From: a virus
Length of the DNA stretch: 34,907 nt
Reading direction: 5' to 3' (one strand)
Virus record (IMG/VR): IMGVR_UViG_3300021962_000335
Coordinates: 1 to 34,907 of that record
Position 1 is the stretch's first letter. Every line of letters starts with the position of its first letter. A program made the position numbers and the translations under genes. Shown here piece by piece: positions 1 to 34,907 of this stretch. The notes beneath the pieces are model-generated. The model saw nothing but the letters and a program-made list of their open reading frames with translations, was not told the DNA's origin and ran no database searches.

Positions 1-380
1 ACTAATACTTGCTGAGGATCGTTCTTAGCTATTTGACCAGATGCATACTTGATAGTACCAAGAGCCATCTTGATACCAAGTTTTCCAGTCTTCTTCTCTC
101 CATCATATACAAAGTTATCAATGACTAATTTACTATGTTCTGTTATCTGTACTTTAGTATCATCTTTAAAGGTTATCCCGGCCTTTGCATTAGCTGTGGT
201 GATGACGTCTTGCATCTCAACACCAAGCTGCAAAGCACCGGGAATTACCTCAGTCTTTCTCTTGATCTCTGTCGGACCAGTCTGCTCTGTTACTTCACCA
301 ACCGCTGCATTAGTTGTGGTTGGACTTAATAGTAACGGCGTTGCTAGAACCAGTAATTGTAGTAACGATCTTAGAATCAA
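1..380 (-). CDS. FecR-domain secreted protein, 3' end outside window
   Basis: Only the amino-terminal part is present; the frame stays open to the window edge. There is no ATG at the expected start. A TTG at 380 follows AGGG by 8 bases and opens a convincing signal peptide (MILRSLLQLLVLATPLLL, then cleavage near TTTNA). A GTG at 389 is the alternative, and an in-frame TAG lies just upstream. The mature part (ITFKDDTKVQITEHSKLVID, then GTIKYASGQIAK) resembles the FecR domain (PF04773), a beta-rich envelope-associated fold. The gene overlaps the end of the curlin-like gene by about 70 bases and is the last visible member of the csgF-csgG-curlin unit, so a role in secretion or assembly of that material at the cell surface is inferred. 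The domain call is fairly sure; the role is not. Confidence 0.65.
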   Translation of the reverse strand, partial: MILRSLLQLLVLATPLLLSPTTTNAAVGEVTEQTGPTEIKRKTEVIPGALQLGVEMQDVITTANAKAGITFKDDTKVQITEHSKLVIDNFVYDGEKKTGKLGIKMALGTIKYASGQIAKNDPQQVL

Positions 381-993
381 CTGCTCCACCCTGTCTAAAG
401 TCTATGGTGTTTAATGCACCATTTATTGTTAGATCGACTTCATGTCCTACAGTCGATGCTGTACCAGCTTGTACTACGTCCACAATATTACCGCTACCAC
501 CAGAGATATCAACAGTATTCTTAGTGCCAGCTACTGCTGTAGATGTGCTAGTAATATTTACTTGGTTGTTATCTGACTGGATAGTTACTGTTGTATTTGT
601 TAGAGTATCAGTTGTTTGATTTACTTGGTTGCCATCACCAGTAATAGTCTTTGTGATTGTTGACGGTCCGCAAGAACCACCATTAGCACCACATTCCAAG
701 TTTAGAATATTTGAACTACCATTAATGATAGATGATATTGTAGCACCATCACCACTAACAGTCATGTTAGTTACGTTATTATTTCCAACCTGTTCAATAG
801 TTACAGTGTTATTGTCACCAGTAAACGTTGACTTAACACCTGAAGAACCAACTGCGTTTCCTGCACCAGTCTGAGTGATGTTTATAGTAGAACCATCACC
901 GATCTGATCCATATAAATTAAATTTGCCGCATTTACATAACCTGACATAACCAAGAATGATATAAACGCCATCATTCTTGTGATTGTTTTCAT
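310..993 (-). CDS. Curlin-repeat (CsgA/CsgB-like) secreted protein
   Basis: 227 aa with a signal peptide (MKTITRMMAFISFLVMSGYVNA) followed by repeats of the type N-x-V/I-x-I-x-Q-x-G-x-x-N. Examples are YMDQIGDGSTINITQTGAGN, TVTIEQVGNNN, NIVDVVQAG and NTIDFRQGG. This Gln/Asn/Gly ladder is the curlin signature; CsgA subunits are about 150 aa with five repeats, so this one is longer and its repeats are more degenerate. It also carries a Cys pair (LECGANGGSCG, about residues 100-110), unusual for a curli subunit. ATGA overlap with csgG at 990-993 implies translational coupling. Likely substrate of the adjacent CsgG/CsgF pore, forming or nucleating amyloid-like surface material. Family call good; fibre formation is inferred. 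Confidence 0.75.
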   Translation of the reverse strand: MKTITRMMAFISFLVMSGYVNAANLIYMDQIGDGSTINITQTGAGNAVGSSGVKSTFTGDNNTVTIEQVGNNNVTNMTVSGDGATISSIINGSSNILNLECGANGGSCGPSTITKTITGDGNQVNQTTDTLTNTTVTIQSDNNQVNITSTSTAVAGTKNTVDISGGSGNIVDVVQAGTASTVGHEVDLTINGALNTIDFRQGGAVDSKIVTTITGSSNAVTIKSNHN

Positions 994-1817
994 TTCTTGT
1001 TTTCCTTTTTATTTGCTTCTTTATACTTCCATAACTTCTTCTGAGCACCCTGTTTTATCATATCAACTACAGCTGTCTCTATAGCCAACCTAACAGCATA
1101 AGTTGTAGGCTCATTTATAGAAGTGCCTGCTTCTAACTCAACAGATCTTGTACCAGCATCAACGAATTTAAATACGTTAGCACTTACACCGGTGCTATAG
1201 ATAGTCTTAGTTACACCACTAGATATTAATATCTCACCAGTACTAATTGATATTAATCTCAGCATAACGGTTACTTCGTCTTTGCGATACTCTTGTTGAG
1301 CTCCAAGTCCAAGATATCTCGCACCAATACCACCAGTTGCAATATTGCTGTCATAACCAACTATACCACCCTCTATCATGATACCAGCAACTATTAGTGG
1401 CGTTAGAGGTTTAGCTTCTTCTTTTTCGTATACTTCACGTTGACTTCTAATAAGTTGTCTTTCTTTAACAAGGTTATCAAGACTTACTCTCTCGATAGGT
1501 TTAAAGAACTTACCCTTAGAAGCATCTTGTAAAGCTTTAATCAATATGACTTCACCACCCTGTGTAACTGCAGAACTCAAACTGGCATAGTTACTTGATG
1601 GTTTTCTTTGGCCACTCATGTCAGAAAATTTGTATACAGCTACTGGTATAGGATCAGTGGCCACTGCTGGCATATTTATGAGTTCGTTGAATCTTTTTGT
1701 AGTAATTACTTCAGCTTTATCAAATTGATTTTCTAAATCTCTACTTGATGTTATCTTGCTGCCAGTACATCCAGCTAAAGCTAAAGCACATAACATTAAA
1801 AATGCATACTTTACCAT
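990..1817 (-). CDS. csgG: CsgG-family outer-membrane secretion pore lipoprotein
   Basis: 275 aa. The lipobox is clear (MVKYAFLMLCALALAGC, Cys17), so it is predicted to be lipidated in the outer membrane. The body carries the CsgG landmarks: PIPVAVYKFSDMSGQRKP, then SSAVTQGGEVILIKALQDA, IVAGIMIEGGIVGYDSNI, GGIGARYLGLGAQQEYRKDE and a late EVTVMLRLISISTGEIL strand. CsgG of E. coli is 277 aa and forms a nonameric beta-barrel that exports curli subunits, so the length fits. It overlaps csgF by 7 bases and the curlin gene by 4. No CsgE adaptor is visible in the window. Family assignment is high confidence; what the phage exports through it is inferred from neighbours. Confidence 0.92.
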   Translation of the reverse strand: MVKYAFLMLCALALAGCTGSKITSSRDLENQFDKAEVITTKRFNELINMPAVATDPIPVAVYKFSDMSGQRKPSSNYASLSSAVTQGGEVILIKALQDASKGKFFKPIERVSLDNLVKERQLIRSQREVYEKEEAKPLTPLIVAGIMIEGGIVGYDSNIATGGIGARYLGLGAQQEYRKDEVTVMLRLISISTGEILISSGVTKTIYSTGVSANVFKFVDAGTRSVELEAGTSINEPTTYAVRLAIETAVVDMIKQGAQKKLWKYKEANKKENKK

Positions 1818-2248
1818 GCTAAACTCCCGTATGGCACTACTACTTGCGTAACACTACCACCGGGATCTGTGATTCTTAATGTTATAGTACTTCCATCAGA
1901 GTTCCATTGTAAATTATTTCCACCTATATCAAAAGATCCTTGCGTGGCTCCGCCTTCTTTGAATAACTCAGCAGCGATATTCTGAGATATCGTTGCATAG
2001 ATTCTACTTTCAAGATTGTTTAAAAACTTAGCCAAGTTAGTATTCTTGGCATCAGCTGCAGCTTTGGCTGCCTCCGTCTTTTTGTCTTCTATTATCTTCT
2101 GCTTCCTTGTTTGTTCAAGGTTATCAATAGTTAAGACATGAGACGAATAGCCGACACCAGAAAAAGATGGGTTCTTAAACCCAAAGCTCAGTTCACTTGC
2201 ATAAGAAGCAGAAGAAAATAAGCACAATATTAATGCTATCTTCTTCAT
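1811..2248 (-). CDS. csgF: CsgF-like curli assembly factor
   Basis: 145 aa with signal peptide MKKIALILCLFSSASYA. The mature amino end ELSFGFKNPSFSGVGYSS matches the conserved CsgF start (E. coli: TMTFQFRNPNFGG), the segment that plugs into the CsgG barrel. A central Lys/Ala-rich linker and a carboxyl-terminal beta domain (GSFDIGGNNLQWNSDGSTIT, then DPGGSVTQVVVPYGSL) follow the family pattern. It is the first gene of the curli-like unit, about 20 bases downstream of a TATAAATA late promoter, so expression late in infection is expected. In bacteria CsgF sits at the extracellular mouth of CsgG and couples secretion to nucleation. Confidence 0.88.
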   Translation of the reverse strand: MKKIALILCLFSSASYASELSFGFKNPSFSGVGYSSHVLTIDNLEQTRKQKIIEDKKTEAAKAAADAKNTNLAKFLNNLESRIYATISQNIAAELFKEGGATQGSFDIGGNNLQWNSDGSTITLRITDPGGSVTQVVVPYGSLAW

Positions 2249-2268
2249 GATTCACTCCTGTTACCGAT

Positions 2269-3936
2269 CTATTTATAATCTCTCATCTCTTTCATGTGTC
2301 TCAATAGCTCAGGGTCAGGTGTTAAAGTTGGTTCCATAATAGGTTCAACTGGATATTTGACATATTTGCTAAAAAGTTTCTTAGCCGTTTCTTCATCTTT
2401 TGCTTTTGGAACACACATGCCACAACCACAAAGATCATGTGGACAAGTGATATATGGAATCTCTAAATTACCATATAAATGCTCTTTGACTTTAGCAATG
2501 ATTTTTGGAAACTCACTAACTTTTCCGATAGGTTCTTCAACACTATTGAGACTTGTTCTACATGTTTGATGATGAAAAACAATATCTTTTTCTTGTTCAA
2601 TATGAAGAAAGAACCAATTGATCATACATTTCCAGCCTTTGAAATTAGTATTCTTGGCAAATCTAATTTCATCCCACTGATCTTTTTCTGAATGTACTGT
2701 TTGACATGATAAGTCTCTACCACCACAACACATTCTACCAATAGAGCGGCCAACAACTTTACCCTCTTCAAACTTAGACTTTAAGAGAGTATCAACAGGT
2801 TTAACAATATTTAAAGGATCTTCATAATTTTTACGAGCTTCTCTGATCTTATCCAACTTAGCATTAAAATCAAAGTTTGCTGTTTCAATGCTCTTCTTTG
2901 CAGGAGCATTAGTGTTATCTATAAGTGTATAAGTTTTTTTCTTAGAATGTTCACCTTGCTCTATTAGAACAGCAGGAACTTCTTCTTTATTTTTACCTTT
3001 CATAGAAACTTCAGCAACAGCCTGTTGCTTATTCTCTATTTTCTTAATTTCTTTTTGAACATTTAATGGTTCTTTAGAAAGAAATTCTTCTACTGACTCA
3101 ACTTCTACTTCTTTAGATTTAAGCAGTCTATCAAAGAATCCTTGAATAGATTCATCAACACTAAGATTGCTTGTTTTAATATTAGAAAAAGCATGATCTG
3201 TAAGTTCAAGATTTTTCTTGTTCCAATACATCATTATGTAAGCAGCTTGTTCATGCGTATAAGCGTGAATCTTGCTTCTTGTAATTACTTTTTGCTTCTT
3301 GCGATCGATCTCTTGTTTCTTTTGTTCTTCTAGTCTCTCACCAATAATTCTTGGAATAAAACTAATCTTACGAGGCGCAAGAACATTTTCCATAAGATCT
3401 ACACACTCATTGAAATATTGTTCATTAGCATGCATCATAACGTTTACTTTAAAACGTTGACCAATATCTTGAAGATGAAGAATGTTCTTAACAACTTTTT
3501 CTTTCAATGTAGGATGTGCTTCAGTATGATAACTAACTGTTATCATATTAAACAATTTGAAGATCTTATCACCGGTGTCTAAAGGCCAAGTAGCATTAGT
3601 AGTCATGCTAAGTCTATATTTTTTAGGATAAGTTTCATGGATCCATTTCACAAATTCAAAGAAATGCGGATTTACTGTAGGTTCACCGCCAGTAAAGCTA
3701 ATTGTTACCATGAAGTCGACTTTATGAAAAGACTTATATACTGAATAGTATTCATCAATATATTTCATAGTCTTTTTTAGCTCTTCCATCTCAGCGTGAG
3801 GTGACCAAGAGTTATGCATGTATAGAGTACAATAAGTACAGTCATAGTTACATCTACGACCAATATCCCATACAATCATCATATTGTAGCCAGACTTTTC
3901 ATTATAGTCGATGGCTGTTAAGAGTTGTTCTTCCAT
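2269..3936 (-). CDS. Radical SAM protein with Cys-rich C-terminal domain
   Basis: 555 aa. Residues 29-36 are CNYDCTYC, the CX3CX2C cluster that ligates the catalytic 4Fe-4S and S-adenosylmethionine. FTGGEPTVNP at 81-90 is the SAM-binding GGE motif. After a TIM-barrel-sized region comes a Lys/Glu-rich middle stretch (about 210-380) and a carboxyl domain with many cysteines (RMCCGGRDLSC, GWKCMINW, HHQTC, then CPHDLCGCGMC at 498-508), suggesting auxiliary Fe-S clusters of SPASM type. SPASM radical SAM enzymes usually modify peptides or anchor cofactors. No small precursor peptide is obvious next door, so the substrate is unknown. Chemistry class is well supported; specific function is not. Confidence 0.85.
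   Translation of the reverse strand: MEEQLLTAIDYNEKSGYNMMIVWDIGRRCNYDCTYCTLYMHNSWSPHAEMEELKKTMKYIDEYYSVYKSFHKVDFMVTISFTGGEPTVNPHFFEFVKWIHETYPKKYRLSMTTNATWPLDTGDKIFKLFNMITVSYHTEAHPTLKEKVVKNILHLQDIGQRFKVNVMMHANEQYFNECVDLMENVLAPRKISFIPRIIGERLEEQKKQEIDRKKQKVITRSKIHAYTHEQAAYIMMYWNKKNLELTDHAFSNIKTSNLSVDESIQGFFDRLLKSKEVEVESVEEFLSKEPLNVQKEIKKIENKQQAVAEVSMKGKNKEEVPAVLIEQGEHSKKKTYTLIDNTNAPAKKSIETANFDFNAKLDKIREARKNYEDPLNIVKPVDTLLKSKFEEGKVVGRSIGRMCCGGRDLSCQTVHSEKDQWDEIRFAKNTNFKGWKCMINWFFLHIEQEKDIVFHHQTCRTSLNSVEEPIGKVSEFPKIIAKVKEHLYGNLEIPYITCPHDLCGCGMCVPKAKDEETAKKLFSKYVKYPVEPIMEPTLTPDPELLRHMKEMRDYK
2270..2277 (-). promoter_or_regulatory. T4-type late promoter for the curli-like unit
   Basis: TATAAATA read on the minus strand, the exact T4 late consensus, about 22 bases before the csgF start. 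Its last bases are also the stop codon of the radical SAM gene (TAT AAA TAG). It points only into csgF-csgG-curlin-FecR. Confidence 0.75.
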
Positions 3937-4196
3937 TATTTTTCCGATACTAAAGTGTATGTTTCATGAAATATCTCTCGAGCACAGAAGTAAAACTCTC
4001 CTCTTACGCCCTTACACAGATAGTCTCCCATCCTGCCAGTCATGGTTCCTTCTAAAGTCCAAACCATCATTCCACGAGGCGTTCCATCGACGTGTTTAAC
4101 GATTGAAGCATTTGACCATTCTACTAATTCATTTATACTTTCTGGTGTCATTTCTCTAGCTTCAATTGGAATAGGCTTCTTCAAATAAAATGGCAT
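3936..4196 (-). CDS. Small conserved phage protein, function unknown
   Basis: 86 aa, no signal peptide or membrane segment. The carboxyl half (GDYLCKGVRGEFYFCAREIF, then HETYTLV) fits a widespread small phage family with the pattern '[25 protein letters not shown]'. It lies between thyX (3 bases away) and the radical SAM gene, whose start shares its last base, so it is co-transcribed with nucleotide-metabolism and replication genes. No function is assigned. Confidence 0.7.
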   Translation of the reverse strand: MPFYLKKPIPIEAREMTPESINELVEWSNASIVKHVDGTPRGMMVWTLEGTMTGRMGDYLCKGVRGEFYFCAREIFHETYTLVSEK

Positions 4197-4199
4197 TAA

Positions 4200-4889
4200 T
4201 TATTCTCCGAGATCAAGTGCATCTTTCAGTGATGGGAACTTTTCTACAATCTGATACCAAGCATCAGTGGCTACTTCACGATGCTCTTTTTGTGTCTCAA
4301 CACCCATGCGAAGCTGACAATAATGAATCCAAGAACGAAGAGTGCCATTCATATACATACGAGAGTTTGTCAAGCCTTCAGGAAGAACAGATCTAGCCTG
4401 CTCTTTTGCGATACCATTTTCAATTGCCCACTGATAAGCACCAGAAGCTTTACGAATTACATCTCGTTGATATGATTCCCACTGATTTTGAAGATCAACA
4501 TTATCATTTTCAATTGAGTTTTGTCTATTTTTAAGATCTTGAAGACGAGCCTGTCTACGATCAAACCATCCAAGATCTGTTGTTGGATCAGCATAACGTT
4601 GTGAGAATTCTTGAAATGAGAAACTACGATGACGTAGGATCTGACGAGCAATATCTCGAGTAGTCTCAATCTCCATCACAATGTTAACCATCTCAAATGG
4701 AGACCAATGTTTATGCTTAGCGAGATAACGAAGAAGTTTTGGTGCAGTTGATGTATTCATCTGGTTAGATGGGTTACTTACACGAGCAACGTATGCAATA
4801 AACTCATCGACTGTAATATAAGGTGCTTCAGGATCATTAGAAGCACAGATAGTCGGATTAGTAACGGCAATAATCTTAGCGGTGTTCAT
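4200..4889 (-). CDS. thyX: FAD-dependent thymidylate synthase ThyX
   Basis: 229 aa. The diagnostic ThyX motif RHRX7S is at 86-96 within RHRSFSFQEFSQRY. ARSVLPEGLTNSRMYMNGTL and the preceding Glu-rich helix complete the dUMP/FAD site. ThyX methylates dUMP to dTMP using methylene-tetrahydrofolate and NAD(P)H with FAD, supplying thymidine nucleotides for phage DNA synthesis; it is a homotetramer in the cytoplasm. Its stop/start overlap with primase (4886-4889) places it in the replication unit. Confidence 0.95.
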   Translation of the reverse strand: MNTAKIIAVTNPTICASNDPEAPYITVDEFIAYVARVSNPSNQMNTSTAPKLLRYLAKHKHWSPFEMVNIVMEIETTRDIARQILRHRSFSFQEFSQRYADPTTDLGWFDRRQARLQDLKNRQNSIENDNVDLQNQWESYQRDVIRKASGAYQWAIENGIAKEQARSVLPEGLTNSRMYMNGTLRSWIHYCQLRMGVETQKEHREVATDAWYQIVEKFPSLKDALDLGE

Positions 4890-5926
4890 ACTTTACTCCA
4901 TTTTGTAAGTGCCAATTTGGCTGCCAAATCACGATAAGTGTTCTGTCTTATTATATATTCAATAAATTCAGATGACATGCCTGCGAGGATCATATCATTA
5001 ATATCTTTATGTTCTAAATTTTCAGGCCATATACATACTCTATATCCTTGCATAATTGCTTTATCTATCTTCTTGACAGTTTCCTTAGAGCGAGGCTCAT
5101 TGTCGTAGACGATAACAAGCTTATCTTTATCAAAGGTGCGAAGAGCAGATACCAAGTCACCACCTGCAGTAGCGATAGAATTAGGAACAAACATACTATC
5201 AATAGGCCCTTCAAAGACGTATACATCCCTATCAAACTTAGCGCGATCAAGTCCGTAAACTTTTGGAACATTGTCATCAAGGATGATAGTAATATACTTG
5301 ACTGCTGAATTGCCCAACGCTCTACCCTGATAGGCGTGCACATTTTTATTAGAATCCATAAAGGGTATAAGAAGACGAGTCTCATCGCGCGCAAGAGAAT
5401 CATCATCAAACTTGTTAGGAACCAAGTCATTAGTAAAACGCTTAAAATTAGGACAGGAAAAAAGTATGGCGTGGAATGGGTTAGGGATTCTACGAGATTC
5501 AACAAACTTCTTAACCCTATGATCTGGAGAAAGCTGAGATACTTTCTTTAATCCTTTAAGTGGACCCATCTTCATGAAGACAGGTTTCTTCATCTTCTCT
5601 ACGAAAGTCTCCAGTTCAACTTGCTCATCAGTCTTATTACCGGCCATAGACTCCATCTTATATTCGGAGAATAGCTGAGCATCGATCTTCTTAAGAAAGA
5701 TAGGAAAATCAGAATGAGCGTTGCAGTTGAAGCAATGAAACTTATATTTACCAGACTCTTGATAGATCCAACCACGAGTTTTAGATTTACTACGAGCAGA
5801 GTCACCACAAAGTGGACACCGGAAGTTATAACCGTTGTTCCTCTGCTTAAATCTTTCTAGTCTAAAAGCAATTAGATTGATATATTTTTGGTCTAACCAA
5901 TACGTAGCTTGCATTACATTATCCAT
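4886..5926 (-). CDS. DNA primase, T4 gp61 type
   Basis: 346 aa. A zinc ribbon at the amino end has Cys37, Cys40, Cys65 and Cys68 (RCPLCGDS, then KFHCFNCNAHSDF), the DnaG-type template-recognition module. The centre carries the TOPRIM signature (VYVFEGPIDSMFV, then KLVIVYDNEPRS) with the catalytic Glu and acidic pair. It makes RNA primers for lagging-strand synthesis with the DnaB-type helicase encoded at 15782-17203. It is the first gene after a sigma70-like promoter at 5947-5975 and is followed by thyX in an overlapping frame. Confidence 0.9.
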   Translation of the reverse strand: MDNVMQATYWLDQKYINLIAFRLERFKQRNNGYNFRCPLCGDSARSKSKTRGWIYQESGKYKFHCFNCNAHSDFPIFLKKIDAQLFSEYKMESMAGNKTDEQVELETFVEKMKKPVFMKMGPLKGLKKVSQLSPDHRVKKFVESRRIPNPFHAILFSCPNFKRFTNDLVPNKFDDDSLARDETRLLIPFMDSNKNVHAYQGRALGNSAVKYITIILDDNVPKVYGLDRAKFDRDVYVFEGPIDSMFVPNSIATAGGDLVSALRTFDKDKLVIVYDNEPRSKETVKKIDKAIMQGYRVCIWPENLEHKDINDMILAGMSSEFIEYIIRQNTYRDLAAKLALTKWSKV

Positions 5927-5946
5927 TATCAGTGTGCATGGATAAG

Positions 5947-5975
5947 ATTATAACTAATTTAAGAAGCTATGTAAA
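5947..5975 (-). promoter_or_regulatory. Sigma70-like promoter for the primase-thyX unit
   Basis: On the minus strand: TTTACA (5975-5970), 17 bases, TATAAT (5952-5947), preceded by AAAATAAGCA. The AAATAAGCATNTACA context is the same as the TGTACA promoters at 32.5-34.8 kb, so it is probably a member of that family. Confidence 0.7.
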
Positions 5976-5978
5976 TGC

Positions 5979-6365
5979 TTATTTTAAGATACGTAGGATT
6001 TTATCACTGTGTGTAATTACGAAACTAACTACGGTGAATCCACCAATATACATCCAAATATACTTCTCAAGTGAAGCTATCTTATTTGTAAGTATTTGGT
6101 GTTGTTTTGTTGATTCGTCTCTGAGTTTATGTATTTCTTCTATGATATTCTTGTCTTCACTTCTCATTGTTTCGTATACATCTCTCAATTTGATATCTGA
6201 TTCTTCACGACGACGTTCTATTATATCTTCTATAGAAGACACGTGTTTTTCGGAGCTTTGGATTCGCTGTTCATGCACTGCTAGCATTTTTGTTAGATCA
6301 ATTTGCACGTCGGCAAGCTTTTCTAGAGTCTGCTCGATTCTATCGACTCTTTTATCTTCAGCCAT
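5979..6365 (-). CDS. Coiled-coil protein with C-terminal membrane anchor
   Basis: 128 aa. Residues 5-100 are strongly heptad-like and charged (RVDRIEQTLEKLADVQIDL, then EDIIERRREESDIKLRDV). Residues about 104-120 form one hydrophobic helix (IWMYIGGFTVVSFVI) with a short basic tail. The coiled-coil plus single C-terminal membrane helix layout resembles XhlA-type proteins near phage lysis genes, but this gene is far from holin and endolysin and sequence identity is not evident. Unrecognised otherwise. Confidence 0.65.
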   Translation of the reverse strand: MAEDKRVDRIEQTLEKLADVQIDLTKMLAVHEQRIQSSEKHVSSIEDIIERRREESDIKLRDVYETMRSEDKNIIEEIHKLRDESTKQHQILTNKIASLEKYIWMYIGGFTVVSFVITHSDKILRILK

Positions 6366-6368
6366 GAC

Positions 6369-6962
6369 TTATTCTTTTCTGGTAGTCATATAGTCATGAA
6401 CAGTAGTTACATAATCTTCTGCTGTTGTAATCTTGCTTTGTACCCAAGCTTCAAGTTCCATCTCATCTGTCATCATCTCGGCTAAAGCAGTTGCTCTTTT
6501 TGCTATTATCTGGAGCTGAGCACGTGCCATTTGGCCTTCATAATCTTTTTCTTCTTTAACCTTAAACAACTTACTGGCAGGATTATCAGAAGGAATATCA
6601 TTTACGTTTGGTAATTTTTTTACTTTGTCTTTTTCTGCTGGTATACTTTTAATATAATCAGTTACTTTATTGATTCTATCAATATCATTATTTTCTTCTA
6701 ATTCTTTTCTTTTTAAGATAGATCTAAGTTTCTTCTTTCCCTTGACCCATGTTGCTGGATCATCACCAGTACCGGGTACAGCAGGTCCAGTAACATTTGC
6801 AGGAACAGGGGAGTCTTCTTTAATCTTACCAACTGATGATTTCAACCAAGCTTTCTTAACAGCTTTGTCAAGTGTCTTTTGTGCAGCAGAAGTTTTAGCT
6901 GGCTTAGATAGTCTTGCCTTGTTAACTTTACCAACTAATTCTGGAGAAACTTCATTTATCAT
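6369..6962 (-). CDS. Hypothetical protein with marine T4-like C-terminal motif
   Basis: 197 aa, basic and low complexity over the first 110 residues. The carboxyl end (EGQMARAQLQIIAKRATALA, then ELEAWVQSKITTAEDYVTTV) matches a helical module that recurs at the ends of many virion-associated proteins of environmental T4-like phages ('-LPAWVQSKITKAADYI-'). This suggests a structural or assembly role. It shares one base with the next gene's frame at 6962, indicating coupling. Function not established. Confidence 0.65.
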   Translation of the reverse strand: MINEVSPELVGKVNKARLSKPAKTSAAQKTLDKAVKKAWLKSSVGKIKEDSPVPANVTGPAVPGTGDDPATWVKGKKKLRSILKRKELEENNDIDRINKVTDYIKSIPAEKDKVKKLPNVNDIPSDNPASKLFKVKEEKDYEGQMARAQLQIIAKRATALAEMMTDEMELEAWVQSKITTAEDYVTTVHDYMTTRKE

Positions 6963-7357
6963 CAGATTTTCCTTAATGCTTCTACTATTTTCATGTCCAT
7001 AGGGACTATGTCGGTATTAATTATTTTTTCTTCGCCAACATTGTATAATCTACTTGGTAATATATTTAGTAGTATCATAAAAGGCTTTAAATATTTTAAT
7101 TGGTCTTTCATCTTTAAGAAAATTATCTTACATGCTATTTCAGGACCAAAAACATTTGATAATATAATTAAATGATTAAGTATCAATCTTTCTTTTAGTT
7201 CACCTGTTTCTTCATATCTTGTTATTAATTTTTTAATATACTTTATTCTTTGTAAATCTTCTATAAATTCTTCAGTGCTATGACATTGTTTATCATAATG
7301 TCTTGCGCAAAATATAAAATAGTTGTCATCAGTTATTTTTTCAATATTCATTATCAT
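6962..7357 (-). CDS. Conserved T4-like phage protein, function unknown
   Basis: 131 aa, soluble and helical. ERLILNHLIILSNVFGPEIA and KYLKPFMILLNILPSRLYN fit a family seen in many marine T4-like phages ('LNHIIVLYNVFG...LKPFLVFLNLLP'). A start at the third residue (MNIEK) is also possible; neither start has a good Shine-Dalgarno. Very AT-rich coding compared with the right end of the window. Confidence 0.65.
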   Translation of the reverse strand: MIMNIEKITDDNYFIFCARHYDKQCHSTEEFIEDLQRIKYIKKLITRYEETGELKERLILNHLIILSNVFGPEIACKIIFLKMKDQLKYLKPFMILLNILPSRLYNVGEEKIINTDIVPMDMKIVEALRKI

Positions 7358-7362
7358 TAAAT

Positions 7363-7650
7363 TTAAAATGTACTTAATGCAACTCTCTTGATATTATTAT
7401 TCGATGTAGCTACATAAAGATAAGAATTATCATAAAAAATAGTACCGGCTTTTACTGTGAGCGCGGTACTATTTGCTGGTGTTGTTTGCTGTACAACAAC
7501 ATTGGCAGCAGAGTTGCCAAGAAGATCAGATACTTTAATAGTTCTAGTAGAAGGTGTTCCTGCTGGATCCTTAAGTATAACTATCCTATCATTTGCTACG
7601 GCATTATTGGTCGTAGGTAATTCTGAAGTCTTCTTGGCATTATCTGTCAT
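7363..7650 (-). CDS. Putative virion protein, small
   Basis: 95 aa. The amino end AKKTSELPTTNNAVANDRIV is the 'KTSELP' opening common to phage tail-fibre and virion accessory proteins. The rest is short beta-rich segments (AGTIFYDNSYLYVATSNNN) typical of fibre-tip or decoration modules. It lies directly downstream of the 209-aa structural protein. Role inferred from motif and neighbours. Confidence 0.55.
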   Translation of the reverse strand: MTDNAKKTSELPTTNNAVANDRIVILKDPAGTPSTRTIKVSDLLGNSAANVVVQQTTPANSTALTVKAGTIFYDNSYLYVATSNNNIKRVALSTF

Positions 7651-7662
7651 GTTAAATCACTA

Positions 7663-8292
7663 TTAAGTTGTAATTGTCAATACGGCGTTCGAAGATGTTA
7701 CTGTATCTCCACCAGTTGTAGAGATTGCAACCTTGAAGCTTGTATTGGTTGTTACAACACCTGAGTTTACAACTAAGTTTGCTGCAGTCGTTACACCAAC
7801 GTTTGCACCTGCGCCGAGTGAATCACCGTTTGCATATGTCCACTGATATGCGAGAGTTGCACCTGCAGGTACTGATGTAGCAACTACTCTGAATGTAGCC
7901 TGTTGAGCAGCAGTTGTATTGGCTGTATTGCCGGATGGCTGAGTTGTAATAGAGATCTTATAATCTGGGAATGCAGCATCTTCTGCGTCACCAGACATTG
8001 AACCCATAGCTACAAGAACTTCGTGCTGGACGCGACCTGCACGACCACCAGAACCTTCAATTCTGTTTACCCAACCGGCGTGAGCTGGACGAGCTTCTGA
8101 AGCTGCACGAGTTGCTCTAAGTTCTGCAGTATCAACACCATACTGACCTACAGTAATACCTGTAATGAGAGCATCGGCCGTTGTATTGCCAAAGAATGCA
8201 TTTCTGTTTGCAGAGTTTGCTGGTACCTTATAACCGCTAACGCCCCAAAGTACTGAGTTTGCTGCGCTATCGTCGTTTTTCCATTGTGACAT
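7663..8292 (-). CDS. Virion structural protein with C-terminal Ig-like domain
   Basis: 209 aa. The first 110 residues (NSVLWGVSGYKVPANSANRN, then HAGWVNRIEGSGGRAGRVQ and EVLVAMGSM) match a virion protein common in marine T4-like phages ('HAGWVLRTVGTGGRAGRVQYE'). Residues about 118-209 form an Ig-like beta domain (ISITTQPSGNTANTTAAQQA, LAYQWTYANGD, SSNAVLTIT), the type displayed on capsids and tails for surface binding. Strong Shine-Dalgarno (AGGAGG) and a late-promoter-like AATAAATA upstream. Confidence 0.7.
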   Translation of the reverse strand: MSQWKNDDSAANSVLWGVSGYKVPANSANRNAFFGNTTADALITGITVGQYGVDTAELRATRAASEARPAHAGWVNRIEGSGGRAGRVQHEVLVAMGSMSGDAEDAAFPDYKISITTQPSGNTANTTAAQQATFRVVATSVPAGATLAYQWTYANGDSLGAGANVGVTTAANLVVNSGVVTTNTSFKVAISTTGGDTVTSSNAVLTITT

Positions 8293-8319
8293 TTAGATAT
8301 CCTCCTAAAATGTTTTTAT

Positions 8320-8327
8320 TATTTATT
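8320..8327 (-). promoter_or_regulatory. Weak late-promoter-like box
   Basis: AATAAATA on the minus strand, one mismatch to TATAAATA, 28 bases before the structural gene at 8292. The surrounding bases are all A/T, so chance occurrence is possible. Confidence 0.3.
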
Positions 8328-8544
8328 ATTCTTCTATAATCATCATGTCTAAGAGATATTGTGACTTTTTACCAATCTTTTTTTCTTTTCCATTAACAAC
8401 AAGAATAGGATCGGCAGATGTTCTTCTCTGGACAACGACACGCTCACGTAATGGTTTTGCTTGTTGTACAACAGGCTGATCAACAGGAATTTCTTCCTGT
8501 TGATTATTAGAACCAGTCTGTTGATTGACTACTATTAGAGGCAT
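8326..8544 (-). CDS. Hypothetical protein, 72 aa
   Basis: 72 aa with a Gln-rich amino half (VVNQQTGSNNQQEEIPVDQP) and a basic carboxyl half (ILVVNGKEKKIGKKSQYLLD). Not recognised. Its start codon shares a base with the stop of the 793-aa gene, so the two are translationally linked in the virion-protein block. Confidence 0.5.
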   Translation of the reverse strand: MPLIVVNQQTGSNNQQEEIPVDQPVVQQAKPLRERVVVQRRTSADPILVVNGKEKKIGKKSQYLLDMMIIEE

Positions 8545-10925
8545 TAACCACCAATCTCTTTTCTAAAAGCTTTTTCGTGTTCGTCTTTTTCAGCAGGTGT
8601 TCTTTTAGAATGATAGCTGCCTAAAAAGTCTTGTGCTTTTCTGTGTGGTACTTTTACTTTTTTGCCACCACCAACGTCAACTTCAATATGACCTGTTAAA
8701 GATGGTTTTGCATCTCTTATCTGAGCAGCAAGATTTGATTCTTTAATATGATCGCCATTTGGTTGATAAGAATTCATTTGTGGTTGAATGCCTGATGGTG
8801 TTCCAACTCTAGGTTCTGTTCTACCATATGTTCTAACATATGTTTGTGGACCACAGGTCTTACACAATCCAGGACCACTTCTGTCTTGAGGTGGAGCAGA
8901 AACAGGTGGTGTTACCGGTGGTGTAACTGGAGGTCTTGTTGAAGTTGGATCTGGTGCATTTGGTCCAGTATCAGTTCTTGGTGTTGGATCTGGGCTTGAA
9001 CTCGGGCCAGTATCTGGTTCAGGCTTTGTTTTTGTCTTATCATCTAAATCAGGATTAGGATCTTGATTTAGATCAGGAACATTAGTGTCAGGCAATCTCC
9101 AATTTGGATTTTTTGGATTTATCTTAGGAAACTTGCCCGGCTTTCCTGGTGTCTTTGGTGTTGTTGGCGCCGGCGTTGGACCTGGTCTTGGTGTTGAAGG
9201 TGCAGGCGTAGGAGACGGCGGTGTTGGTGTAGGAGCAGGACCAGGACGCGGAGTAGATGGAGCTGGTGTTGGTACTTCTGGTGCTGGTGGTTTTGGAATA
9301 GTTGGAACTTCAGCTGGCTTTGGTAAGACATCTGGTTCAAATCCACGAGTACCGCTACCACGTGGTGCTGCTGGAGCCGGCTTAGGTGCTCTAGTTGCTG
9401 CACCTGCGCCACGAGCTGCTGCACCACCTAATGCTCTACCTATTGTAGGAGCTGCAGCTCTTCCAAGCGCAAGAGCTCCGGCACCAATAGCTAATCCAAG
9501 AGGAGCTAATTCATCAATCTGTTCTTTTTCTGCAATGTTTTGTAAATTTGCTAGTTCTTCATCAGAAAATAATGTTTCTTCTGCTTTTACTGATCCAGTA
9601 GGAGCTTTTGATTTTTCAATATCTTTGTTGAGCTTCTCTTCTTTTTCTCTTTTTTCAGCATCTTTCATCGCTTGTGACATTGCATCTTGACCCGTTGCAA
9701 GCGCAGTCACATCGTGTGTAGCCTGTAATCCTAAGATAGCTCTAGGATCATTTACTACTTTAGTCGCTAAGTTCTTTATTTTATCTTTTAGACTTGATGC
9801 TGATGTAGAAGCAGCAGTAGTACCACTAGAAGCAGCAGTAGTACCATTAGAAGCGGCAGTAGGATTAAAAGGTTTTGGCTCCCATGGACCCGGTGATCTC
9901 GGCGCATCTGGTTGACCTGGTATGCGGCCACCACCACCGCCACCACCGCCGCCACCTGTTGGCGGCTTAGGTGGAACTTTGCCACCACCTGTTATACCCT
10001 TTAACATATCGTCAGCAGCAGATTTTGCTGCTGCTCTTGCTGCAGGAGCTAAAGTTTTTACAAATTCTTGAACATTTTCTTTATCGGCAATATTTTCTAG
10101 TCTTGCTAGCTCTTCATCAGAAAAAACTACTTCTTCTTTAGTAACTTTCTTCTTATCTTTAAGGGCTTTCTTCATTGATTCTTTTTCATTACCATCTTTA
10201 TCAAAGTCAAGATAATCTGGCTTAGATTCTTCTTTTACAGGAGTTTTATAAACCATAGAATAAGTGTGCTTTTCTGAATTATCACCAAAGATGCCACTTG
10301 GACCCTTCTTAATTCTTTCTACTTCATATCCTTGCTTCTTATAATCTTCAGCCTTCTTTGAAGTATGTCTAGGTGATCCAGTAAAGACAACTCTTTTCTG
10401 ACTTGGTTCACCAGAATAACCCTCGGTGTTTAAGTTAGAGGGACGCTTTGGTGGCACTGGAACTGGCTTTTTTTGCTCAGGCTTTTTGGGCTCAGGCTTA
10501 TACTTAATTTCATCAGGATTTGATGGTGAACCAGCAGCACGAGGTGCAGCAAAATCTGGATCAGAAGATGTTGGTGGGCCTTCTTTAAGAGTCTTTGATC
10601 TTAACTTCTTAAAGTCATCAGCATCGATCTTGCCATTCTTATTAGCATCAATCTTATGCTGCTTACCAACAAGCTCTTCTTCCTGATCCATTCTTGGCTT
10701 GTAATCTGGATTAATTACAACTTCTGTTTTTTTACCAATATTTTTGGCTGCTTCAACAACGGAATCAGGGATTCCTAGAGCTTTATTGTTTAACATGTCT
10801 GGTTCCTCGTCGATAATTTTCTTCTGAATCTGTTGTTGTTTATGATGAACTTGCTTAGGATCTTTTGTCCAGGGTCTGCCGACTATATCTCTGATTTTGT
10901 TTTCTAAACTTTTATAGTCAGCCAT
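8544..10925 (-). CDS. Large Pro/Gly-rich virion-associated protein with EF-hand
   Basis: 793 aa. Near residue 100 is an EF-hand-like loop (KIDANKNGKIDADDFKKLRS), known at this position in marine T4-like structural proteins. The module FSDEELARLENIADKE near 270 recurs as FSDEELANLQNIAEKE near 455, each followed by an Ala-rich helix. A run of ten glycines, a repeated ASxGTTA tract and long Pro/Thr blocks (TPAPSTPRPGPAPTP) link them. The last 60 residues (GGGKKVKVPHRKAQDFLGSY) resemble the usual C-terminal tail of these proteins. Likely a tail or head-associated fibrous protein. The other-strand frames here are shadows of the GC-rich Pro codons. Confidence 0.65.
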   Translation of the reverse strand: MADYKSLENKIRDIVGRPWTKDPKQVHHKQQQIQKKIIDEEPDMLNNKALGIPDSVVEAAKNIGKKTEVVINPDYKPRMDQEEELVGKQHKIDANKNGKIDADDFKKLRSKTLKEGPPTSSDPDFAAPRAAGSPSNPDEIKYKPEPKKPEQKKPVPVPPKRPSNLNTEGYSGEPSQKRVVFTGSPRHTSKKAEDYKKQGYEVERIKKGPSGIFGDNSEKHTYSMVYKTPVKEESKPDYLDFDKDGNEKESMKKALKDKKKVTKEEVVFSDEELARLENIADKENVQEFVKTLAPAARAAAKSAADDMLKGITGGGKVPPKPPTGGGGGGGGGGRIPGQPDAPRSPGPWEPKPFNPTAASNGTTAASSGTTAASTSASSLKDKIKNLATKVVNDPRAILGLQATHDVTALATGQDAMSQAMKDAEKREKEEKLNKDIEKSKAPTGSVKAEETLFSDEELANLQNIAEKEQIDELAPLGLAIGAGALALGRAAAPTIGRALGGAAARGAGAATRAPKPAPAAPRGSGTRGFEPDVLPKPAEVPTIPKPPAPEVPTPAPSTPRPGPAPTPTPPSPTPAPSTPRPGPTPAPTTPKTPGKPGKFPKINPKNPNWRLPDTNVPDLNQDPNPDLDDKTKTKPEPDTGPSSSPDPTPRTDTGPNAPDPTSTRPPVTPPVTPPVSAPPQDRSGPGLCKTCGPQTYVRTYGRTEPRVGTPSGIQPQMNSYQPNGDHIKESNLAAQIRDAKPSLTGHIEVDVGGGKKVKVPHRKAQDFLGSYHSKRTPAEKDEHEKAFRKEIGG
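9800..9868. repeat. 24-bp tandem repeat inside the 793-aa gene
   Basis: Nearly three copies of a 24-base unit (plus strand: agaagcagcagtagtaccac), encoding repeated ATAASSGT-like octets. In frame, so copy-number change would alter linker length without breaking the gene. Confidence 0.6.
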
Positions 10926-10929
10926 TTTA

Positions 10930-11367
10930 TTATGCCTTTATAATAGAACGAAGCATCCAACCATGCTTCTCGTGAGCTTCAATACGAGCTTGAATAAGAT
11001 TTGAGATACCATACTTCTTAGCTTTTTCAGCTAGTTCATATGCTTTATTCAATGAATCTAAAACTTTTTCATTATCATCTTTGAGTCTTGTCATCATAGA
11101 AACAGCGCTAGGAATAGTAGTCTCATCCTGAATAGATGTTAGTTCTTTAAATCTTGAGAATGAACCGGGAACATAGATATCAAGAGTACGAATACCTTCA
11201 GCAATAGCATCTACTGCGCCATGCACTTCTTCGTACAATCCACCTAAAAAAGTGTGATGTTGAGAGAAATCTACTCCCTCAACATTCCAATGAAAATAAT
11301 GAGCTTTTAAATAGAAAGCAAAAGTATTAGCTAATGCTTCCTTTAAAGCCTGTTCTAACTCATCCAT
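10930..11367 (-). CDS. dps: Dps-like ferritin-fold DNA-protection protein
   Basis: 145 aa. The ferroxidase set expected for Dps is present with correct spacing: His26, His38, Asp53 and Glu57 (AHYFHWNVEG, SQHHTFLGG, then GAVDAIAEGIRTLD). Bacterial Dps is about 160 aa and forms a dodecamer that oxidises and stores iron and can bind DNA. The usual Lys-rich amino tail is missing (the protein starts just before helix A), so iron/peroxide detoxification is more likely than DNA compaction. It sits among virion genes. Packaging in virions is possible but not shown. Confidence 0.85.
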   Translation of the reverse strand: MDELEQALKEALANTFAFYLKAHYFHWNVEGVDFSQHHTFLGGLYEEVHGAVDAIAEGIRTLDIYVPGSFSRFKELTSIQDETTIPSAVSMMTRLKDDNEKVLDSLNKAYELAEKAKKYGISNLIQARIEAHEKHGWMLRSIIKA

Positions 11368-11632
11368 TCTTCTTTGCCCTTGGTTTCTTTACTTTTTCAG
11401 CTACTTTAGTTGCAGCTGCTTTTGTCTTTCGTGTTGTCTTCTTAACTGCTTCTACAGCATCAGCAACATCAACTTTACCATCTTGGTTTACATCTGCAAC
11501 TTTAGTTACAGCAGCAGCTGCATCAGCTGCATCAACCTTACCATCTTGATTTACATCAGCTTTTGGCCATGCATACTTCCAAAAAGCGAGACCGGCAATT
11601 GCAATCAAAACAATCCAAATAATCGTATCCAT
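11360..11632 (-). CDS. Membrane-anchored protein with two dockerin/EF-hand loops
   Basis: 90 aa. Residues 3-20 form one membrane helix (IIWIVLIAIAGLAFW). Residues about 26-66 hold two near-identical calcium-binding loops, DVNQDGKVDAADAAAAV and DVNQDGKVDVADAVEAV, with the D-x-N-x-D-G-x-V-D-x-x-D pattern of type I dockerins. A Lys/Arg-rich tail follows (TTRKTKAAATKVAEKVKKPR). Overlaps the Dps start by 8 bases. Function unknown; a calcium-dependent membrane tether or virion-associated peptide is a guess. Confidence 0.6.
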   Translation of the reverse strand: MDTIIWIVLIAIAGLAFWKYAWPKADVNQDGKVDAADAAAAVTKVADVNQDGKVDVADAVEAVKKTTRKTKAAATKVAEKVKKPRAKKNG

Positions 11633-11644
11633 TTTATTTTCTCC

Positions 11645-12028
11645 TTATGACCAACCTGAAGTTTTTCTCAGTTTTAAAATTACATGAAAAGGACCATCGC
11701 CTTCAACTCTAATATCTGAATTAGCATATACTACATCCAAAAATCCGACAAAGTCATATGATCCAGTATCTTTTAGATAATAATGACCATGTACAGTATT
11801 AGCAACAGCATTTGATATTCTACTTATATCAATCTGCTTGTTGTTCTTTGCACCCCAATATATCTCTTGGATACCAACATTAGCAGTGCTATAACTAACG
11901 AAAGTTTGATTAGCAGCAGTCAGATCATTTTGTAGACTAATATCTACAACACCGCCGTTAGAATCAGTAACATAACACTTAACCACAGCTTCTGTACTTG
12001 TTACTTTCATTACATGCTTCGAAGCCAT
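11645..12028 (-). CDS. Putative virion structural protein
   Basis: 127 aa, beta-rich throughout with no signal peptide (TEAVVKCYVTDSNGGVVDIS, GIQEIYWGAKNNKQIDISR, ending FHVILKLRKTSGWS). The composition and place in the virion block resemble small neck/tail or decoration proteins of marine T4-like phages. Specific role not recognised. It ends 12 bases before the dockerin-like gene. Confidence 0.5.
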   Translation of the reverse strand: MASKHVMKVTSTEAVVKCYVTDSNGGVVDISLQNDLTAANQTFVSYSTANVGIQEIYWGAKNNKQIDISRISNAVANTVHGHYYLKDTGSYDFVGFLDVVYANSDIRVEGDGPFHVILKLRKTSGWS

Positions 12029-12029
12029 A

Positions 12030-12488
12030 TCAGCAATTCCACTTTCTCAACGCTTTGTTGATTCTCGAATCAGGATCTCTTGCTGTCTTAGCAGACGTTA
12101 GTCTCTTCTTCATACCACCCATACGAGCGCAGAATGACTTACGACGATTTGCTGCTTTACTGCCCTTCTTGAGCTTAGAAGGTGGAGTAGTTACGGGTGC
12201 TTTTAAGTTACTGCCGGTAGTTCTATTATAATAGTCTCTGCCCTTTTGTGTCAAACCACCAGATGGACTCTTGTGACCCTTCTTATCTTCTTCAACTTCA
12301 TTGCAACCACAAGAACAGTTACCATTGCACTCTTGAATCTCTTCTTCTTTTACAGGCACACAGTTAGGAACTTTACGACCATTCTTCATCTTCATACCGA
12401 CTGCAGTATATCCCTTCCAACAAGCATTCTTTAGACCACCTGTTGGCTCTTTTACTTTTTCAAGGATTTCTCTTAGTTTTTTAGCCAT
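12030..12488 (-). CDS. DUF5872-like Cys/Lys-rich conserved protein
   Basis: 152 aa. The amino module LKNACWKGYTAVGMKMKNGR (then KVPNCVPVKE) and the carboxyl module SPSGGLTQKGRDYYNRTTGS followed by RRKSFCARMGGMKKRLTSAK (ending KALRKWNC) are two motifs found together or apart in many marine phage and algal-virus proteins (DUF5872). A Cys cluster CNGNCSCGCNEVEE joins them, a possible metal site. Highly basic, so nucleic-acid binding is plausible. A TATAAATA late promoter lies 29 bases upstream. Confidence 0.7.
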   Translation of the reverse strand: MAKKLREILEKVKEPTGGLKNACWKGYTAVGMKMKNGRKVPNCVPVKEEEIQECNGNCSCGCNEVEEDKKGHKSPSGGLTQKGRDYYNRTTGSNLKAPVTTPPSKLKKGSKAANRRKSFCARMGGMKKRLTSAKTARDPDSRINKALRKWNC

Positions 12489-12516
12489 ATTAAGCTCCTA
12501 ATAATGAGTTTATAAG

Positions 12517-12524
12517 TATTTATA
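12517..12524 (-). promoter_or_regulatory. T4-type late promoter before the DUF5872-like gene
   Basis: Exact TATAAATA on the minus strand, three bases after the stop codon of the nucleotidylyltransferase gene and 29 bases before the downstream start. Confidence 0.7.
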
Positions 12525-12526
12525 AA

Positions 12527-13159
12527 TTAATCGGTCTGAGGCTTTTTTAGAGAATCTTTTACGTGATTGAAGAGTTCTTTAGCATGCTCTGGTTTCACAT
12601 GAGATGGAATGCCTTTTTTAAACTCTTTAAATTTGTTATTTTTAACATGCTCTCTCATCTTAGATGCAGACATACCTTCAGCACCTTCAGCATCAGGATC
12701 TCTAGCACCGGCTGATACTACGTCTATTTTGTGAAAACTAAACGGTATGTTACCAGACTTATCTGGCTTTCCATTATAACGATGAAGAAGATCGTGATAT
12801 TCTTTAACTCTATCTTCGCCAGCTACCATGATCATGTGATCATGGCCGGCATTATTTAATCTTTTTGCATGGTGTATAAGTGTTGGTTCTGCTTTTGATG
12901 CAACTTTTATATTTGTATCAGGAAAGAATCTTTTAGCATGCATAAGTTTTTGTTCAGGAGTTAATGGATTCTTATCATTATCATGAGTTGCAGATAATAC
13001 GACTTCATGATGCGCATCATGTTTATCAGCCAAAGCTTTTACTTTATTGACTAATACTTCATGACCTATAGTAGGTGGATTCATACGACCAAAAGAAAAA
13101 ACTACTGGTTTAACCGGTTTAGTTTCTTCTTCTACTATAAAGTTTTTAAACCTTTTCAT
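12527..13159 (-). CDS. Cytidylyltransferase-fold (NMNAT-like) nucleotidyltransferase
   Basis: 210 aa from the ATG at 13159, chosen for its AGGAAAG Shine-Dalgarno; an upstream in-frame ATG lies inside the previous gene. FSFGRMNPPTIGHEVL (21-36) carries the nucleotide-binding T/HxGH motif (PTIGH). GMSASKMREHV corresponds to the late 'ISSTxxR' motif. HDHMIMVAGEDR supplies the strand preceding the second substrate pocket. The fold transfers AMP or CMP; nicotinamide-mononucleotide adenylyltransferase is the best known match and such enzymes occur in T4-like phages, often fused to NUDIX, which is absent here. Substrate uncertain. Overlaps the ligase-like gene. Confidence 0.75.
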   Translation of the reverse strand: MKRFKNFIVEEETKPVKPVVFSFGRMNPPTIGHEVLVNKVKALADKHDAHHEVVLSATHDNDKNPLTPEQKLMHAKRFFPDTNIKVASKAEPTLIHHAKRLNNAGHDHMIMVAGEDRVKEYHDLLHRYNGKPDKSGNIPFSFHKIDVVSAGARDPDAEGAEGMSASKMREHVKNNKFKEFKKGIPSHVKPEHAKELFNHVKDSLKKPQTD

Positions 13160-14360
13160 CTTGTTTCTTTCCTGCAGATATAGCACCATAACCTAGTAAG
13201 TTCATCTTTGAGAACTCAGCTCGATTAACAAACTTTGCCATGTTACCTTTGTTGTGAGCAACAAAACCTTCTGGTCCCGTCTTTTGACCGGCGATGCTAT
13301 GTTCAAAGTCTGTATTTTGCGACATAACATCTGTTAACACATTTTTTGCTTTTTGAAGGTGTTGATGAAGTTCTAAAGCTTTTGTAAAGCTATCTTTATT
13401 AGATTGTATATGTTCTAACTTTGCAGCCAGCGCTTGTCTCTTTTTATCTTTACCGGCATCAGTTTTTAGTTTATCAATTTCTTTGCCATATTTGTTAGAA
13501 ATATGATTCATATATCCTTCATGAGATGCTACACCATCCTTACGAACCATATCATTGATATGAGCTTCTAAGTCTGTTTCATGTCCACGCAGAGGTTCAA
13601 ATGCATCCGGTTTCATCTTACCATACGCTTTCTTAGCATTCTCAATATGATTTAAATATTCTCTCTGCTTTTCGGGAGTATAATGTGAAGGATCAAATTT
13701 AACTGTTGGATCTATATTATGTACGTCCGGATGATTAGAGAAGTTTTCTCTATCAACATGCGGTGTAGCTTCCATGTCTTCTAAATTTTTTCCTTTATAC
13801 TTAGTATGCACTACTAAGCCAAACTTAGCATTTCTAATTGCTTTACCTTGATGTGTGTCACGATCAACAGAGTACTTTACGGTGTTTGGTTGAAAACTAA
13901 ACTTGCCCTTATCGCTTTCAACATCTTTCTTCGAATACATTACATCACCTTGATATACACCAGAGTTTGGTGCTACTTTTGGTAAATGTTGTAAAGCATC
14001 TTTTAGTTTACTAACAAGACCAGGTGCATGACCATGATTATTTTCTATGTCTTGATTAGTATAGTTTATTTTTGGATTTTTATTAAAAGCAGATTTAGAA
14101 GCTACAAAAAAACGACCATTCTTTGGATGATAACCAAATACTAATGAAGGAGCTCCATCATATTTAGTTGATATATGTGTGTCTGTCTTTTTTCCTAATA
14201 AGGATTTATGTGTATCATCTAGCATTTGGGCTGCATTACCAACACCTTCATGACCACCATGTATCGGCATATCTTCTAGATGTGTTAAGTGCTTTAGTTT
14301 TTTACCAGATCCAGAATCTTCTGTTTCTTCTGTTAAAAATGTATTGAAAGAAATTATCAT
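13146..14360 (-). CDS. DUF6267-like protein with polynucleotide-ligase motifs
   Basis: 404 aa. LEDMPIHGGHEGVGNAAQML and STKYDGAPSLVFG identify the DUF6267 family of environmental phages. K66-Y-D-G (66-69) fits motif I (KxDG) of the DNA/RNA-ligase nucleotidyltransferase superfamily. FFVASKSAFNKNPKINY could be motif III-like. PEGFVAHNKG (EG at 364) fits motif IV, and AKFVNR (Lys376) fits motif V. A long helical insert lies at about 215-350. An AMP-transferring ligase or capping-like enzyme is therefore a reasonable inference. Its carboxyl end overlaps the NMNAT-like gene, suggesting linked nucleotide/NAD or RNA-end chemistry. Confidence 0.65.
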   Translation of the reverse strand: MIISFNTFLTEETEDSGSGKKLKHLTHLEDMPIHGGHEGVGNAAQMLDDTHKSLLGKKTDTHISTKYDGAPSLVFGYHPKNGRFFVASKSAFNKNPKINYTNQDIENNHGHAPGLVSKLKDALQHLPKVAPNSGVYQGDVMYSKKDVESDKGKFSFQPNTVKYSVDRDTHQGKAIRNAKFGLVVHTKYKGKNLEDMEATPHVDRENFSNHPDVHNIDPTVKFDPSHYTPEKQREYLNHIENAKKAYGKMKPDAFEPLRGHETDLEAHINDMVRKDGVASHEGYMNHISNKYGKEIDKLKTDAGKDKKRQALAAKLEHIQSNKDSFTKALELHQHLQKAKNVLTDVMSQNTDFEHSIAGQKTGPEGFVAHNKGNMAKFVNRAEFSKMNLLGYGAISAGKKQDEKV

Positions 14361-14375
14361 TTTAAATCCTAGTTT

Positions 14376-15362
14376 TTAGATATTTATCTTAATCTTATCA
14401 AGCAAAGATTGATTGACATCAATAGAAACTGGTGAAGTCATACTCACTGATAACTGCATTCTTATAGTACCTGGTCTTGTACCACCATATGTTTGAAAAC
14501 TAATTTCTTTTAAATTGGTTCTACTAAAAGTAGGTATCTTAGTTCCAGTTAATCTTTCGATATTATTAGATAATTGACCCTGAGCATTTGTATTGAATAT
14601 TATAAATTTATTACCATTAACAATTACAAAGTAATTATCTTTATACCAATGTTCTTTAAGAGTAGTAACAGCTTTATCTAAATTTGTAGAAAACTTAAAA
14701 TATCTTACTGGTAAGTTTCCACTTTTATTTTTAACTCCAACATCTCCAGAATAACCTATAGTTATATCTGTTTTTCTCAATTCATCTATATAATCTTCCA
14801 GTGTAGGATAACCTGTAAAATTTTTAATAAGATCATTTACGAAAGTTAAGTCTTTAGACGCTGCTGATTGTTTTCCTGATCTGTATACTGTTATATCAAA
14901 AGCATTTATCTTATTTAAGTTGTTTGAGTTTTTTATTTCTGCTACTTCCGGTACACCATTAATTTGAAATGAAACGTCAGCAGCTTGTGAACCAGGTTTG
15001 GCAGTACTAATATTGGTACCACCAAATAACTTAACAAACTCAGCAAACTTATCTTGTGCTATACTGCCAGAACTAATTCTTCCGGCCATATCTGGTTTAG
15101 TAGTATATTGATATTGTATATTATTAAAATTAACAGTGATGACATATGGAAAGTTTTTTGATACAGACTTAGATTCTTTTACTTCAAAAGATATCTGTAA
15201 TTTTGATAATAGTTCTTGTAACTTATTAAAAGCTACTTCTCTATTTTTATCTATTCCTCTTAATGAGTATAGCTTTTTGTTGCCTGTACTAAGTCTAGGC
15301 ATATAGTCGACTTTTACAGATGGGTAAGCTTTTTTTATGTTTAAGAGGATAGGATCGTCCAT
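14376..15362 (-). CDS. Hypothetical protein, possible PD-(D/E)xK-like core
   Basis: 328 aa, AT-rich coding, no signal or membrane segment. QAADVSFQINGVPEVAEIKN shows an Asp strand followed by E-x-K, the layout of a PD-(D/E)xK nuclease core, within otherwise unrecognised sequence. The carboxyl half has beta-strand-rich repeats (NLKEISFQTYGGTRPGTIR, MQLSVSMTSPVSID). A TATAAATA box lies 20 bases upstream, so late expression is expected. Nuclease function is only a motif-level suggestion. Confidence 0.5.
   Translation of the reverse strand: MDDPILLNIKKAYPSVKVDYMPRLSTGNKKLYSLRGIDKNREVAFNKLQELLSKLQISFEVKESKSVSKNFPYVITVNFNNIQYQYTTKPDMAGRISSGSIAQDKFAEFVKLFGGTNISTAKPGSQAADVSFQINGVPEVAEIKNSNNLNKINAFDITVYRSGKQSAASKDLTFVNDLIKNFTGYPTLEDYIDELRKTDITIGYSGDVGVKNKSGNLPVRYFKFSTNLDKAVTTLKEHWYKDNYFVIVNGNKFIIFNTNAQGQLSNNIERLTGTKIPTFSRTNLKEISFQTYGGTRPGTIRMQLSVSMTSPVSIDVNQSLLDKIKINI
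14381..14388 (-). promoter_or_regulatory. Late-promoter-like GATAAATA
   Basis: GATAAATA on the minus strand, one mismatch to the T4 late consensus, 21 bases before the DUF6267-like start and overlapping the 3' end of the 328-aa gene. Confidence 0.4.
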
Positions 15363-15381
15363 TTTATACCTTTTTAATGAA

Positions 15382-15389
15382 TATTTATA
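15382..15389 (-). promoter_or_regulatory. T4-type late promoter
   Basis: Exact TATAAATA on the minus strand, 20 bases before the 328-aa gene and 9 bases after a strong terminator stem, so it starts a fresh transcription unit. Confidence 0.75.
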
Positions 15390-15397
15390 AAATGAAA

Positions 15398-15421
15398 AAG
15401 GCGAGCCTTTCGACTCGCCTT
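15398..15421 (-). terminator. Rho-independent terminator
   Basis: Perfect 8-bp stem AAGGCGAG / CTCGCCTT with an 8-base loop. On the minus strand the stem runs into TTTTT then CATTTT. It ends the candidate RNA and the helicase/74-aa unit. Confidence 0.85.
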
Positions 15422-15541
15422 ATAAGCAACACGGACGGGTGGAACCCCACCATTTATCCCGTCAATTCCAATCCTGATGATATCAGCTTGCCACTTGTGC
15501 TGCAGACACAAACGTGTATGCTTGCCGTCCATAGACGGATC
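15398..15541 (-). ncRNA. Candidate structured non-coding RNA
   Basis: About 130 bases without a credible reading frame between the 74-aa gene and the terminator. Read on the minus strand it holds, in order: a hairpin CCGTC-TATG-GACGG (15538-15525); a stem-loop 15516-15492 in which CACAA(AC)GTG pairs with CACTTGTG across CTGCAGA-type loop bases; a hairpin GGTGG-GGTT-CCACC (15451-15438) that can be closed by GACG/CGTC; then the terminator. A CATAAATA late-like box sits at 15555-15548, giving a predicted transcript start near 15541. No known RNA family is recognised. Confidence 0.5.
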
Positions 15542-15547
15542 TGGTAT

Positions 15548-15555
15548 TATTTATG
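15548..15555 (-). promoter_or_regulatory. Late-promoter-like CATAAATA before the candidate RNA
   Basis: One mismatch to TATAAATA; it contains the stop codon (TAA) of the 74-aa gene. The only thing downstream before the terminator is the structured RNA. Confidence 0.45.
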
Positions 15556-15775
15556 CTTGAACACCGACTTTTTCTTTTGGAATACTAAAATTTTTTAGCA
15601 TAAAGGTTGGTGTCCAACCATCAAACCCTCCGCCAAGGTTGAGATGTCTAAGTAAAGCTTTAGCATCTGAATAGAGAGGGCATGTCCTAATGACTTGCTG
15701 TGTAGAAGTTTCAACTACATTAAACATAGTGTAATAACCTTCGATAACATAATTAAGCTTATTGTTCTTCATCAC
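15551..15775 (-). CDS. Hypothetical protein, 74 aa
   Basis: 74 aa, no signal or membrane segment. The pattern YTMFNVVETSTQQVIRTCPL then SDAKALLRHLNLGGGFDGWT, with LKNFSIPKEK at the end, looks like a small alpha/beta protein of the 'MFNVVDTTTNQVVHTCPT' type common beside replication genes in T4-like phages. It lies 6 bases after the helicase gene and is presumably co-transcribed. Function unknown. Confidence 0.6.
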   Translation of the reverse strand: MMKNNKLNYVIEGYYTMFNVVETSTQQVIRTCPLYSDAKALLRHLNLGGGFDGWTPTFMLKNFSIPKEKVGVQA

Positions 15776-15781
15776 ATATCC

Positions 15782-17203
15782 TCACTTAAATCCAGCAAAC
15801 ATTTCTTTGTTGAAGTTGAACTTTGGCTTTGGAAGGTTTCTTTCTGTATCTTCTGAACCAAACTTGGAATTATCAAACACAGACTTATTCTTTGGACCAT
15901 CCAAAAGATCTTCCTGTGCTGATTGCTCTACGTCATAAAGCCGCATTTTACTGCGATCAATGCCAAGGAAAAACCTACGATTAGACCCTGGATCATTATA
16001 GCGATTCTTGAGTTGCTTAACCAAAATTTGATTCTGTGATTCCATTTGTTCTGAAGTTTGGAGTCCAAACATAAAATCAGCTGTGGCCGGGAGTCCAAAG
16101 GATTCTGATGTATCTTCCAGTCCCAAGTCGCTTGACGAATATCCTCCTCGAGTTGTTTGAGTCGCAGAGACGATAGGTACATCGAACTCCACGGCAAGTC
16201 CTCGAAGCTCTTCTGCGATTGCCTTGATATAGGTATAAGAATTGACGTTGGCTCCATACTTCATCCTCGAAGACATACATATGTTTAGATAATCAATATA
16301 GATGATATCAGGTTTAAAGTTCTTCTTAATTTTCAACTCATTAAGTAGATGACGGAAGTTTGCTGAACCAGCGCAAGCAGTTGGATATTCTTTAACAATA
16401 AGTTTGCCTGTTGTCTTTGCCATCAACTTATCGATCTTGCTTTTATATGATTGAAGAGGTATGATCTCAAGCTGATCGAGAGGTACATCAAGTAAGTTAG
16501 CATCGATGCGCTCAGCGATACGTTCTTCAGCCATTTCCATAGTGATGTAAAGAACATTATAACCCTTAGTCAAATTAGCTGCAGCGCAGTGACACATAAA
16601 CAACGACTTACCAACACCGGTGCCAGCAAGAGCAATGTTTAGTGTCTTATTTGGTAAACCACCACCAGTTATCTCATTGAAGTAGTGCAGATCGAACGGG
16701 ATTCGAGTTTCTTTCTTGTGGTAAAACTCATAACGCGCATTCGAGTCTTCAAGGAAGTCATGCCCAATGTGCGTATCAAATGATACTGCAAGTGCATCAG
16801 ATAAGATCTGTGGAATGGCCCCTTTAGAGGCTTTCCCACTCTTATCATCCAGTATTTGAATGGAGGCCATGATCGCATTGTAGACGGCTTTTTCTTGACA
16901 GAACTTTTCTGTTTGGTCGAGTAACCACTGTACTTCAGTCTTCTCATCTCTACTCAACTCCGATATCTTATCACGAGTCTTCTTAAATACTTCTTCGTTG
17001 ATACCATCTTTATTAGATAGATCAATGATAAGAGCTTCTTTAGTGGGGAATGTATTGTACTTCTTAACGTAATCATCAACTAGGTTGAATGTCAGCTTAT
17101 CAGAATAATCCTGAAAGTATTCTTCTTTCAAAAAGGGTATAACTTTTCTGCCGTAATCTTCGTTTGTTAGAAGATTACCAAAGATTAGTTGTTCAATAGC
17201 CAT
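15782..17203 (-). CDS. Replicative DNA helicase, DnaB / T4 gp41 type
   Basis: 473 aa. Walker A is GTGVGKS at 194-200. Walker B follows as PDIIYIDYLNI. QTTRGGYSSSDLGLEDTSES and the late arginine-finger region (LKNRYNDPGSNRRFFLGID) are characteristic of the RecA-fold helicase domain of phage DnaB-family proteins. The amino domain (about 1-130) is the helical primase-interacting part. It forms a hexamer that unwinds the fork 5' to 3' and partners with the primase at 4886-5926. It follows UvsX and a 71-aa gene in the same direction. Confidence 0.92.
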   Translation of the reverse strand: MAIEQLIFGNLLTNEDYGRKVIPFLKEEYFQDYSDKLTFNLVDDYVKKYNTFPTKEALIIDLSNKDGINEEVFKKTRDKISELSRDEKTEVQWLLDQTEKFCQEKAVYNAIMASIQILDDKSGKASKGAIPQILSDALAVSFDTHIGHDFLEDSNARYEFYHKKETRIPFDLHYFNEITGGGLPNKTLNIALAGTGVGKSLFMCHCAAANLTKGYNVLYITMEMAEERIAERIDANLLDVPLDQLEIIPLQSYKSKIDKLMAKTTGKLIVKEYPTACAGSANFRHLLNELKIKKNFKPDIIYIDYLNICMSSRMKYGANVNSYTYIKAIAEELRGLAVEFDVPIVSATQTTRGGYSSSDLGLEDTSESFGLPATADFMFGLQTSEQMESQNQILVKQLKNRYNDPGSNRRFFLGIDRSKMRLYDVEQSAQEDLLDGPKNKSVFDNSKFGSEDTERNLPKPKFNFNKEMFAGFK

Positions 17204-17212
17204 TCGATTTCC

Positions 17213-17428
17213 TTAGTAAGTAGTTTTAAGGTCCTTGAGATTGAATACACCTAATACCCAATTCTCAGCAGCATCTTCTACATAATGTGTAGATCGATCG
17301 GGGAATACACGGTATTCTTCAATATCATCAATCTTATAGATTACACCATAATCATTTCCATCATGCACTACGAGTGCACTACGATTAGAGTGTTTATCAA
17401 CTCCCTTATATTCATGCAGCGTCTTCAT
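17213..17428 (-). CDS. Hypothetical protein between uvsX and helicase
   Basis: 71 aa from the ATG at 17428, which has GGAGG six bases upstream; earlier in-frame starts lie inside uvsX. Sequence begins MKTLHEYKGVDKHSNRSALV and ends ENWVLGVFNLKDLKTTY. Small beta-rich soluble protein; not recognised. It overlaps the end of uvsX by 17 bases and is probably co-translated with it. Confidence 0.65.
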   Translation of the reverse strand: MKTLHEYKGVDKHSNRSALVVHDGNDYGVIYKIDDIEEYRVFPDRSTHYVEDAAENWVLGVFNLKDLKTTY

Positions 17429-18461
17429 CTTCAACCTCCATGATTGAACCAACTGCCATCTTATAAGTGCTTTCGATGTACTTAGCAAGGTCTGTATCTT
17501 GGAACATCTTTGTCCAAAATTCTTTATTATCTACAATATCGCCTGCACGCATGCTCGGCTGTCTAACTTCACCAGTATCTTTATCTACGGTAGCATACCA
17601 ACCAGCTTTAGGCTTAACAATGTAGCCACCATCAATAGCAACATCCAATAAGCCGCTCCACCGATTAATACCTCCATCATAACTGACCGTGATAGGGATC
17701 TTAGACTTTTCTTTGACATAACGTGACTTCTCCACGTTGATTACGAAATGGTAACCAGAGATACCATCCGCATCTTTTTCCTGTTGACGACCAAGGATCC
17801 AGATATTATCTGAACCATAATAAGATCCGGTACCACCACCAACAATATCTTTGGGATAGAGACCGATCTCTTTATATGTATGGTTGATCACAATCATAGG
17901 AATATCTTTTAATGAAAGATGTGGTGTAATCATACGAAAGAGCGACTTAAGCTGCTTAGCACGAGACATATCGGCAACTGACTTACCATCGAGTGCATCT
18001 TCTACTTCTTTCTTAGAAGCAAGGTTACCAATAGAGTCGATGATGATCATGACATGGTCGTTTCTATCAAGCTCTTTCATCTGAGCCATGATATCAAACT
18101 TCAACTCTTCGATGTCGGTGATAGGAGTATGCACAACAGAGTCAAAAGGAATATTAAAGGTACTAAAATAGGACTGAGGAGTGCCAAACTCAGAATCGTA
18201 AAAAAGAACAATGCCATCTTTGTACTTCCTTAGAAATGAGGATGCCATAAGAAGAGCAAAGCCCGTCTTAAAGTGCTTAGACGGGCCGGCAAGCATCGTC
18301 AGGCCGGGCGTGATGCCACCGTCAACAGAACCAGACAACGCAACGTTGATCATAGGTACAGGAGTCGGGATCATATCTTTCTTTGCAAAGACTTTGCTAT
18401 CAAGCAAAGTGGATGTGAGGTCAATAGTTGAATTCTTAATAAGCTTATCTTTAAGTGACAT
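17412..18461 (-). CDS. uvsX: RecA-like recombinase UvsX
   Basis: 349 aa. Walker A GPSKHFKT at 59-66 is the T4 UvsX form (GPSKSFKS). DHVMIIIDSIGNLASKKEVE is Walker B. MIVINHTYKEIGLYPKDIVG and GGTGSYYGSDNIWILGR are UvsX-specific. The protein forms filaments on single-stranded DNA and drives strand exchange for recombination-dependent replication. The acidic carboxyl end (EVEDEDAA) fits. Immediate neighbours are helicase and polymerase, as expected in this phage group. Confidence 0.95.
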   Translation of the reverse strand: MSLKDKLIKNSTIDLTSTLLDSKVFAKKDMIPTPVPMINVALSGSVDGGITPGLTMLAGPSKHFKTGFALLMASSFLRKYKDGIVLFYDSEFGTPQSYFSTFNIPFDSVVHTPITDIEELKFDIMAQMKELDRNDHVMIIIDSIGNLASKKEVEDALDGKSVADMSRAKQLKSLFRMITPHLSLKDIPMIVINHTYKEIGLYPKDIVGGGTGSYYGSDNIWILGRQQEKDADGISGYHFVINVEKSRYVKEKSKIPITVSYDGGINRWSGLLDVAIDGGYIVKPKAGWYATVDKDTGEVRQPSMRAGDIVDNKEFWTKMFQDTDLAKYIESTYKMAVGSIMEVEDEDAA

Positions 18462-18469
18462 AACGACTC

Positions 18470-19270
18470 CTATGTATCGAGAACTTTATTATCAATTTCT
18501 AGTATACCAATTTGTTGCTCTTTTGTAAACCGTTTTTGATTAGTTATTCCAATATTTGCTGCTATTAAGAGAACAATAGCAAGAGGATCAAAAACGAAAA
18601 CAAGAAGAAGAATGACCATCCTAACACTGCGCTCAAGATTCTCAGTAGACTGTACTTCATATACCAAATCAGCAATGTATCTGATTGGTCCAACTTCTGC
18701 TTCGAGCTTTTTAAATTCTGATTCAAGCTTGATTCTCTGTTCGGTGTAAACGGAAATATTTTTGACATGATCGTCTTTCCTTTTGACGAGTGATTCTCTC
18801 GTCTTTCTTTGCTGGTCAGCAGCTCTGAGTGCAGTTGCTGCTTGTCCACGATCAGTCATTTTATTTAATGCAGCATCAATTTGTTGTATCTGTTTATCTA
18901 AATCTTCTATACTTTGTTTTTCAAAACTGATCTTTGAGTTTAATATTTGTATTTGATCTACTGCACCAGTATTTAAATTTACAGTTTGGTCTATATGTGC
19001 TTTAGATAAAAATCCAAATATACCCATACTCGTTATGAACATGAGTACCATAACAGCTGTACTTAGATATGTTTTAATTAGAAACGGCGTTTGTCTCCAG
19101 TTTCTGTATAACCACGATGCTGTTACTAACTTACCAACTTCTAATACAGATCCCATCACAACGACTGGCCAAAATGCCGATGCAAATATTGTTGTGAGAC
19201 CTATAATTGAGTAGTAGCCGGAGACACCCGAGAGAGCTAAGGCTACTGCGAGTGCCAGATAGTTTATCAT
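18470..19270 (-). CDS. Multi-pass membrane protein with long coiled coil
   Basis: 266 aa. Three membrane helices at about 3-22, 28-50 and 68-88 (KTYLSTAVMVLMFITSMGIF), a charged coiled coil at about 100-200 (SKISFEKQSIEDLDKQIQQI), and a fourth helix near 217-240 (MVILLLVFVFDPLAIVLLIA). The opening GYYSIIGLTTIFASAFWPVV is a conserved family in environmental T4-like phages, usually beside replication genes. Function unknown; an inner-membrane scaffold or lysis-timing factor are possibilities without direct support. Confidence 0.7.
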   Translation of the reverse strand: MINYLALAVALALSGVSGYYSIIGLTTIFASAFWPVVVMGSVLEVGKLVTASWLYRNWRQTPFLIKTYLSTAVMVLMFITSMGIFGFLSKAHIDQTVNLNTGAVDQIQILNSKISFEKQSIEDLDKQIQQIDAALNKMTDRGQAATALRAADQQRKTRESLVKRKDDHVKNISVYTEQRIKLESEFKKLEAEVGPIRYIADLVYEVQSTENLERSVRMVILLLVFVFDPLAIVLLIAANIGITNQKRFTKEQQIGILEIDNKVLDT

Positions 19271-19545
19271 CCGTCTACGTAAGTATTAACTTTCTTTATA
19301 AAAGCTTGGATCTTTGCGGCGCGATCTGGCCACAAAATATATTCTTTACTTGGATCTTTTGACAAGTTAACTAATAGAGGCATGATCATATCTCTGAGTC
19401 CATGCAATTTATCTTGAGCTTCTGCTGTCTTTTGTTCGACTACTTTTGTTTGTTGCTCTACTACTTTCTTTAGTTGTTCTTCATGAGCTTTCAACTCTGA
19501 TTCAGATACAAGACTAAAGCCAAAATCATCATCGCTTAACTTCAT
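19267..19545 (-). CDS. Conserved coiled-coil protein downstream of DNA polymerase
   Basis: 92 aa from the ATG at 19545, which overlaps the polymerase stop (ATGA) and has GGAGG ten bases upstream. MKLSDDDFGFSLVSESELKA then KKVVEQQTKVVEQKTAEAQD and ILWPDRAAKIQAFIKKVNTY match a small family common in marine T4-like phages ('YIYWPNRKEKI--F'). Amino half is coiled coil. It overlaps the membrane protein by 4 bases. Function unknown. Confidence 0.7.
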   Translation of the reverse strand: MKLSDDDFGFSLVSESELKAHEEQLKKVVEQQTKVVEQKTAEAQDKLHGLRDMIMPLLVNLSKDPSKEYILWPDRAAKIQAFIKKVNTYVDG

Positions 19546-22055
19546 GCGAACCAATCCTCCAGAGTAGATACTTTCTTGCTATTTACTTTCCAATGTAGTA
19601 CATCAAGGATAGACTTGAGTGGATCAAGGAAAGCACGGTCAAACTGCTTCTCGTAGTCGATATATTTATTAATCTCAAGCTGTTTGGGCATTGCAGAATT
19701 AGTGGCAATAACATCTTCCTGTCGTGTGATAGGATTAGGTGTAACCAGATATGCAAACTTAATCTTATCACCATTTGTAATAGGCTGGTGTTTCTTCTCG
19801 AGACCAGCATCTTTGATTACTTTATTGTAAAGCAATGACGCTCTAACCTGAATTGGAAGAGACTTCTGATCTAGTTTATAGTGCAGAGGGAATGTAGCAC
19901 CACCATCATTCTTTCTAAAGTAGATAAGTTTGACGCTGCGAGGGAATGCTACCTCTTCAAACTCCATGTTATAGAACTTTTCTCTAAACTCTTCAATGAA
20001 GTTAAGCACTGTCTTCTGATCTGTGTTCATGATTAAGTCGAGAGCTTTCTTAATGTTCTCACGACATGATGCTGGTGTTGATGAACGAACTGCTTCAATA
20101 CCCATGATCTTAAGTTCTGGCTTTTCATATTGTACACCCTCGCTGTTCCATACGTTGAGGATATACATCTTCTTTGCTTTCCAGATACCCTTATTAGCGA
20201 TGTTCTCTCGCTTCATCTGCATCTTCTGTTGATATGCATTCATCATGTCAGCGAGGTCTTGATACGACTTATTGATGTATGGTTGTATCTTCTGTTCACA
20301 GAATGCATCAAGTGCTTTAACGATCTCTAGATCATCTGTCATATCCAACTTCTCAACGAGTGGACCCATGTTAACATACACGGAATCAGTGTCAGATGCA
20401 ATCACATAGTCTTTATTATCCGTCTTGAGCATCTTGTTGAAGTATGCGTTAATCTTCTGTTCGATCCAACGGATCGATAGCTGACCAGAAGTTGTGATTG
20501 CTTCCGCGTGATTAAAGTTGAACCACCTGAAGTATTGGTTACCCAACGCACCATATGCCGAGTTGAGCTGGATCTTTTTGGCGAGCTGAAGATTGTGATA
20601 ACGCGATGCAAGTTTTTCGTCATCTTTGCTTTTCGTTTCCTTGAATCTTTTCTTGGCTTCAAGCATCTTGTCTTTGTAGATAACACGATCATTATACATC
20701 TTCTCCATGAGTTGAGGCAAGAAACCTTGCTTATCTTTACGATAGGTGCAACCATTAGCAGCATATGCTACCATGCCATCACGATATTCCCAATTCCCTT
20801 CGAGCAAATAATCAATCGAAGGAAACTGTATACGACCAGCAAATGTTTCAGGTGAGATGTTGTACTGCATGATAAGATGCGGATAAAGAGAGTTCAAGTC
20901 GAAAGACACGACCCACTTATGCATACCAACTTGTGGATCTTTAACATAACCACCGACGAGTGTATCATAGTTATCTTCGATCTTCTGTTGTGGGATAACA
21001 ATCTTCTGATCTAATAGGTAGTTGTGAATGATAACATCCCACGGCCTAACAGTCGTCAGTGTATCGGTGTAGTTGACTTTAGCATCATATGCAAGAGCGA
21101 ACACCTGCTTGATAAAACCAAGCTTATCTTCGAGACGATCGACGAGCACGCAGTCATGGATGTTATAGTCGATGAACTTTTCATAGTCTTTCTTGTATAG
21201 ATCCAATAGACTATCATATTCAGAATAATCGAGCTTACGTTCTCCGAGAACGATGTTAGCGATATGATCGAGACGATATGACTCTTGGTTAGTAAATGAG
21301 AACTTCTTATAGAGATGCATATAGTCGAGGATGGTTACACCAGCAGGAACGAATGCTTGGTTCTTCTGGTCTCGAACAATGATTTCTTTCTCATCAAGGA
21401 ACTTCCAAGGTGAGAGCTTCTTAGCTTCTTTTTCGCCAAGCTGACCGATGATGCGATTGACGATATAGGGTACGTCGAAGAACTCTACATTCCAACCAGT
21501 CAATACATCTGGAGTCCAGTCAGGATGATTCCAACCGAGGATAAACTTAGCAAGCAAATCTTTTTCATCTTTACACAAGACATAGATGACGTCATCTGAC
21601 TTTGGCTTATAGTACCCACAACCAAACACGATGCTACGACCATTCTTACGAAGAGAGATAGCAGTGATTGGTTTAGATGCTTGCTTAATATCAGGGAATC
21701 CATCGTCGCTCGCTACCTCGATGTCGATGGTAACTACAGAGATGAGTTCGGGATCATAATCGATCTGGCCGGGATACTCATCGTTGATGAATACGTATGG
21801 ATAGTTAGTCAAACCATAAAACTTGAAGTTAGAGACTTCGCTATATTGTTTGACGAAATCTCTTGCTTCACGCATAGAATCGAAGTTGATCTTACCAACT
21901 TTTTTGTTGTCGAGTGTTAAGTAATCACCCTTATCAGATGGAATGAAGAGGTAGGGCTGATAGTCTACCTCTTCACTAATACGTTTGCCATTCTGATATC
22001 CACGCAGATATATCTTATTACCACGTGCGTAGAAGTTTGTATAGAAACGTGTCAT
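19542..22055 (-). CDS. Family B DNA polymerase, T4 gp43 type
   Basis: 837 aa, close to T4 gp43 (898). Exo I is VVTIDIEVASDDGFPD (DIE at 111-113). WNVEFFDVPYIVNR is Exo II and YNIHDCVLVDRLED is Exo III. Polymerase motif A is FDLNSLYPHLIMQYNISPE, motif B KKIQLNSAYGALGNQYFRW and motif C IASDTDSVYVNMG. The gene is uninterrupted (no intein or split). It carries out replication with 3'-5' proofreading. A sigma70-like promoter lies at 22090-22118. Confidence 0.97.
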   Translation of the reverse strand: MTRFYTNFYARGNKIYLRGYQNGKRISEEVDYQPYLFIPSDKGDYLTLDNKKVGKINFDSMREARDFVKQYSEVSNFKFYGLTNYPYVFINDEYPGQIDYDPELISVVTIDIEVASDDGFPDIKQASKPITAISLRKNGRSIVFGCGYYKPKSDDVIYVLCKDEKDLLAKFILGWNHPDWTPDVLTGWNVEFFDVPYIVNRIIGQLGEKEAKKLSPWKFLDEKEIIVRDQKNQAFVPAGVTILDYMHLYKKFSFTNQESYRLDHIANIVLGERKLDYSEYDSLLDLYKKDYEKFIDYNIHDCVLVDRLEDKLGFIKQVFALAYDAKVNYTDTLTTVRPWDVIIHNYLLDQKIVIPQQKIEDNYDTLVGGYVKDPQVGMHKWVVSFDLNSLYPHLIMQYNISPETFAGRIQFPSIDYLLEGNWEYRDGMVAYAANGCTYRKDKQGFLPQLMEKMYNDRVIYKDKMLEAKKRFKETKSKDDEKLASRYHNLQLAKKIQLNSAYGALGNQYFRWFNFNHAEAITTSGQLSIRWIEQKINAYFNKMLKTDNKDYVIASDTDSVYVNMGPLVEKLDMTDDLEIVKALDAFCEQKIQPYINKSYQDLADMMNAYQQKMQMKRENIANKGIWKAKKMYILNVWNSEGVQYEKPELKIMGIEAVRSSTPASCRENIKKALDLIMNTDQKTVLNFIEEFREKFYNMEFEEVAFPRSVKLIYFRKNDGGATFPLHYKLDQKSLPIQVRASLLYNKVIKDAGLEKKHQPITNGDKIKFAYLVTPNPITRQEDVIATNSAMPKQLEINKYIDYEKQFDRAFLDPLKSILDVLHWKVNSKKVSTLEDWFA

Positions 22056-22089
22056 ATATTGCTACCTCAAAGCGCTCAATTATAAGCAT

Positions 22090-22118
22090 ATTATAACATA
22101 TTTTAGTTGAGAAGTAAA
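22090..22118 (-). promoter_or_regulatory. Sigma70-like promoter for DNA polymerase unit
   Basis: Minus strand: TTTACT (22118-22113), 17 bases, TATAAT (22095-22090) preceded by TG. It lies in the gap right after the holin stop codon, ahead of the polymerase-uvsX-helicase run. Confidence 0.65.
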
Positions 22119-22589
22119 TTACTGTTTACCAGCTATCTTCTCTTGTCCACGTGTCCATGCAGCAACACCGAGGATTGCACCGAATGCCATATGAATCAAT
22201 CCACCGTTGTCGAGTGTAATTGACTTCCACGGGATGTATGTCATGCCCTTCAAGAATTGTGGCATGAACATTGCGATGATTGGGAAAGCAACGAAGTCAC
22301 AGAAACACATGAGCATATATAACCAACCCATCGCTGGACGCCAATATGCTTTCATCCAGTGTTCGTTCTGTTTGCCGTTTTCTGCTTCCCACTTCTGTTT
22401 TTCTAGTTCAATAGCTGCAAGCTGTGCTGCTTCAGACATCTGAGGTGATGCACTTGGTCTTGATGGACCTGCATCAAAATAGTTAGTCTGTATCGATGCA
22501 GCTGCACCCTTTGTAGCGGGTGGTAACTGATCCATAGCAGGTTTTGCTGCTACTGGTTCATCGTCTGGTGTTCCGAATTTAGGCATCAT
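22119..22589 (-). CDS. Holin, 3TM family-like
   Basis: 156 aa. A soluble 85-residue amino part precedes hydrophobic segments at about 88-110 (AMGWLYMLMCFCDFVAFPII) and 130-147 (GGLIHMAFGAILGVAAWTRG). The pattern 'WRPxxGW...NGGLxHMAFGAILGVAAWTRGQEK' is that of phage holins of the GTA_holin_3TM type. It shares one base with the endolysin gene directly upstream, the classical lysis pairing. The holin opens the inner membrane to release endolysin. Confidence 0.8.
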   Translation of the reverse strand: MMPKFGTPDDEPVAAKPAMDQLPPATKGAAASIQTNYFDAGPSRPSASPQMSEAAQLAAIELEKQKWEAENGKQNEHWMKAYWRPAMGWLYMLMCFCDFVAFPIIAMFMPQFLKGMTYIPWKSITLDNGGLIHMAFGAILGVAAWTRGQEKIAGKQ

Positions 22590-23209
22590 TAACCTCCAAA
22601 GATTTCTAAGGCTGCTTCATAATGATGCTTACGATCTTCGAGACCGATTGTTCCACCGTTAATTTTCTTAGTGACAGTAAGGATATCATCCTTATCTGCC
22701 CATTGATTAAGTTCTCTTGAATCCCAGAACCAACCTGCTGACCACGCTGCACCCTCTTCTGTTTCCAACCACTCGGTTGCTTCAGCAAGGTCCATGTTCA
22801 TGTCAGTTGCAAAAGCTTGATAGTTACTTTTGCCTGTTAGCTGGATAAGGCCACGACCGCAGTAGCGGTAACCATCACCAGACTCAGGAGGACCGTTGCC
22901 CATTCTACTTGCGTAGACGAGATTTGCGATCTTTTCTGGATTCTTGGCATACTCGTTTGGATTCTTACCACGAAAATACTTCGGGAACACCTTTACAAGT
23001 GTTTCCGCCCTGTAATTTAAGTTCTCTTTTCTTGCTCTGAGACCACCGGATTCGTGACCTACCTGAGCTAGAAACATTGATATTCTTTTTGGATTATTGA
23101 TCTCGTAGAATTCCATTACTTCATTTAGTGGATCTACGAATGCTTGAACGATGTCTTCGTTTGTGTCCTCAAAAAACTCATTCAACTGTTCAAATGTTAC
23201 TAAAGCCAT
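22589..23209 (-). CDS. Endolysin, GH19 chitinase-like lysozyme
   Basis: 206 aa. GHESGGLRARKENLNYRAE carries the GH19 catalytic Glu53 and second Glu62. RYCGRGLIQLTGKSNYQAF is the conserved GRGxxQLTG loop, and WFWDSRELNQWADKDDI with KKINGGTIGLEDRKHHY completes the family. No signal peptide, consistent with holin-dependent release. It cleaves peptidoglycan glycan strands. A CATAAATA late-like box lies about 50 bases upstream. Confidence 0.93.
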   Translation of the reverse strand: MALVTFEQLNEFFEDTNEDIVQAFVDPLNEVMEFYEINNPKRISMFLAQVGHESGGLRARKENLNYRAETLVKVFPKYFRGKNPNEYAKNPEKIANLVYASRMGNGPPESGDGYRYCGRGLIQLTGKSNYQAFATDMNMDLAEATEWLETEEGAAWSAGWFWDSRELNQWADKDDILTVTKKINGGTIGLEDRKHHYEAALEIFGG

Positions 23210-23258
23210 TTTAATCTCCTATATCGTTTCAGAGCATAATATAGGGATTCATCATGGC

Positions 23259-23357
23259 TTATTTATGATTTAAGAACGCTCCAGTCTTATAGTTCCATTG
23301 GTTCTGAAGATCTCTTGTTTCAATAATAAGTTCGTAAAAAAACTTTAAGATCTTCAT
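23259..23357 (-). CDS. Micro-protein, 32 aa
   Basis: Begins MKILKFFYELIIETRDLQNQ and ends KTGAFLNHK. The ATG overlaps the DUF1127 gene stop as TGATG, so translation is probably coupled. Amphipathic helix followed by a short polar tail. Not recognised. The stop/start overlap and absence of any other gene in the gap are the main support. Confidence 0.5.
   Translation of the reverse strand: MKILKFFYELIIETRDLQNQWNYKTGAFLNHK
23260..23267 (-). promoter_or_regulatory. Late-promoter-like CATAAATA before endolysin
   Basis: One mismatch to TATAAATA, about 50 bases before the endolysin start; it contains the stop codon of the 32-aa micro-gene (CAT AAA TAA). Confidence 0.4.
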
Positions 23358-23521
23358 CACACTCTCGCAAAATGCTTTGCAGCTTCAAAGATAATCTGCT
23401 CTCTTGTTATGCCAAGATGCTTAAGTTCATTATCTGATAATGCATTTAACTGTGATATTGTTGTCATGTATAGTGAATAACTGCTTACCCATCTGGCAGC
23501 GGCTTCTAATATGTTTAACAT
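23357..23521 (-). CDS. DUF1127-like small protein
   Basis: 54 aa. The carboxyl half SQLNALSDNELKHLGITREQ (then IIFEAAK) matches the DUF1127/YjiS pattern 'LxxLsDreLkDIGlsRsdI'. DUF1127 proteins are small, abundant in Alphaproteobacteria and implicated in RNA turnover and stress adaptation. The amino part is an amphipathic helix (MLNILEAAARWVSSYSLYMT). Too short for most gene callers. Its start has only a weak purine stretch upstream (AAAGAAAGAC). It sits between the Hsp20 terminator and the lysis genes. Confidence 0.7.
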   Translation of the reverse strand: MLNILEAAARWVSSYSLYMTTISQLNALSDNELKHLGITREQIIFEAAKHFARV

Positions 23522-23556
23522 GTGTATTGTCTTTCTTTAGTTTGTATTAAATGAAA

Positions 23557-23588
23557 ATGTGGCCAGGAGCTATTGCCACCAGCCACAT
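23557..23588 (-). terminator. Probable terminator after hsp20
   Basis: Stem ATGTGGC / GCCACAT (7 bp) with an 18-base loop. On the minus strand it is followed by TTTCATTT. The long loop lowers confidence. Confidence 0.5.
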
Positions 23589-23610
23589 GTCACATTATAT
23601 CATAATATAA

Positions 23611-24135
23611 TTACTTGTCTTCTACAAGAAGTTCTTTCTTTGACTTCTTAGCAGATTCTGCGGCATCGGTGATGTCGATCTTCTTTGGCTTCTTATCTTC
23701 TGGAATGATGTGCTCGAGCCAGATCTTAAGAATGCCATTGACCATAGCAGCATTATTAACGACAACATTATCAGCAAGTGAGAATGTACGAGTGAATGCA
23801 CGATCAGCGATTCCCTTATGTAGGTATTGAACATCTATACCGTCTTCAGTAAGTGTGTCGACGGTTGTTTGACCCTTAACGACAAGCTTATTGTCTTCGA
23901 GTGTAAGTTCGATGTCTTGCTTACCAAAACCTGCAACAGCAAGCTCAACGACATAGACATTGTCGTCTGTCTTCTTGAGATTGAATGGAGGGAATGTAGC
24001 ACCTGCAGTCTTTTGGATATGTTCTACTGTTTCTGCCATACGTTGTGCAATCTTATCAGCACCAACGAAGAACTTACCGAACTTATCGAGATCTGCGAAT
24101 GAATGATCGAACTTATATGTAGGCCAGTTTGTCAT
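23611..24135 (-). CDS. Small heat-shock protein Hsp20 (IbpA-like)
   Basis: 174 aa from the ATG at 24135 (AGGAG upstream). ATFPPFNLKKTDDNVYVVEL, VAGFGKQDIELTLEDNKLVV and the late GILKIWLEHIIPEDKKPKKI are the alpha-crystallin domain, including the 'I-x-I/L'-like tail motif that links oligomers. It closely follows the IbpA layout (YPPYNI..., LA-V-AGF...). It acts as an ATP-independent holdase. Hsp20 genes are common in marine T4-like phages. It has its own near-consensus promoter and terminator. Confidence 0.92.
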   Translation of the reverse strand: MTNWPTYKFDHSFADLDKFGKFFVGADKIAQRMAETVEHIQKTAGATFPPFNLKKTDDNVYVVELAVAGFGKQDIELTLEDNKLVVKGQTTVDTLTEDGIDVQYLHKGIADRAFTRTFSLADNVVVNNAAMVNGILKIWLEHIIPEDKKPKKIDITDAAESAKKSKKELLVEDK

Positions 24136-24192
24136 ATGTTTTCTCCTATTAAGCGAGTTATATAAAGTGGACCCATTAGGCATCCACGTTAC

Positions 24193-24222
24193 TATATATA
24201 ATTATCAACTAAAAATTGTCAA
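24193..24222 (-). promoter_or_regulatory. Near-consensus sigma70 promoter for hsp20
   Basis: Minus strand: TTGACA (24222-24217), 18 bases, TATATA (24198-24193). Unlike the TGTACA family it has the canonical -35, so host RNA polymerase should read it early. Confidence 0.7.
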
Positions 24223-24225
24223 CTA

Positions 24226-24438
24226 TTAACTAAAATTTTTTCTTTCTTTTGTATCAATGGATAGTGACATAGTGTCCTTATGAAAGTAATAAATTGGTGT
24301 TAAGCCGTGTTTCTTAAACTCTTCACCTCTACTAATCATAAGGCCAAATGCATTGTTTACGTCGCCCATAGCACAACACATTGTGTTTGCTTCCATGATA
24401 ATAGCTTCAGTGATTTCTTCGATATTATTTGTATTCAT
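24226..24438 (-). CDS. Hypothetical protein, 70 aa
   Basis: The start at 24438 overlaps the upstream stop as TAATG. MNTNNIEEITEAIIMEANTM, then CCAMGDVNNAFGLMISRGEE. Helical, with a Cys-Cys pair and no membrane segment. Not recognised. It closes a three-gene overlapping run that begins at 25216. Confidence 0.6.
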   Translation of the reverse strand: MNTNNIEEITEAIIMEANTMCCAMGDVNNAFGLMISRGEEFKKHGLTPIYYFHKDTMSLSIDTKERKNFS

Positions 24439-25022
24439 TAGTCCCAAAGTCCTCTGTAGTATTTGCCAAAAAGACGCAATCCATTTTTAATACGATCGTT
24501 GTATTTGTTGCTTCCTTCTAAATCCCAACCATTTTCTTCTGTATAGAAGAGATCAATATCACGTTCAGTGTTAATAAGTTGGTCGAAAGTCCAGATCATT
24601 TCATCCATGACCCAATTATAACGTTCTTCTGCTTTTGAGTCACTACCATATTCATCTTTTACACCAGCTTCAATAGGTGTATCTTCCTCATCAACAGAGA
24701 AGTAACCATGATTGGTTGCTTTAAGTTGAACTAACATTGGATGAATAATGAGAGCAAGAGTATGATCCATCGACCATGTATCATAACGATCGATATTAAT
24801 CTTTATCTTACGTTTCTTCTTACTATCAACCCAATTACAAAAGTCAGATACCCATGTGCTGGCTAGCCAGTCACCAAGTTTATCATGAGCTTTATAATCC
24901 CATCTTTTAAGACGAGGATCATCGTCAGCCCAAATGCCGTGCTGATCAAGCCAAAAGAAGATCTTATCAGCTATTTGATAAGGTCCTGTCCATCCTTTGT
25001 AAGGTCCAATATAAACTTTCAT
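24438..25022 (-). CDS. Conserved phage protein, function unknown
   Basis: 194 aa. MKVYIGPYKGWTGPYQIADK, RYDTWSMDHTLALIIHPMLV and YNWVMDEMIWTFDQLIN match a widely distributed environmental phage family ('IGPYKxWxGPYQI...W.MDxTLAxIIxPxLxQLK...VxDEMIWAFEQ'). About a third of the residues are aromatic or acidic; no catalytic motif is evident. It overlaps the neighbours on both sides by a few bases. Confidence 0.75.
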   Translation of the reverse strand: MKVYIGPYKGWTGPYQIADKIFFWLDQHGIWADDDPRLKRWDYKAHDKLGDWLASTWVSDFCNWVDSKKKRKIKINIDRYDTWSMDHTLALIIHPMLVQLKATNHGYFSVDEEDTPIEAGVKDEYGSDSKAEERYNWVMDEMIWTFDQLINTERDIDLFYTEENGWDLEGSNKYNDRIKNGLRLFGKYYRGLWD

Positions 25023-25216
25023 GGTTCATCCTGCATAATTTCATCATCGACCGGTGGCCAATCCAAATCTGGAGCTTTTGCTCTTTCAGACTTCATAGCT
25101 GTCTCTAATGCAGCCAATATACCAATACGAGCAAATGCTTCCATCTCACCAGCATCAAACTCTACGGTAGCATCAGCAGACCCGTCTTCATTTACTCTAA
25201 CAATCTCAAGCTTCAT
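25019..25216 (-). CDS. Hypothetical acidic protein, 65 aa
   Basis: MKLEIVRVNEDGSADATVEF, then DAGEMEAFARIGILAALETA. Small alpha/beta protein resembling phage proteins typically encoded just before the '-GPYK-' family gene. ATGA overlap with the downstream gene. It is divergent from the spanin genes; the 45-base gap holds a plus-strand late promoter. Confidence 0.65.
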   Translation of the reverse strand: MKLEIVRVNEDGSADATVEFDAGEMEAFARIGILAALETAMKSERAKAPDLDWPPVDDEIMQDEP

Positions 25217-25227
25217 GATGTGACTCC

Positions 25228-25235
25228 TATAAATA
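25228..25235 (+). promoter_or_regulatory. T4-type late promoter for the spanin pair
   Basis: Exact TATAAATA on the plus strand, 27 bases before the Rz-like start, with AAAGGAA as ribosome site in between. The only exact copy found on this strand. Confidence 0.8.
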
Positions 25236-25261
25236 GGTGGTATGGGTGAAAGGAACTAACA

Positions 25262-25609
25262 ATGAACAAGCTTACCTTATATATAGCTGCCGGTATAATT
25301 GGCTTCGGTGTCCTTAGCGGTCTCTATTACAAGTGGCGCAAAGACATTGAACGAGAAGCCCTATACGAATATAACCAGAAGCAGATCGAACAGAATCAAA
25401 AAGACCAAGAACGTCTAAGACAACAACTCGAAGATATAGCCAAGAAACAAAAAGAAGTAGAAGAGGCTAATGCTGCTGACAAGAAAGAATTTAAAGACAA
25501 GATGAATTCAATTGTTGGTGATGTAGTTGAATCTAAAGATGTTGTTGATAGACCAGCTTCAGAAGTCCTCAAGAAGACAGTGAATAGATTAAAGGATGCA
25601 GTAAAATGA
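25262..25609 (+). CDS. Rz: Inner-membrane spanin, Rz-like
   Basis: 115 aa. One amino-terminal membrane helix (LYIAAGIIGFGVLSGLYY, about 5-22) then a long charged coiled coil (EYNQKQIEQNQKDQERLRQQ onward) running to residue 85. This is i-spanin architecture. Its end overlaps the o-spanin start as ATGA. With the Rz1-like partner it fuses inner and outer membranes as the last step of lysis. Both are on the plus strand, separated from holin/endolysin by about 2 kb. Confidence 0.88.
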   Translation: MNKLTLYIAAGIIGFGVLSGLYYKWRKDIEREALYEYNQKQIEQNQKDQERLRQQLEDIAKKQKEVEEANAADKKEFKDKMNSIVGDVVESKDVVDRPASEVLKKTVNRLKDAVK

Positions 25610-25902
25610 AAATAATAATTGCCTCACTCGCTGCTCTCACTCTTGCTGGCTGTGCAAGTAAACCACCTCAGGTGTTGACGAAGACTGAGCTGCAAGTTTA
25701 TGTACCAGATCGTTCCATGTTTTATTGTCAGAATGTAAGGCGTTTCCCCAATCCTGAAACTTTGACGGATGCTCAAGTTGCAAAGTTGCTTGTTGAGTTA
25801 CACTCAAAGAATACTGAGTGTCAGAAGAACATGAATGCATTGTATAAGACTCTTGATGAAGCAAAGAAAAAAGCACAAGAGAAAGAAACAGAGAAGAAGT
25901 AA
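25606..25902 (+). CDS. Rz1: Outer-membrane spanin lipoprotein, Rz1-like
   Basis: 98 aa. Signal peptide with a lipobox (IASLAALTLAGC, Cys17), then a Pro-containing short segment, two further cysteines (FYCQNV, NTECQK) that could form a disulfide, and a carboxyl coiled coil. The placement directly after the Rz-like gene with a 4-base overlap makes it the o-spanin. Longer than many Rz1 proteins (40-60 aa) and not nested in Rz. Confidence 0.85.
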   Translation: MKIIIASLAALTLAGCASKPPQVLTKTELQVYVPDRSMFYCQNVRRFPNPETLTDAQVAKLLVELHSKNTECQKNMNALYKTLDEAKKKAQEKETEKK

Positions 25903-25918
25903 TTAAGTTTTCTTCTCT
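25890..25918. terminator. Possible bidirectional terminator between convergent genes
   Basis: Inverted repeat AGAGAAGAA / TTCTTCTCT (9 bp) with an 11-base loop spans the convergent stops of the spanin and the 92-aa membrane gene. The stem is AT-rich and also encodes Glu/Lys-rich ends, so it may be partly coincidental. Confidence 0.4.
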
Positions 25919-26181
25919 TCTTCTTCCTCTTCTTCTTCCATTTCTGCCAACAACTTTAAGGAAGCAGCGACAGTAGCAATAGTTTTTGTTAAGTTATCAA
26001 TTACTGTGTCTTGATTATAAATCACAATCCAACAATAACCTGCCCAAAATGACATCAATACCATATTGCCATATGTAAAAGCATCGAACTTATTACTAGA
26101 CATAAAAGTGAAGTAGATAAACATTGCGGCAGAATATGCACTCGCAACAAGCGGAAAGTACTTTCGATAAAAATACATCAT
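25903..26181 (-). CDS. Two-helix membrane protein
   Basis: 92 aa. Hydrophobic segments at about 10-28 (LVASAYSAAMFIYFTFM) and 40-56 (MVLMSFWAGYCWIVIYN), then a helical tail ending in a run of about ten glutamates and KKT. Lies directly 5' of the tRNA in genome order and converges on the spanins; could be an accessory lysis or envelope protein. Not recognised. Confidence 0.6.
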   Translation of the reverse strand: MMYFYRKYFPLVASAYSAAMFIYFTFMSSNKFDAFTYGNMVLMSFWAGYCWIVIYNQDTVIDNLTKTIATVAASLKLLAEMEEEEEEEEKKT

Positions 26182-26191
26182 GAACTCCTAA

Positions 26192-26267
26192 TGGTTCGGG
26201 GTGATGGGCTCGAACCACCAACATGCGGATTCAAAGTCCGCTGTTCTACCAATTGAACTAACCCCGA
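26192..26267 (-). tRNA. tRNA-Gln (UUG)
   Basis: 76 bases on the minus strand. Acceptor stem TCGGGGT / ACCCCGA with encoded CCA. D arm GTTC...GAAC. Anticodon arm GCGGA-CTTTGAA-TCCGC gives anticodon TTG. T arm GGTGG-TTCGAGC-CCATC. All four stems form. The anticodon reads CAA (and CAG by wobble), useful for an AT-rich phage in a GC-richer host. Confidence 0.96.
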
Positions 26268-26275
26268 ATATTTCT

Positions 26276-26815
26276 TCAGACTTTCTGTCGAAGATACGAC
26301 AAGATATTTTCTGGACTTGATTCTCCGTATGGATCAGTCTCACAGTCATCACAGATACCGGGTTCTTCGAACCATGCTTCGATGATACCATCGTTTACGA
26401 TAGCTGCATATCGCCATGAGCGTTCACCAAATCCAAGATTCATCTTAGATACTAACATGCCAAGTTCAAAAGTAAACTGACCATTGCCGTCAGGAATCAC
26501 TACAACATTTTCTATGTTCTGTGCTTTAGCCCATGAATTCATGACAAATGAATCATTGACTGACATGCAATAGATAGCATCGATACCGTGCTTCATGAAC
26601 TCATCATAGTTCTTCTCAAAGCCCGGTAGCTGATAAGTTGAACAAGTAGGAGTAAATGCACCCGGAAGAGAGAATAGTACAACACGCTTCTGTGCAAAGA
26701 AGTCTTGTGAGTTGACTGTCTCCCAACGATACGGGTTATCACCGCCAATACTTTCATCGCGTACACGAATCATAAAATCTACGTCGGGTACACGTCTTCC
26801 AACATTAGTTACCAT
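26276..26815 (-). CDS. Peroxiredoxin (Prx5/AhpC-TSA type)
   Basis: 179 aa from the ATG at 26815, which overlaps the preceding gene. RVVLFSLPGAFTPTCSTYQL carries the peroxidatic Cys58 in P-x-x-x-T-x-x-C. YCMSVNDSFVMNSWAKAQN and WRYAAIVNDGIIEAWFEEPG follow the Prx5 pattern. A CDDC pair near 150 could provide a resolving thiol. It reduces hydrogen peroxide and organic peroxides in the cytoplasm. Length fits the family (about 160-180). Confidence 0.92.
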   Translation of the reverse strand: MVTNVGRRVPDVDFMIRVRDESIGGDNPYRWETVNSQDFFAQKRVVLFSLPGAFTPTCSTYQLPGFEKNYDEFMKHGIDAIYCMSVNDSFVMNSWAKAQNIENVVVIPDGNGQFTFELGMLVSKMNLGFGERSWRYAAIVNDGIIEAWFEEPGICDDCETDPYGESSPENILSYLRQKV

Positions 26816-27140
26816 AATATTCTTCACCTTTCTCTGCATAGTATTTAGCAATAGTCATTGCTTTTTCTTCAGTATAATCTGTGATAGAACTCTCTTCGTA
26901 GTGTGATGAGAGTTCGTCATAATTTCCTGCATTCACTACTTTATATGTAACACGTACATTATCTTTATATACATGCACGTCAATAGCGATGATCTCTTTG
27001 ACTTTTGTGTAAGCATCGTACGAATCGACTTTACGTTGCCAAGTCTCACCCTCATAAGTCAGTTCTTCAACCACATATGTCTTGACACAGCGTGGCACGA
27101 TGAACTTATGACCTATATCATATTTAGTTTCGATGTTCAA
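26805..27140 (-). CDS. Hypothetical protein, 111 aa
   Basis: MNIETKYDIGHKFIVPRCVK, then KEIIAIDVHVYKDNVRVTYK. A beta-rich amino part and an acidic helical end (TEEKAMTIAKYYAEKGEEYY). Resembles phage proteins with the 'YDIGxKFxVPRVxKxxxxE' opening; function unknown. It overlaps the peroxiredoxin start and the secreted protein stop. Confidence 0.65.
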   Translation of the reverse strand: MNIETKYDIGHKFIVPRCVKTYVVEELTYEGETWQRKVDSYDAYTKVKEIIAIDVHVYKDNVRVTYKVVNAGNYDELSSHYEESSITDYTEEKAMTIAKYYAEKGEEYYGN

Positions 27141-27448
27141 CGGCAGTACCTTTCAAATACTTCACGACCATAGCGATCATATCCAATCATCTCATCCCAG
27201 CACTGACGGTTGTTATAATAATAGTATGAGCCAGCACCAAGAGCCCCGAGTGCAAGACCGCCGAGTGCATATGGCACCCAGTTATTACGCTGACGAGGTG
27301 GATGATAGTGCTGACGTGGTGGTGCATAGTACTGACGAGCGTGTGGCTGACGATAGCCATGATCACGCCTGTGATGTTGTGCAAATGCAGGTGCAGCTGC
27401 GAGTAATACGAGGGTGGCAGCTAAGCTACCCAAGAGGATCTTACGCAT
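27137..27448 (-). CDS. Secreted His/Arg/Tyr-rich small protein
   Basis: 103 aa. Signal peptide MRKILLGSLAATLVLLAAAP with a clean AFAQ cleavage site. The mature part is rich in His, Arg, Pro and Tyr (HHRRDHGYRQPHARQYYAPP), then a Gly/Ala hydrophobic segment (ALGGLALGALGAGSYYYY) and a Cys-containing tail (RQCWDEMIG...RYCR). This style is typical of small periplasmic proteins of Rhizobiales, which suggests host origin. A role in the envelope is inferred. Confidence 0.65.
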   Translation of the reverse strand: MRKILLGSLAATLVLLAAAPAFAQHHRRDHGYRQPHARQYYAPPRQHYHPPRQRNNWVPYALGGLALGALGAGSYYYYNNRQCWDEMIGYDRYGREVFERYCR

Positions 27449-27542
27449 GTTTCTTTACCTCTACGACTACGAAGCGGGTGTGATCATAATAACCAAGTTC
27501 CCAGCAGTTAGTCTGGATGTTGTAACGGCTCACATACTTCAT
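27441..27542 (-). CDS. Micro-protein, 33 aa
   Basis: MKYVSRYNIQTNCWELGYYD, ending VVVEVKKHA. GAGAGG lies 9 bases before the ATG, and the end overlaps the next gene's start by 8 bases, the same packing as neighbouring genes. Single small beta-rich peptide; not recognised. Confidence 0.6.
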   Translation of the reverse strand: MKYVSRYNIQTNCWELGYYDHTRFVVVEVKKHA

Positions 27543-27545
27543 GAC

Positions 27546-27737
27546 TTAGATCCTCTCAATGATGGGACGGCCAATGACCTGAATCTTGTTAGTGCGTTTA
27601 CCTTCCATATCCTTAGCGAACTTAATGGCGGACTGGAGGGTGGCAAACTTGCAAGTCTGGTCAGTGCTCAGTATACCATACAAAGCACTTTTTTTATTAA
27701 CATGCTTGATATCATACGTAACCTTAAACCTGTACAT
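27546..27737 (-). CDS. Hypothetical protein, 63 aa
   Basis: MYRFKVTYDIKHVNKKSALY, then KFATLQSAIKFAKDMEGKRT. Small alpha/beta protein with a strong AGGAGG ribosome site. First gene after a TGTACA-type promoter, so the run 27737 to the peroxiredoxin (and possibly tRNA) is probably an early unit. Function unknown. Confidence 0.65.
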   Translation of the reverse strand: MYRFKVTYDIKHVNKKSALYGILSTDQTCKFATLQSAIKFAKDMEGKRTNKIQVIGRPIIERI

Positions 27738-27765
27738 GCTTGCCTCCTATGCTTGTTACATCTAT

Positions 27766-27793
27766 ATATTACCATAGTAGCACAGTTTGTACA
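27766..27793 (-). promoter_or_regulatory. TGTACA-family promoter
   Basis: Minus strand: TGTACA (27793-27788), 16 bases ending TGG, TAATAT (27771-27766). Same spacing and TGG as the copies at 32.5-34.8 kb. Confidence 0.7.
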
Positions 27794-27796
27794 TAT

Positions 27797-28072
27797 TTAT
27801 TTTGGGTCAGGGCGTATCATGCGAATATTTTCTCTATAATCGCGCAGTGTCTTCACATCGATTTCATGTGCTGCAGTGTAATAGGCAGCAGCACCAATCA
27901 TGACGAAGACCCATGTGACTGCTACCCATGTAGCGATGAATACGTCGTTGAGGATTGCTGTAAGTTCTGTGCGGAGACCAAGCGTGCTAGTAATGCAAAT
28001 GATTACGAGAAACGAGATCTTAAAGAAATTTCGCACAAACCCAGATGAAATGTCATAACCATTATGCATCAC
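27797..28072 (-). CDS. Two-helix membrane protein
   Basis: 91 aa. Hydrophobic helices at about 14-32 (FFKISFLVIICITSTLGL) and 45-65 (FIATWVAVTWVFVMIGAAAY), with a basic cytoplasmic-type tail (TLRDYRENIRMIRPDPK). Not recognised. Its gene begins just after the Omp terminator and ends at the promoter of the next unit. Confidence 0.65.
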   Translation of the reverse strand: MMHNGYDISSGFVRNFFKISFLVIICITSTLGLRTELTAILNDVFIATWVAVTWVFVMIGAAAYYTAAHEIDVKTLRDYRENIRMIRPDPK

Positions 28073-28091
28073 ATGTCTCCATAATAAAAGT

Positions 28092-28114
28092 AAGGGGAGC
28101 TTGACGCTCCCCTT
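28092..28114 (-). terminator. Strong terminator after the Omp gene
   Basis: Perfect 9-bp stem AAGGGGAGC / GCTCCCCTT with a 5-base loop, 10 bases after the Omp stop. On the minus strand it is followed by ACTTTTATT; the plus-strand side has TTTT as well, so it may work both ways. Confidence 0.8.
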
Positions 28115-28124
28115 TTAAGTTCTA

Positions 28125-28667
28125 TTAGAACTTGTAGTTCACGCCAGTTGTAATGCGATCTTCGGCATTACGATTGGCCTTTTCGATAGCGTCGATCCGA
28201 CGATAACGAACATCGAGTTCAACGCTTGGCATGAATTCATACTTAGCGCCAACACCAACGTTATAAACGGAATAATCTGCAGTTACAGAATTCCAACGAT
28301 AACCGATACCACCGATACCATAAACGGTAACGTCAGCACCAGGAATCTTGTACTGTGGTACAACGTTTACGGCAAATGTATTGCCGTAATTCCAATCGCC
28401 ACCAACCTTAGCTTGTGGACGAGAGAAGTCATATGTACCTTCTACTGCGAGGAACGGTAGGACGTTCCAGCCAGCAACAGCACCACCAGAGTAGACGCGA
28501 GCATCTTCGCTCCAATTTGCACCGACATTAACACCAGCATAGTACTGTGACTGTGCGAGTGTTGGAAGAGCCGGAGCAGCCGGAGCCTTCTTTGAAGGTA
28601 GATCAGAAGCCGAAGCTGCTGCTGCCGACGCAAGAAGAGCGAGCGCCGCTACGATAGTCTTTTGCAT
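28125..28667 (-). CDS. Outer-membrane beta-barrel protein, Omp25/Omp31-like
   Basis: 180 aa. Signal peptide MQKTIVAALALLASAAAASA, then SDLPSKKAPAAPALP, the 'ADLP' opening of Rhizobiales surface barrels. Alternating strands follow (YYAGVNVGANWSEDARVYSG, FLAVEGTYDFSRPQAKVGG, DVTVYGIGGIGYRWNSV), ending ITTGVNYKF with the terminal Phe required by the BAM machinery. About eight strands, near the Omp25 size. Probably acquired from a host. It may mask or replace a receptor or alter the envelope late in infection; this is inferred. Confidence 0.85.
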   Translation of the reverse strand: MQKTIVAALALLASAAAASASDLPSKKAPAAPALPTLAQSQYYAGVNVGANWSEDARVYSGGAVAGWNVLPFLAVEGTYDFSRPQAKVGGDWNYGNTFAVNVVPQYKIPGADVTVYGIGGIGYRWNSVTADYSVYNVGVGAKYEFMPSVELDVRYRRIDAIEKANRNAEDRITTGVNYKF

Positions 28668-28690
28668 TAGTTTTCTCCTAGTTTGTTACA

Positions 28691-28822
28691 TTACTCAAAG
28701 ATGTTTTGGATTAAAAAGAATAAGCCTACTAACAGAGGCATCCAAAACAACATTATTATTAGCCAGAAAGCTTGTACGAACTTATCGTAGAACTTACCGA
28801 CATTAACATGCTTATAAAGCAT
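28691..28822 (-). CDS. Small membrane protein, 43 aa
   Basis: MLYKHVNVGKFYDKFVQAFW, then one long hydrophobic helix ending LFFLIQNIFE. The ATG is only 5 bases after a TATAAATA box and lies in a perfect hairpin (ATGCTT-TAT-AAGCAT), so it could be made from a leaderless message or poorly. It lies in the same late unit as the Omp gene, 23 bases upstream. Confidence 0.5.
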   Translation of the reverse strand: MLYKHVNVGKFYDKFVQAFWLIIMLFWMPLLVGLFFLIQNIFE

Positions 28823-28827
28823 GATCT

Positions 28828-28835
28828 TATTTATA
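28828..28835 (-). promoter_or_regulatory. T4-type late promoter for the 43-aa/Omp unit
   Basis: Exact TATAAATA on the minus strand; it contains the stop codon TAA of the 72-aa gene. The unit ends at the terminator 28092-28114. Confidence 0.75.
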
Positions 28836-29049
28836 ACCCGAGGGCTTTATGGGTGTACTTGAGATAGCCACCCTTAAAGTCATGAGTCAAGTATTCAGAG
28901 AGGATCTCGAAACGAAGGGCTGCTGCCTCGTCTGAGGAGTCTCTGAGCTGTTTAGCTGCATCATTGCAGAAACGGATGAGTGAGACCAACGAGACTTTGT
29001 CTTCGTGGTCGTGAAGAGTCATAGCTTGCTTTTTACCGGGACGCTGCAT
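28831..29049 (-). CDS. Hypothetical protein, 72 aa
   Basis: Start at 29049, six bases after AAGGAG. MQRPGKKQAMTLHDHEDKVS, then NDAAKQLRDSSDEAAALRFE. Helical and charged. Not recognised. Preceded by a promoter at 29074-29101. Confidence 0.65.
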   Translation of the reverse strand: MQRPGKKQAMTLHDHEDKVSLVSLIRFCNDAAKQLRDSSDEAAALRFEILSEYLTHDFKGGYLKYTHKALGL

Positions 29050-29073
29050 GTGTATCTCCTTGCTACATTCATT

Positions 29074-29101
29074 ATTATATACAATTTTCAGGAAATGTAT
29101 A
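29074..29101 (-). promoter_or_regulatory. Promoter, TGTACA-family variant
   Basis: Minus strand: TATACA (29101-29096), 16 bases, TATAAT (29079-29074). Same 16-base spacing as the family; no TGG before the -10. Confidence 0.55.
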
Positions 29102-29104
29102 TAG

Positions 29105-29371
29105 TTATCTTTTAACACTCCATTCACGTGGTCTTTCGGGTGCAGGTTCAGGTGCTTGCATAATGGGTGTATTACTTATGCGGCGATGAAGGTACTCACC
29201 AATAGCTTCACGTATGCATGCCGATGGGTCCTTGCCCATTGACTCTGCATACTCGTACAGTCTGTCACGCAGGATAGTATTACAACGAAACGTCGTGATC
29301 CTGTTTTCCATTCCGGACTTGGCACGATAAACAGATGTCGCGCCGTCTTTATATTGGTGTCTCTCTGGCAT
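29105..29371 (-). CDS. Ribbon-helix-helix-like DNA-binding protein
   Basis: 88 aa from the ATG at 29371, overlapping the upstream stop as TAATG. The middle NRITTFRCNTILRDRLYEYA followed by ESMGKDPSACIREAIGEYLH has the beta strand and two helices of CopG/Arc-type repressors ('-S-x-x-IREAI-x-x-Y'). Basic Pro-rich tail. A candidate regulator of phage promoters in this early region. The family call rests on pattern only. Confidence 0.65.
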   Translation of the reverse strand: MPERHQYKDGATSVYRAKSGMENRITTFRCNTILRDRLYEYAESMGKDPSACIREAIGEYLHRRISNTPIMQAPEPAPERPREWSVKR

Positions 29372-29667
29372 TATACCTTGTATGTGTAGTAGCAATCTAC
29401 TATCGGTTTGAGTTTATCATCCATGATGTTATTACACCAGTCATGATCCATGATTCCACAGCACAAGTCCATATAGTCTTCGACAGTCAGGAACTGTTTG
29501 CAAATCATCAAGTACTCGTATTGTGTACGAGGCTTCATGACCTTCTTACCATTTATATATCCGAACTCGCGAGAGCTAGGATCAAGGACACGAGTGTCTA
29601 CGAGATCTGAATCATCGATCAGACCCGTATCCTTTATCTTTGGTTTAAACTCAATGATCTCAGCCAT
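29371..29667 (-). CDS. Hypothetical protein, 98 aa
   Basis: Start at 29667, overlapping the preceding stop as TGATG. MAEIIEFKPKIKDTGLIDDS, then YEYLMICKQFLTVEDYMDLC. A short 'EIIEFKPK' strand is common at the start of small phage proteins. Acidic, with four cysteines near the end (LCCGIMDHDWC...VDC). Function unknown. Confidence 0.65.
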   Translation of the reverse strand: MAEIIEFKPKIKDTGLIDDSDLVDTRVLDPSSREFGYINGKKVMKPRTQYEYLMICKQFLTVEDYMDLCCGIMDHDWCNNIMDDKLKPIVDCYYTYKV

Positions 29668-30104
29668 CACACTTCCTTCATCAGGCGTTGGATGCGTGTT
29701 ACGATACTCTCTCTGCTATTGTGTAGTCGACGCATTGCTTTTCGTTTGATATGCATTCGAATCTTTGCTGATTCAGAGAATGATTTCATGTTACGAATAT
29801 CAGAATCGATGTCAGTGATACGAATAGGATTATAACCAGCCATGTGTTCATCCCACTCACGGGCGATGTAGTCAGCAATCCACTTATCGGTGTCCATGAT
29901 CATCTCGTATTCTTTACGAGCTTCAGCTAGTTGTTCTGCTGGAGTCCAACATGCAATTTTATCATAAACTTCTGCTGATGATGTACTAGGCACAACAACT
30001 CCTGATCCACTAGTATATCCAATACTATTGAATGCTTCTTGTGCTACCGATGGTCCTGCTGCTGCGCCGAGACCTAGCAATCCTAACATCGATCGTCTAT
30101 TCAT
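29667..30104 (-). CDS. Protein with Tat-like signal peptide
   Basis: 145 aa. MNRRSMLGLLGLGAAAGPSV has the Arg-Arg, hydrophobic run and AxA-like (SVAQEA) end of a twin-arginine signal. Mature part is helical and charged (TPAEQLAEARKEYEMIM, MRRLHNSRESIVTRIQRLMK). A phage protein exported through Tat would be unusual; similar 'MNRRSFL--LG-A' openings are seen in environmental phage hypotheticals. Mature function unknown. Confidence 0.65.
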   Translation of the reverse strand: MNRRSMLGLLGLGAAAGPSVAQEAFNSIGYTSGSGVVVPSTSSAEVYDKIACWTPAEQLAEARKEYEMIMDTDKWIADYIAREWDEHMAGYNPIRITDIDSDIRNMKSFSESAKIRMHIKRKAMRRLHNSRESIVTRIQRLMKEV

Positions 30105-30107
30105 GTA

Positions 30108-30425
30108 TCACCCGCAATATGCTCGTGTTTGTTTCCAACAGTCACAGTCTCTGCACATCCTGTCTGGATTTTCTGACTCACAGTTTCGTTGGTCTCTCTG
30201 ATCAAGATGGTATGCCTTCACTTCCATCATCTTCTTATACTGTCTCTCGTATGCAGCAAGCAGATGATCATATGCTTTGATGTGTTTATCCTCGATAGCA
30301 GCGACGAACTCTTCTAGCTCTGGCATATCTGCATTACCGCTGATAAAGTAACGACGTGGTGTCTCGTTGTCGATATAATTGACGAGACCTGTATCGAGTG
30401 CTAGTTGTAGGATCTCTGGCTTCAT
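30108..30425 (-). CDS. Hypothetical protein with Cys-rich tail
   Basis: 105 aa. MKPEILQLALDTGLVNYIDN, then a helical middle (AYDHLLAAYERQYKKMMEVK) and a tail CESENPDRMCRDCDCWKQTR-AYCG with five cysteines that could bind a metal. Three bases from the Tat-signal gene start. Not recognised. Confidence 0.65.
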   Translation of the reverse strand: MKPEILQLALDTGLVNYIDNETPRRYFISGNADMPELEEFVAAIEDKHIKAYDHLLAAYERQYKKMMEVKAYHLDQRDQRNCESENPDRMCRDCDCWKQTRAYCG

Positions 30426-30429
30426 GACT

Positions 30430-30648
30430 TCACTCCAATATAAGAGCTTTATCAGCTAGTGCATATTCTAACATCTCAAACGCGAGTCGTTTATCTTCAA
30501 ACTGGCTGCGCGTTACATTAGGCATCTCAATGACGATACCTGTCGGCCTATGATATAAGCGAATGACTGTATTCAAGCCACCGATACCCATACCAATACG
30601 CTGATCAATCACTCTGAGGTCTGTTTCGTTATATAGATCATATTTCAT
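30430..30648 (-). CDS. Release-factor (RF-1 domain) homologue lacking GGQ
   Basis: 72 aa. GMGIGGLNTVIRLYHRPTGI, then RSQFEDKRLAFEMLEYAL aligns to the catalytic RF-1 domain ('GPGGQxxNKxxxAVRLxHxPTGIVV', 'RSQxxNKxxAxxxL'). The essential GGQ reads GGL and the following NK is NT. Length matches stand-alone ArfB/YaeJ-like cores but the basic ribosome-binding tail is missing. Hydrolysis of peptidyl-tRNA is therefore unlikely; ribosome binding, competition or a degenerate remnant are possible. Confidence 0.7.
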   Translation of the reverse strand: MKYDLYNETDLRVIDQRIGMGIGGLNTVIRLYHRPTGIVIEMPNVTRSQFEDKRLAFEMLEYALADKALILE

Positions 30649-30652
30649 CACT

Positions 30653-30844
30653 TTTATCTTTCTTAATCCACATCATATCGTGTTTTGAACACATATAGTT
30701 TCTTGTACTCTTCATGAGTAATTCGTTTGACAGAACCATCTTCAAGTTGAATTATCCATTCATCCCAAGAAATGTCATAGATAGGCAAAATAACCATCTT
30801 GGTATCGTCTTTCTTATTTTCCATCACGTTTATCCTTCTTGATC
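30653..30844. repeat. Pair of related 28-base segments
   Basis: Plus-strand positions about 30656-30684 and 30826-30854 share tcac-tttatc-ttctt-atccacatca with about four differences. On the minus strand both read ATG TGG ATT/ATC AAG AAA/AAG GAT AAA. This suggests a small tandem duplication at these gene ends. Confidence 0.5.
30663..30824 (-). CDS. Hypothetical protein, 53 aa
   Basis: MENKKDDTKMVILPIYDISW, then DEWIIQLEDGSVKRITHEEY. The ATG lies inside the end of the preceding gene (11-base overlap). Small beta-rich protein. Just after its start region the DNA resembles the end of the preceding gene (see the repeat at 30653-30844). Not recognised. Confidence 0.6.
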   Translation of the reverse strand: MENKKDDTKMVILPIYDISWDEWIIQLEDGSVKRITHEEYKKLYVFKTRYDVD

Positions 30845-31029
30845 CACATCAAACCAAGAGGACTGACAGGCTCGTAACCTTCTGCTTTCAACTCTTCTCT
30901 GCTTTTTGCTTCTTTGTAGAGATTAGCAATTGCATCTGAAGGCATAGGCTGAACAGAGCAAATATCTGCCGCTAATACATTAGGATCGATACCTTTGATT
31001 ACTGGCATCAAAACTGGTTTCTCGTTCAT
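30814..31029 (-). CDS. Small protein with capsid-like 'SVQPM' motif
   Basis: 71 aa from the ATG at 31029. MPVIKGIDPNVLAADICSVQ-PM then YKEAKSREELKAEGYEPVSP. The 'LAxDIVxVQPMxxP' element resembles the N-arm signature of T4-type major capsid proteins and also occurs in stand-alone small phage proteins. Function unknown; it is too short to be a capsid subunit. Confidence 0.6.
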   Translation of the reverse strand: MNEKPVLMPVIKGIDPNVLAADICSVQPMPSDAIANLYKEAKSREELKAEGYEPVSPLGLMWIKKDKRDGK

Positions 31030-31030
31030 G

Positions 31031-31279
31031 TCACCACTCCGGTCCTGTAGTCTTTTCAGTACGTTCATAGATATATGCGAAGTCGACGCCGTATGCGGGT
31101 ACGACCAGCAGTTTTTCGGGCATGTTATTCATGTCACGGTTACCTAATACACCACTAATGAACAGTGTATCAGGATGGCTCTCGGGTGTCAACCGACGAA
31201 GGATCGTGGCCTGCATATCACACTTCTTACGAAGACGTTCGTTCTCTGATATGATGAACTGTATGTCGTCTAGATTCAT
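31031..31279 (-). CDS. Hypothetical protein, 82 aa
   Basis: Start at 31279, just past the upstream stop (TGATATG); the open frame extends further upstream only as a shadow of the preceding gene. MNLDDIQFIISENERLRKKC, then LLVVPAYGVDFAYIYERTEK. An amino-terminal helix and a beta-rich end. Not recognised. Confidence 0.6.
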   Translation of the reverse strand: MNLDDIQFIISENERLRKKCDMQATILRRLTPESHPDTLFISGVLGNRDMNNMPEKLLVVPAYGVDFAYIYERTEKTTGPEW

Positions 31280-31280
31280 A

Positions 31281-31625
31281 TCAAAATTCTTTCCAGATGT
31301 ACACCGAGTTGTTTGTCCTGAACTTGACTGTCCAGTAGCCCTCATCGTTGATGTATTCTTCGATGATCTCTGTGATTGGTGTAGTTTGCCAGTAGTCTTG
31401 TGCTGAGTACGTGCGAGCGTATGGTGACCCGACACGGACACCGTAGCCGACTCGTGGGTAGTCTGCGTCTTTGACTGGTGTGTAGCTCTCAGGATCGAGG
31501 ATCTGGCACATAGGACCAGAGTCACCAGCGCCGTCGCTCTCTCGTGTAAGAGAGTACCTGAGGAAGGGCATAGGACCGTCTCCCTGTCTGTCTGTTGCCA
31601 TTCGTTTTGACTTGAATCCGGGCAT
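31281..31625 (-). CDS. Hypothetical protein, 114 aa
   Basis: MPGFKSKRMATDRQGDGPMP, then GYGVRVGSPYARTYSAQDYW and GYWTVKFRTNNSVYIWKEF. Beta-rich. Its start overlaps the SWIM-protein stop as TAATG. The carboxyl part ('TPITEIIEE--DEG-WTVKFRTxNSVYxWK') looks like a small conserved early phage family. Function unknown. Confidence 0.6.
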   Translation of the reverse strand: MPGFKSKRMATDRQGDGPMPFLRYSLTRESDGAGDSGPMCQILDPESYTPVKDADYPRVGYGVRVGSPYARTYSAQDYWQTTPITEIIEEYINDEGYWTVKFRTNNSVYIWKEF

Positions 31626-31984
31626 TACTTACATTCCCTTACGTGTTTGCAGTCTTTGCGGAAGCCGAAGCCTACGCATGTGCAGCTCCAGTGTTTGCCG
31701 TCTCGTGTGACGGTGTATGAGGATCCGGGTTTGGTGCCGGCGACGATGAAGGTCGTACGGTCGGTCTTAGTTGTATTACTGACGTAACCAGAGCCGATGA
31801 TGCGGTCGAGGTCGATGATGCGGAATGGAAAGTCGGTGCGGCCTGTGGACAGGCATAGGCAGTCTGGACCGACCCAGCGTGGGTTGGGTAGGACTTTGCC
31901 TGTGTATGTGTTGATGTTGGGACCGGGTGTGTTGGTTTTTACGGCTTTGACTTGGATGGTGATGTCTTGTCCGATGGCGTACAT
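31625..31984 (-). CDS. SWIM-type zinc-finger protein
   Basis: 119 aa from the ATG at 31984 (GAGG six bases upstream). The end reads GKHWSCTCVGFGFRKDCKHV, a CxC-x(n)-CxH SWIM zinc finger, a nucleic-acid or protein binding module. The amino part is a beta-rich domain (ITIQVKAVKTNTPGPNINTY) with DFPFRIIDLDRIIGSGYV. Probable early regulatory or host-interaction protein; target unknown. Confidence 0.7.
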   Translation of the reverse strand: MYAIGQDITIQVKAVKTNTPGPNINTYTGKVLPNPRWVGPDCLCLSTGRTDFPFRIIDLDRIIGSGYVSNTTKTDRTTFIVAGTKPGSSYTVTRDGKHWSCTCVGFGFRKDCKHVRECK

Positions 31985-31992
31985 GGTTTGCC

Positions 31993-32220
31993 TCAGTCGC
32001 AGGAGTCGGCTACTTTGAGTGTACAGTAGAACTTGCCGTCTTTTTCCCATTTTTCTGTGATGCGAGGGAAGTAGACGTAGTTGTGTTCGTCTTGGTATTT
32101 GCCGAAGGCATCGATGTCTTCCAGTGACTCGAAGCCCGTGTATGTGTTGTACCAGTCTCGACCTGATTTCTTGCGGTCGACGAATATGAGGTGTTTCCAG
32201 TTAGTCTTAGTATCGCTCAT
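31993..32220 (-). CDS. Hypothetical protein, 75 aa
   Basis: MSDTKTNWKHLIFVDRKKSG, then HNYVYFPRITEKWEKDGKFY. Aromatic and charged, no membrane segment. Four-base overlap with the preceding gene. GC-rich coding relative to the left part of the window. Not recognised. Confidence 0.6.
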   Translation of the reverse strand: MSDTKTNWKHLIFVDRKKSGRDWYNTYTGFESLEDIDAFGKYQDEHNYVYFPRITEKWEKDGKFYCTLKVADSCD

Positions 32221-32468
32221 TTTGCCACCAATACTTTCTTGTTGATCATATCAAAAGAGACGTAGCCGTCGTTCATGAGGATCTGGCCGGGTGCCTCGTC
32301 CTTGACGCGAGAGAAGTATGTCTCTGTATCGTAGTACTTGCAGAGCAGGCGGACATAGTCTGACTTGGTGACCATGCCCTTACGCTTGAACCGAGCCACG
32401 AACCGACGATCCTGACCATAGGTGAGGTAACCACCGGCATAATTGAACTGTGACCGCTCGAACTTCAT
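32217..32468 (-). CDS. Hypothetical protein, 83 aa
   Basis: Start at 32468, eight bases after GGAG; the in-frame ATG at 32489 coincides with the predicted transcript start and lacks a leader. MKFERSQFNYAGGYLTYGQD, then VRLLCKYYDTETYFSRVKDE. Small alpha/beta protein, first gene of the unit driven by the promoter at 32496-32523. Not recognised. Confidence 0.6.
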   Translation of the reverse strand: MKFERSQFNYAGGYLTYGQDRRFVARFKRKGMVTKSDYVRLLCKYYDTETYFSRVKDEAPGQILMNDGYVSFDMINKKVLVAK

Positions 32469-32495
32469 GTGAATCACTCCGTTTTCCATATTAAG

Positions 32496-32523
32496 ATAAT
32501 ACCACGACCAGAGGACCTGTACA
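32496..32523 (-). promoter_or_regulatory. TGTACA-family promoter
   Basis: Minus strand: AAATAAGCA then TGTACA (32523-32518), 16 bases ending TGG, TATTAT (32501-32496). The 8-bp-period array lies 24 bases upstream. Confidence 0.8.
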
Positions 32524-32547
32524 TGCTTATTTTAAAAATATTTCGAG

Positions 32548-32683
32548 ACCTGATAACCTATTGACCTGTGAACCAGTCCACCAGTCGACCTAACGACCAG
32601 TGGACCAGCTGACCTGCAAACCTATCGACCAATGGACCTGATGACCAGTGTACCTATGGACCTGTAGACCTGATGACCTACCT
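32548..32683. repeat. Seventeen 8-bp units (ACCWRNNN) in exact register
   Basis: Plus-strand ACC begins at 32548 and then every 8 bases up to 32676 without a slip. The fourth base is always T or A, the fifth always G or A; the sixth is most often T and the eighth mostly G; the seventh is free. Two or three looser ACCT units follow (32685, 32691, 32695). No reading frame survives on either strand. It lies between the 3' end of the 32757-32990 gene and the minus promoter at 32496-32523. Function unknown; see findings. Confidence 0.9.
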
Positions 32684-32756
32684 GACCTGTACCTACCCAT
32701 ACACGTATACCCACGCTGACCTACATATGCATACCTAATATACATGATCATCTCTC

Positions 32757-32990
32757 CTAGAACAAGAGACCAGCAGCCTCACGTTCCTCAGCAGTAAACT
32801 TCTTAGTAACCGCATTCTTGATCTCCGCCATCCTAGCCTGCATGCCCGGAACCTCAATAACCTCCGCTATATAGATCATCTCCTCAATATAATCATGGAT
32901 AGTCCAAGACTGAGTCTTCTGCTCACTATATGCCGACATAGTATTCACTCCAATCTGTGTATAGGGATAGAGATAAGACGCTGTATTCAT
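32757..32990 (-). CDS. Hypothetical protein, 77 or 60 aa
   Basis: Two in-frame starts, 32990 (MNTASYLYPY) and 32939 (MSAYSEQKTQ), each have GGAGTG eight bases upstream, so both could be used. The core SWTIHDYIEEMIYIAEVIEV followed by KKFTAEEREAAGLLF resembles small early phage proteins. Its message would begin at the 33233 promoter with a leader of over 200 bases containing palindromes. Function unknown. Confidence 0.6.
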   Translation of the reverse strand: MNTASYLYPYTQIGVNTMSAYSEQKTQSWTIHDYIEEMIYIAEVIEVPGMQARMAEIKNAVTKKFTAEEREAAGLLF

Positions 32991-33232
32991 CACTGACACT
33001 CCTAGATAGTAATACAAACCAGAGGAAAAGTAAATGCTAACGTCCGCGCATCTCTGTGTTTCTGCTGAGGGAACACTGATCTACGGGCAGGAACACTCAC
33101 GCATCTCTGTTCTCCTATGCCGAACACGAGCTCGCACGACTCGGCCGCCACAGTGTTTCGCATGGAGGAACACCGGGTTGTGCTGCGCGCATGACTGGCC
33201 TCCGGAGGGTCCGGATCACCATTGATAGTTCC

Positions 33233-33260
33233 ATTATACCCTGGGAAAAAAGTTTGTACA
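33233..33260 (-). promoter_or_regulatory. TGTACA-family promoter
   Basis: Minus strand: TGTACA (33260-33255), 16 bases ending AGGG, TATAAT (33238-33233). Drives the 32757-32990 gene. Confidence 0.75.
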
Positions 33261-33276
33261 TAGCGCTTTAGTATAA

Positions 33277-33305
33277 TGTACATGTGCTGTGGGATGTGGT
33301 ATAAT
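33277..33305 (+). promoter_or_regulatory. TGTACA-family promoter, 17-base spacer
   Basis: TGTACA (33277-33282), 17 bases ending TGG, TATAAT (33300-33305). A 19-bp palindrome begins about 12 bases after the -10. Confidence 0.7.
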
Positions 33306-33386
33306 GAAATGAGGACCTGTTCCTGTATGCCGAACACGGGATCTACCAACACTCCCAGCTCCCCGCTCTCCCCGGACTTCTATTAT

Positions 33387-33414
33387 ATCCTATCAAGTTT
33401 CCTGCCTATGTACA
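33387..33414 (-). promoter_or_regulatory. Possible TGTACA-family promoter
   Basis: Minus strand: TGTACA (33414-33409), 16 bases, TAGGAT (33392-33387), the same -10 as two plus-strand copies. It points into the palindrome region, not directly at a gene. Confidence 0.5.
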
Positions 33415-33457
33415 CCGTTTTTTTTCGATTTTTTTTTATTTTTTTTCGAAATAAGCA

Positions 33458-33485
33458 TGTACATCCTCGGCCGGCTTGGTATAAT
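33458..33485 (+). promoter_or_regulatory. TGTACA-family promoter
   Basis: AAATAAGCA then TGTACA (33458-33463), 16 bases ending TGG, TATAAT (33480-33485). Preceded by long T-runs (33418-33447). Confidence 0.85.
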
Positions 33486-33510
33486 GATTTTATCGAATGG
33501 AGGAATGGTT

Positions 33511-33804
33511 ATGCAGTTCACTTGTTCCCTGGCCTACACGAAGGCTCTCTCCCGCGGTATTAAACTGGTCGATGCGAACTTCCGTGTACTGGCCAAGATG
33601 GATTATGACCGTCGGTTCGAGGAATTGATCGAATACGCACAGGAAGCTCTCAAGAACGTGGATGTGACCTACTTCATCCGCAGCGAAGATGAGCGTGATG
33701 ATATGGAATACGAGATCCACATGACCATGCAGGCTGATCTCGATTCATATATCACTAACGAGATTCGTGAGCTCATTCGCCTCAAGGAAGAGATTGTTTT
33801 TTAA
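33511..33804 (+). CDS. Early hypothetical protein, 97 aa
   Basis: Start at 33511 after GGAGG (seven bases). MQFTCSLAYTKALSRGIKLV, then RRFEELIEYAQEALKNVDVT. Acidic and helical, no membrane segment. First plus-strand gene of the right-end early cluster. Not recognised. Confidence 0.65.
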   Translation: MQFTCSLAYTKALSRGIKLVDANFRVLAKMDYDRRFEELIEYAQEALKNVDVTYFIRSEDERDDMEYEIHMTMQADLDSYITNEIRELIRLKEEIVF

Positions 33805-33814
33805 AAAAAAAGCA

Positions 33815-33842
33815 TGTACACACCCGGTGAGTGTGGTACTAT
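33815..33842 (+). promoter_or_regulatory. TGTACA-family promoter
   Basis: GCATGTACA, 16 bases ending TGG, TACTAT (33837-33842). It follows TTTTTT-A9 at the end of the previous gene. Confidence 0.8.
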
Positions 33843-33868
33843 TAGACAGTCAACAAGGAGAGAATCAC

Positions 33869-34207
33869 ATGAGCAAGTATCGTTCCCCTGCCTTCGTGGC
33901 CACCGTCTACGATCTTAATGACCCTCTCATTGCTGAGCAAAAGCGTATTGCCAGCATCATCAATGCCAAGAAGCGACTGTTCGAGTTGCAGGGTATCGGC
34001 AAGCAGGTGACGTATGGTGATCGCACCTACGTAGAACGTATGCGTGTGGTCGTCCGTCCTCGTCTTGGCAAAAACAATGTCCACGCACCACTCTATCGTC
34101 GTGGTGGAGCACTGCATCGTTCGACTTCACAGACGATCCGGCCTGAGCATGGCACACGGTTCGATGTGTACATGTCACCTGCTTTAGTACAACGAAAAAA
34201 AGTTTGA
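33869..34207 (+). CDS. Early hypothetical basic protein, 112 aa
   Basis: Start at 33869 after AAGGAGAG. MSKYRSPAFVATVYDLNDPL, then VERMRVVVRPRLGKNNVHAP. Strongly basic, so nucleic-acid or ribosome binding is possible. Not recognised. Frame upstream of this start overlaps the previous gene and is not used. Confidence 0.65.
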   Translation: MSKYRSPAFVATVYDLNDPLIAEQKRIASIINAKKRLFELQGIGKQVTYGDRTYVERMRVVVRPRLGKNNVHAPLYRRGGALHRSTSQTIRPEHGTRFDVYMSPALVQRKKV

Positions 34208-34215
34208 AATAAGCA

Positions 34216-34243
34216 TGTACATATCATGTGACTGTGGTAGGAT
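34216..34243 (+). promoter_or_regulatory. TGTACA-family promoter
   Basis: AAATAAGCATGTACA, 16 bases ending TGG, TAGGAT (34238-34243). Confidence 0.8.
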
Positions 34244-34266
34244 GAATCATGGTCAAGGAGAGACAC

Positions 34267-34515
34267 ATGACACTGATCGAACTGACACTGCCCACCTTCT
34301 GGGCGTCCTCGCTGGTCAACGGTGACGACACCGGTCTGGATGACGACGAGCAGGCACAGCTGGATGCCTTCGTGGAAGACATGGTCCGCCAGTATGGCAA
34401 ATGCTGGTGCCTCGGCATCAAGGACGGCGACGAGCCTGTCTTCACCTCGTACCACGACGCCAACGAGTTCGGTGTCCTGGCCTGTGACTGCGCAATCTTC
34501 GTGTTTGAGGGCTGA
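34267..34515 (+). CDS. Conserved small acidic protein (DUF6926-like)
   Basis: 82 aa from 34267 (AAGGAGAG upstream). MTLIELTLPTFWASSLVNGD, then LDDDEQAQLDAFVEDMV and SYHDANEFGVLACDCAIFVF. The pattern 'LPxxWAxxLxNGDxSGL...DE...FGxLxCDCxxYxF' is a small family seen in phages and bacteria; DUF6926 is named from memory. Function unknown. Confidence 0.65.
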   Translation: MTLIELTLPTFWASSLVNGDDTGLDDDEQAQLDAFVEDMVRQYGKCWCLGIKDGDEPVFTSYHDANEFGVLACDCAIFVFEG

Positions 34516-34518
34516 TCC

Positions 34519-34755
34519 ATGCAAGCTGAACAACTCCACCTCGAGAACCTCCCGCTGGCCGATGCACAGGCAAAGGCCATTGCCATCCTGAAGGACACCA
34601 AGACGAAGCAGGCAAAGGTTAACAACCTGGTCCGTGACGTCCAGCGTGCCCGGTCTTCCCGCGAGGTCCAGCGCATCATGTGGAACACCCTGCTGGCAGG
34701 CACTGGCTTTGGCACGGTGGACAGCCCCTGGCAAAAATTTCACAAAATGACGTAA
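34519..34755 (+). CDS. Conserved small early protein, 78 aa
   Basis: MQAEQLHLENLPLADAQAKA, then SREVQRIMWNTLLAGTGFGT and WQKFHKM. The end resembles the common 'VSxIMYxVLLAGEGLGVxGSxWQKxHK' family of small phage/host proteins. Three bases after the preceding gene, sharing its promoter. Function unknown. Confidence 0.7.
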   Translation: MQAEQLHLENLPLADAQAKAIAILKDTKTKQAKVNNLVRDVQRARSSREVQRIMWNTLLAGTGFGTVDSPWQKFHKMT

Positions 34756-34762
34756 AAAGGCA

Positions 34763-34790
34763 TGTACATTCCTGCCGGACATGGTAGGAT
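34763..34790 (+). promoter_or_regulatory. TGTACA-family promoter
   Basis: GGCATGTACA, 16 bases ending TGG, TAGGAT (34785-34790). Confidence 0.8.
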
Positions 34791-34818
34791 CAGATAGTAA
34801 GCAAATGGAGTACACGTG

Positions 34819-34907
34819 ATGAGCACCTACGATATCATGATTGTCCTGGCCCCGTTCGCCATCATCTGGTCGGTCATGGCCATCGGGTTCCTCATCGTCC
34901 ACATCTT
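34819..34907 (+). CDS. Small membrane protein, cut by window edge
   Basis: Starts MSTYDIMIVLAPFAIIWSVM and continues hydrophobic to the edge, so an amino-terminal membrane helix is predicted. GGAG lies upstream. Only about 29 residues are visible. Last visible member of the early plus-strand cluster. Confidence 0.55.
   Translation, partial: MSTYDIMIVLAPFAIIWSVMAIGFLIVHI

Follow-up and report, generated by a model that had tools for sequence, protein, structure and literature searches.

What function is served by seventeen short words that recur at an exact 8-bp step in a viral genome, each with the same core and with other positions that vary? The question arises from the window, a 34,907-bp IMG/VR virus record, in which an array of ACCWRNNN units lies between two minus-strand genes. 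A possible answer was proposed in which the array is a cooperative operator for a ribbon-helix-helix (RHH)-type protein that controls the leftward early operon and is probably the last product of that operon. Taken as a whole, this reading is the preferred one, held with a confidence that falls slightly short of even.

Units, register and extent of the array

The array consists of 17 ACCWRNNN units on the plus strand (YWGGT on the minus strand) at 32548-32683, the first unit starting at 32548 and the last at 32676, with 16 steps of exactly 8 bp each. The first-pass annotation of this DNA had described such a register without a slip, and simulation bears it out: among 5000 Markov-1 sequences modelled on the same region with matched dinucleotide make-up, the longest step-8 chain was 6, compared with 17 observed, and the lag-8 identity of the region (0.479) is far above the simulated value (0.264 ± 0.033). 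The extent had been given as 32548-32700, of which the start is correct, whereas the strict register stops with the unit at 32676-32683. Beyond the register, ACC words are irregular (at 32680, 32685, 32691, and 32695), and a right-hand tail of such words (GACCTGTACCTACCCATACACGTATACCC) occupies 32684-32757. As also read in the first pass, the fourth position of the unit is A or T (T in 11 of 17 units, A in 6) and the fifth is a purine (G in 11, A in 6). T predominates at position 6 and G at position 8, which gives the fuller word (G/A)ACC(T/A)(G/A)TN.

Within the array, identity is 0.61 at lag 8, is also high at lags 16 and 24, and reaches its maximum of 0.67 at lag 32. A higher-order 32-bp pattern is accordingly visible in the window (unit-level lag 4, p = 0.03 uncorrected), and it was not reproduced in the array of a related phage (p = 0.28). 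No other tri- or tetranucleotide chain longer than 5 was found at periods up to 15 across the window. No open reading frame of at least 60 aa in the window spans the array, which agrees with the non-coding placement claimed earlier and excludes a coding repeat. The array occurs at a single locus, once per genome; ACCWR triplets in the 167-kb relative described below are confined to that locus, and 8-bp pairs are not enriched outside it. A single genomic location is more in keeping with a local operator than with a regulon.

The related phage and constraint on the core

Judged by its polymerase, the window is part of a T4-like phage, since its DNA polymerase shares approximately 50% identity with the polymerases of T4-like cyanophages and 96% with the polymerase encoded on a 167,475-bp contig, referred to here as the relative. 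A homologous array was found in three contigs, one of them the relative, and all three carry the same allele; the comparison below is between two alleles, that of the window and the one common to these contigs. The first-pass annotation had held that its claim would fail if close relatives lacked a comparable array, and the claim survives, as the relative carries one at the syntenic place. The relative's array comprises 22 units, ordered as 11 strict-step units, two units with a GCC core (the second 9 bp long), and then 9 units. In alignment, the two arrays differ by a single 41-bp block of five units plus 1 bp, which holds both GCC cores and the one slip, and the remainder stays in register. 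The array ends match, and most of the right-hand tail is shared by both. Unit number is therefore variable (17 versus 22), register is kept apart from the one block, and the notion of an absolutely fixed spacing does not hold because of the 9-bp step in the relative.

The other part of the earlier claim, selection on the core and register, fared better. The region around the array is approximately 82% identical between the window and the relative, and the 16 alignable units show no substitution at the 48 ACC positions versus 18 at the 80 other positions (Fisher p = 1.2e-4, for one allele pair). Where the variable positions next to the core differ between the alleles, the class of base is retained: at position 4, A and T are exchanged in all three cases, which keeps W, and at position 5, A and G are exchanged in both cases, which keeps R. 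A decaying tandem repeat, derived from an old 8- or 32-bp satellite and devoid of function, could explain the difference in copy number by a block (17 versus 22 units) and the 32-bp period of the window, and simple 8-bp repeats are present in many other genomes. However, neutral decay would strike every position, and unequal exchange would duplicate entire units; constraint on the core and the step fits best, and comparison of the two alleles points to selection acting on the core and register of the array rather than to a decaying microsatellite. In addition, equally unit-diverse runs were found only in the phage's relative among the matches listed, and the satellite explanation is accordingly considered quite improbable. 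The array could also illustrate clearly how selection can maintain register and core without maintaining the identity of entire repeats.

The DNA of the array region gave no match among 50,697 phage records. Pattern scans of viral and genome collections yielded, outside the phage's own cluster, no equally unit-diverse run among the matches listed; the remaining matches listed were low-diversity repeats or lay largely within open frames. When relatives were sought by means of the neighbouring proteins, only the same three contigs were found to carry the array, and none was found in more distant relatives of gene B and of the gene at 31625-31984 (L128, L129, and L388). Contigs with a polymerase 90-92% identical either do not reach the locus or contain no match. 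No phage array of this kind was found in the open-access papers searched or among the matches listed from DNA collections, and the array may represent a variant, not previously found, of RHH-type or iteron-type operator arrays.

The flanking control region and a possible RNA form

The first pass had placed the array upstream of an early promoter and downstream of a divergent centre, and both placements hold with respect to promoter-like sites. On the left, a leftward early promoter-like site, P_B (32496-32523, minus strand), matches the consensus and is conserved in the relative; it is composed of TGTACA at 32523-32518, a 16-bp spacer, and TATTAT at 32501-32496. The -35 box is separated from the array by 24 bp in both phages, an A/T-rich, UP-element-like stretch (32524-32547, minus strand), and the start of TGTACA lies 30 bp from the first unit in each. 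On the right, divergent promoter-like sites are located at 33.23-33.49 kb; one small minus-strand gene separates them from the array. An early promoter-like family of the form AAGCATGTACA-N16/17-TGGTATAAT, with A/T-rich upstream stretches and the unusual -35 word TGTACA, was noticed at 32.5-33.9 kb; in the window, sites with TGTACA, a spacer of 16-17 bp, and TATAAT are confined to around this interval. Several imperfect dyads of the form GTGTTYC-N-GGAACAC (e.g., gtgtttcgcatggaggaacac), which look like operators or small hairpins, were also observed in the divergent early control region at 33050-33345 (and at 3110-3410 of L032).

Gene A (32757-32939, minus strand; 60 aa), which is conserved in the relative, terminates immediately right of the array, and gene B (32217-32489, minus strand; phrog_22119, unknown function) is the first gene after P_B. 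From 32489 down to 29105, all genes are encoded on the minus strand and are closely packed, with gaps that are short or absent and many overlaps, and no terminator-like site was found on the minus strand in this interval. As suggested by this layout, these genes may form one operon. A Rho rut site was considered because of the regular C pairs on the plus strand and was rejected, since both flanking genes lie on the opposite strand and the early promoter-like family has no rightward member to the left of the array.

A putative transcript of the minus strand would read through the array from gene A towards gene B, and the functional form could be this RNA, (YWGGUNNN)n, whose G.U-rich hairpins would act as a structured leader, a processed small RNA, or a factor decoy. 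The minus-strand RNA of the window allele does fold better than expected, which is not predicted by a pure DNA operator: its folding energy is -48.1 kcal/mol compared with -35.0 ± 2.2 kcal/mol when the order of the units is shuffled (none of 1500 shuffles folds as well), and its z-score against dinucleotide shuffles is -3.5. The signal of the relative has the same sign (94 of 1500 as good; z = -2.5), and wobble pairing allows GGUC and CUGG to self-pair on the minus strand only. Units 4-8 of the window (32572-32611) are nearly palindromic, and in the minus-strand RNA they yield a G.U-rich hairpin of 17 bp. However, the strong fold signal stems mainly from this one hairpin, which is not conserved in the relative, and without units 4-8, 82 of 800 shuffles are as good. 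Eleven pairs of the window are changed in the relative, of which 7 are broken, 4 are kept as one-sided changes, and none is compensatory (two alleles), so that the conserved pairing with compensatory changes that marks a structured non-coding RNA was not seen. Moreover, no Rfam match to the array was found, and the strongest constraint falls on the ACC core rather than on pairing. An RNA form is hence regarded as improbable, and still less credit is given to the more specific idea that the transcript belongs to a new class of phage non-coding RNA, in which a host or phage factor would be bound or titrated early in infection by YWGGU wobble hairpins. The suggestion of repeated AGGU Shine-Dalgarno cores is disfavoured as well; a decoy would require in each unit an AGG core matching the 16S tail, whereas 6 of the 17 units read UGGU, with T before GGT on the minus strand.

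The proposed operator and its candidate binder

In the proposed mechanism, which takes up the cooperative protein array listed among the candidate roles in the first pass, the array would act as a multi-site operator on double-stranded DNA, with one binding site per 8-bp unit and a core of 3-5 bases (ACCWR). Dimers of a small RHH protein could occupy adjacent units cooperatively and build a helical filament over 17 (or 22) units, similar to that of omega on 7-bp repeats. This filament would end 24 bp away from the P_B -35 box and may regulate the early operon that begins there, most likely by repression.

That the array is bound by a protein, probably of the RHH class, is suggested by analogy with known systems. 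RHH proteins are the class best known for reading tandem sites at such short steps: RHH dimers of MetJ cooperatively bind tandem 8-bp met boxes, and ParG sites combine ACTC tetramers with 4-bp spacers, that is, an 8-bp step. Met boxes are palindromic and few (2-5), and the array resembles them in its tandem 8-bp sites and differs in its asymmetric units and their number (17-22). The fixed step and the promoter-adjacent position next to P_B, a consensus match, are those expected of RHH tandem operators (7-8 bp), and the rotation of successive sites around the helix, noted in the first pass for an 8-bp step, would be a property of such a filament. Omega (ParB of pSM19035) binds 7-10 contiguous non-palindromic 7-bp repeats that overlap promoters (PMC9499535), forms a left-handed helix wrapped around the DNA, and acts as a repressor (PMC5016525); one dimer binds per 7-bp repeat, and full activity needs several contiguous repeats (PMC9499535, PMC5016525). 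The array shares with the omega parS heptads the contiguous, non-palindromic repeats and the short fixed step. In contrast, its step is 8 bp rather than 7 bp, its 17 units all point in one direction, its core is ACCWR instead of WATCACW, and it sits in a T4-like phage with no ParA partner found. The operon that encodes ParG is repressed by ParG itself, which coats arrays of degenerate tetramers separated by AT-rich spacers (PMC7308502). The array is likewise composed of degenerate short boxes with spacers, as are parH and O_F of TP228; however, the boxes of TP228 are both direct and inverted and have AT-rich spacers, whereas those of the phage are only direct and no ParF accompanies them.

A candidate binder is encoded 3.2 kb from the array by the last gene of the minus-strand run that follows P_B (29105-29371, minus strand; 88 aa), and if its product binds the array, an autoregulatory loop would result. 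The sequence of this protein looks RHH-like (RITTFRCN...GKDPSACIREAIGEYL) and shows 85-91% conservation in two relatives. A match to phrog_876 ("transcriptional repressor") has an E-value of 2e-5 and is the sole phrog_876 match in either record, and NCBIfam RHH-type families are matched weakly; Pfam RHH_1 gave no match to it. The predicted structure has the strand-helix-helix order with low confidence (pLDDT 57). Structural comparison yielded mainly RHH proteins (omega, PutA, CopG, Arc, and antitoxins) at low scores, with omega ranking first at Z 3.5, tied with others (Foldseek E-values all at least 0.9; VIA Z at most 3.5). In a relative, a histidinol-phosphate-aminotransferase-like gene (hisC; L135:584-1693) was seen by eye to adjoin the RHH-like gene.

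The array could instead be bound by another phage or host protein, such as an activator, a nucleoid-type protein, or a replication initiator, and serve as an enhancer or as origin iterons. All of the DNA-level evidence is equally consistent with such a binder, and the array lies in a control region beside divergent early promoter-like sites; this explanation is considered unlikely, yet it is the most credible of the alternatives. Its origin form, which the first pass had also listed, has the iteron-like look of the array as its one point in favour, and the composition of the window shows no mark at the array. In the 167-kb relative, the skew follows gene direction and has no extreme at 103 kb, and a limited search of the neighbouring proteins found no initiator gene. 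A plasmid-style centromere (type Ib par site) that segregates the phage genome would have the same architecture, that of RHH-bound par sites. However, a ParA-type ATPase (PF13614) was absent from the window and the 167-kb relative contig (controls, 14 of 14 positive), which makes partition unlikely, and the gene set looks T4-like, with no sign of a plasmid state; this explanation is given very little weight.

If the operator reading is true, a T4-like phage lineage controls an early operon with a long RHH-type nucleoprotein filament, a kind of filament for which plasmid partition and met repression have so far been the best-known cases. With natural alleles of 17 and 22 units at hand, unit number, spacing, and core can be tested directly.

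Two further observations were made by eye elsewhere in the sequences. At 310-2248 of the window (minus strand), three adjacent genes of this T4-like phage resemble a curli set (curlin-like, CsgG-like, and CsgF-like). In G001:110000-115500 (L394), the open reading frame at 112917-114350 looks like a TROVE/Ro protein and lies beside an apparent tRNA cluster.
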